Below, piece by piece: positions 1-64,000 of a stretch of 64,000 bases of DNA. The notes under the pieces are model-generated. The model worked only from the letters and a program-made list of their open reading frames with translations. It was not told where the DNA came from and searched no databases. How positions within the stretch are numbered: position 1 is the stretch's first letter; every line of letters begins with the position of its first letter. The position numbers and the translations under genes are program-made. The stretch is from Bradyrhizobium diazoefficiens. GTDB taxonomy: Bacteria; Pseudomonadota; Alphaproteobacteria; Rhizobiales; Xanthobacteraceae. Location of the stretch: assembly GCF_018129965.1 (NCBI RefSeq), contig NZ_JAFCKW010000013.1, positions 1-64,000 on the forward strand, in the 5' to 3' direction.

Positions 1-67
1 ACAGAAGCAAGTGCCCAGCGATTGGATCAGGCAAAAAGGGATTGACTTACTGAGGCCCGTTACAGAA

Positions 68-147
68 GCCCGGATGGAGCGCAGCGAAATCCGGGGGAGT
101 CTTCGCCTGCGGTGCGATTTTAGGATCGCGCGTCGCTCCATGCGGGC
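68..147. repeat. Palindromic intergenic repeat, family A
   Basis: A 14-base arm at 68-81 (GCCCGGATGGAGCG) is matched in inverted orientation at 134-147 with one mismatch. The same GCCCGGAT core recurs as a hairpin at 35700-35730. It lies just past the 3' end of the response regulator gene. It resembles the short palindromic elements common between Bradyrhizobium genes; no coding function is seen. Confidence 0.6.
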
Positions 148-160
148 TACGGAAATCCGG

Positions 161-532
161 CTAATTGCCGCGAAGTGCGGCTTCGATGGTCTTGGCGAGC
201 GCCTCGAGCTGGAACGGCTTCTGCAGCGCTGGCCTGTCCCGGTACTGTTCGGGAAGACCGGAGGAACCGTAGCCGGTGGCAAAGATGAACGGTCGCCCCT
301 TGGCCTTGATCAGGTCGGCAACCGGCGAGATGACCTTGCCGTTGACGTTGACGTCGAGGATGGCGATGTCGAAGTGGGTTGCTTCGGCGAGCCGCATTGC
401 CTCGGGGATATCGCCAGCCTCGGCCGCGACCTTGTAGCCGAGCTCTTCGAGCATGTCCGCGACCATCATCCTGATCATCACCTCGTCTTCGACGAGGAAT
501 ACAGAGCGGCCCGAAAGCCCTGTGGCAGTCAT
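161..532 (-). CDS. Single-domain response regulator (CheY-like receiver)
   Basis: This encodes a stand-alone phosphoacceptor receiver of about 123 residues with no output domain. The acidic pair is E15-D16 in the FLVEDE strand, the phosphoacceptor is D60 in AILDVN, and the conserved lysine is in the LQKPF turn, so it should be phosphorylatable by a histidine kinase. No kinase gene is nearby. The ATG at 532 is preferred because AGGA lies 10 bases upstream; an ATG at 553 would add seven residues but has no ribosome site. It is divergent from pcm across about 230 bp. The partner kinase and output are unknown; single-domain receivers of this type in rhizobia often act in phosphorelays. Confidence 0.85.
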   Translation of the reverse strand: MTATGLSGRSVFLVEDEVMIRMMVADMLEELGYKVAAEAGDIPEAMRLAEATHFDIAILDVNVNGKVISPVADLIKAKGRPFIFATGYGSSGLPEQYRDRPALQKPFQLEALAKTIEAALRGN

Positions 533-760
533 AGTCGTTGCGTCCTTGCCCATTCAGGAAAACGTTCGCAGATTACACAAATCGACGCAATGCGCGTTTC
601 GCGCAACGGTTGCCCGGAAAGACCTGTCGCGGCTGGTCCTTTGCACGCCAATTTATAGTCATATGGAACGCCCAAGGGGGTACCATGGGTTCCTCAACCG
701 GAACAAGATTCCTGAACTTTGCAAGAGCGCCCCGACCCCGACGAGACGATACAAGCAGCA

Positions 761-1411
761 ATGACCTCCAATCAGCCTCCGCCGGAAAAGATGATGTTTC
801 AGCTCTCGCTGAGGCGTCGGGGTATCAGCGACCAGGCTGTGTTGCGAACCATGGAAGAAGTGCCGCGTGACCAGTTCGTCGAAGAGGCTGACCGCGCGGG
901 GGCCTATCGTGACAGTGCGCTGCCGATCGCCTGCGGCCAGACCATCAGCCAGCCCTTTGTCGTCGCCTACATGACAGAGCAGCTCCAGCTCCAGAAGCAG
1001 CATCGCGTACTGGAGATCGGGACAGGCTCAGGCTATCAGGCTGCCGTGCTGTCGCGGCTTGCAGGCCAGGTGCTGACGGTCGAGCGCTATCGCAAGCTTG
1101 CGGACGTCGCGCGCGCCAGGATCGAGAAGCTCGGCTACCACAATTTCGAGGTGATGCTGGGTGACGGGCTCAATCTGCCCGCTAATATCCGTCCGTTCGA
1201 CCGCATCATCGTCACGGCCGCGATGGAGCAGATCCCGGAAAACCTGATCGAGCGGCTGGAGATCGGCGGCATCCTGATCGCCCCCGTTGGACCGCATCAG
1301 GGCGTGCAGACGCTGACCCGGCTGAGCCGGACGGACACCGGGATCGAGCGCAAGGAACTCGTCGAGGTCCGCTTCGTACCGGCGCTTCCCGGCGTGGCGC
1401 GCGAGCTTTAG
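761..1411 (+). CDS. pcm: Protein-L-isoaspartate O-methyltransferase
   Basis: A SAM-dependent methyltransferase of 216 residues that repairs isoaspartyl residues in aged cytosolic proteins. The SAM-binding glycine loop is visible as [11 protein letters not shown] near residue 80, and the family motif GCGQTISQP precedes it as ACGQTISQP. Length matches the family. The ATG at 761 begins MTSNQPP; an upstream in-frame ATG at 719 would add 14 residues without family character. The next gene downstream is an NlpD-like lipoprotein, so the pcm-nlpD order known from many proteobacteria is kept here, although surE is not seen directly upstream within this window. Confidence 0.93.
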
Positions 1412-1520
1412 ATCTTGGGATCGGCTGTGCTGCCAACATCTTATTGGGAGGGTTAAGCCGTTATTTACTCGGTACGTGCTTACTTAAAAGACCAGTTTTG
1501 TTGCGTACGAGTGAGTAACC

Positions 1521-2909
1521 ATGTCTGTAGTCGCCGAGTTGCTTTACTCGCGCCGCGTGCCGCAGGTTGCGGTGCTGGCGCTGATCTCGTTCAGCTTTGC
1601 AGGGTGCAGCGCCGACATGCAGTCGCGGCTGTCCCAGTCAAATTTCTCCAATCCATTTTCGTCTGATCAGACCGGCTCGGTGCAGCAGGCGCCGCCCCCG
1701 CAGCGTGAGTTGCCGCAATACTCGCGGCCGCAGACCCAGCCCGGCTATTATCAGTCACAGCCCTTGCCGCCGCCGGCGGTGTCCGCGCCGCAATCCTATC
1801 CGGTTGCAGCGGGTGGCGGGGTGTCCGGAGGTGGCCGCGGCGTCGGCTCCTACGCGCCCCCGGCGCAGCCGCATCTGGAGACCACGGCCAGCGTGCCGCC
1901 GCGTTCGGTCGCAGCCGCCCAGCCGCCCGGCGGGACCAAGATCATCGTCGGTACCAGCGACACGCTCGACGTGCTCGCGAAGCGCTATCACGTCACGCCC
2001 CAGGCGATCCTGGTCGCCAACGGCTACAAGGGGCCGCGCGCCCTTTCACCCGGACAGCAATTGATCATTCCGCATCCGGGCGCGACCGTTGCTGCACCTG
2101 CGCCGTTAATGGCTCCCGTCGCGGCCGCGCCGGCGCCTGCTGCCAAGCCGGTTGCAGCCATGGCTGCGCCGTCGAGCATGCACTTCGTCAATCACGGTGA
2201 CACGCTCGCCAGCATCGCGCGCAAGAACCACATCACCTCGGCTGAACTGGCCCGCGCCAACGGCCTCGATCCCTCGGCAAAGCTCAAGCTTGGCACCCGG
2301 CTGACCGTGCCCGGCGCCAGGACTGCGGCCGTCGCAGCGCCGGCTGCTCCGGTCATGGCCGCTCCGGCCGCCGGCACGCTGCAACCCGTTGCTGCGGCTC
2401 CCGCGCCCGCCACGAAAATGGCCGCTGTCGCGGCGCCAGTGCAGAGCGCGCGCCTGGCGCAGGCCACAGCCAACGTCGAAGAGAAGCCCGCCGAGGCACC
2501 GGCGAAGGCTGCGGAGGCCACCGGCGCGCTGCCGACCTTCCGCTGGCCGGTGCGCGGCAAGGTGGTCACGAGCTACGGCGCCAAGACCAACGGCAAGTCC
2601 AATGACGGCATCAATCTCGCGGTGCCCGAGGGAACGCCGATCAAGGCGGCTGAAGACGGCGTCGTTGCCTATTCCGGCAACGAGCTGAAAGGTTACGGCA
2701 ATCTGGTCCTGGTTCGGCACTCCAACGGCTACGTCACCGCATATGCCCATGCGAGTGAGCTGATGGTGAAGCGCGGCGATACAATCAAGCGCGGTCAGGT
2801 CATTGCCAAGTCGGGTCAATCCGGGGAGGTGGCGTCGCCGCAGCTCCACTTCGAGATCCGCAAGGGATCGAGCCCGGTTGACCCGCTTCAATTCCTGAAT
2901 GGGGCGTGA
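1521..2909 (+). CDS. nlpD: NlpD-like lipoprotein: two LysM domains and a degenerate M23 (LytM) domain
   Basis: An envelope lipoprotein of 462 residues. The signal peptide ends in a lipobox (FAGC, Cys29). A proline- and glutamine-rich stretch follows, then a LysM near residues 140-180, a second LysM near 218-260, an alanine/proline-rich linker and a C-terminal LytM/M23 domain from about 340. The zinc-site residues are not conserved: the usual HxGxD segment reads NDGIN and the HLH motif reads SPQLHFE. This fits an amidase activator of the NlpD/EnvC kind rather than an active endopeptidase (inference). It sits directly downstream of pcm. Confidence 0.88.
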   Translation: MSVVAELLYSRRVPQVAVLALISFSFAGCSADMQSRLSQSNFSNPFSSDQTGSVQQAPPPQRELPQYSRPQTQPGYYQSQPLPPPAVSAPQSYPVAAGGGVSGGGRGVGSYAPPAQPHLETTASVPPRSVAAAQPPGGTKIIVGTSDTLDVLAKRYHVTPQAILVANGYKGPRALSPGQQLIIPHPGATVAAPAPLMAPVAAAPAPAAKPVAAMAAPSSMHFVNHGDTLASIARKNHITSAELARANGLDPSAKLKLGTRLTVPGARTAAVAAPAAPVMAAPAAGTLQPVAAAPAPATKMAAVAAPVQSARLAQATANVEEKPAEAPAKAAEATGALPTFRWPVRGKVVTSYGAKTNGKSNDGINLAVPEGTPIKAAEDGVVAYSGNELKGYGNLVLVRHSNGYVTAYAHASELMVKRGDTIKRGQVIAKSGQSGEVASPQLHFEIRKGSSPVDPLQFLNGA

Positions 2910-2950
2910 GCCTTGCGTAGAGTAGGGTAGGCCAGCGCTATAAGCAGACT

Positions 2951-3070
2951 GTCATCGCCCGCCTTGTGCGCACTTGCGCACTGGAGCGGGTGATCCAGTA
3001 TTCCAGAGACGATTGTTGTTAAGCCGAGAAGCTGCGGCGTACTGGATTCTCCGCCCGCGCGGGGAATGAC
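2951..3070. repeat. Palindromic intergenic repeat, family B
   Basis: The spacer between two convergent genes holds an imperfect outer inverted repeat (GTCATCGCCC near 2951, GGGGAATGAC at 3061-3070) and a perfect inner pair (ATCCAGTA at 2993-3000, TACTGGAT at 3040-3047). This nested design is typical of repetitive intergenic elements in Bradyrhizobium. No T-run marks it as a terminator. Confidence 0.55.
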
Positions 3071-3108
3071 GGTTTTGGGTTAGGCTGAAGCGTCAGCTAA
3101 AGCTCCGG

Positions 3109-4101
3109 TTACTTCGCTGTCAGCTTGACGCTCAGCCGTCCCGCCAGCTCCTGCACGAACTGCCAGGCGACGCGGCCCGAACGTGAGCCGCGCGTGGTCG
3201 ACCATTCCAGCGCCTCGCGCTCCAGCGCCTCGTCATCGAGCTTGATACCGAAATGGCTGCAATAGCCGCGCACCATCGCGAGATATTCGTCCTGGCTGCA
3301 ACGGTGGAAGCCGAGCCAGAGGCCGAAGCGATCCGACAGCGAGACCTTTTCCTCGACGGCCTCGCCCGGATTGATCGCGGTCGAGCGCTCGTTCTCGATC
3401 ATCTCGCGCGCGAGCAGATGACGGCGGTTGGAGGTTGCGTAGAGGATGACGTTCTCGGGCCGGCCCTCGATGCCGCCCTCGAGCACGGCCTTGAGCGACT
3501 TGTAGGACGCATCGTTGCCGTCGAACGAGAGGTCGTCGCAGAACACGATGAAGCGGAAGGACGAGGCGCGCAGCTGCTCCATCAGCGCGGGCAGGCTCTC
3601 GATGTCCTCGCGGTGGATCTCGATCAGCTTCAGTCTGTCGGAGGCCTTGCGCTCGGTGTTGATGCTGGCATGCGCGGCCTTGACCAGCGAGGACTTGCCC
3701 ATGCCGCGCGCGCCCCAAAGCAGGGCGTTATTGGCGGGCAGGCCATTGGCGAAGCGCTCGGTGTTCTCCATCAGGATGTCGCGCATCCGGTCGACGCCCT
3801 TGAGCAGGAACAGCTCGACGCGGCTGACCCGCGGCACCGCCGCGAGGCGGCCGTCCGGGTGCCAGATGAAGGCATCCGCCTGCCTGAACGATTCGCGCTC
3901 GGCTGCCGGCTTGGCCTGGGCTGCGAGGTGCTGCGCAATGGTCTCCAGCGCGCGGGCGATGCGCTCCTGGGAGAGGTCCGGGGTCGCCTTGGGGGCCGCC
4001 TGAGGGATGGTCGTGGGGCGTTTTGCCGCGACGCGCGCAGGCTTCCGGGCCGGGATGCGGGGGCCTTTGCCGGCCGGGCTTTTGCTTGGTTTTCTGGGCA
4101 T
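3109..4101 (-). CDS. DUF815-family P-loop ATPase
   Basis: A 330-residue AAA-like ATP-binding protein. The N-terminal 45 residues are basic and rich in Lys, Pro and Arg. The Walker A motif is GARGMGKSS near residue 130 and the Walker B strand reads FIVFCDDLSF. A conserved DRFGLWLGF segment lies near residue 260. The family has no firmly known substrate. The ATG at 4101 starts MPRKPSK; longer in-frame starts run into the yajC promoter region. It is divergent from yajC, a linkage common in Rhizobiales (recollection). Confidence 0.85.
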   Translation of the reverse strand: MPRKPSKSPAGKGPRIPARKPARVAAKRPTTIPQAAPKATPDLSQERIARALETIAQHLAAQAKPAAERESFRQADAFIWHPDGRLAAVPRVSRVELFLLKGVDRMRDILMENTERFANGLPANNALLWGARGMGKSSLVKAAHASINTERKASDRLKLIEIHREDIESLPALMEQLRASSFRFIVFCDDLSFDGNDASYKSLKAVLEGGIEGRPENVILYATSNRRHLLAREMIENERSTAINPGEAVEEKVSLSDRFGLWLGFHRCSQDEYLAMVRGYCSHFGIKLDDEALEREALEWSTTRGSRSGRVAWQFVQELAGRLSVKLTAK

Positions 4102-4283
4102 GTCCGAAGTTCCTGAGAATGCAGCCTTATCGGGCCTGAGGCCGCGCCGCAAGGTGGCCAAAAGGGCGGTCTGGCAGCGTTGCAATTGGGGCAATGGCCG
4201 CTATAGTCCGCGCGAATTTGACCGAACCGGTCGCCTCTGAAGGCCTGACCGGTTTTCCCCCGTTTCCACGAGGATCGTCCCGA

Positions 4284-4661
4284 ATGTTCATTACCCCTGC
4301 GTATGCCCAGGCCGCGGGCGCCGGCGACACCAACAGCATGTTGATGTCGCTGCTGCCGTTCGCCCTGATCTTCGTGATCATGTACTTCCTGATTTTGCGC
4401 CCGCAGCAGAAGAAGGTGCGCGACCATGCCGACCTCGTGAAGAACATCCGCCGCGGCGATACCGTCGTGACCTCGGGTGGCCTCGTCGGCAAGGTCACCA
4501 AGGTCGTCGACGACGACCAGATCGAGTTCGAGATTTCCGACGGCGTCCGCGTGCGGCAGATGCGCCAGATGATCTCGGGCGTGCGCGCCAAGGGCGAGCC
4601 GGCGAAGGATTCCAAGGAAAGCGCCAAGGAAGCTGCGAAGGACGACGCCGCGTCGAAGTGA
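4284..4661 (+). CDS. yajC: Preprotein translocase subunit YajC
   Basis: A 125-residue inner-membrane accessory protein of the Sec translocon that associates with SecD and SecF. One transmembrane segment (about residues 20-40, LPFALIFVIMYFLIL) is followed by the family signature RPQQKK and a small cytoplasmic domain with a charged, Lys/Ala-rich tail. The ATG at 4284 starts MFITPAYAQA, the form typical of alphaproteobacteria; the longer in-frame start at 4194 adds unrelated residues. It heads yajC-secD-secF, with 48 bp to secD. Confidence 0.95.
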   Translation: MFITPAYAQAAGAGDTNSMLMSLLPFALIFVIMYFLILRPQQKKVRDHADLVKNIRRGDTVVTSGGLVGKVTKVVDDDQIEFEISDGVRVRQMRQMISGVRAKGEPAKDSKESAKEAAKDDAASK

Positions 4662-4709
4662 ACGCTTCCGCGAGCATCTCAAGTCCCCCTGATCTGACAG
4701 GTCCAGTCG

Positions 4710-6314
4710 ATGTTGTATTTCACGCGGTGGAAAGCGCTCGGGATTATCCTGACTGCGCTGATCGTGTGCCTCTGCGCGGTGCCGAACTTCTTCCCCGAAG
4801 CGCAGGTCAAGACCTGGCCCGCCTGGGCGCAGCGCCGGCTCGTGCTCGGCCTCGACCTCCAGGGCGGCTCCTATCTGCTGCTCGAGGTCGATTCCAACTA
4901 CGTGAAGAAGGAACGGCTGGACCAGGTTCGTGACGACGTCCGCCGCTCGCTGCGCGATGCCAAGATCGGCTTCACCGGCGGGGTCACCGTGCGCAACGAC
5001 GCGGTCGAGGTCCGCATCACCAAGGACACCGACCTGCAGCCGGCGCTCGTCAAGCTGCGCGATCTGTCCCAGCCGCTCGGCGGTCTGATGGGATCCAGCG
5101 GTCAGCGCGACCTCGAGGTTTCTGACGCTGGCGGTGGCGTGATCCGCCTGACGATCCCGCAGGCCGCAATGCTCGACCGCATGCGCAAGACCATCGAGCA
5201 GTCGATCCAGATCGTCGAGCGGCGCGTCAACGAGCTCGGCACGGTCGAGCCCGTGATCCAGCGCCAGGGCAACGACCGCATCCTGGTGCAGGTCCCGGGT
5301 CTCCAGGACCCGACCCGCCTGAAGGAGTTGCTCGGCAAGACCGCGAAGATGGAATTCCGCATGGTCGACACGACCGTGTCGCCGGACCAGGCGCAGCAGG
5401 GCAGTTTGCCGCCGGATTCCGAGTTGCTGACCAGCGCCTCGCCGCCGCCGGTTCCCTACGTGGTCAAGAAGCAGGTGCTGGTCGCCGGCGGCGATTTGAT
5501 CGATGCGCAGGCGACCTTCGACCAGCGGACGAGCGAGCCGGTCGTCAGCTTCAAGTTCAATACGTCGGGCGCGCGCAAGTTCGCCCAGGCGACGCAGGAG
5601 AATGTCGGACTGCCCTTCGCCATCGTGCTCGACAACAAGGTGATTTCTGCGCCCAGGATCAACGAGCCGATCACGGGCGGGCAGGGACAGATCTCGGGCA
5701 GCTTCACGGTCCAGTCCGCCAATGATCTTGCGATCCTGATGCGCGCCGGCGCGCTGCCGGCGCCGCTGACCGTGGTCGAGGAGCGTACGGTCGGTCCGGG
5801 CCTCGGCCAGGACTCGATCGAAAAGGGCGAGCTTGCGGCTTATGTCGGCTCGATCCTCGTGATCATCTTCATGCTGCTGACCTACCGCCTGTTCGGCGTG
5901 TTCGCCAACATTGCGGTCGCGATCAACGTCGCCATGATCTTCGGCCTGTTGTCGCTGCTCAATGCCACGCTGACCTTGCCAGGCATCGCCGGCATCGTGC
6001 TTACCGTCGGCATCGCGGTCGATTCCAACGTGCTGATCTACGAGCGCATCCGCGAGGAGTTGCGCGGCGGCCGCAACGCGATCTCGGCGATTGACGCCGG
6101 CTTCAAGCGGGCGCTTGCGACCATCCTCGATTCCAACATCACCACCTTCATTGCCGCCGCCGTGTTGTTCTACATCGGCACCGGCCCGGTACGCGGCTTC
6201 GCCGTGACGCTCGGCATCGGCATCATCACCACGGTGTTCACCGCCTTCACCATGACCCGGCTGATCGTAGCCTGGTGGGTGCGGTGGAAGCGGCCGCAGA
6301 GCGTGCCGATCTAG
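4710..6314 (+). CDS. secD: Protein translocase subunit SecD
   Basis: An RND-type subunit of 534 residues that, with SecF, uses the proton-motive force to help pull preproteins through SecYEG on the periplasmic side. The first transmembrane helix is at residues 7-25, the GLDLQGGSYLL motif follows near 46, then a large periplasmic domain (about 60-360) and five C-terminal helices including AGIAGIVLTVGIAVDSNVLI with the conserved acidic residue. The length is usual for SecD. It is separated from secF by only 10 bp, so the two are probably co-transcribed with yajC. Confidence 0.97.
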   Translation: MLYFTRWKALGIILTALIVCLCAVPNFFPEAQVKTWPAWAQRRLVLGLDLQGGSYLLLEVDSNYVKKERLDQVRDDVRRSLRDAKIGFTGGVTVRNDAVEVRITKDTDLQPALVKLRDLSQPLGGLMGSSGQRDLEVSDAGGGVIRLTIPQAAMLDRMRKTIEQSIQIVERRVNELGTVEPVIQRQGNDRILVQVPGLQDPTRLKELLGKTAKMEFRMVDTTVSPDQAQQGSLPPDSELLTSASPPPVPYVVKKQVLVAGGDLIDAQATFDQRTSEPVVSFKFNTSGARKFAQATQENVGLPFAIVLDNKVISAPRINEPITGGQGQISGSFTVQSANDLAILMRAGALPAPLTVVEERTVGPGLGQDSIEKGELAAYVGSILVIIFMLLTYRLFGVFANIAVAINVAMIFGLLSLLNATLTLPGIAGIVLTVGIAVDSNVLIYERIREELRGGRNAISAIDAGFKRALATILDSNITTFIAAAVLFYIGTGPVRGFAVTLGIGIITTVFTAFTMTRLIVAWWVRWKRPQSVPI

Positions 6315-6324
6315 GAGCCTGATT

Positions 6325-7344
6325 GTGACTCACACCGTTCTCATCGGGCTCGGCGTCCTCATCGCCATTCTCACCGTGGTCGCGGCCCTCGGCCTGCTGC
6401 CGTCGTTGCGCATTGTCCCGGACGATACGCATTTCGACTTCACGCGCTTTCGCCGCATCAGCTTCCCGATCTCGGCGGCGCTGTCGATCGTCGCCATCAC
6501 GCTGTTCTTCACCCACGGCCTCAATCTCGGCATCGACTTCAAGGGCGGCACGCTGCTCGAGGTGCGGGCCAAGTCCGGCGCCGCCGACATCGCGGCGATG
6601 CGTACGACGCTGGATGGCTTGCGTCTCGGCGAAGTGCAGCTGCAGCAGTTCGGCGGGCCCGAGAACGTCCTGATCCGCGTTGCCGAGCAGCCGGGCGGCG
6701 ATGCCGCCCAGCAGGAGGCGGTGCAGAAGGTCCGTACCGCGCTCGGCGATTCCATCGAGTACCGCCGCGTCGAGGTGCTCGGTCCGCGCGTCGCCGGCGA
6801 ATTGCTGGCTTACGGCATGCTCGGCCTGATGCTCGCGATCGTCGCGATCCTGGTCTATCTCTGGTTCCGTTTCGAATGGCAGTTCGCGCTCGGGGCCATG
6901 ATCGCCAACGTGCACGACATCGTGCTGACGATCGGCTTCATGTCCGTCAGCCAGGTCGATTTCGACCTGACCAGCATCGCGGCGCTTCTGACCATTCTCG
7001 GCTATTCGCTCAACGACACCGTCGTCATCTACGACCGTATCCGTGAAATGCTGCGGCGCTACAAGAAGATGCCGATGCCGCAGTTGCTCAACGAATCGAT
7101 CAACTCGACGCTGTCGCGTTCGATCATCACCCACTTCACGGTGACGCTGGCGCTTTTGGCTCTGCTCCTGTTCGGCGGTCATGCCATCCACAGCTTCACG
7201 GCGGTGATGATGTTCGGCGTGGTGCTGGTCGGCACCTATACCTCGATCTTCATCGCGGCTCCGATCCTGATCTACCTCGGCGTCGGCGAGCACCGCGAAG
7301 ATACGGTTGAAGCGGCGACGCCGGCGAAGAATAGCAAGGCGTGA
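6325..7344 (+). CDS. secF: Protein translocase subunit SecF
   Basis: The partner of SecD in the Sec translocon, 339 residues, inner membrane. It starts with GTG at 6325. After two N-terminal hydrophobic segments comes the family motif GIDFKGGTLLEV near residue 70, a short periplasmic domain, then helices carrying the GYSLNDTVVIYDRIRE signature near residue 230. The first 30 residues add an extra hydrophobic helix before the DFTRFRR segment. Third gene of the yajC-secDF operon. Confidence 0.96.
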   Translation: MTHTVLIGLGVLIAILTVVAALGLLPSLRIVPDDTHFDFTRFRRISFPISAALSIVAITLFFTHGLNLGIDFKGGTLLEVRAKSGAADIAAMRTTLDGLRLGEVQLQQFGGPENVLIRVAEQPGGDAAQQEAVQKVRTALGDSIEYRRVEVLGPRVAGELLAYGMLGLMLAIVAILVYLWFRFEWQFALGAMIANVHDIVLTIGFMSVSQVDFDLTSIAALLTILGYSLNDTVVIYDRIREMLRRYKKMPMPQLLNESINSTLSRSIITHFTVTLALLALLLFGGHAIHSFTAVMMFGVVLVGTYTSIFIAAPILIYLGVGEHREDTVEAATPAKNSKA

Positions 7345-7404
7345 TCCGAACCGCAGTCCCTCGCATGCGTTTGCGGGGGCAGTAAGCTCATTCGGACGAG
7401 GCTG

Positions 7405-7788
7405 ATGGCCGGCGATTCCAACGCACCACATTTCCCGCGCTCGGCGCCGATCGAGGCTTACGGCAAGGGCGGCTTTGCGTTTGCCGGCATGTCCCATCGC
7501 GGCTCGCTCCTGTGCCTGCCGGATGCGATCTGGGCCTGGGACGTGACCGACCCCGCGAAGATCGACCGCTACGCGCTGGATCGGGTGTTCACGGCCGCCA
7601 ACAGCATCGACACGCTCCTGATCGGCACCGGAACCGGGGTCTGGCTGCCGCCGCCAGTGCTTCGGCAGGCCTTGAAGGCGGTGAGGGTGGTACTGGACAC
7701 GATGCAGACCGGTCCGGCCGTGCGCACCTACAACATCATGATCGGCGAACGGCGCCGCGTTGCGGCCGCGCTGATCGCCGTGCCATGA
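7405..7788 (+). CDS. Mth938-like domain protein (DUF498/DUF598)
   Basis: A small cytosolic protein of 127 residues with the Mth938 fold signature: the IEAYGKGGFAFAGMSHRGSLL strand-turn near residue 15 and the LLIGTGTG motif near residue 74. Relatives include the mitochondrial complex I assembly factor NDUFAF3. It begins 60 bp after secF, and its stop overlaps the next start by 4 bp (ATGA). The overlapping neighbour is an NDUFAF6-type protein, so both genes may concern respiratory complex I assembly (inference from homologue families). Confidence 0.85.
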   Translation: MAGDSNAPHFPRSAPIEAYGKGGFAFAGMSHRGSLLCLPDAIWAWDVTDPAKIDRYALDRVFTAANSIDTLLIGTGTGVWLPPPVLRQALKAVRVVLDTMQTGPAVRTYNIMIGERRRVAAALIAVP

Positions 7789-8648
7789 ACAGCACGCCGG
7801 CTCCATCCGACAACGTTACGTTCTGCGCCGATCTCGTGCGCAGCCACGACTTTCCGCGCTATGCCGCGACCCTGTTCGCGCCCGCAGCCGAGCGCCGTGC
7901 GCTGCTGGCGCTCTATGCCTTCAACGTCGAGATCGTCCGAGTCCGCGACCAGGTGAGCCAGCCCTTGCCCGGGGAAATCCGCCTGCAATGGTGGACCGAC
8001 ATGCTGTCGGGCCAGGTCCACGGCAGCGCCGAGGGCAATCCGGTGGCGGCCGAACTGCTGCGCGCGATCCGCGACTTCGACCTGCCGCTCGAGCCGCTGT
8101 CGCTGCTTGCCGACGAGCACCAGTTCGATCTCTACAACGATCCGATGCCGACGCTGACGGCGCTGGAAGGCTATCTGGCTGCGACCTGCTCGGCGCTGTT
8201 CGCGCTTGCTGCGAGGATCATGGCGCCGCCCTCGGAGGCCGCCGAACATCTGGCACGGCATGCCGGGCTCGCCCAGGGCATCGTGCAGATCATTGCGAGC
8301 CTGCCGCGCGATGCTGCGCACCGGCAGTTGTTCCTGCCGCAGCAACTGCTGACGACCCATGGCTGCAGCATGGAGGACGTGTTCGCCGGCAAGGAGAGCG
8401 CCAATCTCGACGCCGTGCTGGAACAGCTCATCGAAGAGGCGCGGCAGCATTTGTCCACTGCCTTGTCTCTGTTGTCTGAGGTGCCGACATCGGCGCGGCC
8501 TGCGTTTCTGCCGATCGGCCAGGTGCGGGACGACCTCAGGCGCCTGTCGCAGCCGGGGCGCAATCCGTTTACGCCGCAGCAACCTTCGCGGTTGCGCACG
8601 CTCTGGGCGTTGTGGCGGGCTTCACGTTCGCGGGAATTTACCAAATAG
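7785..8648 (+). CDS. Squalene/phytoene synthase-family protein (NDUFAF6-like)
   Basis: A 287-residue all-helical protein of the trans-isoprenyl diphosphate synthase fold. It opens FCADLVRSHDFPRYAAT and has the LYAFNVEI and RLQWWTDML segments. The two DxxxD prenyl-diphosphate motifs of true squalene synthases are not clear, so it is closer to the NDUFAF6/COG1562 branch than to a carotenoid enzyme. The ATG at 7785 overlaps the stop of the Mth938-like gene, giving translational coupling; the open frame extends 5' but only in antisense-like composition. Confidence 0.8.
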   Translation: MNSTPAPSDNVTFCADLVRSHDFPRYAATLFAPAAERRALLALYAFNVEIVRVRDQVSQPLPGEIRLQWWTDMLSGQVHGSAEGNPVAAELLRAIRDFDLPLEPLSLLADEHQFDLYNDPMPTLTALEGYLAATCSALFALAARIMAPPSEAAEHLARHAGLAQGIVQIIASLPRDAAHRQLFLPQQLLTTHGCSMEDVFAGKESANLDAVLEQLIEEARQHLSTALSLLSEVPTSARPAFLPIGQVRDDLRRLSQPGRNPFTPQQPSRLRTLWALWRASRSREFTK

Positions 8649-8693
8649 ACGTTGGCTTATCGCCTCGATTTGCCGAATGCTCTATGCTGGTCC

Positions 8694-9938
8694 ATGGCCC
8701 AGTTGTTCCAAAGCATGTCCTCCGATCCGAGCGGCTTTCCGGTCGCACCTGGCGATATTCATGCTGCCGCCGAGACCATCCGCGGCGCCGTCGTCGAGAC
8801 GCCCTGCAGCTACAGCCGGACGCTGAGCAATATCTGCGGCTGCGACATCTGGCTGAAATTCGAGAACCTCCAGTTCACGTCGTCATTCAAGGAGCGCGGC
8901 GCGCTCAACCGCCTGACCGCATTGACGGCGGAGGAGCGTGCGCGCGGCGTCATCGCGATGTCGGCGGGCAACCATGCGCAGGGTGTTGCATATCATGCCA
9001 GGCGGCTCGGCATTCCCGCCACCATCGTGATGCCTGTGGGCACGCCGATGGTGAAGGTCGAGAACACCAGGCATCACGGCGCCGAGGTGGTGGTGACGGG
9101 CGCGACGCTGGAAGAGGCGGCCGCCTTCGCGCGCAGCCACGGCGAAGCTCGTGGCATGATCTTCGTCCATCCCTATGACGATCCGCTCGTCATCGCGGGG
9201 CAGGGCACTATCGGGCTGGAAATGCTCAAGGCGGTGCCGGAACTCGACATGCTGGTGGTCCCGATCGGTGGCGGCGGCCTGATCAGCGGCATCGCCATTG
9301 CCGCGAAATCGATCAAGCCGTCGCTGCGTATTCTGGGGGCCGAAGCCTGGCTCTATCCCTCGATGTACAACGCCATCCATGACAGCAATCTGCCGGCGCG
9401 CGGCGATACGCTCGCCGAAGGCATCGCCGTCAAATCACCCGGCAAGATCACCACCCAGATCATCCGGGGTCTCGTCGACGACATCGCGCTCGTCAACGAG
9501 ACCGAACTCGAGCGTGCCGTCGCGACCCTGATCTCGATCGAGAAAACCGTCGTGGAGGGCGCCGGCGCCGCCGGCCTCGCCGCGCTGATGTCCGATCCGT
9601 CTCGTTTCGCCGGCCAGAAGGTTGGCCTCGTCCTGAGCGGCGGCAACATCGACACACGGCTGATCGCCTCGGTGCTCACCCGCGAATTGGCCCGCGAGGG
9701 GCGGCTGACCCAGTTGTCGCTCGATATCCCGGACCGTCCGGGCCAACTGGCTGCGGTCGCATCACTGCTGGCGGAGGCCGGCGCCAACATCATCGAGGTC
9801 TCGCATCAGCGGACCTTCTCCGACCTTCCGGCCAAGGCGACTCTACTGCAACTCGTCATCGAGACCCGCGACAGCGCCCATCTCGACGAGGTGATGGCAC
9901 GGCTGAGCGCATCCGGACTGAGCGCGCGCTGCACCTGA
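8694..9938 (+). CDS. ilvA: Threonine ammonia-lyase (threonine dehydratase) with ACT domain
   Basis: A PLP enzyme that deaminates threonine to 2-oxobutanoate, the first step of isoleucine synthesis or of threonine catabolism. About 414 residues: the PLP lysine lies in SSFKERGALN near residue 58, the glycine-rich phosphate loop is PIGGGGLISG near 195, and a C-terminal ACT domain (LDIPDRPGQLAAVASLLAEA) begins near 340. One ACT domain fits the shorter form of the enzyme. The start is uncertain: ATGs at 8694 and 8715 are both possible and neither has a strong ribosome site; a TTG at 8652 is also open. Confidence 0.92.
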   Translation: MAQLFQSMSSDPSGFPVAPGDIHAAAETIRGAVVETPCSYSRTLSNICGCDIWLKFENLQFTSSFKERGALNRLTALTAEERARGVIAMSAGNHAQGVAYHARRLGIPATIVMPVGTPMVKVENTRHHGAEVVVTGATLEEAAAFARSHGEARGMIFVHPYDDPLVIAGQGTIGLEMLKAVPELDMLVVPIGGGGLISGIAIAAKSIKPSLRILGAEAWLYPSMYNAIHDSNLPARGDTLAEGIAVKSPGKITTQIIRGLVDDIALVNETELERAVATLISIEKTVVEGAGAAGLAALMSDPSRFAGQKVGLVLSGGNIDTRLIASVLTRELAREGRLTQLSLDIPDRPGQLAAVASLLAEAGANIIEVSHQRTFSDLPAKATLLQLVIETRDSAHLDEVMARLSASGLSARCT

Positions 9939-9970
9939 GTGGTGCCTCGAGACGCAGGCCGGGGAGATCG

Positions 9971-11521
9971 CTATTCAGGCAGGCCTGCGACACCGAGCGC
10001 CTCGCCGAGGGACGACGCAAGAGCGGGTGCGCAGTTAACGCCCGCGAACTGGCGGCCGTAGCGGAATGTCGGATGAAGCTCGATCACTCTTGCCGCCGCC
10101 ACTCTCGCTTCCTGCAACCGCCCGAGCTTGGCAAGCGAAGCAGCCAGTTGGACATAAGTGATGCTGTGGAGCGGATTGGCCTGAACCGAGCGGTAAGCGG
10201 CGCGGCAGGCCTCCTCGTATCGTCCGCGGTGAAAATGCGCCAAGGCCTGCGCGTCGAATGCGGCGAACGCCCACGGGTCGAACGGACTTAGCCGAATGCC
10301 TTTTTCGCTCCACTCGATGGCGCGGTCGGCATCTCCACCCCAACCGAGCAAGACGCTGCCGAGAATGTAGCTCAGAGCCGATGACGGGCTGATGGCGAGC
10401 GCGGCGTCGAGCGCGGTGAATGCCGCGCCATGATCGTGCCCGTCCATCCCGATCGAAAAGCCAGCGAGCGTGAGGGCTTGGGCGTCATCCTGTCCATGGG
10501 CAATGGCGGATCGGGCATGATGGATGGACGCCGCGCGATCTGATTCCTGGAGGCCGGCTCGCAGAAACAGGCAGTGATGGCACATCGCGGCATTGCCGTG
10601 GGCCAACGCGTAGGCAGGATCGAGCGCGATCGCACGTTCGAGCAGAACGAGCGCTTGTGTTACCTGCTCAGGCATGCCGGAGTCGACGTCGGGCTGAGCC
10701 CGCAAGACGAGGTCATAGGCATCCAGGCTGTCCGGCCGCTTGCGCTTGACCCGGTTGATCTCTGCGCGCCGCAGGCTGGGCGCAATGGCGCCGACGACCG
10801 AGAGGGCGAAGTCATCCTGCAGAGCAAAAATATCTTCGGACCTGCGGTCATAGCGTTCAGCCCACACATGCATGCCGGTTGATGCATCGATGAGTTGACC
10901 GGTGATGCGCACGCTTGCGCCAGTCTTGCGGAAGCTACCTTCCAGCACATAGCGTACGCCAAGCTCGCGACCGACGTGCGTCACCTCAACCGCACGCCCC
11001 TTGTATGCGAACGTCGAATTACGCGCGATAACGAATAGCCAGTTGATGCGCGAAAGCCGGGTGATGATGTCGTCGACCATCCCGTCGGCAAAGTAGTCAT
11101 GCTCCGCATCGCCGCTCAGATTCGCGAACGGCATCACTGCAATCGACGGCCTGTCGGGCAATGCCAGCGGTGGCAGTTGGGACGCGGTTGCCGTGCTGTC
11201 GGAATGGGTCGTGACGGTGGGACCGACATAACGATAGCCGCGACGCGGCAGGGTCTCTATCCAGTCCGTTTCTCCAGTCATGTCCACCAGGACGCGCCGC
11301 AGAGCGGCGATTTGAACGGTCAGATTGCTGTCTTCGACAGCCTGCGCAGGCCACGCGGCCTCGATCAAGGCGTCCTTTGAAACGGGGGCGCCGGCTCGCC
11401 TTACGAGCACGGTCAAAAGCGCGACGGCGCGCCGACCGAGCTGGCTTGGCTCGCTGCCGTGGAAAAGAATTCCTGCATCAGTATCGATGCGGAACGGACC
11501 AAATTTAAAGGACACGCCCAT
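9971..11521 (-). CDS. OmpR/CadC-type winged-helix regulator with TolB-like and TPR regions
   Basis: A one-component regulator of about 516 residues. Residues 1-95 form a Trans_reg_C winged helix (VLVRRAGAPVSKDALIEAAWP and a recognition helix around NLTVQIAALRRVL). Residues 125-250 resemble the COG5616 TolB-like domain (SIAVMPFANLSGD, then YVLEGSFRKTG), and the rest is TPR-like helical repeats. No transmembrane segment or cyclase domain is evident. The ATG at 11521 is taken. It is divergent from a small cupin gene 125 bp away, a plausible target (inference). Confidence 0.85.
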   Translation of the reverse strand: MGVSFKFGPFRIDTDAGILFHGSEPSQLGRRAVALLTVLVRRAGAPVSKDALIEAAWPAQAVEDSNLTVQIAALRRVLVDMTGETDWIETLPRRGYRYVGPTVTTHSDSTATASQLPPLALPDRPSIAVMPFANLSGDAEHDYFADGMVDDIITRLSRINWLFVIARNSTFAYKGRAVEVTHVGRELGVRYVLEGSFRKTGASVRITGQLIDASTGMHVWAERYDRRSEDIFALQDDFALSVVGAIAPSLRRAEINRVKRKRPDSLDAYDLVLRAQPDVDSGMPEQVTQALVLLERAIALDPAYALAHGNAAMCHHCLFLRAGLQESDRAASIHHARSAIAHGQDDAQALTLAGFSIGMDGHDHGAAFTALDAALAISPSSALSYILGSVLLGWGGDADRAIEWSEKGIRLSPFDPWAFAAFDAQALAHFHRGRYEEACRAAYRSVQANPLHSITYVQLAASLAKLGRLQEARVAAARVIELHPTFRYGRQFAGVNCAPALASSLGEALGVAGLPE

Positions 11522-11646
11522 AGCCAAGGAAGGCACATTTCGCAGGTTTTTTGCAATGTTTTCCGGGAAGCTTCACGACTTTTGGCCGGGACCTGATCAC
11601 CATCACGAGGTCAAAAAGCGAGCGCCGTAGAGCCAAGGAGCGTCAC

Positions 11647-12108
11647 ATGAGCGCCAAACCGGTCATCCGCATGCCTGACGACAGCAAGGGGATCCTGCTG
11701 CGAGGCGAGCCAATGGTATTCTTGGTGACCGGCGAAGACACCAGGCATACCAGCATGTTCGACTGGACGATCCCGGCAGGTTTTGCCACGGGCCGCCACG
11801 TTCATCGCGTACAGGAGGAGACTTTCTACATGCTGGAAGGCGCGTGCGAATGGCACGTCGCCCATGAAATCGTTCGTGCCACGCAGGGAACCTATCTCTT
11901 CATACCTCCCGGTGTTCCGCACAACATTACCAATGTCAGTGATAAGCCCGCCCGGGTGCTGATGACGGTTTCTCCGCCGGGGCACGAACACTATTTCGAA
12001 GAGTTGGCCAAGCTTACCGCGAGCGGACCGCCTGACGCGAAGGCCATCGGTGAATTGCGTGCCCGTTTCGATACCGATCAACTATCGGCGCTGACAACGA
12101 AAATCTGA
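11647..12108 (+). CDS. Cupin-domain protein
   Basis: A 153-residue single cupin. Motif 1 lies near residues 45-65 (ATGRHVHRVQEETFYMLEG, with H49, H51 and E55-E56 in the metal-binding pattern) and motif 2 near residues 88-100 (YLFIPPGVPHNITNV). Such proteins bind a divalent metal; the substrate cannot be read from the sequence. The ATG at 11647 has CAAGGAG about 8 bases upstream. Its neighbour and likely regulator is the divergent winged-helix/TPR gene. Confidence 0.85.
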   Translation: MSAKPVIRMPDDSKGILLRGEPMVFLVTGEDTRHTSMFDWTIPAGFATGRHVHRVQEETFYMLEGACEWHVAHEIVRATQGTYLFIPPGVPHNITNVSDKPARVLMTVSPPGHEHYFEELAKLTASGPPDAKAIGELRARFDTDQLSALTTKI

Positions 12109-12168
12109 AGTTCGCGTGCTGCAGGACGGCGCATCGGCTTCGAATTCGACCTGGCCGTGCGGGCGGTG

Positions 12169-13347
12169 CTATCGGGGCGGCAAATCAGACATGAGTTCGA
12201 TCAACCGGTCGATCTCGGCTTCCGTGTTGTAATAGTGCGGTGACGCGCGCACCAACGGTGGTAGCGCGCGGACTTCGGCATCGATACGTGTGCTCGCGGG
12301 ATCAGAAGCGCCGATGATGATCCCGGCGCCTGCGGCGTTTTTGACAATGCTGCCCGCGTCATGCCCATCCATCGTGAAGCTGACGATGGCGCCCGGGCGT
12401 CGACCGAGGTCGCGAATCGTGATGCCGCGAAGGGAGGCGAGGCCGCCGCGAAGACGGTCCGCAAGCAGGTGGCAGCGCTGCTCGATGGGAGCGATCCCGA
12501 TATCGAGCGCGTAATCGACGGCCGCGCCGAGTCCGAGACGGGCCGCGTAATTGTTCTCCCAGGTCTCGAAGCGACGTGCGTCATCGCGTAGACGGTATTG
12601 ATCGCGGGAGACCCAGGGTGCGGCAAAATGGTCGATCATCGGTGGCTCGAGCTGTTGCAGCAGTGCGCGGCGGACATAGAGGAAGCCTGTGCCGCGCGGG
12701 CCGCGCAGGAATTTGCGGCCGGTGGCCGACAGCATGTCACAGCCGATGGCTTCCACATCCACCGCCATCTGGCCGACCGCCTGACAGGCGTCGAGCAGAT
12801 AGGGAATGCCGTGCGCCCGAGCGATCTGGCCGACCGCCGCCGCCGGATTCACCAGCCCGCCATTGGTCGGAACCCAGGTGATGGCGATGAGCTTCACGCG
12901 CGCGTCGATCATGCGTTCGAGTGCCTCGATATCGAGCTCACCGCTGGCATCGCTCGGTACGACGTCGACGATCGCGCCCGTTCTTTTCGCAACCTGGAGA
13001 AACGCGACGTAGTTGGCAGCATATTCCGCCTCGGCGGTCAGGATGCGATCGCCTTGACGAAACGTAATCGCGTAGAAAGCCATCTGCCAGGCCACGGTCG
13101 CGTTTTCGACGAGCGCGATTTCATCGGGCGCTGCATTCAGCAGTCTTGCGACCGAGCCGTACACCGCGTCGAGCCGAACGGCTTCGCGGTCAGCGGCGGC
13201 GTAGCCTCCGATCTCGCTCTCCAGATCGATGTGCTGCTTCATCGCCGTCACGACAGGGGCCGGCATGAGAGCTGCGCCCGCATTATGCAGATAGGCAAGC
13301 CGGGAGGCGGCAGGCGTGTCGGCCCGGATTTTGTCGATGTCGATCAA
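12169..13347 (-). CDS. Aminotransferase class V-fold PLP enzyme (cysteine desulfurase-like)
   Basis: A PLP-dependent enzyme of about 392 residues. The YLHNAGAALMP opening corresponds to the NNAGASLMP start of the class V selenocysteine lyase/isopenicillin N epimerase group. The PLP lysine is the K in LSATGRKFLRGPRGTGFLYV near residue 220, and LLDACQAVGQ supplies the PLP-binding Asp. The TTG at 13347 is chosen because AGGTGGAGG sits about 8 bases upstream; the farther TTG at 13410 has no ribosome site. The true substrate is unknown. Confidence 0.85.
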   Translation of the reverse strand: MIDIDKIRADTPAASRLAYLHNAGAALMPAPVVTAMKQHIDLESEIGGYAAADREAVRLDAVYGSVARLLNAAPDEIALVENATVAWQMAFYAITFRQGDRILTAEAEYAANYVAFLQVAKRTGAIVDVVPSDASGELDIEALERMIDARVKLIAITWVPTNGGLVNPAAAVGQIARAHGIPYLLDACQAVGQMAVDVEAIGCDMLSATGRKFLRGPRGTGFLYVRRALLQQLEPPMIDHFAAPWVSRDQYRLRDDARRFETWENNYAARLGLGAAVDYALDIGIAPIEQRCHLLADRLRGGLASLRGITIRDLGRRPGAIVSFTMDGHDAGSIVKNAAGAGIIIGASDPASTRIDAEVRALPPLVRASPHYYNTEAEIDRLIELMSDLPPR

Positions 13348-13446
13348 GAGCGCGCCTCCACCTCTCGCAATGCTGCTGCTTGAACTAGGCGCAACATTGA
13401 ATGCTGGCAAGGCAGTGCGCGTCCTAAAACTTTGGCCGGCTTGGAT

Positions 13447-14037
13447 TCAGATGCAGAGCCCGAGCAGCTTGACGTGGCAGTTGCTCGATTTCGGCTTGCT
13501 CGCCGGCGCGGCCTCGCGTTTCACGGCAACCAGCGGCTCGGTGTCCTTCTTGCCCTTGCCCTTTTTCGGCTCGTAGTCGCCGGCGATCACCATCGCCCAA
13601 TAGGTGCGCTTGCCGCTGGCATTCTTGGCGTTTGCGATCCCAACGCGGGAGGCGTTGTGCAGCAGGAGGTTCTTGCGATGCCCGGACGAGTCGATCCACT
13701 GCCCGAGCGTCTTCTCGAAACTGTCGTAGCCATAGGCGATGTTCTCGGCGGCGCGGCCCGCGCCAGCCGGCGCGACACGCTTGTTGAACGGGCCGAGCGC
13801 GTCGTGGCTGAGGTCGTCCTTTGCCGCCATCGCGCGCGCTTGATCCATCGCGATGCGATCGAGCGTGGCGTCGCGGACGACGCGGGCTTCGCCATGCGTG
13901 AGGCGGAAACTTGAGATCAATTCAGCCGGAGATTCGGCCATCGCAGGCGCCGCCGCCAGCAGCACAAGGCCGGCGATCATCCCGCCAACCACACGATGTG
14001 TCGTGTCCCGAGTACCCATCATTTCGCCAAGCCGCAT
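13447..14037 (-). CDS. Exported CAP-domain (SCP/PR-1-like) protein
   Basis: A secreted or periplasmic protein of 196 residues. A signal peptide spans about residues 14-36 (GGMIAGLVLLAAAPAMA), followed by a CAP domain. Visible CAP elements include ALDQAR-type MDQARAMAAKDDLSHD, ENIAYGYDSFEKTLGQWIDSSGHRKNLL and the RVGIANAKN strand. The catalytic-like His in SGHR and in LSHD are kept. The tail is basic and ends in a Cys-containing HVKLLGLCI. Bacterial CAP proteins have few defined roles. Confidence 0.85.
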   Translation of the reverse strand: MRLGEMMGTRDTTHRVVGGMIAGLVLLAAAPAMAESPAELISSFRLTHGEARVVRDATLDRIAMDQARAMAAKDDLSHDALGPFNKRVAPAGAGRAAENIAYGYDSFEKTLGQWIDSSGHRKNLLLHNASRVGIANAKNASGKRTYWAMVIAGDYEPKKGKGKKDTEPLVAVKREAAPASKPKSSNCHVKLLGLCI

Positions 14038-14094
14038 GAAACCGACTGCTTCTCTATCGCCAATGTGGAGGCTTCGTGGCGCGGACCAGGGAAG

Positions 14095-15189
14095 CTAGCC
14101 CGCCGGCAGGTCCGCCTCGAAATTGAAGCGGTCGCGCAGGTTCTTGCGCTGCTCCAGGATGTCCTTGAGGAACGCGCGGTCCTGATCGTTCCTCATCATC
14201 GGCTCGATCAGGTCGAGCTGATTCATGGCGACCAGTTGCAGAATCTCGGTGCGGGGCTTGCCGCTGCTGTCGCGCGGCAGCGCGTGCACGACCTGGATGT
14301 GTTCGGGGGGCTTCGGGCCCTTTGCGGCCGCGAGCTCGTCGCGGAGTTGACCTTCGAGCGTAGCCTGATCGCCTTCGACGAATGCGTAAAGCCCGACGCC
14401 GGAACGGCGGTCGGCGAAAGCGACGATGGCGGTGTCGCGCACGGCGGGATTCTTGCGGATCAGTGCCGCCAGCACCGGCGCGTCGTTGACGAGCCTGCGG
14501 CCGCCGCCCTCACGGTCGGTGAAATTGAACAGGCCGCGCGTGATTGCCCGGTAGACCTTCTTGCCGGTGGCGAGCCACAGGCTCGCGGCGAAGGATTTCT
14601 TCGCCAGGATCTTGCGCTCGCGCGGCGTCAGGGCTTCGGGCGCGTAGGAGCGCTTGTGCTTTAGCAGATGCCGAAGATCTTCATAGGCGAGGATGCGATA
14701 GATCCGGCCGCGCCGTTCGAAGCAGGCCGCGAGCTGGAAGTCGGTCACATAGGCGCGTCCGTCGCGGCCGACCAGCCAGTTCTGTTCCTTGGCAAGATCG
14801 TTGTGGCAGATGCCGGCACGGCGCAGCCGGCGCAGTGCCGCCTTGGCCGAGCGGAAATAGGCGAGGTCGCCATGCGGCTTGGCAAGATGCAGCGCGACGC
14901 CATCCACGAAGCCGCGCACGAGCGCGCGGCGGCCGGCCCACAGCAACTCGGGACCGACGTCCAGGCCCTTGGCCAGCTTCAATGCATATTTTTCACGCGC
15001 GAACAGATGGCGCGCCAGCAGGAACGACCACCACGGCACCTCGTCGAGCCGGCGCAGGACCGCGTCGACCTCGGCGCTCTCGCCGCGGAAGCGGCCGCGC
15101 TCGACGGTCGAGAACATGTCGCGCTTGAGCAGGACGCCCCCGGTCCAGCGCGCCGACAATGCCGCGGCGTCGTCTTTCGGGAGAGTCAT
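14095..15189 (-). CDS. Kinase-like domain fused to an ANL-superfamily (AMP-binding) C-terminal domain
   Basis: A 364-residue protein. Residues about 60-175 look like a lipopolysaccharide-kinase/RIO-type fold: GICHNDLAKEQNWLV (HND at 129-131, N137) replaces the HRD catalytic loop, and YVTDFQLA (149-154) replaces DFG. Residues about 240-325 read as the mobile C-terminal domain of acyl-CoA synthetases: NPAVRDTAIVAF, then ALPRDSSGKPRTEIL with K311 at the A10 catalytic lysine. No N-terminal AMP-binding domain is present. The ATG at 15189 lies 5 bp after the trmFO stop, so the two are co-transcribed. Function unknown. Confidence 0.75.
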   Translation of the reverse strand: MTLPKDDAAALSARWTGGVLLKRDMFSTVERGRFRGESAEVDAVLRRLDEVPWWSFLLARHLFAREKYALKLAKGLDVGPELLWAGRRALVRGFVDGVALHLAKPHGDLAYFRSAKAALRRLRRAGICHNDLAKEQNWLVGRDGRAYVTDFQLAACFERRGRIYRILAYEDLRHLLKHKRSYAPEALTPRERKILAKKSFAASLWLATGKKVYRAITRGLFNFTDREGGGRRLVNDAPVLAALIRKNPAVRDTAIVAFADRRSGVGLYAFVEGDQATLEGQLRDELAAAKGPKPPEHIQVVHALPRDSSGKPRTEILQLVAMNQLDLIEPMMRNDQDRAFLKDILEQRKNLRDRFNFEADLPAG

Positions 15190-15194
15190 GAGGC

Positions 15195-16622
15195 TCACGC
15201 TGCCGTGGCGATGCGCAGATGATCGGCGATCCAGCGATCGAGATCGGCGAGCGCCAGCGCGCTCATCGCCTGCTTCTTGGCCACCGTCTTCTCGTTGCCG
15301 CGCAGGCGCGTCCCGTCCGGCTTCTTCGTCGGAGCGCTCGCAAGCGGCGGGAACAGCCCGAAATTGATGTTCATCGGCTGAAATGAGCGCGTACCCGGCT
15401 CGATGGCCTCGATATGACCGCCCGTGATGTGGCCTAGCAGGGACCCCAATGCGGTCGTGCCAGGCGGGCTTGCCAGCGTCTCGCCGCGCGCATCGGCCGC
15501 TGCATAGAGACCCGCGATCAGACCGACGCTGGCCGATTCCACATAGCCCTCGCAGCCGGTCATCTGGCCGGCGAAGCGCAGCCGCGGCTGCGCGCGCAGG
15601 CGAAGCTGGCTGTCGAGCAGCTTGGGCGAGTTGAGGAAGGTGTTGCGATGCAGACCGCCGAGTCGGGCGAATTCGGCCTTCTCCAGCCCCGGAATGGTGC
15701 GAAAGATACGCTGCTGCTCGCCGTACTTCAGTTTGGTCTGGAAGCCGACGATGTTGTAGAGCGTGCCGAGCTTGTTGTCCTGGCGCAGTTGCACAATCGC
15801 GTAGGCTTTGGTGGTGGGATCGTGCGGATTGGTCAGGCCGACCGGCTTCATCGGGCCGTGGCGCAGCGTCTCGGGGCCGCGTTCCGCCATCACCTCGATC
15901 GGCAGGCAGCCGTCGAAATAGGGTGTGTTGGTCTCCCACTCCTTGAATTCGGTCTTCTCGCCCGCGATCAGCGCGGCGACGAAGCCGTCATACTGCTCCT
16001 TGGTCATGGGGCAGTTGATGTAGTCGGCGCCGGTGCCGCCGGGGCCGACCTTGTCGTAGCGCGACTGGAACCAGGCCACCGACATGTCGATGGATTCGCG
16101 GTGCACGATCGGTGCGATCGCGTCGAAAAAGGCGAGCGCGTTCTCGTCGGTCAACTCGCGGATGGCATCGGCGAGCGGCGCCGAGGTGAGGGGGCCGGTC
16201 GCGACGATGACATTGCTCCATTCGGCCGGCGGCAGTCCTGCGACCTCGCCACGGGAGATCTCGATGAGCGGATGATCGTGGAGGGCCTTCGTCACGGCCG
16301 CCGAGAAGCCGTCGCGATCGACCGCCAGCGCGCCGCCGGCGGGCACCTGATTGGCATCGGCCGCACGCATGATCAGCGAGCCTAGCCGGCGCATCTCGGC
16401 ATGGAGCAGGCCAACGGCGTTGTTGGCGGCATCGTCCGAGCGGAACGAATTGGAGCATACGAGCTCAGCGAGCCCGTCGGTGCGATGGGCTTCGGTCATG
16501 CGGCTCGGCCGCATCTCGTGGAGCACGACGGCCACGCCGGATTGAGCCACCTGCCAGGCGGCCTCGGATCCAGCGAGGCCGGCGCCGATCACGTGCACGA
16601 TGTTGGATTGGGGTCCTGTCAT
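15195..16622 (-). CDS. trmFO: Folate-dependent tRNA (uracil-5-)-methyltransferase TrmFO
   Basis: An FAD- and methylenetetrahydrofolate-dependent enzyme that forms m5U54 in the T loop of tRNA. Length is 475 residues. The N-terminal FAD-binding loop is [16 protein letters not shown], and the family segments [41 protein letters not shown] and [13 protein letters not shown] follow, with [16 protein letters not shown] near residue 345. The ATG at 16622 gives the usual N terminus. It is first in a two-gene unit with the kinase/ANL fusion gene. Confidence 0.96.
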
Positions 16623-16692
16623 GGGGCGGACAGGTAGCGCTTTTCGGCGGTCAGTGGAATCGCCGAGATCGAGTTTTCTGCCTCCGGATGCG

Positions 16693-16719
16693 ATAACGCC
16701 CGCACGAGGCGGGCGCTAT
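16693..16719 (-). terminator. Possible terminator of the DUF1127 gene
   Basis: A 7-bp GC stem (CGCCCGC at 16697-16703 and GCGGGCG at 16709-16715) extended by ATA/TAT lies 31 bp past the DUF1127 stop. The T-run on the minus strand is poor, so it is a weak call. Confidence 0.4.
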
Positions 16720-16749
16720 CGGTTCGTCCGGTTGAGGGGCTGAGCGAGT

Positions 16750-16902
16750 TCAGCCCTGATACTGGCCGGCGGCAACGCGCGGGATGTCCGACCGATCGAG
16801 GCCGATATCGGCCAGCTCGCGATCGCTGAGCTGGGACAGTTCGGCAACATTGCGCTGATAGTCCCGGAAAGCCTGGATCATGCGGATGAGCGAGAGCAGC
16901 AT
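16750..16902 (-). CDS. DUF1127 small protein (YjiS-like)
   Basis: A 50-residue basic protein with the DUF1127 pattern: a hydrophobic N terminus, then LSQLSDRELADIGLDRSDIPRVA. The ATG at 16902 is supported by AGGAG 9 bases upstream; a longer in-frame ATG at 17022 is unlikely. Members in alphaproteobacteria have been tied to small-RNA turnover and phosphate/carbon responses in some species (family knowledge). A promoter-like TTTCGC-17-TATATT is at 16957-16985. Confidence 0.85.
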   Translation of the reverse strand: MLLSLIRMIQAFRDYQRNVAELSQLSDRELADIGLDRSDIPRVAAGQYQG

Positions 16903-17323
16903 TGGTAGTCTCCTGTAGTTCGATTCAACCCTTGCCCGGGCGTCATCGTTGAAATGAATATAGATGAGCGTGGTGCAGTGCGAAAGTTCCGATGTTGCGA
17001 TGCAGCTAAGCGGAGAATGCATGGCGCCGGTAACGATCGATTAACTTGCGGGCAGGCCGGCCCAAAGGCTGGGCGAAAAGAAGTAAAAAATGCTCTAAAC
17101 ACCCGTGAATGCACGGAGTTATAACCTGGAGCATGGTTCCATTTGCGAACAGGTAGGGTCCACGCCCGCCGCTCGCAAGGCGTTCAGTCAGCGTCTAAAC
17201 CCAAGCCACGCATGCGCGAATCGCATGATTCGACAGTCGATAATATGAATATAAATTCATTCAATGATATGATTCTAACGTTGATGCGGCAGTGATTTGC
17301 CCGTCAGGGTGTTGCGCTTCTGC
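16903..17323. other. Intergenic gap (421 bp) with the DUF1127 promoter
   Basis: The left part holds the minus-strand promoter-like pair TTTCGC (16980-16985) and TATATT (16957-16962), 17 bp apart, upstream of the DUF1127 gene. The right part (17235-17280) is unusually AT-rich. No coding pattern or strong hairpin was seen. Confidence 0.5.
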
Positions 17324-18148
17324 CTAAGGAGCGCGTGCGAGCTGGGTCGCGAACGAGGCCACCGTCTTGGAATAGACTTCGCTCTTGTTCCACTGCTGGA
17401 GCACAGCAAAGTTCGGACTGCCCGGCTGCCAATCCTTGCCCTTTTGCCAACCGTAGCCGGCGAGATAATTGGCGGTGGAGGCGAGCACGTCGGGCGCGTT
17501 GTGCAGGAGGTCGCGCTTGCCATTGCCGTCGAAATCGACGGCATATTTGATCCAGGATGACGGCATGAACTGGGTCTGGCCGAGTTCGCCGGCCCAGGCG
17601 CCCTTCATGTCGGCGGGCGCCAGATCGCCGCGCTGGACGATGCGCAGCGCATCCAGGAGTTCCGCGCGAAACTGTTCTGAACGGCGGCAATCATAGGCCA
17701 GCGTCGCCAACGAGCGGATCGTCGCGAACTTGCCGGTGTTGACGCCGAAATCGGTCTCGAGGCCCCAGATCGCGACAAGCACCTCGCCCGGTACGCCGTA
17801 GGTCTGCTCGATGCGCGACAGCACCGAGCCGTATTGCTTCATCATGTTCGAACCGCGCGTCATACGCGGCGGGATCATGCGGCCGGAAAACTCCTCGAAG
17901 GTCTGGGTGAAGACTTTCTGCGAGCGATCGCGATTGAGCACCGCCTGGTCGAGCGTGATGCCGGCAAGCCCTGAGGCAATCGCCTGCTGGGAAATGCCTT
18001 TGGCTGCGGCGTCGGTTTTGAAATCCGCAAGCCAGGCGTCGAAATTGCCTGATCCGCAAGCGACAGCGGCGAGCACGGGCTGGGCGTAGAGGATGGATGC
18101 GGAAAGGGCGAAGGCTGCGAGAGCGAGACGAGAAATCGTCGGGGTCAT
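17324..18148 (-). CDS. Lytic murein transglycosylase (MltB/SLT_2 family)
   Basis: A periplasmic peptidoglycan lyase of 274 residues that cleaves the MurNAc-GlcNAc bond. A signal peptide occupies about residues 1-27 (ends QPVLA). The SLT_2 domain carries the catalytic Glu in IWGLETDFG near residue 118 and the family motifs GAWAGELGQTQFMPSSW and DGNGKRDLL. The C-terminal peptidoglycan-binding domain present in some relatives is absent. The ATG at 18148 gives a normal signal peptide; the open frame upstream is longer. Confidence 0.9.
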   Translation of the reverse strand: MTPTISRLALAAFALSASILYAQPVLAAVACGSGNFDAWLADFKTDAAAKGISQQAIASGLAGITLDQAVLNRDRSQKVFTQTFEEFSGRMIPPRMTRGSNMMKQYGSVLSRIEQTYGVPGEVLVAIWGLETDFGVNTGKFATIRSLATLAYDCRRSEQFRAELLDALRIVQRGDLAPADMKGAWAGELGQTQFMPSSWIKYAVDFDGNGKRDLLHNAPDVLASTANYLAGYGWQKGKDWQPGSPNFAVLQQWNKSEVYSKTVASFATQLARAP

Positions 18149-18278
18149 CAGATGAAATTGATTCCGTGAAGTGGTCTGGCCAGCGGCGGTAATCTCGATT
18201 GTAACCGCGGCCAAAGCAAGGCGTATGACAATGTCAGACCCTGCCCGGAGCCTGGCAGGGTCTGAGGTCACGTAATCG

Positions 18279-19187
18279 TCAGGCGTTCGTCCGATTGCGC
18301 CAGGGGAACAGGTTGGCGGGAAAGTCGGCTGCCGGCTTGCGCGGCCGATGCGGCGGAGGGGGTACCGGACGCGCACCGGGATCGGAGACAATGGCCTTGC
18401 GGTAGAGGTGCCATGTGGCATGGCCGAGCAGGGGGATCACCACGGCAAGGCCGATGAATGCCGGGATCGTGCCGAGTGCCAGCAGCGACGCGACAATCAG
18501 GCCCCAGGCCGCCATCGGCACCGGGTTCTTCGCGACGACACGCAGCGAAGTCACCATGGCCTCAAACGCACCGGCATGGCGGTCGAGCATCAACGGGAAC
18601 GATACCGCGCTGATGCAAAGCGCGGCGAGGGCGAACAGGAAGCCGGCGCTGCAGCCAACCACGATCAGCCACCAGCCCTCCGGGGTCGTCAGCACACGCG
18701 TGACGAAATCCGAGATCCCGGAGACGCCTTCATAACCGAACGCGGCGACGTAGATCGCCTGCGCCGTCGCGACCCAGGTCACGAACAGCGCGAGCAGCAG
18801 CGCGCCGAGGCCGAGCATGGCGCCGAAAGAGGGGGAGCGCAGTACCTCCATCGCATCCCAGGCACTGGCTTCTTCATGGCGTTCGCGCCGGCTGGAGAGT
18901 TCGTACAGACCGAGCGCCGCGAATGGGCCGATCAGTGCGAAGCCTGCGGCCAGCGGAAACAGCAGCGGCAGAACCGAATAGCCCATCACCACGCGTGCGA
19001 GCACGAGGCCGAGCACCGGATAGATCACGCAGAGGATGATGGCGTGGCTGGGAACCTCCTTGAAATCGTCCCAGCCGCGTTTCAGCGCGTCGTGCAGGTC
19101 GGAGAGTTGGATGTTTCGGATCACTGGTCCCGCCGCATCCGCGGGCGGGGCCATCGTTGGGACATTGCCCTGGGTCAGTGTGGCCAT
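18279..19187 (-). CDS. DUF2189 integral membrane protein
   Basis: A membrane protein of 302 residues with about six hydrophobic segments between residues 50 and 265. The DUF2189 hallmark is the start VIRNIQLSDLHDALKRGWDDF. The C-terminal tail is proline-rich and basic. The ATG at 19187 has GGGAG 8-9 bases upstream and is preferred to 19274. No known function; some relatives are annotated as cytochrome c oxidase-associated, which cannot be tested here. Confidence 0.85.
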   Translation of the reverse strand: MATLTQGNVPTMAPPADAAGPVIRNIQLSDLHDALKRGWDDFKEVPSHAIILCVIYPVLGLVLARVVMGYSVLPLLFPLAAGFALIGPFAALGLYELSSRRERHEEASAWDAMEVLRSPSFGAMLGLGALLLALFVTWVATAQAIYVAAFGYEGVSGISDFVTRVLTTPEGWWLIVVGCSAGFLFALAALCISAVSFPLMLDRHAGAFEAMVTSLRVVAKNPVPMAAWGLIVASLLALGTIPAFIGLAVVIPLLGHATWHLYRKAIVSDPGARPVPPPPHRPRKPAADFPANLFPWRNRTNA

Positions 19188-19523
19188 GGTCGCTAGCTCC
19201 CTTGCCGGGCGACCGAATCCAGCGCCAGTGAACGGCGCGTGCGGCCGCCATCTTGTGAGTTGTCGCGATTCCAACCAGACGCGAATTCCGGATCGGCTCG
19301 CGACTTGAACATCAAAGCTACTCCCAATTCGGTGGCCTGTCCCTCACGCGTGGGTGAGATTCGATGCCGCAGTGCAACCTCGACGAGGTCATTCTGTCGT
19401 CATTTCGCCGCAGATAAGCTGATGCTGTTGGCTTGTTCGCAGAACTTCGCGGGCGCAACGCAGCAAACTCGTCTATAAGAGCCACTCAAGGCCCTTCCAA
19501 CGGATCCTTTATCGGGAGCAGAC

Positions 19524-19937
19524 ATGAGCATTTTCGGGAAAATCATGGGCGCGATCTTCGGCAGCCACCCGGCTTCCGCCGCGCCTGCCGGCGGCGCCCC
19601 TGCCGGTGACGCACCCGCGGGCGGCGCGCCAGCAGGATCCGCACCGGGCGGATCGGCACCGGCCGCCGCGCCTGCGGCAACCGTCGATGTGGCGGCGATC
19701 GTCGATAAGCTGGTGGCGGCCCAGAAGGAGAAGCTGGAATGGCGCACCTCGATCGTCGATCTCATGAAGGCGCTCGACATCGATTCCAGCCTTGCCGCGC
19801 GCAAGGACCTCGCCAAGGAACTCGGCTACAGCGGTGACATGAACGACTCCGCGACCATGAATGTCTGGCTGCACAAGCAGGTGATGTCCAAGCTCGCTGC
19901 CAATGGCGGCAAGCTGCCGCCCGAGATCAAGCACTGA
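19524..19937 (+). CDS. DUF3597 small protein
   Basis: A 137-residue protein. It opens MSIFGKIMGAIFG, followed by an Ala/Gly/Pro-rich low-complexity linker (residues 17-55) and a compact C-terminal domain with VAAIVDKLVAAQ, LEWRTSIVDLMKALDIDSSLAARKDLAKELGY and the NVWLHKQVMSKLA tail that defines DUF3597. It has the ribosome site GGGAG before ATG at 19524. Function unknown. It is followed by a strong terminator. Confidence 0.85.
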   Translation: MSIFGKIMGAIFGSHPASAAPAGGAPAGDAPAGGAPAGSAPGGSAPAAAPAATVDVAAIVDKLVAAQKEKLEWRTSIVDLMKALDIDSSLAARKDLAKELGYSGDMNDSATMNVWLHKQVMSKLAANGGKLPPEIKH

Positions 19938-19959
19938 CCAATCGGTCGGTTGCCGCACA

Positions 19960-19985
19960 GGGCCCGCGATTTCGCGGGCCCTTTT
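19960..19985. terminator. Bidirectional terminator
   Basis: A perfect 10-bp GC-rich stem (GGGCCCGCGA/TCGCGGGCCC) with a 2-base loop and a following TTTT lies between the convergent DUF3597 and GNAT genes. Confidence 0.8.
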
Positions 19986-19989
19986 GCGT

Positions 19990-20265
19990 TCAGGCAACGA
20001 GATCCGCGTCCTCCGGATGCTTATCGAGATAGTCGACGACGAAACCGCAGCCGGCGATCACCTTCTTGCCGTCGCTGCGGATCAAGTCGAGCGCGCCCTT
20101 GACCAGGTCGGAGGCGATACCGCGGCCGCGCAGGGCGTATGGAGTCTCGGTGTGGGTGATGATCACCGCCGACGGCGTTAGCCGATAATTGGCGAACGCG
20201 ACTTCGCTGCCGACATCGAGCTCGAAGCGATTTCTGTCCTTGTTGTCGCGTACCGATGCGCCCAT
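19990..20265 (-). CDS. GNAT-like N-acetyltransferase (YjdJ/COG2388 type)
   Basis: A minimal GNAT-fold protein of 91 residues. It has the strand YRLTPSAVIITHTETPYALRGRGIASDLVKGAL, in which the RGRGIA loop is the acetyl-CoA pyrophosphate site, and the terminal GCGFVVDYLDKHPEDADLV that is characteristic of COG2388. Substrate unknown. The ATG at 20265 has GGAAGGA 6-9 bases upstream. Confidence 0.88.
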   Translation of the reverse strand: MGASVRDNKDRNRFELDVGSEVAFANYRLTPSAVIITHTETPYALRGRGIASDLVKGALDLIRSDGKKVIAGCGFVVDYLDKHPEDADLVA

Positions 20266-20413
20266 GTCTGGTCCTTCCGAAGCGGCGTGTGTTCCTGATC
20301 TAGTCAATCTCGCTCGCTTCGCAATGTTGCCGCGAGCCTCTCGGCCAGATCGTTCATGGCGTCTGCGGTCGGCTCTTCAACGAGCCGCCAGCATTTTGCG
20401 AGCGCGGTTCGGT

Positions 20414-20776
20414 TCAATCGCTCGCTTTAGCCAACCGTCCGTCCTCGGGCTGCGGCTGCTGACGCAGGCAGCCCTGGCAGATGACGAGGGAGCGGTTGAC
20501 CCTGGCGTCCTGCTCGGCCTCGATGCCGTCCTGGGCCTGCCACCATTCGTTCGAATAGGGCTGAAGGCCGGCTTGCGACCTGTTGCGCTCGGCGGCGACG
20601 CGCGCCGGACGTGATGGCCCCGAGGCTGGCCGTGGCCGATTTGGGTCCTCGCCGGCGCCATCCCAGGCGTAACGTGCAGGCCCGAAGGCAGGATCGGCGG
20701 CCAATTGTGCTTGCGGAGCCGCCGCACATCCGGCGAGCGCCAGCGACAACAGCAGGAGGGCGGGCGCTTTGACCAT
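20414..20776 (-). CDS. Small putative lipoprotein, unknown function
   Basis: A 120-residue protein with a lipoprotein signal peptide (lipobox ALAGC, Cys17). The mature part is rich in Ala, Pro, Arg and Gln and has two cysteines in a CQGC motif near residue 100. No recognised domain. Most likely anchored in the outer membrane. It is divergent from the acyl-CoA ligase gene. Confidence 0.7.
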   Translation of the reverse strand: MVKAPALLLLSLALAGCAAAPQAQLAADPAFGPARYAWDGAGEDPNRPRPASGPSRPARVAAERNRSQAGLQPYSNEWWQAQDGIEAEQDARVNRSLVICQGCLRQQPQPEDGRLAKASD

Positions 20777-20955
20777 GATGAGGCACTCTGTACGCGAGAA
20801 CTGAGCGAGGTTGCGCCGATCATGTTTAAAATTGGTTGAATGAACGCATCAACGCGACATTGGCCGGCGGCCTTGCAGGCGCAGGTTCGATCGCGATAAA
20901 TGGGCTGCAATGAGCGGGCGGCCGGTGCGCCGTCTGCCGCCGAAGAGGAAGCCCG

Positions 20956-22563
20956 ATGCAGCCCCTGCGCATGTCTCGCCGCGTCATGAATCTCGCTTAC
21001 ATGCTGACCCAGAATGCGCGGCGGCATGGGGCGCGTCCCGGGTTCGTCTGGGGTGACCGATCCTGGACCTGGCGGCAGGTCGATGCTCAGGTCTCGGCGC
21101 TGGCCGCAGCACTCGCCGCGCGCGGTGTCGCCAAGGGCGACCGCGTCCTCGTCCATTCCAAGAACACCGACGAGATGTTCTTCTCGATGTTCGCCGCATT
21201 CCGGCTCGGTGCGGTCTGGGTGCCCACGAATTTCCGGCTGATGCCGGACGAGGTGACCTATCTTGCGCAGGCCTCCGGCGCGAAGTCGTTTCTTTGTCAT
21301 GTCGATTTTCCCGATCATGCCGCGGCCGTGACGGGCGGTGCGCTGGAATTCACCTGGAGCCTCGACGGCAAGGCCGCGTTCGGCGAGACGTCGGTTGCCG
21401 ACGCGATCGCGTCGAAAGCCGGAGCGGTGGTCGAGAACGTCGCGGTCGAGCACGACGATCCCTGCTGGTTCTTCTTCACCTCCGGTACCACCGGCCGCTC
21501 CAAGGCTGCGGTGCTGACTCACGGGCAGATGGGGTTTGTCGTCACCAATCATCTTGCCGATCTCACGCCCGGCGTCACGGAAAGGGATGCGTCGCTGGTG
21601 GTGGCGCCGCTCTCGCATGGTGCCGGCGTGCATCAGCTGGTGCAGACCGCGCGCGGCGTGTGCACGGTGCTGCTCCCGACGGAAAAATTCGATATCAACG
21701 AGGCGTTCCGCCTGATCGAGACGCATCGGGTGGCCAATCTCTTCACCGTGCCGACCATCCTCAAGATGATGGTCGAGCATCCCGCGGCCGATAAATACGA
21801 TCACTCCTCGCTGCGGCACGTGATCTATGCGGGCGCGCCGATGTATCGGGAGGACCAGAAGGCCGCACTGAAAAAGCTCGGCAAGGTCATCGTGCAGTAT
21901 TTCGGACTCGGCGAGGTCACCGGCAACATCACGGTGCTGCCAGCGGCGCTGCACGATCCCGAGGACGGCCCGCATGCCAGGATCGGCACCTGCGGCTTCG
22001 AGCGCACCGGCATGCAGGTCTCGATCCAGGACGACGAGGGCCGCGAGCTCGCGGCGAACCAGAGCGGCGAGATCTGTGTGATCGGTCCCGCGGTACTCGC
22101 CGGCTATTACGACAACCCGGAAGCCAATGCGAAGGCGTTTCGCAACGGCTGGTTCCGCACCGGCGATCTCGGCCACATGGACCAGGAGGGGTTTCTCTAT
22201 ATCACGGGCCGCGCCTCCGACATGTACATCTCGGGCGGCTCCAACATCTATCCGCGCGAGATCGAGGAGAAGATCCTGACCCATCCCGCGGTCGGCGAGG
22301 TCGCCGTGCTCGGCGTGCCCGATGCGACCTGGGGCGAGGTCGGCGTCGCCGTCTGCGTGGCGCGCGAGGGCGCGAAGCCGGTCAGCGAAGCCGAGATGGC
22401 GGCGTTCCTGCTGCCGAAGGTGCCGCGTTACAAGATGCCGAAACGGTTCTTCTTCTGGGAAGCTTTGCCGAAATCGGGCTATGGCAAGATCCCGAAGCGC
22501 ATGGTGCGCGACGAACTCGAGGCGCGCGGGCTGCTCGATCTCGACACGACCAAGACGGGCTGA
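20956..22563 (+). CDS. Acyl-CoA synthetase / AMP-binding ANL ligase
   Basis: A 535-residue ANL-superfamily ligase that should adenylate a carboxylic acid and join it to CoA. Visible motifs: the P-loop FFTSGTTGRSKAAVLTH near residue 175, YFGLGEVTG (A5) near 315, GWFRTGDLGHMD (A7) near 400, and the A10 lysine in PKSGYGKIPKRMVRDEL near 512. The acid substrate cannot be assigned. GAGGAAG sits 5-6 bases before the ATG at 20956. The next gene, 9 bp downstream, encodes a PCC-domain protein and is likely co-transcribed. Confidence 0.88.
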   Translation: MQPLRMSRRVMNLAYMLTQNARRHGARPGFVWGDRSWTWRQVDAQVSALAAALAARGVAKGDRVLVHSKNTDEMFFSMFAAFRLGAVWVPTNFRLMPDEVTYLAQASGAKSFLCHVDFPDHAAAVTGGALEFTWSLDGKAAFGETSVADAIASKAGAVVENVAVEHDDPCWFFFTSGTTGRSKAAVLTHGQMGFVVTNHLADLTPGVTERDASLVVAPLSHGAGVHQLVQTARGVCTVLLPTEKFDINEAFRLIETHRVANLFTVPTILKMMVEHPAADKYDHSSLRHVIYAGAPMYREDQKAALKKLGKVIVQYFGLGEVTGNITVLPAALHDPEDGPHARIGTCGFERTGMQVSIQDDEGRELAANQSGEICVIGPAVLAGYYDNPEANAKAFRNGWFRTGDLGHMDQEGFLYITGRASDMYISGGSNIYPREIEEKILTHPAVGEVAVLGVPDATWGEVGVAVCVAREGAKPVSEAEMAAFLLPKVPRYKMPKRFFFWEALPKSGYGKIPKRMVRDELEARGLLDLDTTKTG

Positions 22564-22572
22564 GCTGACACG

Positions 22573-23433
22573 ATGCGGAGTATCAAGCAGCCGGGCTCTC
22601 CGGTACCGGAGCGCATCCAATGGGTGGAGGCGAGGGGACGCGCCTTCTCGTTCACCCTCCAAGAAGGGTTGCCGCTGCTGGAAGCCGCGCGTCGCGGTTT
22701 TGCCGCGGAGGGCTTTGCGGGAGGGGTGCTGAATTTCGGCCGCGGCGCGCTCGGACCGTTCGGCTATGTGATGCCGGCGCTGTCGAAGACCGGCGAGAAC
22801 GCGGCGTTCTACAGCGATACTTTGAGGCCTCAGGGCCTGACGCGGACAAAGCTCGGCAGCATGACGCTCGGCATGCGCGATGGCGCGCCGTTCTTTCACT
22901 GCCATGGGCTGTGGCTCGAAGCGGACGGCAAAGCGAGCGGCGGCCACATGCTGCCGCATCAGACCATTGTCGCCGAGGCGTTCGACGTCTCGGCCTTCGG
23001 CATCGATGGGGCGATGTTCAGCGCCGAGCCCGATCCCGAGACCAATTTCAAGCTGTTCGGACCGATCGCCGCCGCCAGCGCCGGTGGACGCGCGACGAGC
23101 CGGGCCTACGCGCTGCGGCTGCGCCCGAACCAGGATTTTGCCGGCTGTCTCGAAGGCTTCTGCCGCGCGCGCGGCATTGCGCGCGCGAAAATCCACGGCG
23201 GCGTCGGCTCGACCATCGGCGCGCGCTTCACCCATGGCGGCGTCACCGAACCGTTCGCGACAGAGCTGGCGATCACGGCCGGCGTGATCGCGCCGGGGGC
23301 TTCCGGTGATCTGGAAGCTGCTCTCGACGTCGCCCTGATCGACTACACCGGCGGCATTGCGGAGGGCCGTTTGATCCGTGGCGACAATCCCGTGCTGATG
23401 ACGATGGAACTGGTGCTCGAAGTGCTGGATTAG
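22573..23433 (+). CDS. PCC/DUF296-domain protein (tandem)
   Basis: A 286-residue protein that reads as two copies of the PCC (DUF296) fold, known from plant AT-hook proteins and from bacterial single-domain versions. The first copy has GGVLNFGRGALGPFGYVMPALS, HCHGLWLEADGKASGGHMLPHQTIV and AEAFDVSAFGID; the second has GFCRARGIARAKIHGGVGSTIGARF and LIDYTGGIAEGRLIRG. No AT-hook is seen. Function unknown; tight linkage to the acyl-CoA ligase suggests a joint pathway. Confidence 0.65.
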   Translation: MRSIKQPGSPVPERIQWVEARGRAFSFTLQEGLPLLEAARRGFAAEGFAGGVLNFGRGALGPFGYVMPALSKTGENAAFYSDTLRPQGLTRTKLGSMTLGMRDGAPFFHCHGLWLEADGKASGGHMLPHQTIVAEAFDVSAFGIDGAMFSAEPDPETNFKLFGPIAAASAGGRATSRAYALRLRPNQDFAGCLEGFCRARGIARAKIHGGVGSTIGARFTHGGVTEPFATELAITAGVIAPGASGDLEAALDVALIDYTGGIAEGRLIRGDNPVLMTMELVLEVLD

Positions 23434-23860
23434 TCTCGGCGAGCCTTGGTCAATGCGCGCATAGCTTGGCGATGGCGAGGTACGTGGCTTCACTCATGCT
23501 CGATAAGCCCGAATCTTGGGCGAGAGTGGGACCGGGAAGTCGTCTCTCCTCGAGGGCATTGCTGGACTGGCGGGTTTTGCCAGCACGGAGGCCGCAAGGT
23601 TTTGGGGAGATTGACGGCGGCGGTATCGAGATCAGCGGCGATGAATTGTCCACTGCCTTGCGGGCCGCCTGGGTACCGAAGGTGACCGACGGCTTCCCAT
23701 GGGTGTTTCGCCGGCCGGGCCACGCCCGAGCTTGTGGGTTGCGCGAGGGGGCCGCCGCAACGGCGCCACGAACAGGTCTCCCCACGGCCCCAAAATCGGC
23801 TACGATGAGTCCAGCGCGCCCCAAGTCGCGCACGATCAACGAGACGCATGAGGAAACGAC
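23434..23860. other. Intergenic gap (427 bp), no supported gene
   Basis: Open frames on both strands here lack a ribosome site and have no recognisable motif. The translated minus strand is low in hydrophobic core residues, so it looks like non-coding or decayed DNA, possibly a repeated element. No hairpin terminator was picked out. Confidence 0.4.
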
Positions 23861-24439
23861 ATGAGGGTGACGATTGGACGGCGCGCAGCCGTGGCCGCCG
23901 TGCTGACCGCTGCGAGCGCAGCGGCTCTGGCGACAGCTTTTGCACCGGCTTTTACGCCGGCCTGGGCCCACGGGCCGACCCGGCAGAAGGTGCGGGAATC
24001 CATCGAGATCAATGCTCCGCAGGCCAAGGTGTGGGCTGCGATCAGCAATTTCCAGGACATGAGCTGGCTTCCGCCTGTCGCCAGGACTGAGGGCGAGAAG
24101 GGCAACGAGATCGGCGCGACGCGCAAGCTGACTCTGGCGGATGGTGCGACTGTCGAGGAGGAACTCTACAAATACGAGCCCGAGATGCTGAGCTATTCGT
24201 ATCGGATCACCAAGGTCGACGTGAAGGTGCTGCCGGTCACCAACTACTCCGCGACCCTGACGGTGTCGCCCGCGCCCGACGGCAAGGCGAAGGTCGAATG
24301 GGCCGGTGCGTTCTATCGCGGCTTTCCCAACAACGATCCGCCGCCGGAACTGAACGACGAGGCCGCGATGAAGGCGGTGAGCGGTCTGTACAAGGTCGGG
24401 CTTGAGGGGCTCAAGAAGAAGATCGAGGGCGGAAGCTGA
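23861..24439 (+). CDS. Exported SRPBCC (START-like) family protein
   Basis: A 192-residue protein with a long N-terminal signal peptide (about residues 1-36, ending AWA) and then an SRPBCC lipid/ligand-binding fold: SIEINAPQAKVWAAISNFQDMSWLPPV is the polyketide-cyclase-like opening, followed by a strand-rich middle and a C-terminal helix EAAMKAVSGLYKVGLEGLKKKI. The probable location is the periplasm. It ends 2 bp before the beta-propeller gene, so the two form an operon and may act together. Confidence 0.82.
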   Translation: MRVTIGRRAAVAAVLTAASAAALATAFAPAFTPAWAHGPTRQKVRESIEINAPQAKVWAAISNFQDMSWLPPVARTEGEKGNEIGATRKLTLADGATVEEELYKYEPEMLSYSYRITKVDVKVLPVTNYSATLTVSPAPDGKAKVEWAGAFYRGFPNNDPPPELNDEAAMKAVSGLYKVGLEGLKKKIEGGS

Positions 24440-24441
24440 CG

Positions 24442-25395
24442 ATGCGGGCGCTGGTGCTGGCGGCGGTCGCCGCCAGCCTTTGCTTTGGCAGTCCTGGCTG
24501 CGCCACCGCCGAGGAGGCCTTCGTCACCAACCAGCTCAGCGACGATCTGATGGTCGTGGACCTCGCGACATCGCGCGCGGTGGCGACCATCCCGATCGGC
24601 GGCAAGCCGGCCGGCGTCGCTGTCAGTGCGGACGGGCGCGTTGCCTATGTCGCCAGTCCCGATGCCAAGGCGGTGACGGTGGTGGACGCGGCCACGCGGC
24701 AGGTTGCGGGACGCATCGACGTCGGCGGCGGCCCGCTCGGCATCGCTGTCGCGCCTGACGGAAACACGGTCTATGTCGCCGATTGGTACGCCGCGGCGGT
24801 GCGGGTGATCGATACGGCCTCCCGCAGCGTCACGGCCAGCATCGCGGTCGGGGCGTCGCCGTCGGGCCTCGCGGTGATGCCCGACGGCAAGCTGCTGCTG
24901 TCGGCCGACCGCGACGACGACAGCGTCTCGGTCGTGGATACGGCGATGCGGCAACGCAAGGCGGTCATCAAGGTCGGCACGCGTTCGTTCGGCGTCATCA
25001 TCGACGCCGAGGGCAGGCGCGCCTACACCGCCAATGTCGGCTCCGACGACGTTTCGGTGATCGACATCGCGGCGGGCCGCGAGATCGGCCGCGTGCCGGT
25101 CGGGATGCGGCCCTATGCGGTGGCGCTGGCGCAGGGGCGCGGCTTCGTCACCGACCAATATGGCGGCACCGTCAGCGTGTTCGACCTGGCGACGCTGAAG
25201 CCGATCAAGCGCATCAAAGTCGGCGATTATCCCGAAGGCATCAATGCGACCGCCGACGGCAGGCAGATCATCGTCGCCTGCTGGGAGAGCAACACGCTTG
25301 TGATCATCGACGCGGCCGAGCTGAAGGTTATCGGCGAGGTGAGGGTGGGCGATGGGCCACGGGCGTTCGGGGCGTTTTTGCGGAAGACGCAGTAG
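24442..25395 (+). CDS. YncE-type periplasmic beta-propeller protein
   Basis: A 317-residue exported protein with a signal peptide ending near residue 24 (CATAEE region) and about seven YVTN/NHL-like blades. Repeated units have the form PxGVAVSADGRVAYVASPD with TVVDAATRQVAGRIDVG, at about 42-residue spacing. The family binds DNA or acts as periplasmic scaffolds in a few studied cases; here the ligand is unknown. It starts 2 bp after the SRPBCC gene and is followed by a repeat element. Confidence 0.85.
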   Translation: MRALVLAAVAASLCFGSPGCATAEEAFVTNQLSDDLMVVDLATSRAVATIPIGGKPAGVAVSADGRVAYVASPDAKAVTVVDAATRQVAGRIDVGGGPLGIAVAPDGNTVYVADWYAAAVRVIDTASRSVTASIAVGASPSGLAVMPDGKLLLSADRDDDSVSVVDTAMRQRKAVIKVGTRSFGVIIDAEGRRAYTANVGSDDVSVIDIAAGREIGRVPVGMRPYAVALAQGRGFVTDQYGGTVSVFDLATLKPIKRIKVGDYPEGINATADGRQIIVACWESNTLVIIDAAELKVIGEVRVGDGPRAFGAFLRKTQ

Positions 25396-25400
25396 GGTTC

Positions 25401-25513
25401 GTAGGGTGGGTTAGCGTTAGCGTAACCCACCAACTTCGTTCTGCGATCGCGGAGGCATGGTGGGTTACGCCCTGCAGATGCGCCTTCGCCTCTGCAGCTC
25501 TAACCCACCCTAC
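25401..25513. repeat. Nested palindromic repeat, family C
   Basis: The outer arms GTAGGGTGGGTTA (25401-25413) and TAACCCACCCTAC (25501-25513) are perfect inverted copies. An inner perfect 12-bp pair, GCGTAACCCACC (25420-25431) and GGTGGGTTACGC (25459-25470), lies inside. The right arm covers the stop codon and last three codons of the HAD gene. It is likely a mobile palindromic element of the REP/BIME kind. Confidence 0.7.
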
Positions 25514-26141
25514 GATTTCGGCACAACACGTCCGCAATCTCATCCATCCGCTCGAACACGTGATCCGGCTCCCGCGCCCGCAGCGCCGCCGGCGCCGCGT
25601 AGCCCCAGCACACCGCGCCACAGGCAATCCCCACCTCGCGCGCCGCCTCGATGTCGCGGACCTCGTCGCCGATCGCGATGACGCAGTCATTCGCCACACC
25701 CGCGCGCCGGACAACCCGGCGGAATTTCGCGGGCTTGCCGAACACTGAGGCCGAGCAATCGAAATAGGAGAACAGCGCGGCGGCATCGCCAAGCTTCTCG
25801 CGCGCATTGGCTTCGTTGTCCGACGTCACCAGCGCAAGCTGCACACCGCTTTCAGTCAACGTCCGCAGCATCGCCTCGACGCCAGCAAACAACGAGATCT
25901 CCGCCGCCGCTTCCGCCTTCAACCGCCGCGCATGCCGCGCGATTGCCGGCAGCTTCCACATGGGAACCTCCAGCCGGCTGAGGATCTCGCGTGTCGAGGC
26001 ATGCCGCAGCCCCACGACATCCTCATCCCGCACGCGGCGAAAGCCGAAATGGTCGGCGATGTCGTTGATGGTGCGCAGGAACCACGGAAAGCTGTCGGCG
26101 AGGGTGCCGTCGAGATCGAAGATGGCCAGGGAGTAGCGCAT
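25500..26141 (-). CDS. HAD-superfamily hydrolase (phosphoglycolate phosphatase-like)
   Basis: A 213-residue HAD hydrolase. Motif I is FDLDGTLADS with nucleophile D9 and acid D11; motif II is LVTSDN near residue 105, the lysine lies in FGKPAKFRRVV and motif IV is IGDEVRDIEAA. A C1 helical cap sits between motifs I and II. It probably dephosphorylates a small phosphorylated metabolite. The start at 26141 (MRYSLAIFD) is favoured over 26255. The last codons and the stop fall inside palindromic repeat C. Confidence 0.88.
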   Translation of the reverse strand: MRYSLAIFDLDGTLADSFPWFLRTINDIADHFGFRRVRDEDVVGLRHASTREILSRLEVPMWKLPAIARHARRLKAEAAAEISLFAGVEAMLRTLTESGVQLALVTSDNEANAREKLGDAAALFSYFDCSASVFGKPAKFRRVVRRAGVANDCVIAIGDEVRDIEAAREVGIACGAVCWGYAAPAALRAREPDHVFERMDEIADVLCRNRRVG

Positions 26142-26236
26142 CGGGGGCGGGCTGGGCGGTCCGAGCATCGGGCCTGCCGGTGATGCGCTGACAGAGGCCA
26201 TCGGCGGTGCTATATTGACCCTCTCAGAGGTGACAG

Positions 26237-26464
26237 ATGTCGGAGCTGCTGGCAAGAATTACGGTTGATCCGCAACGTATGCATGGGCGCCCGTGCATTC
26301 GCGATCTGCGGATCACGGTTGCCGACGTCCTGGGACTTCTGTCTGCGGGACAGTCGCGCGACAGTATTCTGGAAGATTATCCTTATCTGGAGGACGCCGA
26401 CATCGACGCGGTGCTCGCCTATGCTGCCCGGCAAGTCGATCATCCGATCATCGCGGCCAAGTAG
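26237..26464 (+). CDS. DUF433 antitoxin-type protein
   Basis: A 75-residue DNA-binding-type protein of the DUF433 family: it carries RITVDPQRMHGRPCIRDLRITVADVLGLLSAGQS and EDYPYLEDADIDAVLAYAARQVDHP. Members are usually the first gene of a toxin-antitoxin pair, upstream of a DUF5615 PIN-like protein, which is what follows here. It lies divergent to the HAD gene. Confidence 0.85.
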   Translation: MSELLARITVDPQRMHGRPCIRDLRITVADVLGLLSAGQSRDSILEDYPYLEDADIDAVLAYAARQVDHPIIAAK

Positions 26465-26465
26465 C

Positions 26466-26801
26466 TTGCTTTTTCTGGTCGACGCTTAGCTTCCACCTGC
26501 ACTCGCTGAAGCCATGCGCAGGGCCGGATATGATGCGGCTCATGTCGCGGAATTCGGGATGGCGAACGCGATCGACGCGGCGATCTGGAACGAAGCCATT
26601 GCTCGATCTGCGGTTCTTGTCACCAAGGACCGGGACTTCTCGCTTCTCCGAGCCGCAAAGCGGCAGGGACCGATCGTGCTCTGGGTACGCGTCGGCAATA
26701 TCGACAATCGCGCACTGATCCACCAATTTCTCAACGCCATGCCGCAAATTGTCGAAGCCGTCGACCGAGGCGAGGCGGTCATCGAATTCGTCGGCAGCTA
26801 A
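26466..26801 (+). pseudogene. DUF5615 PIN-like toxin with an in-frame amber codon
   Basis: The intact part (from ATG at 26514) encodes 95 residues with GYDAAHVAEFGMANAIDAAIWNEAIARSAVLVTKDRDF, the DUF5615/Mut7-C core, and the acidic residues expected in a PIN-like active site (VTKDRDF). Reading back in the same frame from 26513 gives LLFLVDA, then TAG, then LPPALAEA. The family normally has VDAQLPPAL, so a CAG Gln codon has become TAG at 26487-26489. The TTG at 26466 directly follows the antitoxin stop. Either the gene is dead, it restarts at 26514 without its first strand and Asp, or the base is a read error. Confidence 0.75.
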
Positions 26802-26834
26802 CATGGCTCGACGCTTGAACGTCGACGCCACAGA

Positions 26835-29813
<2,979 letters not shown>

Positions 29814-29910
29814 CCGCGTTGCCCTCAAGGAATCCCATGGGTGCGCGCCCGCGCCAACGATAAGGCGCGCTTCGCCCGGAACCGGGACCGGCACCGATGG
29901 GGTTCCCAGC

Positions 29911-29925
29911 GAACGTAGGAAGAAC
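29911..29925 (-). promoter_or_regulatory. SOS box (LexA-type) upstream of uvrA
   Basis: Read on the minus strand this is GTTC-N7-GTTC (plus strand GAAC-GTAGGAA-GAAC), the alphaproteobacterial LexA recognition pattern. It lies 98 bp upstream of the uvrA start, so uvrA is probably induced by DNA damage. Confidence 0.72.
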
Positions 29926-30014
29926 GAGGACGGATTTCCAGTGCGACTTGCCATTCGTCAACGGATTGTTGGCGCGCTGGCGGCATCTGGCAGGAGAGAA
30001 GCACGAGGAACAGG

Positions 30015-30043
30015 CGAAGGGCCGGCACGAGGCCGGCCCTTCG
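30015..30043 (-). terminator. Terminator hairpin of the outer-membrane protein gene
   Basis: A perfect 12-bp stem (CGAAGGGCCGGC at 30015-30026 with GCCGGCCCTTCG at 30032-30043) and a 5-base loop lies about 80 bp past the stop at 30124. The T-run is short (CTTCG), so termination may be incomplete. Confidence 0.55.
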
Positions 30044-30123
30044 TTCGCGTTCGGACGCGGACCTTGGAGAAATCCGCGCAAGAGCGGGACCTGGAGGAGT
30101 CCCTGGGGCTTCGTAACCGGGGG

Positions 30124-30882
30124 TCAGTATTTGGCGACCACAGGGCCACCCCAGCGGTAATTGATGCGGATCAGGCCCATGTCGATGTCCTGGCCGATCC
30201 GGTCGGTGCGCGCGAGCAAGCCTCCGGCGAGGGTGGCGAAGTCGGCGCTGTGATGACCGAGGAACACGTGGTTGTACTCGCCGCCGACCGACCAGTTTTC
30301 GGCAAAGCCATATTCGACGCCGATGCCGATGGTGTAGCCCCACCGCGTCTGGCTGACGCTGTTGAACGCGAGCGCGGGCGCGCCCGGAACGAAGGTGTCG
30401 TATTTGTCGTGCGCCACGGCCGCGCCGGCCTTGCCATAGAGCAGCAGGCTGTTGACGGCATAGCCCATCTGTCCCGTGAACAGGCCGAAGGCATCGATTC
30501 TGGTCTGGTTGGTCTGGGGCGCCAGCGCCACGCTGACATTGCTGCCCTTGAAATCAGCCCAGTTGCCCTGACCCTCGAGGCCGAACACCCAGTGCGACTT
30601 CTGCCAGCGATAGCCGACCTGTCCGCCGACCGTGCCGCCGCCGGCATTGTGGCAACCTTCGCCGATGGCCGGATCGACCGCCACGCCGAGCGCGCGGGTC
30701 ACGCCCCAGCAGGCATGGGCGAGGCCGCCGCCGCCATTGATGCCGGCATAGATGCCGCTCCAGTCATAGGCGAGGACAGGCGCGACGGGCGCCTTGGAGT
30801 AGAGCGGGAGATCGGCGGCGGCCGCCGGCGCGATCGCGCCAAGTGCGAGCAAGCCGGCCGCGGCCAGCGCACAAATCTTCAT
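30124..30882 (-). CDS. Outer-membrane beta-barrel protein (Omp25/RopB type)
   Basis: A 252-residue outer-membrane protein. The signal peptide is residues 1-23 (ends APAAAAD), followed by the motif [24 protein letters not shown], the classical opening of rhizobial Omp25-like porins, and alternating strands ending in [13 protein letters not shown], whose terminal aromatic residue is the barrel-assembly signal. The ATG at 30882 gives a normal signal peptide. It is transcribed away from ssb and next to a second barrel gene of the same family. Confidence 0.9.
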
Positions 30883-30970
30883 GTCAGGTCCCCAACTCAC
30901 CAAGCCAATGCACGGGCGCGGTTCGCGCCCCACGATTCCTTGACGGTTGGAAGGTCGTCAGCGCGAAAAC

Positions 30971-31000
30971 AAAAAGGCCGGCGCAAGGCCGGCCTTTCGT
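30971..31000 (-). terminator. Terminator of the second barrel gene
   Basis: A 10-bp perfect stem (AAAGGCCGGC at 30973-30982 and GCCGGCCTTT at 30988-30997) with a minus-strand T-run (TTTTTGTTTT) follows the stop at 31026. Confidence 0.8.
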
Positions 31001-31025
31001 CACGCGATGGCGTTCGAGCCTGAGC

Positions 31026-31718
31026 TCAGTACTTGGCGACCACGGGGGCGCCGAAGTGATAGTTCACGCCGACCTGCACGGTGTGGAAGTTGAGCGTGCC
31101 GGAGTTGAAGCCGCCGAGGTTCGAGAAGTAGGTCTCGCCGCCGAGGCTGCGATAGAGATACTCGCCCTTGACCGACCACTGCGGAGCAATGAAGGCCTCG
31201 ACGCCTGCGCCGACGGTCCAGCCGGAGTGCCACTTGCTGTCCGAAACGGTCACGCCGAGCGCGCTGGCGGTGATCTTGTTGTCGATCCAGGCATAGCCAC
31301 CTGTGCCATAGAACAGGACGTTGTTGACGGCGTAGCCGATACGGCCACGCACCGTGCCCATCGCATCCGTCTTCGAGCTTACCGTGGTGGTCGCAACGCC
31401 AAAGCCGGGAACTGCGATGGGGCCGGTCGCCGACGCGCTGACGTCAGCCCAGGCGCCATCGGCCTCGACGCCGAACACAACGTTGCCGGTCTGCCAGTTG
31501 TAGCCGGCGGTGCCGCCCACGAAGCCGCCCTGCATGCGGGGGCTGTTGGCGTCTTCCCAAGCGCCGCCGCCGACGACACCGAGGTAGAAGCCGGTCCAGT
31601 TGTAGACCGAGGCCACAGCCACAGGCGCCTTGGTGTAGGTACGCGCCGCCAGATCAGCGGCCGACGCCGGAGCAGCCAGAGCAAACAAGCAGGCCGAAGC
31701 CAACAAAACCTTCTTCAT
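31026..31718 (-). CDS. Outer-membrane beta-barrel protein (Omp25/RopB type)
   Basis: A 230-residue barrel protein. The signal peptide spans residues 1-21 (MKKVLLASACLFALAAPASAAD); the start of the mature chain has YTKAPVAVASVYNWTGFYLG, and it ends VNYHFGAPVVAKY. It shares the family pattern with the neighbouring barrel at 30124 and with the one at 59116, but they are clearly diverged copies. The ATG at 31718 replaces a longer open start at 31850. Located between uvrA and ssb, on the uvrA strand. Confidence 0.9.
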   Translation of the reverse strand: MKKVLLASACLFALAAPASAADLAARTYTKAPVAVASVYNWTGFYLGVVGGGAWEDANSPRMQGGFVGGTAGYNWQTGNVVFGVEADGAWADVSASATGPIAVPGFGVATTTVSSKTDAMGTVRGRIGYAVNNVLFYGTGGYAWIDNKITASALGVTVSDSKWHSGWTVGAGVEAFIAPQWSVKGEYLYRSLGGETYFSNLGGFNSGTLNFHTVQVGVNYHFGAPVVAKY

Positions 31719-32081
31719 TTTCAATCTAATCCCAGTCCCGGTTTCTGATGTTGCCTTCCGTGCGTTCGGAAGGACATTGGACGCGTTGGTCCAATTGGTG
31801 TCGGCATACACCATTCGGCCGCAAGTTATGTCTCTCAAAAGCCACAGCATGCGCGGAATGTAATAGAGGCTGACCTATTGTTTCCCTGCCTGCCGTCATG
31901 CGACAATTTGAGAACAAATCTGGAACAACTTGGCGGCCGGTGCTATATATGGGGATAACCGGAGGGGTGACGGACTGATCCGCCCTTGCAAGCGTATAGG
32001 TTCGCCTCAACAGGGTGGCAGAGGACCGTTTCGCGCGGACCCCGCCTTTGAAATTCAGTGGCATTCGGAGTGGAGAGCGGC
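31719..32081. other. Intergenic gap (363 bp): divergent promoters of barrel gene and ssb
   Basis: Holds the LexA-type box at 31912-31926 and a TATATA tract at 31944-31950 on the ssb side. The remainder shows no coding or strong hairpin signal. Confidence 0.55.
31912..31926 (+). promoter_or_regulatory. SOS box (LexA-type) upstream of ssb
   Basis: The sequence is GAAC-AAATCTG-GAAC, equal to GTTC-N7-GTTC on the minus strand, the alphaproteobacterial LexA box. It lies 155 bp before the ssb start. A TATATA tract just downstream makes a promoter overlap possible. LexA control of ssb alongside uvrA is well known in other bacteria. Confidence 0.7.
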
Positions 32082-32579
32082 ATGGCGGGAAGCGTCAACA
32101 AGGTCATTCTGGTTGGAAATCTCGGCAAGGATCCTGAAATCCGCCGCACCCAGGACGGGCGGCCGATCGCGAATCTGAGCATCGCGACCTCCGAGACCTG
32201 GCGCGACAAGAACAGCGGCGAGCGCAAGGAAAAGACCGAGTGGCATCGCGTCGTGATCTTCAATGAAGGGCTCTGCAAGGTCGCCGAGCAGTATCTGAAG
32301 AAGGGCGCCAAGGTTTACATCGAAGGCGCGCTGCAGACCCGCAAATGGACCGACCAGGCGGGCGTCGAGAAGTACTCGACGGAAGTCGTGCTGCAGGGCT
32401 TCAACTCGACCCTGACGATGCTGGACGGCCGCAGCGGCGGCGGAGGCGGCAGCTTCGGCGACGATCCGGGCGGCGATTTCGGCTCGTCCGGTCCGGTCAG
32501 CAGCGCTCCGCGCCGCGCGGTGGCCGCGGGTGGTGGCGGGGGCCGCAACAGCGACATGGACGACGATATCCCGTTCTGA
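32082..32579 (+). CDS. ssb: Single-stranded DNA-binding protein
   Basis: A 165-residue SSB that coats single-stranded DNA during replication, recombination and repair. The OB fold starts [29 protein letters not shown] and has the [20 protein letters not shown] loop. The tail is Gly/Ala-rich and ends with the acidic DDDIPF, the C-terminal tip that binds partner proteins. GGAG 6 bases before ATG at 32082 supports this start over 32058. A SOS box precedes it. Confidence 0.97.
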
Positions 32580-32937
32580 GGGCGGTGAACGCGGGACGAA
32601 CTCGCGCCGACCAAATTGTGCGGCTCTTCTCCTGTCGTGTCAGCAAATCCCATTAATCGGCGGGAAGGGCTCGGGATTTCCGGGCCCTCTTCATATTCGG
32701 GATGAGCCTGGATCGTGCTGCGGCAAACGCCCTGATGGGCGGCCTCGCCGTGCGAACAGACAGCTGGGGACGGGCGGTTGGCAAGGCACTTTCCGGGGGC
32801 GTCCAGAGCAACGCCCGTCGGGCCTTAAGTCGTTGGAAAAATAAGCGGAAAAAGCGCTTCCCTTGACCCGGCGAGGGTGGTTATCAGGGGGGCGATGCGC
32901 TATATGATTCCCAGCTAAAACCTCACCGGATTCCCCC
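32580..32937. other. Intergenic gap (358 bp) between ssb and gyrA
   Basis: Contains the ssb terminator and the gyrA leader. A TTGACC box near 32874 and TATATGAT near 32902 are not at a standard 17-bp spacing, so the gyrA promoter is not resolved. Confidence 0.4.
32666..32690 (+). terminator. Terminator of ssb
   Basis: A 9-bp stem (AGGGCTCGG at 32666-32674 and CCGGGCCCT at 32680-32688, one T-G pair) lies 86 bp after the ssb stop. The T-run is weak. Confidence 0.5.
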
Positions 32938-35685
<2,748 letters not shown>

Positions 35686-35699
35686 CGGTTAGCCCCGCA

Positions 35700-35730
35700 G
35701 CCCGGATGGAGCGAAAATCGAAATCCGGGC
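35700..35730. repeat. Palindromic intergenic repeat, family A
   Basis: GCCCGGAT (35700-35707) and ATCCGGGC (35723-35730) form a hairpin directly after gyrA. The same core occurs at 68-147. The element separates gyrA from decayed accessory DNA. Confidence 0.6.
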
Positions 35731-35806
35731 AAGATGTCATCAAGGCGCAGCAGAAGACAGATGAACAGCTGCTGCGCGCCCCGATCGACGGCACGGTGCA
35801 GCAGCT

Positions 35807-35977
35807 TCAGGCGCCCTGGTCGCGAAGCAGCATGACGCAGCGTTCGATCAGGTCCGCCGGATGATCCGTGATGAAATGGATTGTCATGGGGGGCGGCGTG
35901 ACATCCATGGCCGACGCACACGCCGCGTAGGCCCCGAGCGCCATTTGCGCGTCGAACGCCAGGCAGAGGTGAATCAC
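35807..35977 (-). pseudogene. N-terminal remnant of a family-8-like glycosyltransferase
   Basis: A 56-codon frame from GTG at 35977. The peptide has IHLCLAFDAQM and then MTIHFITDHPADLIERC. That pattern, a first strand ending near a D and a second IHFITD strand, resembles the N terminus of GT8 glycosyltransferases, which normally run to about 300 residues. It ends in a stop 80 bp before repeat A at gyrA, so only the first domain segment is left. Family assignment is tentative. Confidence 0.5.
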
Positions 35978-36070
35978 TTCGCTTTTTTCACCAGAAACAC
36001 GACATCAACTGCGTTGGACAACGCGTCCCCCGGACCTATGCATTGGACTGCACCCCTCAGTGAGACGCGA

Positions 36071-36394
36071 TCATCTCGGTGACAGGGGCCGTTGCCACGA
36101 CGTGTTATCTTGCCTTGTTTTGCGCGAATGCGGCTTCGAACTCAAGGGGCGATCGGCAGCGAGCGCTGCGTGCCGGCGTTCCGCCGCGCGTGGCGCGCCG
36201 TCAGCCGCTCGCCCAACTCGGGATAGGTTGCTTGGCTCGCCGCCTGTCGTGGCGTCGAAGCCGGAGCTTGATCCCGCTGGGGCAGAAAACGAACGCAACT
36301 TGGCGCCAAGCGTTTGCGCCCCGGAGAAGCAGTAGTCGCAGCGATAGTTGCAGGTGTCGAGCAGGTGCCAGTCCGCTTCGATCGAATAGTCCAT
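36071..36394 (-). pseudogene. Decayed radical SAM protein N terminus
   Basis: From ATG at 36394 the frame reads MDYSIEADWHLLDTCNYRCDYCF, which holds the radical SAM CxxxCxxC iron-sulfur motif (CNYRCDYC), then ALxxK-type residues and a TGGEPS motif, the SAM-binding glycine-rich strand. The frame is lost after GGEPSN: the plus-one frame continues YPELGERLTARH as expected for the family. Spacing between the motifs is also too short. The gene is therefore truncated by deletion and frameshift. It lies upstream of the glycosyltransferase remnant on the same strand. Confidence 0.6.
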
Positions 36395-36495
36395 TGTCAG
36401 GTATCATCACGCCACTCACGGCGAAGATCCGACTTTTCTGGATTATCGGCCCAGTTTCCGCAAAATCAGACGCAATGGTCGAGCGAGCAAAGGTA

Positions 36496-38406
36496 CTAGA
36501 TCTCCAGCTCGGTCCCGAACTCCACCACCTGCTTGGTCGGTACGCCGAAGAATGCGGCGGAGCGTTCGGCGTTGCGTTGGAGGAAGGCGAACACGCTTTC
36601 GCGCCAGACCCACATGCCCGGCACGTCCTCGCGCGGAATGATGGTCTCGCGGCCGACGTAGAAGGTGACGTCGGAGAGGTCGACGCCCGGCAGCTTGCCC
36701 AGCCGGCAGGTGAGCTTGAGCCCGTCATAGATGGTCGGGTTCTGCATGAAGCCGTAATGCAGGATCACGCGGGTGATGCCGGGGATGATCTCGATCACCT
36801 CGGCGCGCTCTTCGTCGGCAATGTGCGGGATATCCTCGATCAGGACGGTCACGAGAACGACGCGTTCGTGCAGTACGTGGTTGTGCTTGACGAATTGCGT
36901 GAGCGTCAGCGGTACGCCTTTCGCCGCCGAGGCCAGGAACACGGCGGTGCCGGGCAACCTCGCGCTGCACTTGTTCACCGCGGTCTCGATCAGATCCTCC
37001 TCGGGCTGGCGCAGCTTGGCGCGCGCGGCCTCGACCAGCTTCACGCCTGCGCGCCAGGTCATCATCAGGAATGCGACGATCCCAGCGAGCAGCAATGGAA
37101 ACCAGCCGCCCTCGAGCAGCTTGATCGAGTTGGCCGAGAAGAAGATCAGGTCGATCACGAAGAAGAAGCCGTTCACGGCCACGATGAGCCATGGCGAATA
37201 GCCCCACTGGATCGCGACCAGAGCGGCCAGCAGCGTCGTGATCGCCATCAGCAGGGACACGGCGATGCCATAGGCGCCGGCGAGTGCGTCCGAGGTGCCG
37301 AAGCTGAGAACCGCGCCAAGCGTTGCGGCGGCGAGCAGCCAGTTCACCAGCGGCACGTAGATCTGGCCGATCGCATCGCTCTGGGTGTGGCGGATCTGCA
37401 TGCGCGGCAGGAAGCCGAGCTGGATCGACTGCTGGGTCAGCGAGAACACGCCGGAGATGATTGCCTGCGATGCGATCACGGTTGCGACCGCCGAGAAGGC
37501 GACCAGCGGATAGTGCAGGACATCGGGGCAGAGCTGGAAGAACGGGTTCTCGATCATCGCGGGATCGGTGATCAGCAGCGCGGCCTGCCCGAAGTAATTG
37601 AGCACCAGCGCCGGCAGGCAGATCGCGAACCAGGCGAGCCGGATCGGGAAGCGGCCGAAATGGCCCATGTCGGCATACATCGCCTCGCCGCCGGTCACGG
37701 CGAGGAACGCAGCGCCAAGGATCGCGAAAGAGACATGGAAATCCTGATGGATGAGGAAGTCGAAGGCGTAGAGCGGGCTGAGTGCGGCCAGCACAGCCGG
37801 CGCCTTGACGATGCCGTGGATGCCGAGCGCGGCCAGCACCACGAACCAGGCCAGCATCACCGGTCCGAAGATGCGGCCGATGAACCCGGTGCCCTGCTTC
37901 TGAATGATGAACAGTCCGATCAGGATGACGACCGTGACCGGCACCACCACCGGCGCGAGCGAGGGCGCGTCGACCTTGAGGCCCTCGATGGCCGATAGAA
38001 CCGAGATCGCCGGCGTGATCGCGCCGTCGCCATAGAGCAATGCGGCCCCGATCAGTCCCACCACCAGGAGATGGGCGCGCCAGGTGCCGGGTTGCGCGTG
38101 GCGCGCATGCAGCAGCGCCAGCAGCGCGACGATGCCGCCTTCGCCGCGGTTGTCCGCGCGCAGGATCAAGGCCGCGTATTTCAGCGAAATGATCAGCAGC
38201 AGCGCCCACAGGATCAGAGAGGCAACGCCCAGGATGGCCTCCGGCGTGACTGCGCCGCCATGGGCGGCTGCCTTGGCGGCCTCCTTCAGTGCGTAGAGCG
38301 GGCTAGTGCCGATATCGCCATAGACCACCCCGAGGGCGCCCATGGTCATGGCGATCGGGAGAGGGGCGGGATGATGGCTGGAAGCGACTGCGGGCGTACT
38401 GGACAA
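36496..38406 (-). CDS. kup: Potassium uptake protein Kup
   Basis: A K+/H+ symporter of the inner membrane, about 636 residues with some 12 transmembrane helices in the first 440. The family opening GALGVVYGDIGTSPLYAL and GEGGIVALLAL are present, with GYGIAVSLLMAITTLL in the middle and a C-terminal cytosolic part (VYFVGRET-like FYVGRETIIPRE near residue 585). The TTG at 38406 is preferred because GAGGGG sits at a proper distance; a TTG 6 bases upstream at 38412 lacks spacing. The upstream gap to 38544 has no gene. Confidence 0.95.
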   Translation of the reverse strand: MSSTPAVASSHHPAPLPIAMTMGALGVVYGDIGTSPLYALKEAAKAAAHGGAVTPEAILGVASLILWALLLIISLKYAALILRADNRGEGGIVALLALLHARHAQPGTWRAHLLVVGLIGAALLYGDGAITPAISVLSAIEGLKVDAPSLAPVVVPVTVVILIGLFIIQKQGTGFIGRIFGPVMLAWFVVLAALGIHGIVKAPAVLAALSPLYAFDFLIHQDFHVSFAILGAAFLAVTGGEAMYADMGHFGRFPIRLAWFAICLPALVLNYFGQAALLITDPAMIENPFFQLCPDVLHYPLVAFSAVATVIASQAIISGVFSLTQQSIQLGFLPRMQIRHTQSDAIGQIYVPLVNWLLAAATLGAVLSFGTSDALAGAYGIAVSLLMAITTLLAALVAIQWGYSPWLIVAVNGFFFVIDLIFFSANSIKLLEGGWFPLLLAGIVAFLMMTWRAGVKLVEAARAKLRQPEEDLIETAVNKCSARLPGTAVFLASAAKGVPLTLTQFVKHNHVLHERVVLVTVLIEDIPHIADEERAEVIEIIPGITRVILHYGFMQNPTIYDGLKLTCRLGKLPGVDLSDVTFYVGRETIIPREDVPGMWVWRESVFAFLQRNAERSAAFFGVPTKQVVEFGTELEI

Positions 38407-38543
38407 TCTCAACCCCTCAATGGCATCGCGCCCGTCGGGTCATTCCAACGGACGCGATCATCGTTCAGTCTGCGACGGGACGTCGCAAATATCCATCGGA
38501 TTTATACCGGGGATTATATGACGCGCAGCTGACAGCTGGGTCA

Positions 38544-38801
38544 CTACGGCATGCGGTCGGCCGTCACGAGGCGCGCCTCGCGGATATTGGCCTTGGTGCC
38601 GGCGCGGCGCAGGCAGGAGGCTTCGAAGTTCGGCCAGGCCTGCTGCGAGCAGTCCTTGCCGATGCTGCGGATATCCAGCCGGTCGCTCTTGGCGAGCGGC
38701 TGCGGCACGCTGGCTTCGACGGTCGGGGCGAAGCCGGGAAGGAAGGTGAGGGCAGCAGCCACAAAAGCGGCAATCACAATCGCTGAGATGGTCTTGATCA
38801 T
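38544..38801 (-). CDS. Small secreted protein with three cysteines, unknown function
   Basis: An 85-residue protein with a signal peptide at about 1-28 (hydrophobic AIVIAAFVAAALTFLPG). The mature part includes DIRSIGKDCSQQAWPNFEASCLR and ends in LVTADRMP. Two cysteines 14 residues apart may form a disulfide. It resembles small conserved periplasmic proteins repeated in Bradyrhizobium genomes (recollection). Function unknown. Confidence 0.72.
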   Translation of the reverse strand: MIKTISAIVIAAFVAAALTFLPGFAPTVEASVPQPLAKSDRLDIRSIGKDCSQQAWPNFEASCLRRAGTKANIREARLVTADRMP

Positions 38802-39048
38802 CGACGGTCCCCTGTGATGCGGCCGCTACGCCCATGTGCGGCCCGTTATTCGTTGGGGGGATTAGTAACCATGAGCGGTTTCCGGACGTCTTCGCAGGAG
38901 CGGGAAATGGTTTCGTTCGGGCTCCGTTTTGTGTCGTGGTTGCCGTGACAACGAAACAATCGTGGCGATTCCGACATGGTTTGGCCGAATCATGGGCCGG
39001 GAACCCGCCCGGCTTGCCGGGCCGGGCCGGGCGCGGTAGGACGGGGCC

Positions 39049-39546
39049 ATGCCGCGCATCGCCTTCTACCCAGGTTCCTTCGATCCCATCACCAACGGCC
39101 ATCTGGACGTGGTCCGGCACAGTGTTCCCCTGTGCGACACCCTGGTGGTCGCCATCGGGGTCCATCCCGGCAAGAAACCGCTATTCTCTACCGAGGAGCG
39201 GCTTGCGATGCTGCACGAGGTCTGCGGGCCGGTGGCAGCCGAGGCCGGCTGCGTGCTGGACGCCGTGACCTTCGACGATCTCGCCGTCACCGCCGCCCGA
39301 AAGCACGGCGCGACCATCATGATTCGAGGCCTGCGCGACGGCACCGATCTCGACTACGAAATGCAGCTCGCCGGCATGAACGGCACGATGGCGCCCGAGG
39401 TGCACACGGTTTTTCTGCCGGCCTCTCCCGCTGTCCGCCCGATCACCGCCACTTTGGTGCGCCAGATCGCTGCGATGGGCGGAGACGTCTCGGCCTTCGT
39501 ACCGCCGCATGTCGCGGCCCAGCTCAAGGCAAAATTCGCCGGATAA
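39049..39546 (+). CDS. coaD: Phosphopantetheine adenylyltransferase
   Basis: The fourth step of CoA synthesis: transfer of AMP from ATP to 4'-phosphopantetheine. 165 residues, usual size. The nucleotidyltransferase motif is [15 protein letters not shown], with the TNGH loop near residue 15, and the C-terminal signature is [16 protein letters not shown]. It starts a run of plus-strand genes with two cyclophilins and queA. Confidence 0.96.
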
Positions 39547-39585
39547 CGGCGCGTTCGCTCTCTCAATCTCTGATCCGGAGTTCTC

Positions 39586-40149
39586 ATGATCCGAATTCTC
39601 GCAATTCTTGCCGCGCTCGTGTTCGCGGTGCCGGCGTTGGCGCAGCAATTGCCGGCCAACCTCGACAAGGCGAACGCCATCGTCATCGACACCACCAAGG
39701 GCCGTATCGTCATCAAGCTGCGGCCCGACCTCGCGCCCCAGCACGCCGAGCGCATCAAGCAGCTCGCGCGCGAGGGCTATTACAACAACGTGCCGTTCCA
39801 CCGCGTGATGGACGGCTTCATGGCGCAGACCGGCGACGGTCAGAATTTCAACGGCACCGGTGGCTCGAAATATCCGAACCTGAAGCAGGAATTCTCCAAG
39901 GTGCATTTTGCCCGCGGCATCGTCGGGATGGCGCGGCGCGGCGACAGCGTCGATACCGCGAACTCGCAGTTCTTCATCATGTTCGCCGACGGCGGCAGCC
40001 TGGACAACCAGTACACCGTGATCGGCGAGGTCGTGCAGGGCATGGACGTCGTCGACAAGTTGAAGAAGGCGCCTCCCGGCTCGCCCAGCGGCACCGTCAC
40101 CGACCCCGACAAGATGGTGAAGGTGCAGGTCGCCTCCGACATCAAATAG
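39586..40149 (+). CDS. Exported peptidyl-prolyl cis-trans isomerase (cyclophilin type)
   Basis: A 187-residue cyclophilin with an N-terminal signal peptide (residues 1-20, AALVFAVPALAQ). The catalytic-core strand FHRVMDGFMAQTGDGQNFNGTGGSKYPNL and NSQFFIMFADGGSLDNQYTVIGEVVQGMDVVD are the cyclophilin signatures. It should act in the periplasm on proline-containing folding substrates. It is 39 bp downstream of coaD. Confidence 0.93.
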   Translation: MIRILAILAALVFAVPALAQQLPANLDKANAIVIDTTKGRIVIKLRPDLAPQHAERIKQLAREGYYNNVPFHRVMDGFMAQTGDGQNFNGTGGSKYPNLKQEFSKVHFARGIVGMARRGDSVDTANSQFFIMFADGGSLDNQYTVIGEVVQGMDVVDKLKKAPPGSPSGTVTDPDKMVKVQVASDIK

Positions 40150-40157
40150 GGTGTTTG

Positions 40158-40583
40158 ATGGCGCGTCGCGGCAACAGGCTTCTGCTGGCTGCCGCGATGC
40201 TGCTGACGGCTGTCTCCGGCGCCGCCGCCGGGGACGCGCAGGTCGATACCATCCAGGATATCTTCCGCCACTTGCGGACCTGCTGGAAGCCACCGCCGCC
40301 CGCCAGGGCTCGCCCACTCGACATCACCGTCGTCGTGAGCTTTAACCGGTCCGGAAACATCCTGGGCCATCCGAGGATTTCCTATGAATCCGCGGAGGCC
40401 TCCGACAATGACCGACTGCAATACCGGATCGCGGTGATGGAGGCGTTGCAACGCTGCACACCGATGCCATTTACCGATGCAATGGCAGGCGCCGCTGCGG
40501 GGCGTCCCTTCGCGATCCAGTTCCACAGCCGCCAAACGTCACCTGACAAGACTTCACCTCCAACACAAGAGAGACGAGCATGA
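40158..40583 (+). CDS. Exported protein with TonB/TolA C-terminal-like domain
   Basis: A 141-residue exported protein with a signal peptide at about residues 1-24. The mature part has HLRTCWKPPPPARARPLDITVVVSF and ALQRCTPMPFT, with two cysteines, close to the layout of the TonB/TolA C-terminal domain (paired Cys, beta-alpha-beta). It lies between two cyclophilin genes and overlaps the start of the second by 4 bp (ATGA). Function unknown. Confidence 0.72.
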   Translation: MARRGNRLLLAAAMLLTAVSGAAAGDAQVDTIQDIFRHLRTCWKPPPPARARPLDITVVVSFNRSGNILGHPRISYESAEASDNDRLQYRIAVMEALQRCTPMPFTDAMAGAAAGRPFAIQFHSRQTSPDKTSPPTQERRA

Positions 40584-41044
40584 GCGCCACCGAAAATACC
40601 CTGATCCTCGAGACCACCCAGGGCCCCGTCACCATCGAGATGCGGCCCGATCTTGCGCCTGGCCATGTCGCACGCATCAAGGAGCTGGTCCGCGAGGGCT
40701 TTTACGACGGCATCGTGTTCCACCGCGTGATCGAGGGCTTCATGGCGCAGACCGGCTGCCCGCAGGGCACCGGCACCGGCGGCTCCGGCAAGAAGCTGAA
40801 GGCCGAGTTCAACAAGGAGCCCCATGTGCGCGGCACCACCTCGATGGCCCGCGCCGCCAGCCCCGATTCCGGCGACAGCCAGTTCTTCATCTGCTTCGAC
40901 GACGCCCGCTTCCTCGACAACCAGTACACGGTGTGGGGCAAGGTCACCGAGGGCATGGAGAACGTCGACAAGATCAAGCGCGGCGAGCCGGTGCAGAATC
41001 CCGACAAGATCGTCAAGGCGCGGATGGCGGCTGACGCGGAATAA
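40580..41044 (+). CDS. ppiB: Cytosolic peptidyl-prolyl cis-trans isomerase (cyclophilin type)
   Basis: A 154-residue cyclophilin without signal peptide, so cytoplasmic. It has VFHRVIEGFMAQTGCPQGTGTGGSGKKLKAEF and GDSQFFICFDDARFLDNQYTVWGKV. It is the paralogue of the exported cyclophilin two genes upstream. Its ATG overlaps the previous stop, giving translational coupling in the coaD cluster. Confidence 0.95.
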   Translation: MSATENTLILETTQGPVTIEMRPDLAPGHVARIKELVREGFYDGIVFHRVIEGFMAQTGCPQGTGTGGSGKKLKAEFNKEPHVRGTTSMARAASPDSGDSQFFICFDDARFLDNQYTVWGKVTEGMENVDKIKRGEPVQNPDKIVKARMAADAE

Positions 41045-41054
41045 ACCACGAGCC

Positions 41055-41149
41055 GTCATTCCGGGGCGCGCGCCGGCGCGAACCCGGAATCTCGCGCCTC
41101 ATTCTGAGATTCCGGAGCGCCGCGCTCGAGGGGCAGCATCCGGAATGAC
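41055..41149. repeat. Nested palindromic repeat, family D
   Basis: The outer arms GTCATTCCGG (41055-41064) and CCGGAATGAC (41140-41149) are inverted copies. Inner arms CCGGAATCTC (41084-41093 region) and GAGATTCCGG (41106-41115) nest within. It fills the gap between ppiB and queA. Confidence 0.65.
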
Positions 41150-41163
41150 AGTGGTTGTGAGGG

Positions 41164-42258
41164 ATGCGCACTGATCTCTTCGACTTCCACCTGCCTGCCG
41201 AGCGCATCGCGTTGCGCCCGGCAAGCCCGCGCGACTCCGCCAGGATGCTAGTCGTGGAGGGCGCCGCGCTGCACGACCAGACCATTGCCGACCTGCCGCA
41301 ATGGCTGAAGCCGGGTGACCAGCTCGTCGTCAACGACACCAAGGTGATCGCGGCGCAAATGAAGGGGCGCCGCATCGGCCGCGAGACCGAGCCGAAGATC
41401 GAGGCCACCCTGATCAAGCGCCTCGACGGCTCGCGCTGGCAGGCGCTGGTCAAGCCGGCGAAGAAGCTGACGGCCGGCGACCGCATCCGCTTCGGCAATG
41501 ACGGCAAGGTCTGCCTGCTCGGACATCTCGATGCCGAGGTCGAAGCCAAAGGCAGCGAAGGCGAGGTGACGCTGTCATTCTCGCTGCATGGACCCGCGCT
41601 GGACCAGGCGATCGCCGATCTCGGCAGCCCGCCGCTGCCGCCCTACATCGCCTCCAAGCGCACGCCCGACGACCAGGACCTCGCCGACTATCAGACCATG
41701 TTCGCGGCGAAAGAGGGCGCCGTTGCCGCGCCGACCGCGGGCCTGCATTTCACGCCGGCGCTGGAGCAGGCGCTGCGCGCGCGCGGTGTCGACGTCAACC
41801 GCATCACGCTGCATGTCGGGGCAGGGACGTTCCTCCCCGTGAAAGTGGACGATACCGACGGCCACAAGATGCATGCCGAGTGGGGCACGATCTCGGCCGA
41901 GACCGCGGACAAGCTCAACACCGCGCGGAAAAATGGCGGCCGCATCATCGCGGTCGGCACCACGTCGCTGCGCCTGCTCGAAAGCGCGGCGCGCGAGGAC
42001 GGCACCATTCAGCCGTTCACGGCCGAGACCTCGATCTTCATCACCCCCGGCTATCGCTTCCGCGCCGTGGATATCCTGATGACCAATTTCCATTTGCCGA
42101 AGTCGACGCTGTTCATCCTGGTGTCGGCGTTCTCCGGGCTCGACACCATGCAGCAGGCATACGCCCATGCGATCGCGAGCGGGTATCGATTTTATTCGTA
42201 CGGGGATGCGTGTTTGCTGTTTCGGGCGCGGCAGACCGGCTTCAGCGATCAGTCGTAG
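41164..42258 (+). CDS. queA: S-adenosylmethionine:tRNA ribosyltransferase-isomerase
   Basis: An enzyme of queuosine synthesis that transfers ribose from SAM onto the 7-aminomethyl-7-deazaguanine already in tRNA, forming epoxyqueuosine. 364 residues. Visible: start [53 protein letters not shown], and the C-terminal [20 protein letters not shown]. The tgt gene of the same pathway lies 5.7 kb downstream on the same strand, separated by five unrelated genes. Confidence 0.96.
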
Positions 42259-42375
42259 CGATAGCCTCGTCCAGCGAGCGTGCTTGCGGCCGCTTCTGTA
42301 TCTTTGCCGTTTCGCAAGCAATTGGACGTAGCGTGACGGCCATCGACGTCCGCGATTGGTTGAGGAACCGTAAAC

Positions 42376-43506
42376 TTGCCGCTCCCGGCAGCGCACACCG
42401 TATCGGCCCCGTTCACGGGACGGAACTTCGTTGCGCTCGATGGATTGCGCGGCGTTGCGGCGATCATGGTCGCCCTCCGACATGCTCCTTTCCTCTCGGA
42501 TAATCCGGCTGCGTCGTCTGGATGGATGCGAAACAGCTACCTTGCCGTCGACCTGTTCTTCGTTCTGTCGGGATTTGTGCTGGAGCATGCCTATCGCGCA
42601 CGCTTCGCCAAGGGGTTGCCGGTCCGGTCATTCATGCTCGACAGGCTCCTGCGGCTCTACCCGCTCTACGCGCTGGCCTTCATCCTCTCGCTGCCCTTTC
42701 TACTTGCGCAGCTGGCCGTTGGCGTGCCGCACCCGATGCAAATGGTGCTCGGTCTGTTTTGCAGCGCGCTGATGCTGCCGACTCCGAATGCTGCCCACGC
42801 CGGCGCGGATCTCTACCCGTTCAACTTCGCCGCATGGTCGCTGTTCTTTGAGCTTTCGGCAAACCTGCTGTTTGCGGCTTTCGGACCGCGGCTCCGCACG
42901 ACCTTCCTGATCTGGCTCGTCGGCGGGTTCGCTTTTGCACTCGTGGCCTGCGCCACGATGGGATGGCTTGGATTCGGTATCGAAGTCGCGAAGCGCGGTG
43001 TCCTGGGGGGCGGGCCAACCTGGGAAACCTTCGGCGTCGGCGTGATACGGGTCGGGTTCGCGTTCTTTGCGGGTGTGTTGCTCTATCGATTCCACGACAC
43101 GGCGCGGTTGCCTCCGGCAACACCCGGGTTCGCGATCGGCTCATTCGCGCTGGTCATCGCCATTCTTGCGCTGGCGTTTCCCGCAAGCCTCGATCTCCCG
43201 TTGAGTCTCGTCTGCGTGATCGCAGTGTTTCCGCTTGCCATCATGATCTGCGCGCGTTTTGACTCTCCGCGGGGCACCCTATCAAGCGTGATGCAGACCC
43301 TCGGTCTTCTGTCCTACGGCATTTATGTTCTGCAGGTCGTGACGTTCCACGCGATTGAGGTTTGCGCCCTGAATCTTGGGATTCACTCGGCCCTTGCAGG
43401 GCTTGCTGCGATCCCCATGGTCGCGGTGGCAGCTTACGGCGCCACCGCGTTCGTCGATGTTCCCGTCAGGCTCGCGATGAAACAGGCTTTGAGGGGGGCC
43501 GCGTAG
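42376..43506 (+). CDS. Acyltransferase family 3 membrane protein (OafA/YrhL-type)
   Basis: A 376-residue polytopic inner-membrane acyltransferase. The family opening FVALDGLRGVAAIMVALRH (with the histidine) is followed by about ten hydrophobic segments and YLAVDLFFVLSGFVLEH. These proteins move acetyl or other acyl groups to cell-surface sugars. The start is TTG at 42376 with GAGGA at a 9-base spacing. Not linked to visible glycan genes except the remnants 6 kb upstream. Confidence 0.88.
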   Translation: MPLPAAHTVSAPFTGRNFVALDGLRGVAAIMVALRHAPFLSDNPAASSGWMRNSYLAVDLFFVLSGFVLEHAYRARFAKGLPVRSFMLDRLLRLYPLYALAFILSLPFLLAQLAVGVPHPMQMVLGLFCSALMLPTPNAAHAGADLYPFNFAAWSLFFELSANLLFAAFGPRLRTTFLIWLVGGFAFALVACATMGWLGFGIEVAKRGVLGGGPTWETFGVGVIRVGFAFFAGVLLYRFHDTARLPPATPGFAIGSFALVIAILALAFPASLDLPLSLVCVIAVFPLAIMICARFDSPRGTLSSVMQTLGLLSYGIYVLQVVTFHAIEVCALNLGIHSALAGLAAIPMVAVAAYGATAFVDVPVRLAMKQALRGAA

Positions 43507-43552
43507 GAGAGGGAGAACGGCAGCGCTCGGCGCCGCCTGCCCAATCCTCCGC

Positions 43553-44578
43553 TCAAGCCATCGCACGCTGCGGCAACAGCTCCGCGATCTGCACCGCATT
43601 CAGCGCGGCGCCCTTGAGCAGTTGGTCGGCCGCCACGAACATCGAGATCGAATGGCCACTGGGATCGCTGAGGTCCTTGCGGATGCGGCCGACCAGGACA
43701 TCGTCCTGGCCCGAGGCGTCGATCGGCATCGGGAAGTAGTTCTTCACGCGGTCGTCGACGATCCTCACGCCGGGTGCCTGCGCCATGATGGCGCGAACCT
43801 GGTCCTCGGTGATCGGATTCTCGCATTCGAAGGTGATGGCCTCGCAATGGGCGCGCAGCACCGGCACGCGGACGCAGGTGACGCCGATCGCGATCCTGTC
43901 GTCCTCGAAGATCTTGCGGGTCTCCTTGATGACCTTGGTCTCTTCGTCGTTGTAGCCGGTCTCGGGATCGACGGCGGTGTTGTGGTTGAAGAGATTGAAG
44001 GCGTAGGGGTGCGGCATCACCTTGGGCGTATAGACCTGCCCGTTTAGATTGGCGCGGGTGGACTCGACGAGTTCGTCCATCGCAGCGGCGCCGGCGCCGG
44101 AAGCCGCCTGATAGGTCGAGATGATCACGCGCTTGATGCGGTTCTTCTGGTGGATCGGCCACAGCGGCACCAGTGCGGTGATGGCGGCGCAGTTCGGGTT
44201 GGCGATGATGCCCTTGTGGTCGCGGATGCGGCCTGCGTTGATCTCGGGGATCACCAGCGGCACGTTCGGATCCATGCGGAAGGCGGAGGAGTTGTCGACC
44301 ACGACGGCGCCGGCCTTGACCGCGAGCGGTGCATACTTCTTCGAGATGCTGCCGCCGGCGGAGAACAAGGCGATGTCGACGCCCTGGAAGGCGCGCTCGG
44401 TCAGCTCCTCGATGACGACGTCCTTGCCGCGGAACGATACCGTCTTGCCGGCCGAGCGGGCGCTTGCGAGCGCCTTGAGCTTGCCGACGCGAAAGCCGCG
44501 CTTGTCCATGGTGGCGATGAATTCGGCGCCTACCGCACCGGTGACGCCGACAATCGCGACGACGGGATCGTTACTCAC
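43553..44578 (-). CDS. asd: Aspartate-semialdehyde dehydrogenase
   Basis: NADPH-dependent reduction of aspartyl phosphate to aspartate semialdehyde, the branch point to lysine/diaminopimelate, threonine and methionine. 341 residues. The Rossmann loop is VGVTGAVGAEF, the catalytic cysteine lies in IIANPNCAAITALVPL near residue 130, and FEDDRIAIGVTCVRVPVLRAHCEA carries the active-site histidine. The GTG at 44578 is chosen: GGAGG lies 5 bases before it, whereas an ATG at 44590 has none. A terminator hairpin and Thr-rich leader ORF precede it. Confidence 0.96.
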   Translation of the reverse strand: MSNDPVVAIVGVTGAVGAEFIATMDKRGFRVGKLKALASARSAGKTVSFRGKDVVIEELTERAFQGVDIALFSAGGSISKKYAPLAVKAGAVVVDNSSAFRMDPNVPLVIPEINAGRIRDHKGIIANPNCAAITALVPLWPIHQKNRIKRVIISTYQAASGAGAAAMDELVESTRANLNGQVYTPKVMPHPYAFNLFNHNTAVDPETGYNDEETKVIKETRKIFEDDRIAIGVTCVRVPVLRAHCEAITFECENPITEDQVRAIMAQAPGVRIVDDRVKNYFPMPIDASGQDDVLVGRIRKDLSDPSGHSISMFVAADQLLKGAALNAVQIAELLPQRAMA

Positions 44579-44610
44579 TGTGTCCTCCATTGAATTGCGA
44601 TTTAGACAAC

Positions 44611-44642
44611 AAAAAAGCCCCGGACCATCATGGGCGGGGCTT
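44611..44642 (-). promoter_or_regulatory. Predicted attenuator terminator in the asd leader
   Basis: On the minus strand a stem AAGCCCCG (44642-44635) pairs with CGGGGCTT and ends in six Ts (44616-44611). It stands only about 32 bp before the asd GTG, too close for a separate promoter to fit between, so transcription must pass it. This is the position of an attenuator. A copy of CGGGGC at 44700-44695 in the leader ORF could compete for the proximal arm as an antiterminator. Confidence 0.72.
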
Positions 44643-44672
44643 CGGTAGAGCTGATTGCGTTCTAGTCGACGA

Positions 44673-44744
44673 CTACAAGCGCACGCCTCCCCGGGCCCCG
44701 AAGGCCGTGGTGGTTTTGGTCGTGCGTTTGGCGGTCGTGAACAT
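44673..44744 (-). CDS. Threonine-rich leader peptide of asd (23 residues)
   Basis: ATG at 44744 opens a 23-codon frame (MFTTAKRTTKTTTAF, then GARGGVRL) ending with TAG at 44673-44675. Seven of the first 13 residues are Thr and two are Lys; both are end products of the pathway that asd serves. No Shine-Dalgarno is seen. The -10 box ends 8 bases before the ATG, so the mRNA probably starts at or within 0-3 bases of the ATG (leaderless). A palindrome (TAGTCG-T-CGACTA) starts at the stop codon. The ORF is short and its translation unproven. Confidence 0.62.
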   Translation of the reverse strand: MFTTAKRTTKTTTAFGARGGVRL

Positions 44745-44752
44745 GGCGGCGA

Positions 44753-44781
44753 CTTATGCGGGAGAGTCCGGCGCCCGTCAA
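44753..44781 (-). promoter_or_regulatory. Predicted promoter of the asd leader
   Basis: TTGACG (44781-44776) and CATAAG (44758-44753) are separated by 17 bp and lie just past the stop of the PepSY gene at 44810. Transcription would start at or a few bases before the leader ATG at 44744. Confidence 0.6.
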
Positions 44782-44809
44782 TGGCTTTTCGGCGGGATTG
44801 TGGCCGCTG

Positions 44810-45415
44810 CTATTTTGCGGCGGCGCCCGGCGGCTCGAGGATGACCTCCTTGAGGTCGTCACCGCTGATGACGACGATCGCGAAATTCAGCCGGCCATGT
44901 TCACGCATCAGCCCGCCGCTGATCGCCTTGCCGGATGCTGCGTGCTCGGCGACGCGGACCGCATCCGCAAGCCGGTGCCGGATCGCGCCGAGCGCGGCGA
45001 GATTGCTGCGATCGTCTAGCTCGAGCTCGCTCAGGGGGAGGGCAGCTTCGCCGCCGATGAGCTCGCCGGTGGAAGCGTTGATGGTGTGCCGCCAGATGCG
45101 GTCGTTTTGCAGGGTCTTGACACGGTAGACCGGTACGCCCGAGGCGCCATCGAAGCTGACATCCGCGGTCGTGGCGCCGGCGTGGCGCGCTTCGGCAATG
45201 GCCATGGCCTGGCTGATCGAGACGCTCGAACTGCGGAAGCGTTCGATCTCCCGGCTGACCGCCTGCCGGTCGGCCTCGGCGTTCTCATCTGCCTGCCCGT
45301 GGAGGGCCGTGGGCGTGCCACCGTCCGGGACAGCCGCCCGCACCGGCGCAGCAACGAACAGCGCCGACAGGGCGAATGCAAAGAAGATCAAGCGGGGTCG
45401 TCGTGCTGCCGTCAT
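44810..45415 (-). CDS. Exported PepSY-domain protein
   Basis: A 201-residue protein with a signal peptide at residues 1-27 (ends APVRA). The mature part has a PepSY-like fold: SISQAMAIAEARHAGATTADVSFDGASGVPVYRVKTLQNDRIWRHTINASTGELIGGE, with the VYxVxV strand and DxxTGE turn. PepSY domains usually act as inhibitory or stabilising modules near the envelope. The ATG at 45415 is taken; a longer open start at 45625 lies at the promoter. The promoter about 225 bp upstream carries a palindromic operator. Confidence 0.78.
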   Translation of the reverse strand: MTAARRPRLIFFAFALSALFVAAPVRAAVPDGGTPTALHGQADENAEADRQAVSREIERFRSSSVSISQAMAIAEARHAGATTADVSFDGASGVPVYRVKTLQNDRIWRHTINASTGELIGGEAALPLSELELDDRSNLAALGAIRHRLADAVRVAEHAASGKAISGGLMREHGRLNFAIVVISGDDLKEVILEPPGAAAK

Positions 45416-45715
45416 GCTCGAAACCCTTGGTACGTCCGAAGATCTGGCACATTCCAAAGACTGGAATGCGCGACATCGCGTCCGGGGAGTGTGCCCGATG
45501 GTCGTAAAGAATTCGCGGCCGACCGTGGGCAACGGCCGGCCGCGGAGCGCTGCTGCGGGCTGTACCCGTCGCAGCGATCTCAGCGATGCGGACCACCTTG
45601 GGGCTGGTAAAAAAGCGTTCCGCATCGCCTATAACTAAACCATACCGTATCGTTTTATTTTGGTCAATGGCGCGGCATGCTCCCCTTCGGGATAGGCCGC
45701 GAACTCACGGAATTG
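45416..45715. other. Gap (300 bp) with PepSY promoter and long leader
   Basis: The operator-bearing promoter lies at 45637-45667. The 5' leader to the PepSY start is about 215 bp and shows no recognisable ORF with a ribosome site. Confidence 0.5.
45637..45667 (-). promoter_or_regulatory. Promoter with overlapping palindromic operator, PepSY gene
   Basis: TTGACC (45667-45662), a 17-bp spacer and TATGGT (45644-45639) form a promoter reading toward the PepSY gene. A near-perfect 19-bp palindrome, AAACCATACCGTATCGTTT, covers 45637-45655 and so overlies the -10 box and part of the spacer. The same design occurs at 47842-47870. Confidence 0.68.
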
Positions 45716-46498
45716 TCAGCGGGAGGAGCGACGGCGCGGGCCGGCTTTCGCCGCGTCCTTGATGCGGCCGGCGGGGCCGAGCGCGCCGGCCAGGAACAGC
45801 TTGATCGCTGCGCGCATCCGCTTCTCGGCGGATTTGAATTCCATCGGCGTTCCGAACGTCGCCATGCGGTGGGTATGGCCCACGACGACATCGAGAAAAA
45901 CCTCGGCCGCAATGGTGGTGTCTTCGACGTCGAGGGCTGATTGCGCCACCAGATGATCGAAGAAGCGCGCCGTGGTGGCGACGGCCTTCAGCCAGCCCTC
46001 TTCCTTGCCGAGCTTGGCGATGTCGGGGAAATTGATGGCCTGTGACGTCATCATGCGGCTGAAGGCCATGGCGTCCGGCCCGCAGGTAAACGTCAGCATC
46101 TCCCGCCCGATCTCGACCAGCCGCTGCTCGACGGAGATGTCGGACGAACTGCCAAGCTGCGTTTCGGCTGCCGCCGAGAGTGGGGCAAGCCAGCGCGCAA
46201 TCTCGCGCCTCAGCACCGCCGTGAACAGGCCGCGCTTGTCGCCGTAGCGGGAATAGACGGTCGGCTTGCTGACGCGCGCCGCTTCCGCGACCGCATCCAG
46301 CGAGGTGGCGTCAAAGCCGCGGTCCAGGAACAGGCGGGTGGCGACCTCGATCAGCCGCTGGTCGCGCTCGATGGCGGCGCTTTTCGTCGGCCGCCCGCCG
46401 CGCGATTTCGGCACCTCGCGCCGGGACGATGCCGGTCTTGCCCTGGTCGCGGTCAATCCCATGCCCAATGATTCCTGCGCGGTCGCTACAATGGTCAT
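45716..46498 (-). CDS. TetR/AcrR-family transcriptional regulator
   Basis: A 260-residue repressor-type regulator. After a basic N terminus (about 35 residues, RGGRPTKSA) comes the TetR helix-turn-helix (about 45-90): VATRLFLDRGFDATSLDAVAEAARVSKPTVYSRYGDKRGLF. The C-terminal ligand-binding region includes VEEHVFLDVVVGHTHRMATFG-like residues. The start is uncertain: ATGs at 46498 and 46462 are possible, the latter with AGGAA. It lies between the PepSY and patatin genes, each with an alike operator; it is the natural candidate to bind both. Confidence 0.85.
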   Translation of the reverse strand: MTIVATAQESLGMGLTATRARPASSRREVPKSRGGRPTKSAAIERDQRLIEVATRLFLDRGFDATSLDAVAEAARVSKPTVYSRYGDKRGLFTAVLRREIARWLAPLSAAAETQLGSSSDISVEQRLVEIGREMLTFTCGPDAMAFSRMMTSQAINFPDIAKLGKEEGWLKAVATTARFFDHLVAQSALDVEDTTIAAEVFLDVVVGHTHRMATFGTPMEFKSAEKRMRAAIKLFLAGALGPAGRIKDAAKAGPRRRSSR

Positions 46499-46599
46499 TC
46501 GCTCTATAACGCGCAGGACCGGGGACGTCATCGCGAATCTGGCCGAACTGGCCGTATCGTCAACGGCTCCTCAAGGCCGTCATTCCAGCGCGTGAGTCC

Positions 46600-47826
46600 C
46601 TAGGGCAGTGCCGAGGTCCAGGCCTGTCCGGCCGCCGCTTTCTCATATCCGTACTGATAGAGCGCTCGCATATAGGCGGTGTCGAACCCTTCCGAGGGCG
46701 GTGCGGGATAATCGCGCGCGATATAGGAGAGGTGGAAGCCCAGATTGTTGCGCTTGGCGAAATCATAGGTCGAGAAGATGATCGAGCGCGTCTGCGACTG
46801 GGTGATCGACGACAGGCTGCGCGAGGCGACGTCAATGGTGCTGTTGGAGACCAGCTCGAAGTTGCGTTCGATCTTCTTGTTGACGAGGATGTAGATCTCC
46901 ATCTTCGTGTTGGCCGGCATGCGCCCCTGGAAGAGCAGGGCCTCCGGCAGCGTCAGCACCGGCGCCGTCACGCCGCCGTCGACATGCATCTCCTGAAATC
47001 TGTGTCCCTGGCCTTCGGCTTCGATCAGGATGGGCGGAAATACCAGCGGAATGCTGGCGGAAGCCGCCATCACGTCGCGAAACAGCTTGAGCGCCTCGGG
47101 CGTCCCCACGGCGGCGATCTTGCCCATGTCCCAGATGGCGGTTCGCTGGGTGTCGAGATCGGTCGTCACCACCAGCAGCCTGCGGCCCTTGGCATTTTCG
47201 CGGGCGACCTGCTCCAGGATCTCCGGCCCGACATAGCGTGCCACCAGCTCGCGCAGCCGCTGATTGCCGAACAGGCCGGAGCCGAACAGGACGCGCATGA
47301 TGCTGGGATCGTTCAGCAGGCTTTCGGCGATGCCGCTGGTGTAGACCTCCTTCAGCGTGTCGTCATATTGCGATCCCAGAAACGCGAAAGGCGCAATCAG
47401 GCCGCCGGTGCTCACGCCGGACACGACGGAAAAGGCGGGGCGCGTGCCGGCCGCGCTCCAGCCGTTCAGCACCCCCACGCCATAGGCGCCATCGGCGCCG
47501 CCGCCGGAGAGCGCCAGATAGCTCCTGATGAGGGGGAAGTTGAATTTCGTGACGGGGTCGTCGGTGTAGCGGCGCAAGCCGTCGATATCGAGCACCCGCG
47601 ACGTACTGGCTTCGGCGGCGGTATAGGGCGTGCGGGGCAGGGAGGTGCAGGCGGCGAGCGCCAGGCTGGAGGCCAGCACCAGTGATCCAATCAGGCGGGA
47701 AATTGTCTGCCCGATCTGGCCACGCGAGGAGCCTGATGTTTCGGTCGAACATGAAGCGGAGGGCATTGGCGGCAGCTGACGATCACGAATCTTGCAGCCG
47801 CCGGCAAGCCTGCCGCAGCATCCCAT
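46600..47826 (-). CDS. Patatin-like phospholipase lipoprotein
   Basis: A 408-residue lipoprotein (signal ends SLALAAC). The patatin core has the oxyanion motif YLALSGGGADGAYGVG near residue 107, the nucleophile in VSGVSTGGL (GxSxG) and the catalytic Asp in HVDGG near residue 275. It should be an envelope-bound acyl hydrolase. The ATG at 47826 has GGGGA about 7 bases before it; a second ATG at 47766 lacks one. A promoter-operator precedes it. It is tail-to-head with the TetR gene 100 bp downstream. Confidence 0.86.
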   Translation of the reverse strand: MGCCGRLAGGCKIRDRQLPPMPSASCSTETSGSSRGQIGQTISRLIGSLVLASSLALAACTSLPRTPYTAAEASTSRVLDIDGLRRYTDDPVTKFNFPLIRSYLALSGGGADGAYGVGVLNGWSAAGTRPAFSVVSGVSTGGLIAPFAFLGSQYDDTLKEVYTSGIAESLLNDPSIMRVLFGSGLFGNQRLRELVARYVGPEILEQVARENAKGRRLLVVTTDLDTQRTAIWDMGKIAAVGTPEALKLFRDVMAASASIPLVFPPILIEAEGQGHRFQEMHVDGGVTAPVLTLPEALLFQGRMPANTKMEIYILVNKKIERNFELVSNSTIDVASRSLSSITQSQTRSIIFSTYDFAKRNNLGFHLSYIARDYPAPPSEGFDTAYMRALYQYGYEKAAAGQAWTSALP

Positions 47827-47841
47827 CCAGTCCCCAGGATG

Positions 47842-47870
47842 AAACTACACTGTTTCGTTTTATTTTTCAA
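47842..47870 (-). promoter_or_regulatory. Promoter with overlapping palindromic operator, patatin gene
   Basis: TTGAAA (47870-47865), a 17-bp spacer and TAGTTT (47847-47842) are followed 15 bp later by the ATG at 47826. The 19-bp imperfect palindrome AAACTACACTGTTTCGTTT at 47842-47860 shares AAACnAnACnGTnTnGTTT with the operator at 45637-45655. On the minus strand the spacer of both sites contains AATAAAACGA. Confidence 0.68.
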
Positions 47871-47971
47871 GCCGCGGTGGCTTCGAGTCCGCGTCAGAAA
47901 TGTCCCACTCTGAGACATTGCGCGACCAGAGCGGGTTGATCGGCCGTGACCGACACGCAATAAGCACGCCC

Positions 47972-49120
47972 ATGAATCTGCCCAGCAACGATCTCCCCAA
48001 TCATTTCGAACTGCTCGCCACCGACGGCGCCGCGCGCACCGGGCGCCTGACCACGCCGCATGGCGTGGTGCGGACGCCGGCCTTCATGCCGGTCGGAACC
48101 GCCGGCGCCATGAAGGGCATGCACTGGCGCGAGGTACGCGAGGCCGGCGCCGACATCGTGCTCGGCAACACCTATCATTTGATGCTGCGTCCCGGTGCCG
48201 AACGGATCGCCGCGCTCGGCGGCTTGCAGAGGTTCACCGGCTGGAACGGGCCGATGCTGACGGATTCCGGCGGCTTCCAGGTGATGTCGCTCTCGGACCT
48301 GCGCAAGGTCACCGAGCATGCCGTCACATTTCGCTCGCATATCGACGGCGCCAAGGTCGAACTGTCGCCGGAGCGCTCGATCGAGGTGCAACGCTTGCTC
48401 GGCTCCGACATCGCGATGCAAATGGACGAGTGCGTGCGGCTGCCGGCCGAGCGCGAGGACATCGACCGCGCGATGCAATTGTCGCTGCGCTGGGCCGAGC
48501 GCAGCAAGCGCGCCTTCGAGACCGCGCCACAAGGCTACATGCTGTTCGGCATCGTACAGGGCGGCGACATCCCGCAGCTTCGTCATGCCAGCGCACAGGG
48601 TCTCGTCGAGATCGGATTTCATGGCTATGCGATCGGCGGTCTCGCCGTCGGCGAGCCGCAGGCGGTGATGCTTGCGATGATCGACGAAACCGCGCCGGCG
48701 CTCCCGGCCGACCGGCCGCGCTACCTGATGGGCGTCGGTACGCCCGATGATATCCTGGAGGCGGTGAAGCGCGGCATCGACATGTTCGATTGCGTGATGC
48801 CGACGCGCAATGGCCGGCACGGCGTCGCCTTCACCCGGTTCGGCCAGGTGAATCTGCGCAACGCGCGCCACGCCGACGATCCGCGTCCGCTCGACGAGGA
48901 GAGTTCCTGGCCGTCGGCGCGGACCTACGCGCGGGCCTATCTGCATCATCTCGTCAAGGCCGGCGAGACTTTGGGAGCGATGCTGCTGTCCGAGATCAAC
49001 ATCGCCTATTACCAGTTCCTGATGCTTGGCATCAGGGATGCGATCGCACACGGAACCTTCGATGCGTTTTATCAGCGCACGCGCGAGGACTGGGCGCGGG
49101 GCGACATTGCCCCGCGCTAA
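47972..49120 (+). CDS. tgt: tRNA-guanine(34) transglycosylase lacking zinc cysteines
   Basis: Exchanges guanine-34 for preQ1 in queuosine-type tRNAs. 382 residues, normal length. The core is intact: [19 protein letters not shown] with the general-acid Asp, [22 protein letters not shown], and [13 protein letters not shown] with the nucleophilic Asp. The usual CxCxxC zinc segment instead reads [19 protein letters not shown] (residues about 308-327). All three cysteines are absent while the His region remains. Start ATG 47972 gives MNLPSND; a longer open start at 47900 is less likely. Confidence 0.93.
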
Positions 49121-49133
49121 AGGGTGACAGGCG

Positions 49134-49352
49134 TCAGTTACAGACGATCCGCTGCTTCACGGCGTGTCTGGTGACGAAGCCATAGCCGCAATTGTCGCAG
49201 GTCCAGAGATAGCTGATCATCTGGTCCGAGACGTAGGCGGAAGCTTCTGCGGCGACCATGGAGTCGGCGCAAACGGGACAGCTGGGCAACTCGCTGCAAC
49301 GCGGATTACGCCGTGGCGCTACGGTCGACAACACTTCAGCGACTGCTGACAT
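49134..49352 (-). CDS. Small zinc-ribbon protein, unknown function
   Basis: A 72-residue protein with CPVC near residue 26 and CDNC near residue 52, the spacing of a zinc ribbon, ending in VTRHAVKQRIVCN. The ATG at 49352 has GGGAGG about 9 bases upstream. Convergent with tgt, 13 bp between the stops. Function unknown. Confidence 0.75.
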   Translation of the reverse strand: MSAVAEVLSTVAPRRNPRCSELPSCPVCADSMVAAEASAYVSDQMISYLWTCDNCGYGFVTRHAVKQRIVCN

Positions 49353-49566
49353 CGTGGTGACCTCCCTGCTTCGAGACCTAAAGTTTAACATAAGCAGAAT
49401 CAGTTGACGAGGTCGCAACACAAAAGCGTTGGTTTTCTGCTAATTATAGCTCACGCGATTTTGCGCCGCAGCGTGTGCCGCATTGTCGCTTGCGTGTCGC
49501 CGCAAGCTGCCCGCAACTGCGGGAAAAACTAGGATCAAAGCGTATTGTCGTCACAGGGAGTTCATC

Positions 49567-50544
<978 letters not shown>

Positions 50545-50547
50545 GAC

Positions 50548-50790
50548 ATGGCGGATCAAACCCCGAGGCGACCGCGCACGCTGGGCGATGCCAGGACCGA
50601 GGCCGAGGCAGCGTTCAAGAAAGTGACGGCCAAGGTCGTCGTGGCCCCACCGAAGCAGAACGTGGCGCCGGGGATCAAGGAACAGGTCACGCTGCGCATC
50701 GACCAGGACGTGCTCGAGTTCTTCCAGGAAGGCGGGCCCGGCTGGCAGGATCGCATCAACGAGGCGCTGCGCAAGGCGGCGGGGAAGTAA
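50548..50790 (+). CDS. BrnA-like antitoxin (orphan)
   Basis: An 80-residue protein with a C-terminal BrnA/DUF4415 pattern: KEQVTLRIDQDVLEFFQEGGPGWQDRINEALRKAAGK. In TA modules it is encoded after brnT, but no brnT is next to it. The N terminus is basic. It starts 4 bp after cysK, so it may act as a stand-alone DNA-binding protein or be a leftover. Confidence 0.78.
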   Translation: MADQTPRRPRTLGDARTEAEAAFKKVTAKVVVAPPKQNVAPGIKEQVTLRIDQDVLEFFQEGGPGWQDRINEALRKAAGK

Positions 50791-50823
50791 GCTTCGCGCT
50801 CACACGTGCAGCGCGACCAACGA

Positions 50824-50849
50824 AAAAGCCCGGCGCGAGCCGGGCTTTT
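50824..50849. terminator. Bidirectional terminator
   Basis: A perfect 11-bp stem (AAAAGCCCGGC/GCCGGGCTTTT) with loop GCGA lies between the BrnA-like and caspase-like genes, which converge. Confidence 0.85.
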
Positions 50850-50869
50850 GGATTTGTCGCGCGACCGCC

Positions 50870-52291
50870 TCAGCGGCGGAACATGCCGCCCATCATGCCG
50901 CCGACGACACCGCCGACGAACGCCGCGCCGGGATCGACGCCGCCACGGTGGCCACCACCACCGCCGTTGTTCGACGGAGCGCTGGCACGCCGGGCCGGCT
51001 TCGGACTGTCCTCGCTCGCGGTGGCCGGCGTGGTCGCCACGATCTCGGAGAGCAGCGCCTTGTGCTGGAGCTTGTTGAGATAGCCCGTCGACGGATAGCC
51101 GCGCGCCGCCTGCCAGCGCTTGAGCACGGCCCGGGTCTCGTCATTGAACGTCCCGGTGACCTTGGTATCGAAGCCCAGCCCGTTGAGCCGGCGCTGCACG
51201 TCGCGGCGCTGGCCCTTGTCGAGGCCGATCTGGTCCTCGGTGAGCTGGGTCGAGTCGTCGGTGAAAGTGGCGGGATCGACCCCGGCGTTGAGGTTGCGGG
51301 TCGTGGTCGACGGACCGCTCTTGATCGCGGCGAGCCGGGCGAGCGCCAGCGCCTTGAACTGGCCGTTCGGATAGGTGGAGAGATAGGCGTTGAGTTCTTC
51401 CGGCTTGTTGGACTCCTTGACCGAGCGCCAGTATTCGAGCTCGACACCATCGGAGCTGCCGGCGGTCGCCGCCGGCATGACCCCGGCTGCGGTCGGCGCG
51501 GCATTGGCAATCTCGGTCGTGGGCGCCGGGTTGAGATAGACCGCGCCGATCAGGTTGGTGTGGCCCCAGGGAAGCTGGCCCTTGTGGGTCTCCTCGTTGA
51601 CCTGGGCGCGCACGGAGGTCATCGCCTGCTGGATCTCGACGCCGGGCTTGGTGATGTTGTCGATCAGAGCGCGGGTGAAGGGGCTGTTGTTGCCTTCCTG
51701 GCCGTCGAGAGCGGTCTGGCCCGGCCCGGTGGCGAACGCGATCAGCGTGCCTTCACCGGACTTCATCTCGGCAAGGCCGCTCTGCACGTTGACGCTGCGG
51801 GTCGCGGAGTTCGACTTGATCTTGGCAGCGAAGGGATTGTCGCGGCAGGCATCGAGGAACACCAGCTTGACCTTGGCATCGCCCATGGTCTGCTCGAGCG
51901 TCAGGTCGATGTTGATGGCTGCGCCGAGCTTGACGTCCATTTCCGACTTGATGTCGGCATCGACGGGCAGCAGATAATTGCTGCCGCCGACGGCGATGCC
52001 GTGGCCGGCGTAATAGAACACGGCGACGTCGGAGCCCTGCGCCTTGCGGCCGAAGTCGAGCAGCTTCTCGGTCATCTGGTCGCGGGTGAGGTTGGATCCT
52101 TCAATCACCTCGAAGCCGACATTGCGCAGCGTCGATGCCATCGCCTTGGCGTCGATCGGCGGGTTCGGCAATTGCGCGACGTTCCTGTAGCTGCCGTTGC
52201 CGACGACGAAAGCGACGCGGCGGTCGGCCTTTGCGGCGCTGATCGATAGCGCCATGCACATCAGCGAAGCGAGGAGGGTGAGAGTGCGCAT
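50870..52291 (-). CDS. Exported caspase-like (C14) protein with peptidoglycan-binding domain
   Basis: A 473-residue protein. A signal peptide covers about residues 1-22. The caspase p20-like domain (24-260) keeps the dyad: H97 in VFYYAGHGIA and C149 in LVFLDACRDNP. A linker follows, then a helical peptidoglycan-binding-type domain (about 370-430: VQRRLNGLGFDTKVTGTFNDETRAVLKRW). The tail is Gly-rich (GGGGGHRGG) and ends in GMMGGMFRR. It probably sits in the periplasm. Substrate unknown; bacterial orthocaspases cut after Arg or Lys (family knowledge). Confidence 0.85.
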   Translation of the reverse strand: MRTLTLLASLMCMALSISAAKADRRVAFVVGNGSYRNVAQLPNPPIDAKAMASTLRNVGFEVIEGSNLTRDQMTEKLLDFGRKAQGSDVAVFYYAGHGIAVGGSNYLLPVDADIKSEMDVKLGAAINIDLTLEQTMGDAKVKLVFLDACRDNPFAAKIKSNSATRSVNVQSGLAEMKSGEGTLIAFATGPGQTALDGQEGNNSPFTRALIDNITKPGVEIQQAMTSVRAQVNEETHKGQLPWGHTNLIGAVYLNPAPTTEIANAAPTAAGVMPAATAGSSDGVELEYWRSVKESNKPEELNAYLSTYPNGQFKALALARLAAIKSGPSTTTRNLNAGVDPATFTDDSTQLTEDQIGLDKGQRRDVQRRLNGLGFDTKVTGTFNDETRAVLKRWQAARGYPSTGYLNKLQHKALLSEIVATTPATASEDSPKPARRASAPSNNGGGGGHRGGVDPGAAFVGGVVGGMMGGMFRR

Positions 52292-52487
52292 CTGAAATCC
52301 CCAGAATCGAATTGAATGCAGCAACAAATTAGCGACAAACCTACACGACACGGCCGGTTTCGCGCCAGCGAAACGACAATTCGCCCAACTCACTGCTTGC
52401 GGCCAGTATGCACGATGGAAGGTCCCCTCCAACGTGATCCAAATCACGCTCGACCACTTCGTTTTGTCGCGCAAGGCGGCGCCGGGT

Positions 52488-53414
52488 TCACGTCGCGCGG
52501 GCGGGAACCGGCGGCGCAGGCTTCAAATTCAGGAGATTGCCGCACAGGATCAGCGCGGCACCGAATACCGTCCAGGCGTCGAGCCGCTCTGAATACAGCA
52601 GCCAACCCGCGGTTGCCGTGAGTGGAACCCGCAGGAAATCCATCGGCACCACGATGGTCGCGTCTGCGTAGCGAAGCGCGCTGGCGAGGCAGTAGTGCGA
52701 AAAAGTGCCGCAGACCCCGATGACGAACAGCCAGCCCCAGAGGGGGGCGGACGGCCAGGTCCAGACATAGAGCGTCGGCACCAGGCCCACGACGAACTGC
52801 ACCACGATCATCCAGAACAGGATCGACAATGCGCTTTCGGTCCGGGTCAGCGACTTCGCCAGGGTCATGGAAATGCTGAAGCCGATTGCGGCCCCGAGCG
52901 CGATCAACTGGCCCGGATTGATTGCGCCGGTCGCAGGCCGCACGATCATGACGACGCCGACGATTCCGAGCACGATGGCGGCGATCTTCCAGACGGTCAT
53001 GCGCTCGGCGAGGAACGAGGCCGCCAGCACTGCGGTCCAGATCGGCATGGTGAATTCGATGGCCACCACCTGACCGATCCCGATCAGAGTCAGCGCGTAG
53101 AACCAGCCGAGCTGCGCGACATAATGCACACCGTTGCGGGCGAGGTGCTGGGGCAGGCGTTTGGTCGCAACCGTCTTGAAGCCGCCGGACCGGTAGATGA
53201 TCGGCAGCAGCAACGCGAACCCGATCACCGATCTCACTTGCATGATCTCGAAGACGTTGAGTTCGCGCGTCGTCTCGCGCCCGGCCACCGCCATGACCAG
53301 CATCAGCGCCAGCCAGCCGGCCATCCACAGTGCAGCCATCGTTTTGGACGGTGTCGCGGTCATCGGGGCGGGTGCGGGAGATCGAGCCTGAGGGAGGGCG
53401 GGTATCGGCGACAT
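52488..53414 (-). CDS. EamA-family (DMT) transporter
   Basis: A 308-residue inner-membrane protein with about ten hydrophobic helices in two EamA repeats, of the drug/metabolite transporter superfamily. Visible helices include LALMLVMAVAG, SVIGFALLLPIIY, VAIEFTMPIWTAVLAASFLAERM, IGFSISMTLAKSLT, and GWLFVIGVCGTFSHYCLASALRYADATIVVPMDFLRVP. The ATG at 53414 is chosen; another at 53363 is possible. Substrate cannot be predicted. It is divergent from the RidA gene, about 100 bp away. Confidence 0.87.
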   Translation of the reverse strand: MSPIPALPQARSPAPAPMTATPSKTMAALWMAGWLALMLVMAVAGRETTRELNVFEIMQVRSVIGFALLLPIIYRSGGFKTVATKRLPQHLARNGVHYVAQLGWFYALTLIGIGQVVAIEFTMPIWTAVLAASFLAERMTVWKIAAIVLGIVGVVMIVRPATGAINPGQLIALGAAIGFSISMTLAKSLTRTESALSILFWMIVVQFVVGLVPTLYVWTWPSAPLWGWLFVIGVCGTFSHYCLASALRYADATIVVPMDFLRVPLTATAGWLLYSERLDAWTVFGAALILCGNLLNLKPAPPVPARAT

Positions 53415-53511
53415 CGCTGCGGTTTGCAACGGCCAAATCTGCGGATGCAGCGATGCGGGGCGTCGTGCTAGGGCTGGGGTGAACAACGACAACAACGGGA
53501 GATACTCGCTC

Positions 53512-53910
53512 ATGCGCATCTTGCAGCCGGCCGAATGGACCAAACCGCGCGGCTTTTCCCATGGCGTGGTGGCGGAGGGGCCGGGCCGCTGGGTGGTGCT
53601 GGCCGGGCAGACCGGCGGCGACGAGGCGGGTAATTACGCGCCCGACATGGCGGCGCAGGTCCTAACTGCGCTGAAGCGGATCATCAAACTGTTGGGCGAG
53701 GCCGGCGCGGGCCCCGAGCACATCGTGCGGCTGACCTGGTACCTGACCAGCCGCAGCGAATATGAGGCCGCGGGCGCTGGCATCGGCGCGGCCTGGAAGG
53801 AAACGCTGGGGCGCAATTTCCCGCCTTCGACGCTGCTCTACATCGGCGGGCTCGTGGATGAGCGCGCCAAGGTCGAGATCGAGGTCACGGCGTTCGTGCC
53901 GAACCCATAA
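53512..53910 (+). CDS. RidA-family (YjgF) enamine/imine deaminase-like protein
   Basis: A 132-residue RidA-type protein that in related forms hydrolyses reactive enamine/imine intermediates released by PLP enzymes such as IlvA. The marks are GRWVVLAGQTGGDEAG near residue 25, LGEAGAGPEHIVRLTWYL near 60 and PPSTLLYIGGLVDERAKVEIEVTA at the end. A catalytic Arg equivalent was not assigned: the site reads DERAKVEIE, unlike the usual R in canonical RidA. It ends in a strong terminator. Confidence 0.87.
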   Translation: MRILQPAEWTKPRGFSHGVVAEGPGRWVVLAGQTGGDEAGNYAPDMAAQVLTALKRIIKLLGEAGAGPEHIVRLTWYLTSRSEYEAAGAGIGAAWKETLGRNFPPSTLLYIGGLVDERAKVEIEVTAFVPNP

Positions 53911-53914
53911 AAAA

Positions 53915-53942
53915 ATCGGCCCGGCGAGGTCGCCGGGCCGAT
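53915..53942. terminator. Bidirectional terminator
   Basis: A perfect 13-bp stem (ATCGGCCCGGCGA/TCGCCGGGCCGAT) with a 2-base loop lies between the RidA gene and the convergent small-protein gene. On the minus strand it ends in a T-run. Confidence 0.85.
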
Positions 53943-53961
53943 CTTCGTGTGCCGTACTAGC

Positions 53962-54444
53962 TTATTTCGACAGCGTGATGTTGGCGCCGCGGAACTGGCT
54001 GTCGGCGCGCATCGTGACGTTCTGCTTGCTGCCGGACGTCTTCAGCGAAATGTTGGCATTGAAGCCGGCGGTCGAAGCGACCAACTCGTAGCTTCCGCCG
54101 CCGCCGCGGCCCTGAAGCGAGCCGGAGATGTTGCGGCTGGTCTCGGACCAGGTGCCGGAGATGGCGCTGCCCTCTGACTTGACGTTGGCGCCGAGGTTGA
54201 ACTTGTAGGCGTCGCTGGCGCAAGTCAGCGACATCTCCATGGTCGGTCCGATCGGGGCGTATTTGGCCCGGCAGCGGATCCGCTCGGTCGAGCCGTCATC
54301 CAGCGTGACGGTGCCGCTACCGCTCCAGCTGCCCGCCAGCGGGGCAAACGGGCCCGACTGGGCCTTGCTCTCGGTGTTCGCGACCGACGCCGCAAACAAG
54401 GCGGCGGCTGCGATGAGCCGTCGCCGGCTGAGGACGCTGGTCAT
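53962..54444 (-). CDS. Exported protein of unknown function
   Basis: A 160-residue protein with a signal peptide of about 25 residues (RRRLIAAAALFAASVA), preceded by a short basic stretch. The mature part is beta-rich: APLAGSWSGSGTVTLDDGSTERIRCRAKY and FNANISLKTSGSKQNVTMRADSQF. The layout is that of a small periplasmic lipocalin- or avidin-like barrel, but no family is recognised. The ATG at 54444 follows the neighbouring stop by 7 bp, indicating an operon. Confidence 0.72.
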   Translation of the reverse strand: MTSVLSRRRLIAAAALFAASVANTESKAQSGPFAPLAGSWSGSGTVTLDDGSTERIRCRAKYAPIGPTMEMSLTCASDAYKFNLGANVKSEGSAISGTWSETSRNISGSLQGRGGGGSYELVASTAGFNANISLKTSGSKQNVTMRADSQFRGANITLSK

Positions 54445-54451
54445 GAATTGT

Positions 54452-54802
54452 CTATTGGCGCGATGCTTCCCACCGCCCGCTGCACGGTATGCCTGCAGAT
54501 GCTCCATTCCACTTCCCCGATCCGGCGTTGCCGCTGAGTTGACCGTTGGCATATGCACCATTGATCGAAACTTTCACAAGTCCCTCACGGCCAATGGTGC
54601 CGGAAACGTTAGCACCAGGTGCAGTGATCCTGCCATCGGCAACCGTCAGCAAGGAACTTGCGGTCGGCTCACAGGTGCCGCTCTTGGTGACGATGGTGAC
54701 GTGCCAGTTGCCGTCATAGGGGCCCTGGGCGAACGCAGGGGCGGCGAGGGTGCCGGCGAAAACTGAAGCGGCACAGAACGCCGCAATGCGACCAAAACGC
54801 AT
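54452..54802 (-). CDS. Exported protein of unknown function
   Basis: A 116-residue protein with a signal peptide of about 25 residues (ends TLAAPAFA). The mature part opens QGPYDGNWHVTIVTKSGTCEP and continues with a beta-strand pattern; cysteines at CEP and GIPCSGRW may pair. It has the same GxW beta-opening as the downstream partner at 53962, 7 bp away, and may be a paralogue. Function unknown. Confidence 0.72.
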   Translation of the reverse strand: MRFGRIAAFCAASVFAGTLAAPAFAQGPYDGNWHVTIVTKSGTCEPTASSLLTVADGRITAPGANVSGTIGREGLVKVSINGAYANGQLSGNAGSGKWNGASAGIPCSGRWEASRQ

Positions 54803-54984
54803 AAATTCCGTCCTTCAATGTGTCTGATATACTGACGCTTATTCGGGCGGAATGTGACGGAAATTTGTTGCGGTGCCAAAGCGAAAATTGTTCCTGTTGG
54901 AACAATGGTTTATTTGGGTTTTTGGCTGCAATTTTCGAAGCGGAATCAATGCCGCTTCACGTTAAGGGTAAATGTGAGGGAGAC

Positions 54985-55572
54985 TCAGGACAGGCTGGGC
55001 GCGGAGGTCGCGAACTGCTCGTCCTGCGGTTTCGACGGCAGCGCCTTGTGGACCTTGGCATAATCGACCACGTCGGCCAGCAATTTGAGCCCCAGCGGGG
55101 CGAGGGCGCGTTCCCAGAGTTCCCGCGCGGTCTCGCCCTTCTTGACGAAGCACCACTCCTGGGCGGCGATGGCGCCTGCATCCATTCGGTCGGCGAGGTG
55201 ATAGATCGTGCCGCCGGCGATCGCATCACCCTCCTTGATGGTCCATTCCACGGCGGCCTTGCCACGATGCCGCGGCAGCAGCGAGGGATGGTAGCCGATC
55301 CCTCCGAGCCTGGCGGCGGCGAGCGCATCCTTGCCGATCCGGGCATGGCTGTGGGCGGTAATGATCAAATCGGTGTCGGGTGCAATCTCCGAGGCGACAA
55401 CGAGCTTCGGATCGGCCTGGACAACCACCTCGATGCCGGCGGCCTTGGCGGTCGCGGCGAGGCGATCCTCGGCGTCGGCCACCACGACCCGCACGATCGA
55501 GACGCCGTGTTCCCGGAGCATGTTCAGGGTGGTCACGCCGAAATGGCGGGAGCCGACAAGGGTGATGCGCAT
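54985..55572 (-). CDS. Formyltransferase-family protein (methionyl-tRNA formyltransferase-like)
   Basis: A 195-residue protein of the formyl_trans fold (as in Fmt and PurN). It opens MRITLVGSRHFGVTTLNMLREHG and carries the catalytic-site segments HSHARIGKDALAAARLGGIGYHPSLLPRHRGKAAVEWTI, with the expected HPSLLPRHRG site. It lacks the C-terminal tRNA-binding domain of Fmt, so its acceptor is a small molecule (inference). The ATG at 55572 gives the correct N terminus; the open frame upstream is longer. Confidence 0.85.
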   Translation of the reverse strand: MRITLVGSRHFGVTTLNMLREHGVSIVRVVVADAEDRLAATAKAAGIEVVVQADPKLVVASEIAPDTDLIITAHSHARIGKDALAAARLGGIGYHPSLLPRHRGKAAVEWTIKEGDAIAGGTIYHLADRMDAGAIAAQEWCFVKKGETARELWERALAPLGLKLLADVVDYAKVHKALPSKPQDEQFATSAPSLS

Positions 55573-55785
55573 GGGTGTCCGTTCCGTCTCGCAACTGCGT
55601 CTTTCACCCGATAACACGTCCGTACGCCCTGTCACCAGCCGCGCAGCGTTTGCGCCGGTTATCAACAATGCGCCGGGCCGGGACCTGACACGCTCCATGT
55701 GGCGCTTGGCACGGGTGGCCGCGTCCTTTTTTCTGCGTGACGGACTTGCGTTGCAGTGCGGCAACGGTCGGCGACAAATGATGTA

Positions 55786-55929
55786 TGCGCCGCTTCACAT
55801 GGTCTGTTTTTAACAGAACGAATCCGTCGCTTGCCGTTAGAACCCGCCCACCGGGGCTGGCAAATTTTCATTTCCGAATCCGTTTTCGAACCCGGCTTTG
55901 GCCGCTGGCGTCATCGCCAGCGGCTTTTT
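55786..55929 (+). ncRNA. Candidate small RNA ending in a perfect terminator
   Basis: TTGCAG (55751-55756) and ACAAAT (55774-55779), 17 bp apart, could start a transcript near 55786. It would end at a perfect 10-bp stem GCCGCTGGCG/CGCCAGCGGC (55901-55924, loop TCAT) followed by TTTTT. No ORF of note is inside. On the minus strand the hairpin lacks a T-run, so it cannot serve the formyltransferase gene. Confidence 0.4.
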
Positions 55930-56030
55930 CGTGTCGCGCATCGCGAAATCACATGACGGTAACACGTTCTCAACCTGATCGGCGTATCGACGAATCTGTC
56001 GCGGATTTGTATTGCGTACCGCGACACCCC

Positions 56031-56071
56031 AAAAGTCCCGCCGGCGCCGGTGCGCCGCGCGGGCTTTTTTT
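56031..56071 (+). terminator. Terminator of an unidentified upstream transcript
   Basis: CCCGC (56037-56041) pairs with GCGGG (56059-56063), extended by G-C and AAAA/TTTT around a bulged T, followed by seven Ts (56065-56071). It precedes the gene at 56087 by 15 bp. Confidence 0.55.
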
Positions 56072-56086
56072 GCCGGGACCGACTTC

Positions 56087-56320
56087 ATGCCGCGCGCAAT
56101 CGAGCAGATCGTCAACGCCTATGTGCGACTGAAGAACCGTCGTGGCCTCGACGCCCTGATGATGCACAGGCAGCGGCTGGTGGTCGATCTGAAGAGCCGG
56201 TCCGGCTACGATTTCAGCCTGCCGATCGACCAGATCGACGAGGAGATCGCGATCATCGAGGAGGGGCTCGGCCGGCTGAAGGCCGAGTTCGCGGATCTCG
56301 GTGCGACCGGTCCTATTTGA
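56087..56320 (+). CDS. Small helical protein, unknown function
   Basis: A 77-residue protein, mostly helical: AIEQIVNAYVRLKNRRGLDALMMHRQRL then IDQIDEEIAIIEEGLGRLKAEFADLG. Charged heptad-like spacing suggests a coiled coil. The ATG at 56087 (MPRAIEQI) is chosen over 56012. No domain recognised. It lies right after the terminator noted at 56031 and is convergent with the gene at 56326. Confidence 0.62.
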   Translation: MPRAIEQIVNAYVRLKNRRGLDALMMHRQRLVVDLKSRSGYDFSLPIDQIDEEIAIIEEGLGRLKAEFADLGATGPI

Positions 56321-56325
56321 CCCGA

Positions 56326-56628
56326 TCAGTCGCGCCGCCCGCCGTCGATGACGGTGAACAGCGGCCGCGCCTGGGTCGGCTCGACCAGCAATTCGTCCAC
56401 CAGCGCGGTGGCCGCATCGACATATTTCCTGGTCGGCTTGTCCAGCGCGCGCCTGGCCTCGTCGTCGAGCGCGACCTTGGCGGCCTCGACCAGCTTGCGC
56501 ATGCGTGCGGCGTGGTCATCGCCCGCGGTCAGCGTTGCGCGCGCCAGCGAGCGCAGCACGAACAGCTCGCCCTCGAGGCGGAGCAGGCGGTCGTTGAGCC
56601 TGGTGAGGACGGCGTTGAGGTCGGCCAT
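56326..56628 (-). CDS. Small helical protein, unknown function
   Basis: A 100-residue, predominantly helical protein (MADLNAVLTRLNDRLLRLEGELFVLRSLARATLTAGD, then LVEAAKVALDDEARRALDKPTRKY). It begins at ATG 56628. No domain is recognised. It lies between a convergent small gene and the acetoacetyl-CoA synthetase gene on the same strand. Confidence 0.65.
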   Translation of the reverse strand: MADLNAVLTRLNDRLLRLEGELFVLRSLARATLTAGDDHAARMRKLVEAAKVALDDEARRALDKPTRKYVDAATALVDELLVEPTQARPLFTVIDGGRRD

Positions 56629-56741
56629 TTCTGGTGCTCGTCGCGAAGGATCCACCATGATCTAGCGGCGATCGGTGAACGGATTCCAAATGCCACCGGC
56701 GCAATTGCTGTGATCCTCCGGTCCGCCCGGCGCGCCGGAGC

Positions 56742-58790
56742 TCACGCCGCGGTTCTGGCGAGATAATCGCGCGCGAAAGCGAGGTACCAGTCGAGGCAGG
56801 CGGGATTGGCCATCGCCTCCTTGTTGATGACCTTCTCGACGGGGTGGCCGAGCAGCAGCTTCTTGATCGGCAACTCCTGCTTCTTGCCCGACAGCGTGCG
56901 CGGAATCTCGGCGACGACGAAGATGTCGTTCGGCAGGAAGCGCCGGGAGAGGCCGGCCTCGATCGCCGCGTTGATCCTAGCCCGCATGGTGGCATCGAAA
57001 GCTGTGCCCTCGCGCAGCACCACGAACAGCGGCATGTAGCTGTCCCGTCCGAGATATTCGAGGTCGACGACGAGGCTATCGAGCACCTCCGGCAGCGCCT
57101 CGATCGCCGAATAGAGCTCGCTCGTGCCCATGCGCAGCCCGTGCCGGTTGATGGTCGCATCGCTGCGGCCGTAGATGATGCAGGAGCCGTCCGGATTGAC
57201 CTTGAGCCAGTCGCCGTGGCGCCACACTGCTCCGCGGCCGCTGCCGTCGAAATTGTCCGTATAGGTCTCGAAATAGCTGGACCGATAGCGCGCATCGTCC
57301 TTGTCGTTCCAGAAATAGAGCGGCATCGACGGCATCGGCTCGGTGCAGACGAGCTCGCCGACCTCGCCGGTGACGGCGCGGCCCTGTTCGCTGAAGGCTT
57401 CGACGGCGGCCCCGAGCAGGCGGCATTGCATTGCGCCCGGCGTCTGCGGCAGTTCGCGATTGCCACCGATGAAGGCGCCGGCGAAATCGGTGCCGCCGGA
57501 GATGTTCGCCCACCAGATGTCGGCTTGCGCCTTGCTGCCGTTGGTCTTCGACAGCGCCGCGAAGCGGTCGTTGAACCAGGCTTGGGTGTCGGCGCTGAGC
57601 GGCGAGCCGGTCGAGCCGAGGCAGCGCAGGCGCGACAGGTCGCCGGCTGCGGCAAGATCGACCCCGGCCTTGGCGCAATTGGCGAAGAATGCGGCGCCGG
57701 CGCCGAAGAAGGTCGCTTTCGACTGCGCGACGAAGCGCCATAGCGTGGTCCAGTCCGGCTTGTCCCTGGCGCCGCCGGGGCTGCCGTCGAAGATGCAGCA
57801 GGTGGTGCCGCTGAGCAGGCCGCCGACCTGGCTGTTCCACATGATCCAGCCGGTCGAAGAGTACCAGTGATAGCGCTCGCCGAACGAGTTCTCGTGATAG
57901 GAGCAGCCGAGGTCGTTGTGCAGGCCCAGCAGCGCAAGCACGACGATGATGATGCCGCCATGGCCGTGCACGATCGGCTTCGGCAGGCCGGTGGTGCCGC
58001 TGGAATAGACGATCCAGAGCGGATGATCGAACCGTAGCCAGGCCGGTTCGAACGCGTCGACGGCAGTGCCCGTCGCTGCGACGATGTCGGAGAGCAGGCC
58101 ATCTGGCGCTGCCGTCGCGTTGGTGTCGCTGTGCAGGATGACGTGCTCGACCGTCGGCAGGGAACGCCTGAGTTCGTTGACAACGTCGCGCCGGTCGTGC
58201 CGGCGGCCGGCATAGGTGACGGCGTCGCAGGCGATCAGCACCTTTGGCTCGATCTGCTTGAACCGATCGATCACAGCGGGCGCGGCCATGTCAGGCGCGC
58301 AGACGCTCCAGACCGCGCCGATGCTGGCGGACGCGAGGAAGGCGACGATGGTCTCAGGGATGTTGGGCAGATAGGCGGCGATGCGGTCGCCTGGCCTGAT
58401 ACCGCGGTCCTTCAGATGCAGTGCGAGCGCAGCGGCCTTGCGCCGCAGCTCAGGCCAGCTAGTCTCCGACAGCCTGCCGTCTTCGCTGCTGCTGACGATC
58501 GCGGGCAGGCCCGCGGCATGCGCCGCCTCCACATGGCGGAACACCTGCCGCGCATAGTTCACCTGCGCGCCGGGAAACCAGACCGCACCGGGCATCTTGC
58601 GCTCGGTGATCACGGCGGCAAACGGCGTCGGCGATTGCAGATCGTAATAGTCCCAGATGCTCCGCCAGAACCCGTCGAGATCGCGCACCGACCATTGCCG
58701 CATCTCCTCGTAGTCCGCGAAGGTGAGGCCGCGCTGCTCGGCGAGCCAGGTGCGATAAAGGGCGATTTGGGGGACGAAGGCTGCGGTCAT
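56742..58790 (-). CDS. aacS: Acetoacetate--CoA ligase
   Basis: Activates acetoacetate to acetoacetyl-CoA, feeding ketone-body or polyhydroxybutyrate breakdown products back into metabolism. 682 residues. Marks: the P-loop YSSGTTGLPKPIVHGHGG near residue 270, the acetoacetyl-CoA-synthetase N-terminal domain (FWRSIWDYYDL and GAQVNYARQVF), WYSSTGWIMWN, and a C-terminal lysine motif TLSGKKQELPIKKLL near residue 630. The ATG at 58790 matches the family length. Confidence 0.94.
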   Translation of the reverse strand: MTAAFVPQIALYRTWLAEQRGLTFADYEEMRQWSVRDLDGFWRSIWDYYDLQSPTPFAAVITERKMPGAVWFPGAQVNYARQVFRHVEAAHAAGLPAIVSSSEDGRLSETSWPELRRKAAALALHLKDRGIRPGDRIAAYLPNIPETIVAFLASASIGAVWSVCAPDMAAPAVIDRFKQIEPKVLIACDAVTYAGRRHDRRDVVNELRRSLPTVEHVILHSDTNATAAPDGLLSDIVAATGTAVDAFEPAWLRFDHPLWIVYSSGTTGLPKPIVHGHGGIIIVVLALLGLHNDLGCSYHENSFGERYHWYSSTGWIMWNSQVGGLLSGTTCCIFDGSPGGARDKPDWTTLWRFVAQSKATFFGAGAAFFANCAKAGVDLAAAGDLSRLRCLGSTGSPLSADTQAWFNDRFAALSKTNGSKAQADIWWANISGGTDFAGAFIGGNRELPQTPGAMQCRLLGAAVEAFSEQGRAVTGEVGELVCTEPMPSMPLYFWNDKDDARYRSSYFETYTDNFDGSGRGAVWRHGDWLKVNPDGSCIIYGRSDATINRHGLRMGTSELYSAIEALPEVLDSLVVDLEYLGRDSYMPLFVVLREGTAFDATMRARINAAIEAGLSRRFLPNDIFVVAEIPRTLSGKKQELPIKKLLLGHPVEKVINKEAMANPACLDWYLAFARDYLARTAA

Positions 58791-59115
58791 TGCGTATCGA
58801 ATTGGGTGGCGGGGAAACGAAGTCTAGCGGGTGAGGCGCCCTCGCAGAAGCCGTGGCGTCGAGACGGCGGACCGGCGGTACCGATTCGACAGCTGGTGAC
58901 CCCACCAGATCGCTCAGTTCCACCAACGTCGAGCCTCGGGACGTTCCGGGGAGGCCTCCAATGACGCGACAAGCCATCCGGATGACGTTCTAGGCGCACC
59001 CTAATACCGCATTTTTGGAAGTGTGTCTTCACGGCACTAGTCATAGCCCTACCAACGCCCCAGTAGAACTACGGGATCAATTATTGTGCATCGTCCCGCT
59101 GACTGGAGAAAAATT
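58791..59115. other. Intergenic gap (325 bp), divergent promoters
   Basis: The DNA between aacS and the barrel gene shows no coding frame with a ribosome site. Its right half is less GC-rich than the surrounding genes; promoters were not resolved. Confidence 0.4.
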
Positions 59116-59889
59116 ATGAAAACAAAATTCGCAGCCGCAGCAATTCTTTTGGCATCGACCTCCCTGGGCTCTGCCGCCGATTTGGCGGTGAAGGCGCCTT
59201 ACGCTGCGCCCGCTGCAGTCTGGAACTGGACGGGCTTTTATCTGGGCGCCAACGCCGGCGCCGGCTGGGGCACCACTGAAGCCTCGCTCTCCCCAAACCA
59301 AAACCTGGGTATTCCGGGTAACATCGCGCTCACCCAGAACAGCCGAAGCGGTTTCCTCGGCGGTGGCCAGTTCGGCTATAATTTCCAGTCCGGCTGGGCC
59401 GTATTCGGTGTCGAAGGCAGCATCGACGGGCTCGATGTCAAGGGCACCACGCCTTGCCTCGGCGGTTTCGGTGGTGGCGTCGCTGCCTCCTGCACCGCCA
59501 AGAGCAACTGGCTGGCAACCGTAACGGGCCGCATCGGCGGCGTCGTCGGCGATCGTACCCTCGTTTACGTCAAGGGCGGCGCTGCCTGGCTCAACACCGA
59601 CCACTCGTTCAACGCCATTATCGGCGGCGGCCCTGGCGCAACCGTCAGCGCATCGTCGAGCAGCACCGCTTTCGGCTGGGTGCTCGGTCTCGGAACCGAG
59701 TATGCATTCGATCATAACTGGAGCGCGTTCGTCGAGTACAACTACATGGACTTCGACAAGAAGGCGATCACCCTCGACTTCGGCGGCTTCGGCCCCGGCG
59801 CGCTCCCAGTCGACATCAAGAACAAGCTGTCGGTTGCTAAGGTCGGCGTGAACTACAAGTTCGGCGGCCCGATCGTCGCCAAGTACTGA
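59116..59889 (+). CDS. Outer-membrane beta-barrel protein (Omp25/RopB type)
   Basis: A 257-residue outer-membrane barrel. The signal peptide spans residues 1-20 (ASTSLGSAAD), followed by VKAPYAAPAAVWNWTGFYLGANAGAGWG, and the chain ends VGVNYKFGGPIVAKY. The ATG at 59116 has GGAG about 10 bases upstream and replaces an open start at 59086. It is the third member of this family in the window and is followed by a strong terminator. Confidence 0.92.
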   Translation: MKTKFAAAAILLASTSLGSAADLAVKAPYAAPAAVWNWTGFYLGANAGAGWGTTEASLSPNQNLGIPGNIALTQNSRSGFLGGGQFGYNFQSGWAVFGVEGSIDGLDVKGTTPCLGGFGGGVAASCTAKSNWLATVTGRIGGVVGDRTLVYVKGGAAWLNTDHSFNAIIGGGPGATVSASSSSTAFGWVLGLGTEYAFDHNWSAFVEYNYMDFDKKAITLDFGGFGPGALPVDIKNKLSVAKVGVNYKFGGPIVAKY

Positions 59890-59911
59890 TCCGGTCGAGA
59901 TCGGTCATAAA

Positions 59912-59937
59912 AGCCCCGGCATCGTCCGGGGCTTTTT
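59912..59937 (+). terminator. Terminator of the barrel gene
   Basis: AGCCCCGG (59912-59919) and CCGGGGCT (59926-59933 region) form an 8-bp stem followed by TTTTT, 20 bp past the stop. Confidence 0.8.
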
Positions 59938-60000
59938 CGTGCCGGGCGCAAGAGGCTTCATGATCGTAAGCGACCCTTGGCTGCGCGCGATACGCTCAGC

Positions 60001-60228
60001 CTACCACTGCACGCCGGCCCAGCGTCGCCCGAACACCGGTGGTTTGGTCTTCACCGCCTGCCAGCCGAAGAAATGGTGCTTGCCGGACCAGGTATGGACC
60101 ACGCCGCTGCAGATGCTGCATTTGAAGCTGCCGGAATGCGGCTCGGCGTGTTCCTCCCGTGTTGCGGTATAGTTCATGCTGCAACCCGCGCAGGTGAACT
60201 CTTCGATCGTCCAGATGCTGTTGGCCAT
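60001..60228 (-). CDS. Small zinc-ribbon protein, unknown function
   Basis: A 75-residue protein with CAGC near residue 13 and CSIC near residue 37, likely a zinc ribbon. It ends in a Trp/Arg-rich tail (RRWAGVQW). The ATG at 60228 begins MANSIWTIEEFTC. No function is known. It is a member of the family of small Cys-pair proteins also represented at 49134 and 62158, though these are not clearly homologous. Confidence 0.72.
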   Translation of the reverse strand: MANSIWTIEEFTCAGCSMNYTATREEHAEPHSGSFKCSICSGVVHTWSGKHHFFGWQAVKTKPPVFGRRWAGVQW

Positions 60229-60453
60229 TGTGCGCCATTGTTCTTGGATGCCTGGCTCGGAGGCTAGGATGCAGCGTTTTGCAACCGCGTAAACCGGGGT
60301 TGGGAAATCCGGTTAACCGGTGTTAGCCAAGCCCGGCTGCGGTCCCGCGCCACGATCAGCCTGAACGTCCAGACCGGAACGGTCCTGCGGGCCGCAGCTT
60401 CCGGCCCACGCGCTGCGGCTCACGCGGCCTGCGGGGCGAGGCCGGCCGTCGTC

Positions 60454-61617
60454 TTGACGCCGGATGCGGGGGTGGCAATAACGGCTGCCCGCGCAAGTGC
60501 CGGAACCCGCGTCAATGCCGCAACGAAAGCCGTGCCCGTGAAAAGTCTCCGTCAGCTCCTGACCGGAGAGGACATCATCCAGCTCGTGATCCGGCTCGGC
60601 CTGCTTGCCCTGCTGATTATCTGGACCTTCCTGATCATTCGGCCGTTCGTGCCGATCCTGGCCTGGAGCGGTGTGCTCGCGGTGGCGTTCTACCCGGCCT
60701 TCGGATGGGTCGCCATGATGCTTGGCGGCCGGCCCAGGACAGCGGCTGCCATCCTCACCCTGATCACGCTCGGCATCGTCATCGGCCCTGCGACCTGGCT
60801 CGGGCTCAGCGCGGTCGACGGCGTACGCGAACTGGCGCACCAGCTCGGCACCGGCGACCTCGCGCTTCAGTCGGCGCCGGAGCAGCTCAAATCGTGGCCG
60901 CTGGTTGGCCCATGGCTGTTCGATCTCTGGGAGCAGGCCTACGCCAACATCCGCGCGGTGCTGCGCGAGGTTGCGCCTTTTCTGCAGCCGCTGGCCGGAC
61001 CGTTGCTGTCGCTGGCAGGCGATGCAAGCCTCGGAACGCTGCAGTTTCTGGTCTCGGTCTTCGTGGCCGGCTTCCTGTTTCCGCACGGGCCGCGGCTGGT
61101 CGAAGCCAGCCGGAGTTTCCTGTTTCGCATCGTGCCCGAGCAGTCCGAGCATTTCCTCGGGCTTGCGGGCGCGACCATCCGCGCGGTGGCGCAGGGCGTG
61201 ATCGGCGTTGCGATCGTGCAGGCGCTGCTGGCCGGCATCGGCTTCAAGCTCGCTGCCGTGCCGAGCGCGGGCCTGCTTGCCTTCATCGTGCTGCTGCTCT
61301 CGATCGTTCAAATCGGCGCCTTCCTCGTTCTTCTGCCCGTCATCATCTGGATCTGGACTGCCAAGGACGTCACCACGGCGCTGCTGCTCACGGTATTTCT
61401 TGTCCTGGTCGGCTTCATCGACACCATGCTGAAGCCGCTGGTGATGGGCCGTGGCCTCACCACGCCGACCATCGTGATCTTCGTCGGCGTGATCGGCGGC
61501 ACGCTCGCCCACGGCATCGTCGGCCTGTTCATCGGCCCGATCATCCTTTCGGTGGCGTGGGAATTGATGATGGCCTGGATCGGGACCGAGGACCGGACAG
61601 GCGCGGGCGGGGCTTGA
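60454..61617 (+). CDS. AI-2E-family (PerM/YdiK) transporter-like membrane protein
   Basis: An inner-membrane protein of 387 residues with about eight hydrophobic segments. Family marks: WTFLIIRPFVPILAWSGVLAVAFYP at the N terminus, FLVSVFVAGFLFPHG in the middle, and the C-terminal signature GVIGGTLAHGIVGLFIGPIILSVAWELM. Some relatives export autoinducer-2 and others are Na+/H+ antiporters; substrate here is unknown. The start is TTG at 60454; an internal GTG at 60538 is possible. Confidence 0.85.
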   Translation: MTPDAGVAITAARASAGTRVNAATKAVPVKSLRQLLTGEDIIQLVIRLGLLALLIIWTFLIIRPFVPILAWSGVLAVAFYPAFGWVAMMLGGRPRTAAAILTLITLGIVIGPATWLGLSAVDGVRELAHQLGTGDLALQSAPEQLKSWPLVGPWLFDLWEQAYANIRAVLREVAPFLQPLAGPLLSLAGDASLGTLQFLVSVFVAGFLFPHGPRLVEASRSFLFRIVPEQSEHFLGLAGATIRAVAQGVIGVAIVQALLAGIGFKLAAVPSAGLLAFIVLLLSIVQIGAFLVLLPVIIWIWTAKDVTTALLLTVFLVLVGFIDTMLKPLVMGRGLTTPTIVIFVGVIGGTLAHGIVGLFIGPIILSVAWELMMAWIGTEDRTGAGGA

Positions 61618-61651
61618 GCATCCCGCACAGGCTGTGGTCAGGCGCGGACCG

Positions 61652-61677
61652 AACTTGTCTATTCGGCTAGACAAGTT
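61652..61677. promoter_or_regulatory. 26-bp perfect palindrome upstream of the Nudix gene
   Basis: AACTTGTCTA and TAGACAAGTT are perfect inverted copies around TTCGGC. There is no T-run, so it is not a terminator. It lies 38 bp before the Nudix ATG at 61716 and 35 bp after the AI-2E gene stop, a likely operator for a dimeric regulator. No regulator gene is adjacent. Confidence 0.6.
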
Positions 61678-61715
61678 ACGATAGGCGAGATTCTGGTTTC
61701 GAGCCTACGATTGTC

Positions 61716-62108
61716 ATGGCGAAGTCTTCCAAGCTGGTCGCCGCGAAGCGCGGCAAAGTGTTGTTGGTCAGGCGGCGGTCGGACGGCCTGTGGATGTTTC
61801 CGGGCGGCCGAAGGCGCGCGCGCGAGTCCGAGAAGGACTGCCTGCGCCGGGAGATCAAGGAGGAACTGCCCAAGCTGAAGCTCGGCAGGATCAGCCTCTG
61901 GAAGGAAGTGAAGGCCCGGAACAAGCGCTCCGGCCGCAAGATGAGCGACGCGATCTTCATCGCCAAGGGCGCCAAGGGCCGGCTGGCGATCGGCGACAAG
62001 AAGGAGATCGACCGCGCCGCCTGGCAGAAGCCGCGCGGCATCCGTATGACCGCGACCTCGAGCTATATCCGCGATCGTCTGTTTCCGAGGAAGTCGCGCA
62101 GCCGGTGA
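61716..62108 (+). CDS. Nudix hydrolase
   Basis: A 130-residue Nudix protein. The Nudix box is GGRRRARESEKDCLRREIKEELP near residues 29-51, matching GX5EX7REUXEEXGU except at the final GU, where LP follows. It should hydrolyse a nucleoside-diphosphate-linked substrate; the sugar or base is unknown. Its basic N- and C-termini are unusual. The ATG at 61716 is preceded by the 26-bp palindrome. Confidence 0.82.
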   Translation: MAKSSKLVAAKRGKVLLVRRRSDGLWMFPGGRRRARESEKDCLRREIKEELPKLKLGRISLWKEVKARNKRSGRKMSDAIFIAKGAKGRLAIGDKKEIDRAAWQKPRGIRMTATSSYIRDRLFPRKSRSR

Positions 62109-62157
62109 ACGGGGCGGTCGCTCACCGGCCGCATATTTTCGGATGCCGAACTGCCTC

Positions 62158-62442
62158 TTAGTCGGACCGGCTCGCCGTGCGCCTGCGGCCCTCATGCGAC
62201 CGCGATGTTTCGGCCGGCGGCTCCGAAGCAACGCGTCTGGTGGCCTGGGCCTCGCGCATGTCCTTTCGGACCTTGCGCGCATCGCGCATCGCCCGCTTGA
62301 TGAAGGGGTGCTGCGAGTCCTCGGCGAAGAACAGAACGACCTCGCAGCCCGGGCACTGCCTGGAATAACCGTCCTGCAATCGTCCGGCGCGATCGCGAAA
62401 CATGCCCTTGCAGCGCGTGCACTGAATCTGGACGGAACTCAT
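62158..62442 (-). CDS. Small zinc-ribbon protein with basic tail, unknown function
   Basis: A 94-residue protein: zinc ribbon (CTRC near residue 8, CPGC near 30), then a helical stretch FIKRAMRDARKVRKDMREAQ and a basic, Ser/Arg-rich tail. No function known. It is convergent with the Nudix gene, 49 bp apart. Confidence 0.72.
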   Translation of the reverse strand: MSSVQIQCTRCKGMFRDRAGRLQDGYSRQCPGCEVVLFFAEDSQHPFIKRAMRDARKVRKDMREAQATRRVASEPPAETSRSHEGRRRTASRSD

Positions 62443-62606
62443 CGGACAACAATGATCAATGAAAATGCATCGTCAGGTGAGGCCAAATGTCTGAAGAAAC
62501 ATTGAATGGTCAGGTGGGCTGACTGGTCCCGCGCGCGAGCGCGCGTCATCTGCCCTTGGCCTGTCAGGCGGCAGGCTTCGCATGTCGGTCTCGATCTGAC
62601 CCGCTG

Positions 62607-62846
62607 CTATTGCTTGGCCGCGATCGCTTCGAGGCAATGGTTGAGAAAGTCAGTGCGATCCCGCGGCAGCACCTTCGCGAGATCCGCCTTCAGCGCGCAT
62701 TCGCGCTGACGGATCTGTTCGGCCCGCCGCTTCTCGGCGGCCTCCCGGTATTCGGGCGCGACCTTGCTCGGATCGACCAGCGGCTGCGCGCGGGCGGGGG
62801 TGGTTGCAAGCAGTGCAATGGCAGCGATGAAAATAATCGGTTTCAA
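62607..62846 (-). CDS. Small exported protein with paired cysteines, unknown function
   Basis: A 79-residue protein. It starts at TTG 62846, with GGAGG 5 bases upstream, giving MKPIIFIAAIALLATTPARA as a signal peptide. The mature part is helical and charged (EYREAAEKRRAEQIRQRECALKADLAKV) and has two cysteines (RECAL and NHCLE). The upstream ATG at 62870 lacks a ribosome site. Function unknown; similar small proteins are common in Bradyrhizobium. Confidence 0.75.
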   Translation of the reverse strand: MKPIIFIAAIALLATTPARAQPLVDPSKVAPEYREAAEKRRAEQIRQRECALKADLAKVLPRDRTDFLNHCLEAIAAKQ

Positions 62847-62949
62847 ATGAGCCTCCGTAAAAAGGCTCATGTTAGCGCGCAGCGTTGGATCGCACAAACA
62901 ATCAACGCGTGAGGCCGGTCGGATGCTATGCACGTCAACGGTCATTGGC

Positions 62950-63094
62950 GCGGCCGTGTGAAGCAGCTCACAAGCGCTTCACGCGATCGCTGCTATCAAC
63001 GTGCCATTGCCCGACCAGCCGACATTTCATCAATCGATATGTCCGATCGATATTGCGAAAACGCCCCAGCGCTGCACCAGGCGCTGGGGTTTTT
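62950..63094 (+). ncRNA. Candidate small RNA ending in a strong terminator
   Basis: A hairpin (GTGAAGC at 62958-62964, GCTTCAC at 62974-62980) and a final perfect 9-bp stem CCCCAGCGC/GCGCTGGGG (63064-63089) with TTTTT lie on the plus strand, where no CDS precedes. Its neighbours on both sides are minus-strand genes. A promoter was not resolved, so the 5' end is approximate. Confidence 0.38.
63064..63094. terminator. Strong terminator hairpin
   Basis: CCCCAGCGC (63064-63072) pairs perfectly with GCGCTGGGG (63081-63089), loop of 8, then TTTTT on the plus strand. On the minus strand the run is CGTTTTCG, so it could also end the 63125 gene. Confidence 0.8.
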
Positions 63095-63124
63095 CACGCC
63101 GGTCGCAGGGAAGCCACATGTGCG

Positions 63125-63295
63125 CTAAGCTGCTTGCTGCTCGAACGAGGTGTAGATTTCGCCACTGGGATCAACGACCTGAACGTCCCAGCAGCCGTCC
63201 TCGAGGAGCTCCTTGGCTTTCTTGAGGGCTGCGGCAAGTGACGGCCGCTTGAGGCTGACCAATCCCGCCGTGTCGAAACCGCTGATTTCAAACAT
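63125..63295 (-). CDS. Small protein, unknown function
   Basis: A 56-residue protein (MFEISGFDTAGLVSLKRPSLAAALKKAKELLEDGCWDVQVVDPSGEIY) with a beta-alpha-beta look. The start at ATG 63295 has CAGGAGG about 6 bases upstream, a strong site. Family unknown. The upstream 277 bp to the next gene hold an inverted repeat near 63506. Confidence 0.75.
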   Translation of the reverse strand: MFEISGFDTAGLVSLKRPSLAAALKKAKELLEDGCWDVQVVDPSGEIYTSFEQQAA

Positions 63296-63505
63296 GCCAT
63301 TCCTCCTGATCTTTGGGAATCCTACACCTTCTGAGAGCGTTGTCTGCAGCTTTGTGCGCCTCGTGGCGCGCTGCCTCGTGAGCCGTTCCGCCGCACCCAC
63401 TCCGTATTCGGCCGGGGTCGCCGAGCACGCCGGGCCGCCGCGTCGCTAACTTGGAATTAAGCGGAAAAGTCCAGAATTCTCGGCAGTTGCAAGTGAGTGC
63501 TGCGT

Positions 63506-63549
63506 AAAGGAGGCGTCGCGAGGACGTTCCGGCGTTGGCCTCCTTTTGC
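63506..63549 (+). promoter_or_regulatory. Inverted repeat with T-run before the last gene
   Basis: AAAGGAGGC (63506-63514) pairs with GCCTCCTTT (63538-63546), a 9-bp stem with a 23-base loop and a short T-run. It stands 24 bp before the ATG at 63573. It may be a leader hairpin or a terminator of something upstream. Confidence 0.45.
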
Positions 63550-63572
63550 TCGCTCATTTGAGGTCAATGCCC

Positions 63573-64000
63573 ATGACCACGACCCCCGACGCGCAAGGTC
63601 TCGTCGAACAGTTCGATCCCGCGGCGCTTGCGCTCGCAGCCACGGCGCCCGAGCCCGCAGTTCAGGAACTCCAGGCGACGATCAAACCCTCCAACCGGAA
63701 ATCGATCCTGGTCCTGTCCTTGTGTGCGCTGGCGATCAATGGTTCGGCGGCGATCTACACCTTGCCGTCGGACTTTTCGTCTTTGCAGATCGGCAGTCTG
63801 GCCGAGATGCTTCCGCGACTGGAAACGTCCGCGCCAAAACCGGATCCGGTCCTGGTGGCCTTGAAGGAGATTCAGTCGACCCAGCAGCAACACACCGCCT
63901 CGCTGCTGGAGAACAACCGGGTGCTGCAGCAGAGCGCGGCGCTCACGCAGCAGGATTCCACGGTGCTGCTGTCTCTGCGACAGAGCATCACCGACGAACG
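63573..64000 (+). CDS. Membrane-anchored protein with coiled coil, partial (runs off the window)
   Basis: From ATG 63573 the frame stays open to 64000 (142 codons). The start is MTTTPDAQGLVEQF. One transmembrane segment lies at about residues 48-68 (SILVLSLCALAINGSAAIYTL). After it come DFSSLQIGSLAEMLPRL and a long Gln- and Leu-rich stretch (QSTQQQHTASLLENNRVLQQ) that is a probable coiled coil. The C terminus is outside the window. Function unknown. Confidence 0.8.
   Translation, partial: MTTTPDAQGLVEQFDPAALALAATAPEPAVQELQATIKPSNRKSILVLSLCALAINGSAAIYTLPSDFSSLQIGSLAEMLPRLETSAPKPDPVLVALKEIQSTQQQHTASLLENNRVLQQSAALTQQDSTVLLSLRQSITDE

Follow-up and report, generated by a model that had tools for sequence, protein, structure and literature searches.

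Aspartate-semialdehyde dehydrogenase is the branch-point enzyme for lysine, threonine, methionine and isoleucine. The genome of Bradyrhizobium diazoefficiens studied here holds two genes for it, asd: one lies on the minus strand of the window, by which we mean the whole stretch of 64,000 nucleotides that was analysed, and the other, 46% identical to it, lies at G000:C10:1606-2598, where no Thr/Lys leader was seen upstream by eye. What, then, controls the copy in the window? A preliminary description of this DNA had pointed to a short threonine-rich ORF and a hairpin ahead of the gene, and had read them as a transcription attenuator. The parts on which our answer turns are these:

44776..44781, minus strand: -35 element TTGACG, read from the sequence.
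44753..44758, minus strand: -10 element CATAAG, 17 nt of spacer away from the -35 and 8 nt ahead of the leader ATG.
44673..44744, minus strand: leader ORF of 23 codons, MFTTAKRTTKTTTAFGARGGVRL, from the ATG at 44744 to the TAG that ends at 44673.
44706..44738, minus strand: Thr/Lys control codons 3-13 (Thr at 3, 4, 8, 9, 11, 12 and 13; Lys at 6 and 10), from the codon table and folding.
44673..44700, minus strand: 5' strand of the antiterminator, within codons 15-23 plus the stop, from folding; synonymous recoding weakens it.
44635..44650, minus strand: 3' strand of the antiterminator, CUCUACCGAAGCCCCG, whose GAAGCCCCG doubles as the 5' arm of the terminator.
44611..44643, minus strand: intrinsic terminator hairpin and six U, from sequence and fold energy.
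44584..44588, minus strand: Shine-Dalgarno sequence GGAGG of asd, read from the sequence.
43553..44578, minus strand: asd (aspartate-semialdehyde dehydrogenase), by its match to TIGR01296, with the start at GTG 44578.

The product of the gene scores 403.3 bits against TIGR01296 (asd_B), for which the cut-off is 324.2. GTG 44578 is most likely its start, because the ATG at 44590 overlaps the Shine-Dalgarno sequence and reads ACG in 7 of 80 named relatives (all Bradyrhizobium except two, L100 and L101). Ahead of it, a direct reading of the sequence upholds the coordinates given earlier for TTGACG-17-CATAAG, the 23-codon ORF and the U-tailed hairpin. The ORF MFTTAKRTTKTTTAFGARGGVRL has seven Thr within its first 13 codons, plus two Lys. 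The hairpin runs from GAAGCCCCG to CGGGGC (44643-44617), followed by six T (44616-44611), and leaves 32 nt to the GTG. A same-strand ORF upstream of the leader ends at 44810. Simple promoter and terminator scans did not flag the leader promoter or terminator sites, and the fold of the full 173-nt leader is just modestly more stable than those of its shuffles (z -1.70).

How far does this arrangement extend among relatives? Bradyrhizobium belongs to the order Hyphomicrobiales of the class Alphaproteobacteria, and 56 of 60 sampled genomes of the genus hold an asd copy of the window's type, the remaining four (G031, G040, G047 and G052) having only the other asd. Among the 56, the copy of G050 is broken, that of G036 has one internal stop and that of G059 is matched only to residue 302. 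A covariance model of the leader, R1, built from 24 diverse leaders, finds a match at E <= 1e-10 in exactly these 56 genomes and is absent from the four without a window-type asd. In its own genome the window is the sole strong R1 match (E 3.6e-43). We call an ORF T/K-rich when Thr and Lys together fill 7 or more of 13 codons, Thr alone 4 or more, and it starts with ATG or GTG, 400 nt being scanned. The next R1 match in the genome (E 3.0e-5) is a plain hairpin with no such ORF (best 3 of 13), and the hom gene of the same genome has none upstream (best 4 of 13).

We also collected 134 loci through their asd (L001-L134), which comprise 108 distinct leaders, 66 distinct ORFs and 53 distinct peptides; L001-L030 and L031-L110 are partly the same assemblies, and the 134 loci are not 134 independent genomes. 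Since 133 of the 134 fit a strict promoter-ORF-terminator pattern and another pattern of this kind catches the one that it missed (L042), we regard it as confirmed that the arrangement is not a product of chance. Because the collecting pattern required TTGAC, CATA and, 4-14 nt further on, an ATG, the conservation figures apply to the 133 loci meeting it. Among 116 distinct leader sequences, the -35 is TTGACG in 114, and both the 17-nt spacer and CATAAG occur in 115. The gap from the -10 to the leader ATG is 8 nt in 108 of the 116 and 7-11 nt across all, where the pattern itself permitted 4-14 nt. Since the -10 stands only 8 nt before the ATG, the leader mRNA is probably leaderless, or has very few bases ahead of the ORF. 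The ORF is 23 codons long in 111 leaders, 22 in three and 24 in two, and the distance from its stop to the T-run varies from 56 to 64, shifting by single bases. The 53 peptides have 3-8 Thr in their first 13 codons, and the terminator folds at -15.1 to -19.7 kcal/mol, with a mean of -17.2 over the 108 distinct leaders. In fact, the relatives behave as the preliminary description had anticipated: the start, the hairpin and the majority of the Thr codons are preserved while other codons vary.

Can such a leader act as a switch? The stretch of window RNA that begins at codon 15 and stops short of the distal terminator arm forms a long stem at -32.0 kcal/mol, made of CGGGGC/GCCCCG, CGG/CCG and GGAG/CUCU pairs and an apical hairpin. 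In these folds antiterminator and terminator are mutually exclusive. The segment CGGGGC, to which the antiterminator had first been ascribed, is present in codons 15-17 of the window (44700-44695) and does take part in the stem, but the stem is longer than proposed and includes codons 18-23 and CUCUACCG ahead of the terminator arm. The exact form of the segment is not always kept: codons 15-17 hold CGGGGC in just 32 of 61 distinct 23-codon ORFs, AGGGGC in 12 and other sequences in the rest. Two Gly codons that lie in the antiterminator, GGG16 and GGA19, are kept in 58 and 61 of these 61 ORFs, and GGG and GGA are rare, at 11% and 7% of Gly codons.

The folding test varied the first base left free by the ribosome, over the 108 distinct leaders. 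Before the distal arm is made, the antiterminator exceeds a probability of 0.5 in 45 of the 108 leaders with no ribosome, in 100 with a ribosome that leaves the RNA free after codon 6, and in all 108 after codons 9, 12 or 14; the number falls to 44 after codon 16, 38 after codon 18 and one after codon 20. Once the distal arm is there, the terminator has a mean equilibrium probability of 0.69, 0.29, 0.54 and 0.09 after codons 6, 9, 12 and 14, and of 0.98-1.00 from codon 16 on. The value of 0.54 after codon 12 means that a switch at this point would depend on the order in which the RNA folds. Without a ribosome the picture is mixed, the antiterminator standing at 0.44 before the distal arm and the terminator at 0.91 at equilibrium. 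These computations bear out the idea that a stall in the Thr region would free codons 15 onward for the antiterminator and that translation to the stop would give the terminator. The antiterminating position would correspond to a ribosome whose A site lies at roughly codons 5-11, and it is there that the most constant Thr and Lys codons are found.

The stem depends on the particular codons used. When codons 15-23 were changed synonymously according to the codon usage of the window, in 21 of 24 representative leaders, every one of the 21 had a native fold of greater stability than the mean of its recodings (mean z -1.69); the fraction of recodings at least as stable as the native sequence averaged 0.10 and was below 0.05 in 10 of the 21. 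With the window RNA free from codon 15, the terminator has a probability of 0.003 in the native leader against a recoded mean of 0.918, and 1% of the recodings are as low. Exceptions occur: among 13 leaders, L114, L134 and L130 keep terminator probabilities of 0.85, 0.93 and 0.53 with codons 15 onward free. Covariation was considered as a proof of structure and rejected, the signal being weak in the antiterminator (four pairs changed on both sides, each in a single sequence; 5 of 500 shuffles reach as much) and nil beyond shuffles in the terminator. An RNAalifold consensus showed the terminator but no antiterminator.

To explain these results, we propose that the element is, very probably, a ribosome-mediated transcription attenuator that would sense charged tRNA-Thr and tRNA-Lys. 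A short ORF rich in codons for pathway end products (7 Thr, 2 Lys) is followed by an intrinsic terminator between it and asd, and an exclusive antiterminator is, by folding, favoured by stalling. We infer that the transcript begins at the leader AUG or a few bases from it, and that a ribosome would translate the Thr and Lys codons 3-13. If Thr-tRNA or Lys-tRNA ran short, the ribosome would wait at the control codons and codons 15-23 would be left free; these would pair with CUCUACCGAAGCCCCG while the distal terminator arm has yet to be transcribed, and RNA polymerase would continue into asd. With Thr and Lys plentiful, the ribosome would reach the UAG and cover the end of the ORF, and no antiterminator would form; GAAGCCCCG would then pair with CGGGGCUU and transcription would terminate. 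The bacterium would in this way probably raise asd when short of Thr or Lys. The attenuation mechanism that had been put forward at the outset is thus largely supported by computation, through conservation and the folding switch.

Similar leaders accompany asd of the window's type in other families. An R1 search of 190 genomes of the class gave 18 matches at E <= 0.001 outside the window's genome. Five of them, all among the best six, lie upstream of an asd 63-80% identical to that of the window (L347 in G373, L348 in G461, L349 in G508, L350 in G455 and L352 in G550), in genomes that span four families other than the window's; the other 13 have no asd in the surrounding stretch examined. By eye, a -10-like element lies no more than about a dozen bases from the start of each of the five leaders. 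Their peptides are MSPKTKATTKTKKPFRASVIARA (L347, also L335), which is Lys-rich, MRRSTDKRTTTSTKTPAGVVEACAR (L348), MTQATKRATTTKTKPSGAGIARA (L349) and MYMLTIKRMTKKTPAGGAVESCAR (L350), and the ORF of L352 contains MFAAIFKRTTMTKKPFAGRLRLRVR; L350 and L352 have 6 Thr+Lys in 13 codons, under our threshold of 7. In L347, L348 and L349 the Thr/Lys content is retained while codons and bases differ from those of the genus. In several of the five, Lys is AAG, so that the residues stay while the bases change. Within the window's order, a genome of family f50 (G261) has a 63% identical asd with MVARHTTKRTVKTTACAGVSTGAWPVAAT upstream; its R1 match is in the right place and weak, at E 0.015, a level that many unrelated matches equal or surpass, and reaches E 7.8e-5 in a smaller search. 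The order-level R1 search gave weak matches outside the genus (best E 1.1e-6), and tblastn placed none of 24 of these matches (L176-L199) just upstream of an asd gene; the edge of L199 holds the start of a canonical asd. As a separate observation, MYMLTIKRMTKKTPAGGAVESCAR has Met and Ile besides Thr and Lys, all of them products of the aspartate family.

Canonical asd genes, too, are often preceded by such ORFs. Among 121 genomes of the order, 119 had an asd match and 85 canonical asd upstreams (in L201-L286) were long enough to scan: 51 of the 85 have a T/K-rich ORF, for example MRTKTIATTKTTTT and MACALITKTTTIKTTKTTTV. The same holds for 5 of 40 canonical asd in the wider class (129 genomes with a match), for 5 of 19 further second asd copies of mixed type, and for only one of 21 canonical asd in the window's own family, the other 20 being without. 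In controls, T/K-rich ORFs appeared in 0 of 85 reverse strands, in 5 of 1700 shuffles of the order-level asd upstreams and in 0 of 372 unrelated windows. A terminator-like site of -8 kcal/mol or better follows 12 of the 56 canonical T/K leaders of order and class, while the scan found no U-tract terminator in the remaining 44, and the mechanism of the canonical leaders may differ from that of the window's. Translational control of canonical asd, through pairing between the spacer start and the Shine-Dalgarno sequence, was tried as a candidate and dropped when it failed the shuffle test (56 leaders, mean z 0.12, two below -2).

On the strength of these surveys we think it reasonably likely that asd is widely placed under Thr/Lys-reading upstream ORFs in Alphaproteobacteria, in two architectures. 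One would be an attenuator with a leaderless ORF and an intrinsic terminator, attached to the second asd type in Bradyrhizobium and in four or more further families; the other, poor in terminators, would accompany the canonical asd of many Hyphomicrobiales. Canonical copies in the window's family are mostly without a leader, and in Bradyrhizobium it would be the second copy that carries the regulation.

Which amino acids are read? The leader had been described as Thr-rich. The Thr codons are indeed kept, but the description should read 'Thr and Lys', the codons Lys6 and Lys10 being as conserved as any Thr. Over the 61 distinct 23-codon ORFs, Lys6 is kept in 61 (as AAA in every one) and Lys10 in 60; Thr11 is kept in 61, Thr5 in 58, Thr8 in 57, Thr9 in 49 and Thr3 in 47, and less constantly Thr12 in 45 (Lys in 10), Thr4 in 41 and Thr13 in 38 (Lys in 11). 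Codon 5 is Ala in the window although it is Thr in 58 of the 61. The leaders write Lys as AAA in 142 of 154 codons (66 distinct ORFs); 25 long ORFs of the window, picked mechanically, have AAA at 15% of their Lys codons and AAG at 85%, and asd itself uses AAG in 18 of 18 and AAA in none. Since the Lys codons are as conserved as the Thr codons, both charged tRNAs are probably sensed. That the attenuator senses threonine only, the Lys codons being incidental, is the most serious alternative, and we hold it to be unlikely. It can appeal to the seven Thr against two Lys in the window, and to the upstream ORFs of canonical asd in the order, where Thr is the most over-represented residue, Ala the second and Lys just the third. 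Yet most Thr codons are kept less often than Lys6 and Lys10, 10-11 of the 61 ORFs have Lys instead of Thr at codons 12-13, the distant leader MSPKTKATTKTKKPFRASVIARA is Lys-rich, and lysine, too, is made from this branch point.

Does the peptide itself matter? In Sinorhizobium meliloti, rnTrpL is a leaderless small mRNA (PMC10117765), and a terminated leader of about 135 nt would be one as well. The terminated RNA or the peptide might thus act in trans in the manner of rnTrpL/peTrpL, besides or instead of attenuating asd. We consider this improbable: no purifying selection on the leader peptide was found, the synonymous fraction of changes counted along a minimum spanning tree being 0.21 against 0.30 expected without selection, and a peptide sequence conserved by selection, which marks trans-acting leader peptides, is thus missing here. 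The peptide is also very different between families while the layout is constant. For a peptide free of purifying selection, it would be the codons that matter and not the product. The lack of such selection also counts to some degree against the attenuator itself.

It could also be argued that the hairpin terminates the upstream gene, that asd has its own later promoter and that the short ORF is there by chance. The hairpin does lie downstream of the same-strand ORF ending at 44810, but just 32 nt separate the T-run from GTG 44578, promoter-like elements stand directly ahead of the ORF in the 116 distinct leader sequences collected, T/K ORFs precede asd far above controls, and the 15 of 80 named relatives with an insert between hairpin and asd keep the leader; we give this reading very little credence. 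Least credible of all is a metabolite-binding riboswitch (for lysine, for example) in place of a translated leader: a structured leader with a terminator ahead of a Lys/Thr pathway gene would suit it, but Rfam 15 has no family at gathering score in 43000-46000 (two matches at E <= 5, the best being asX2 on the opposite strand, with 22.4 bits against a gathering score of 70), the frame, start and stop of the ORF are retained, and so are Thr/Lys codons between families whose bases differ.

On the computed evidence, we therefore place the element of the window with thrL-type attenuators, as one that would read Thr and Lys from a probably leaderless leader. In thrL of Escherichia coli, a Thr-rich leader peptide with exclusive antiterminator and terminator controls thrABC, and Ile is the second residue. 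The likeness is one of layout: a Thr-rich leader, exclusive folds and control of an aspartate-family gene. Here, however, the controlled gene is asd alone and not thrABC, Lys replaces Ile as the second residue, no Shine-Dalgarno sequence precedes the leader ORF and the antiterminator strand lies inside it. The probably leaderless start recalls trpL/rnTrpL of S. meliloti, a leaderless leader ORF, likewise in an alphaproteobacterium, with an attenuator before a biosynthetic gene (PMC10117765), whereas here the residues are Thr/Lys instead of Trp and there is no sign of peptide selection. Leaderless mRNAs have been reported in B. japonicum (PMC4842269), in a paper whose main text mentions neither 'asd' nor 'semialdehyde'.

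The closest precedent for the codons is SEP5 of S. meliloti, a small ORF that has six Thr codons and three Lys codons and lies in the 5'-UTR of what its authors call an aspartate dehydrogenase gene; they suggest that it is possibly a leader peptide and report it as conserved only in Sinorhizobium (PMC10117765). It is a Thr/Lys ORF as here. Among our canonical T/K leaders, 44 of 56 are without a terminator that the scan could detect. In the open-access literature searched, outside which most subscription papers fall, such a leader peptide is suggested only in passing, for this Sinorhizobium 'aspartate dehydrogenase' gene. Thr/Lys upstream ORFs before asd have a wider occurrence that is apparently little described. 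If our reading is right, Bradyrhizobium would sense Thr and Lys directly at the enzyme supplying both branches, which would suggest a reason for keeping a second asd copy. The system would also be a compact one, in which the leaderless start, the stalling codon and the switch could each be tested by single codon changes.

A minor observation concerns the insert between the attenuator and the asd Shine-Dalgarno sequence. A 19-nt pattern derived from it was not found in the window with up to three mismatches allowed. The insert measures about 50 nt, looks palindromic, contains CATGATCCGGAAAAG and occurs in 15 of the 80 named relatives (L038, L041, L043, L045, L046, L048, L073, L077, L080, L085, L089, L090, L091, L095 and L104).
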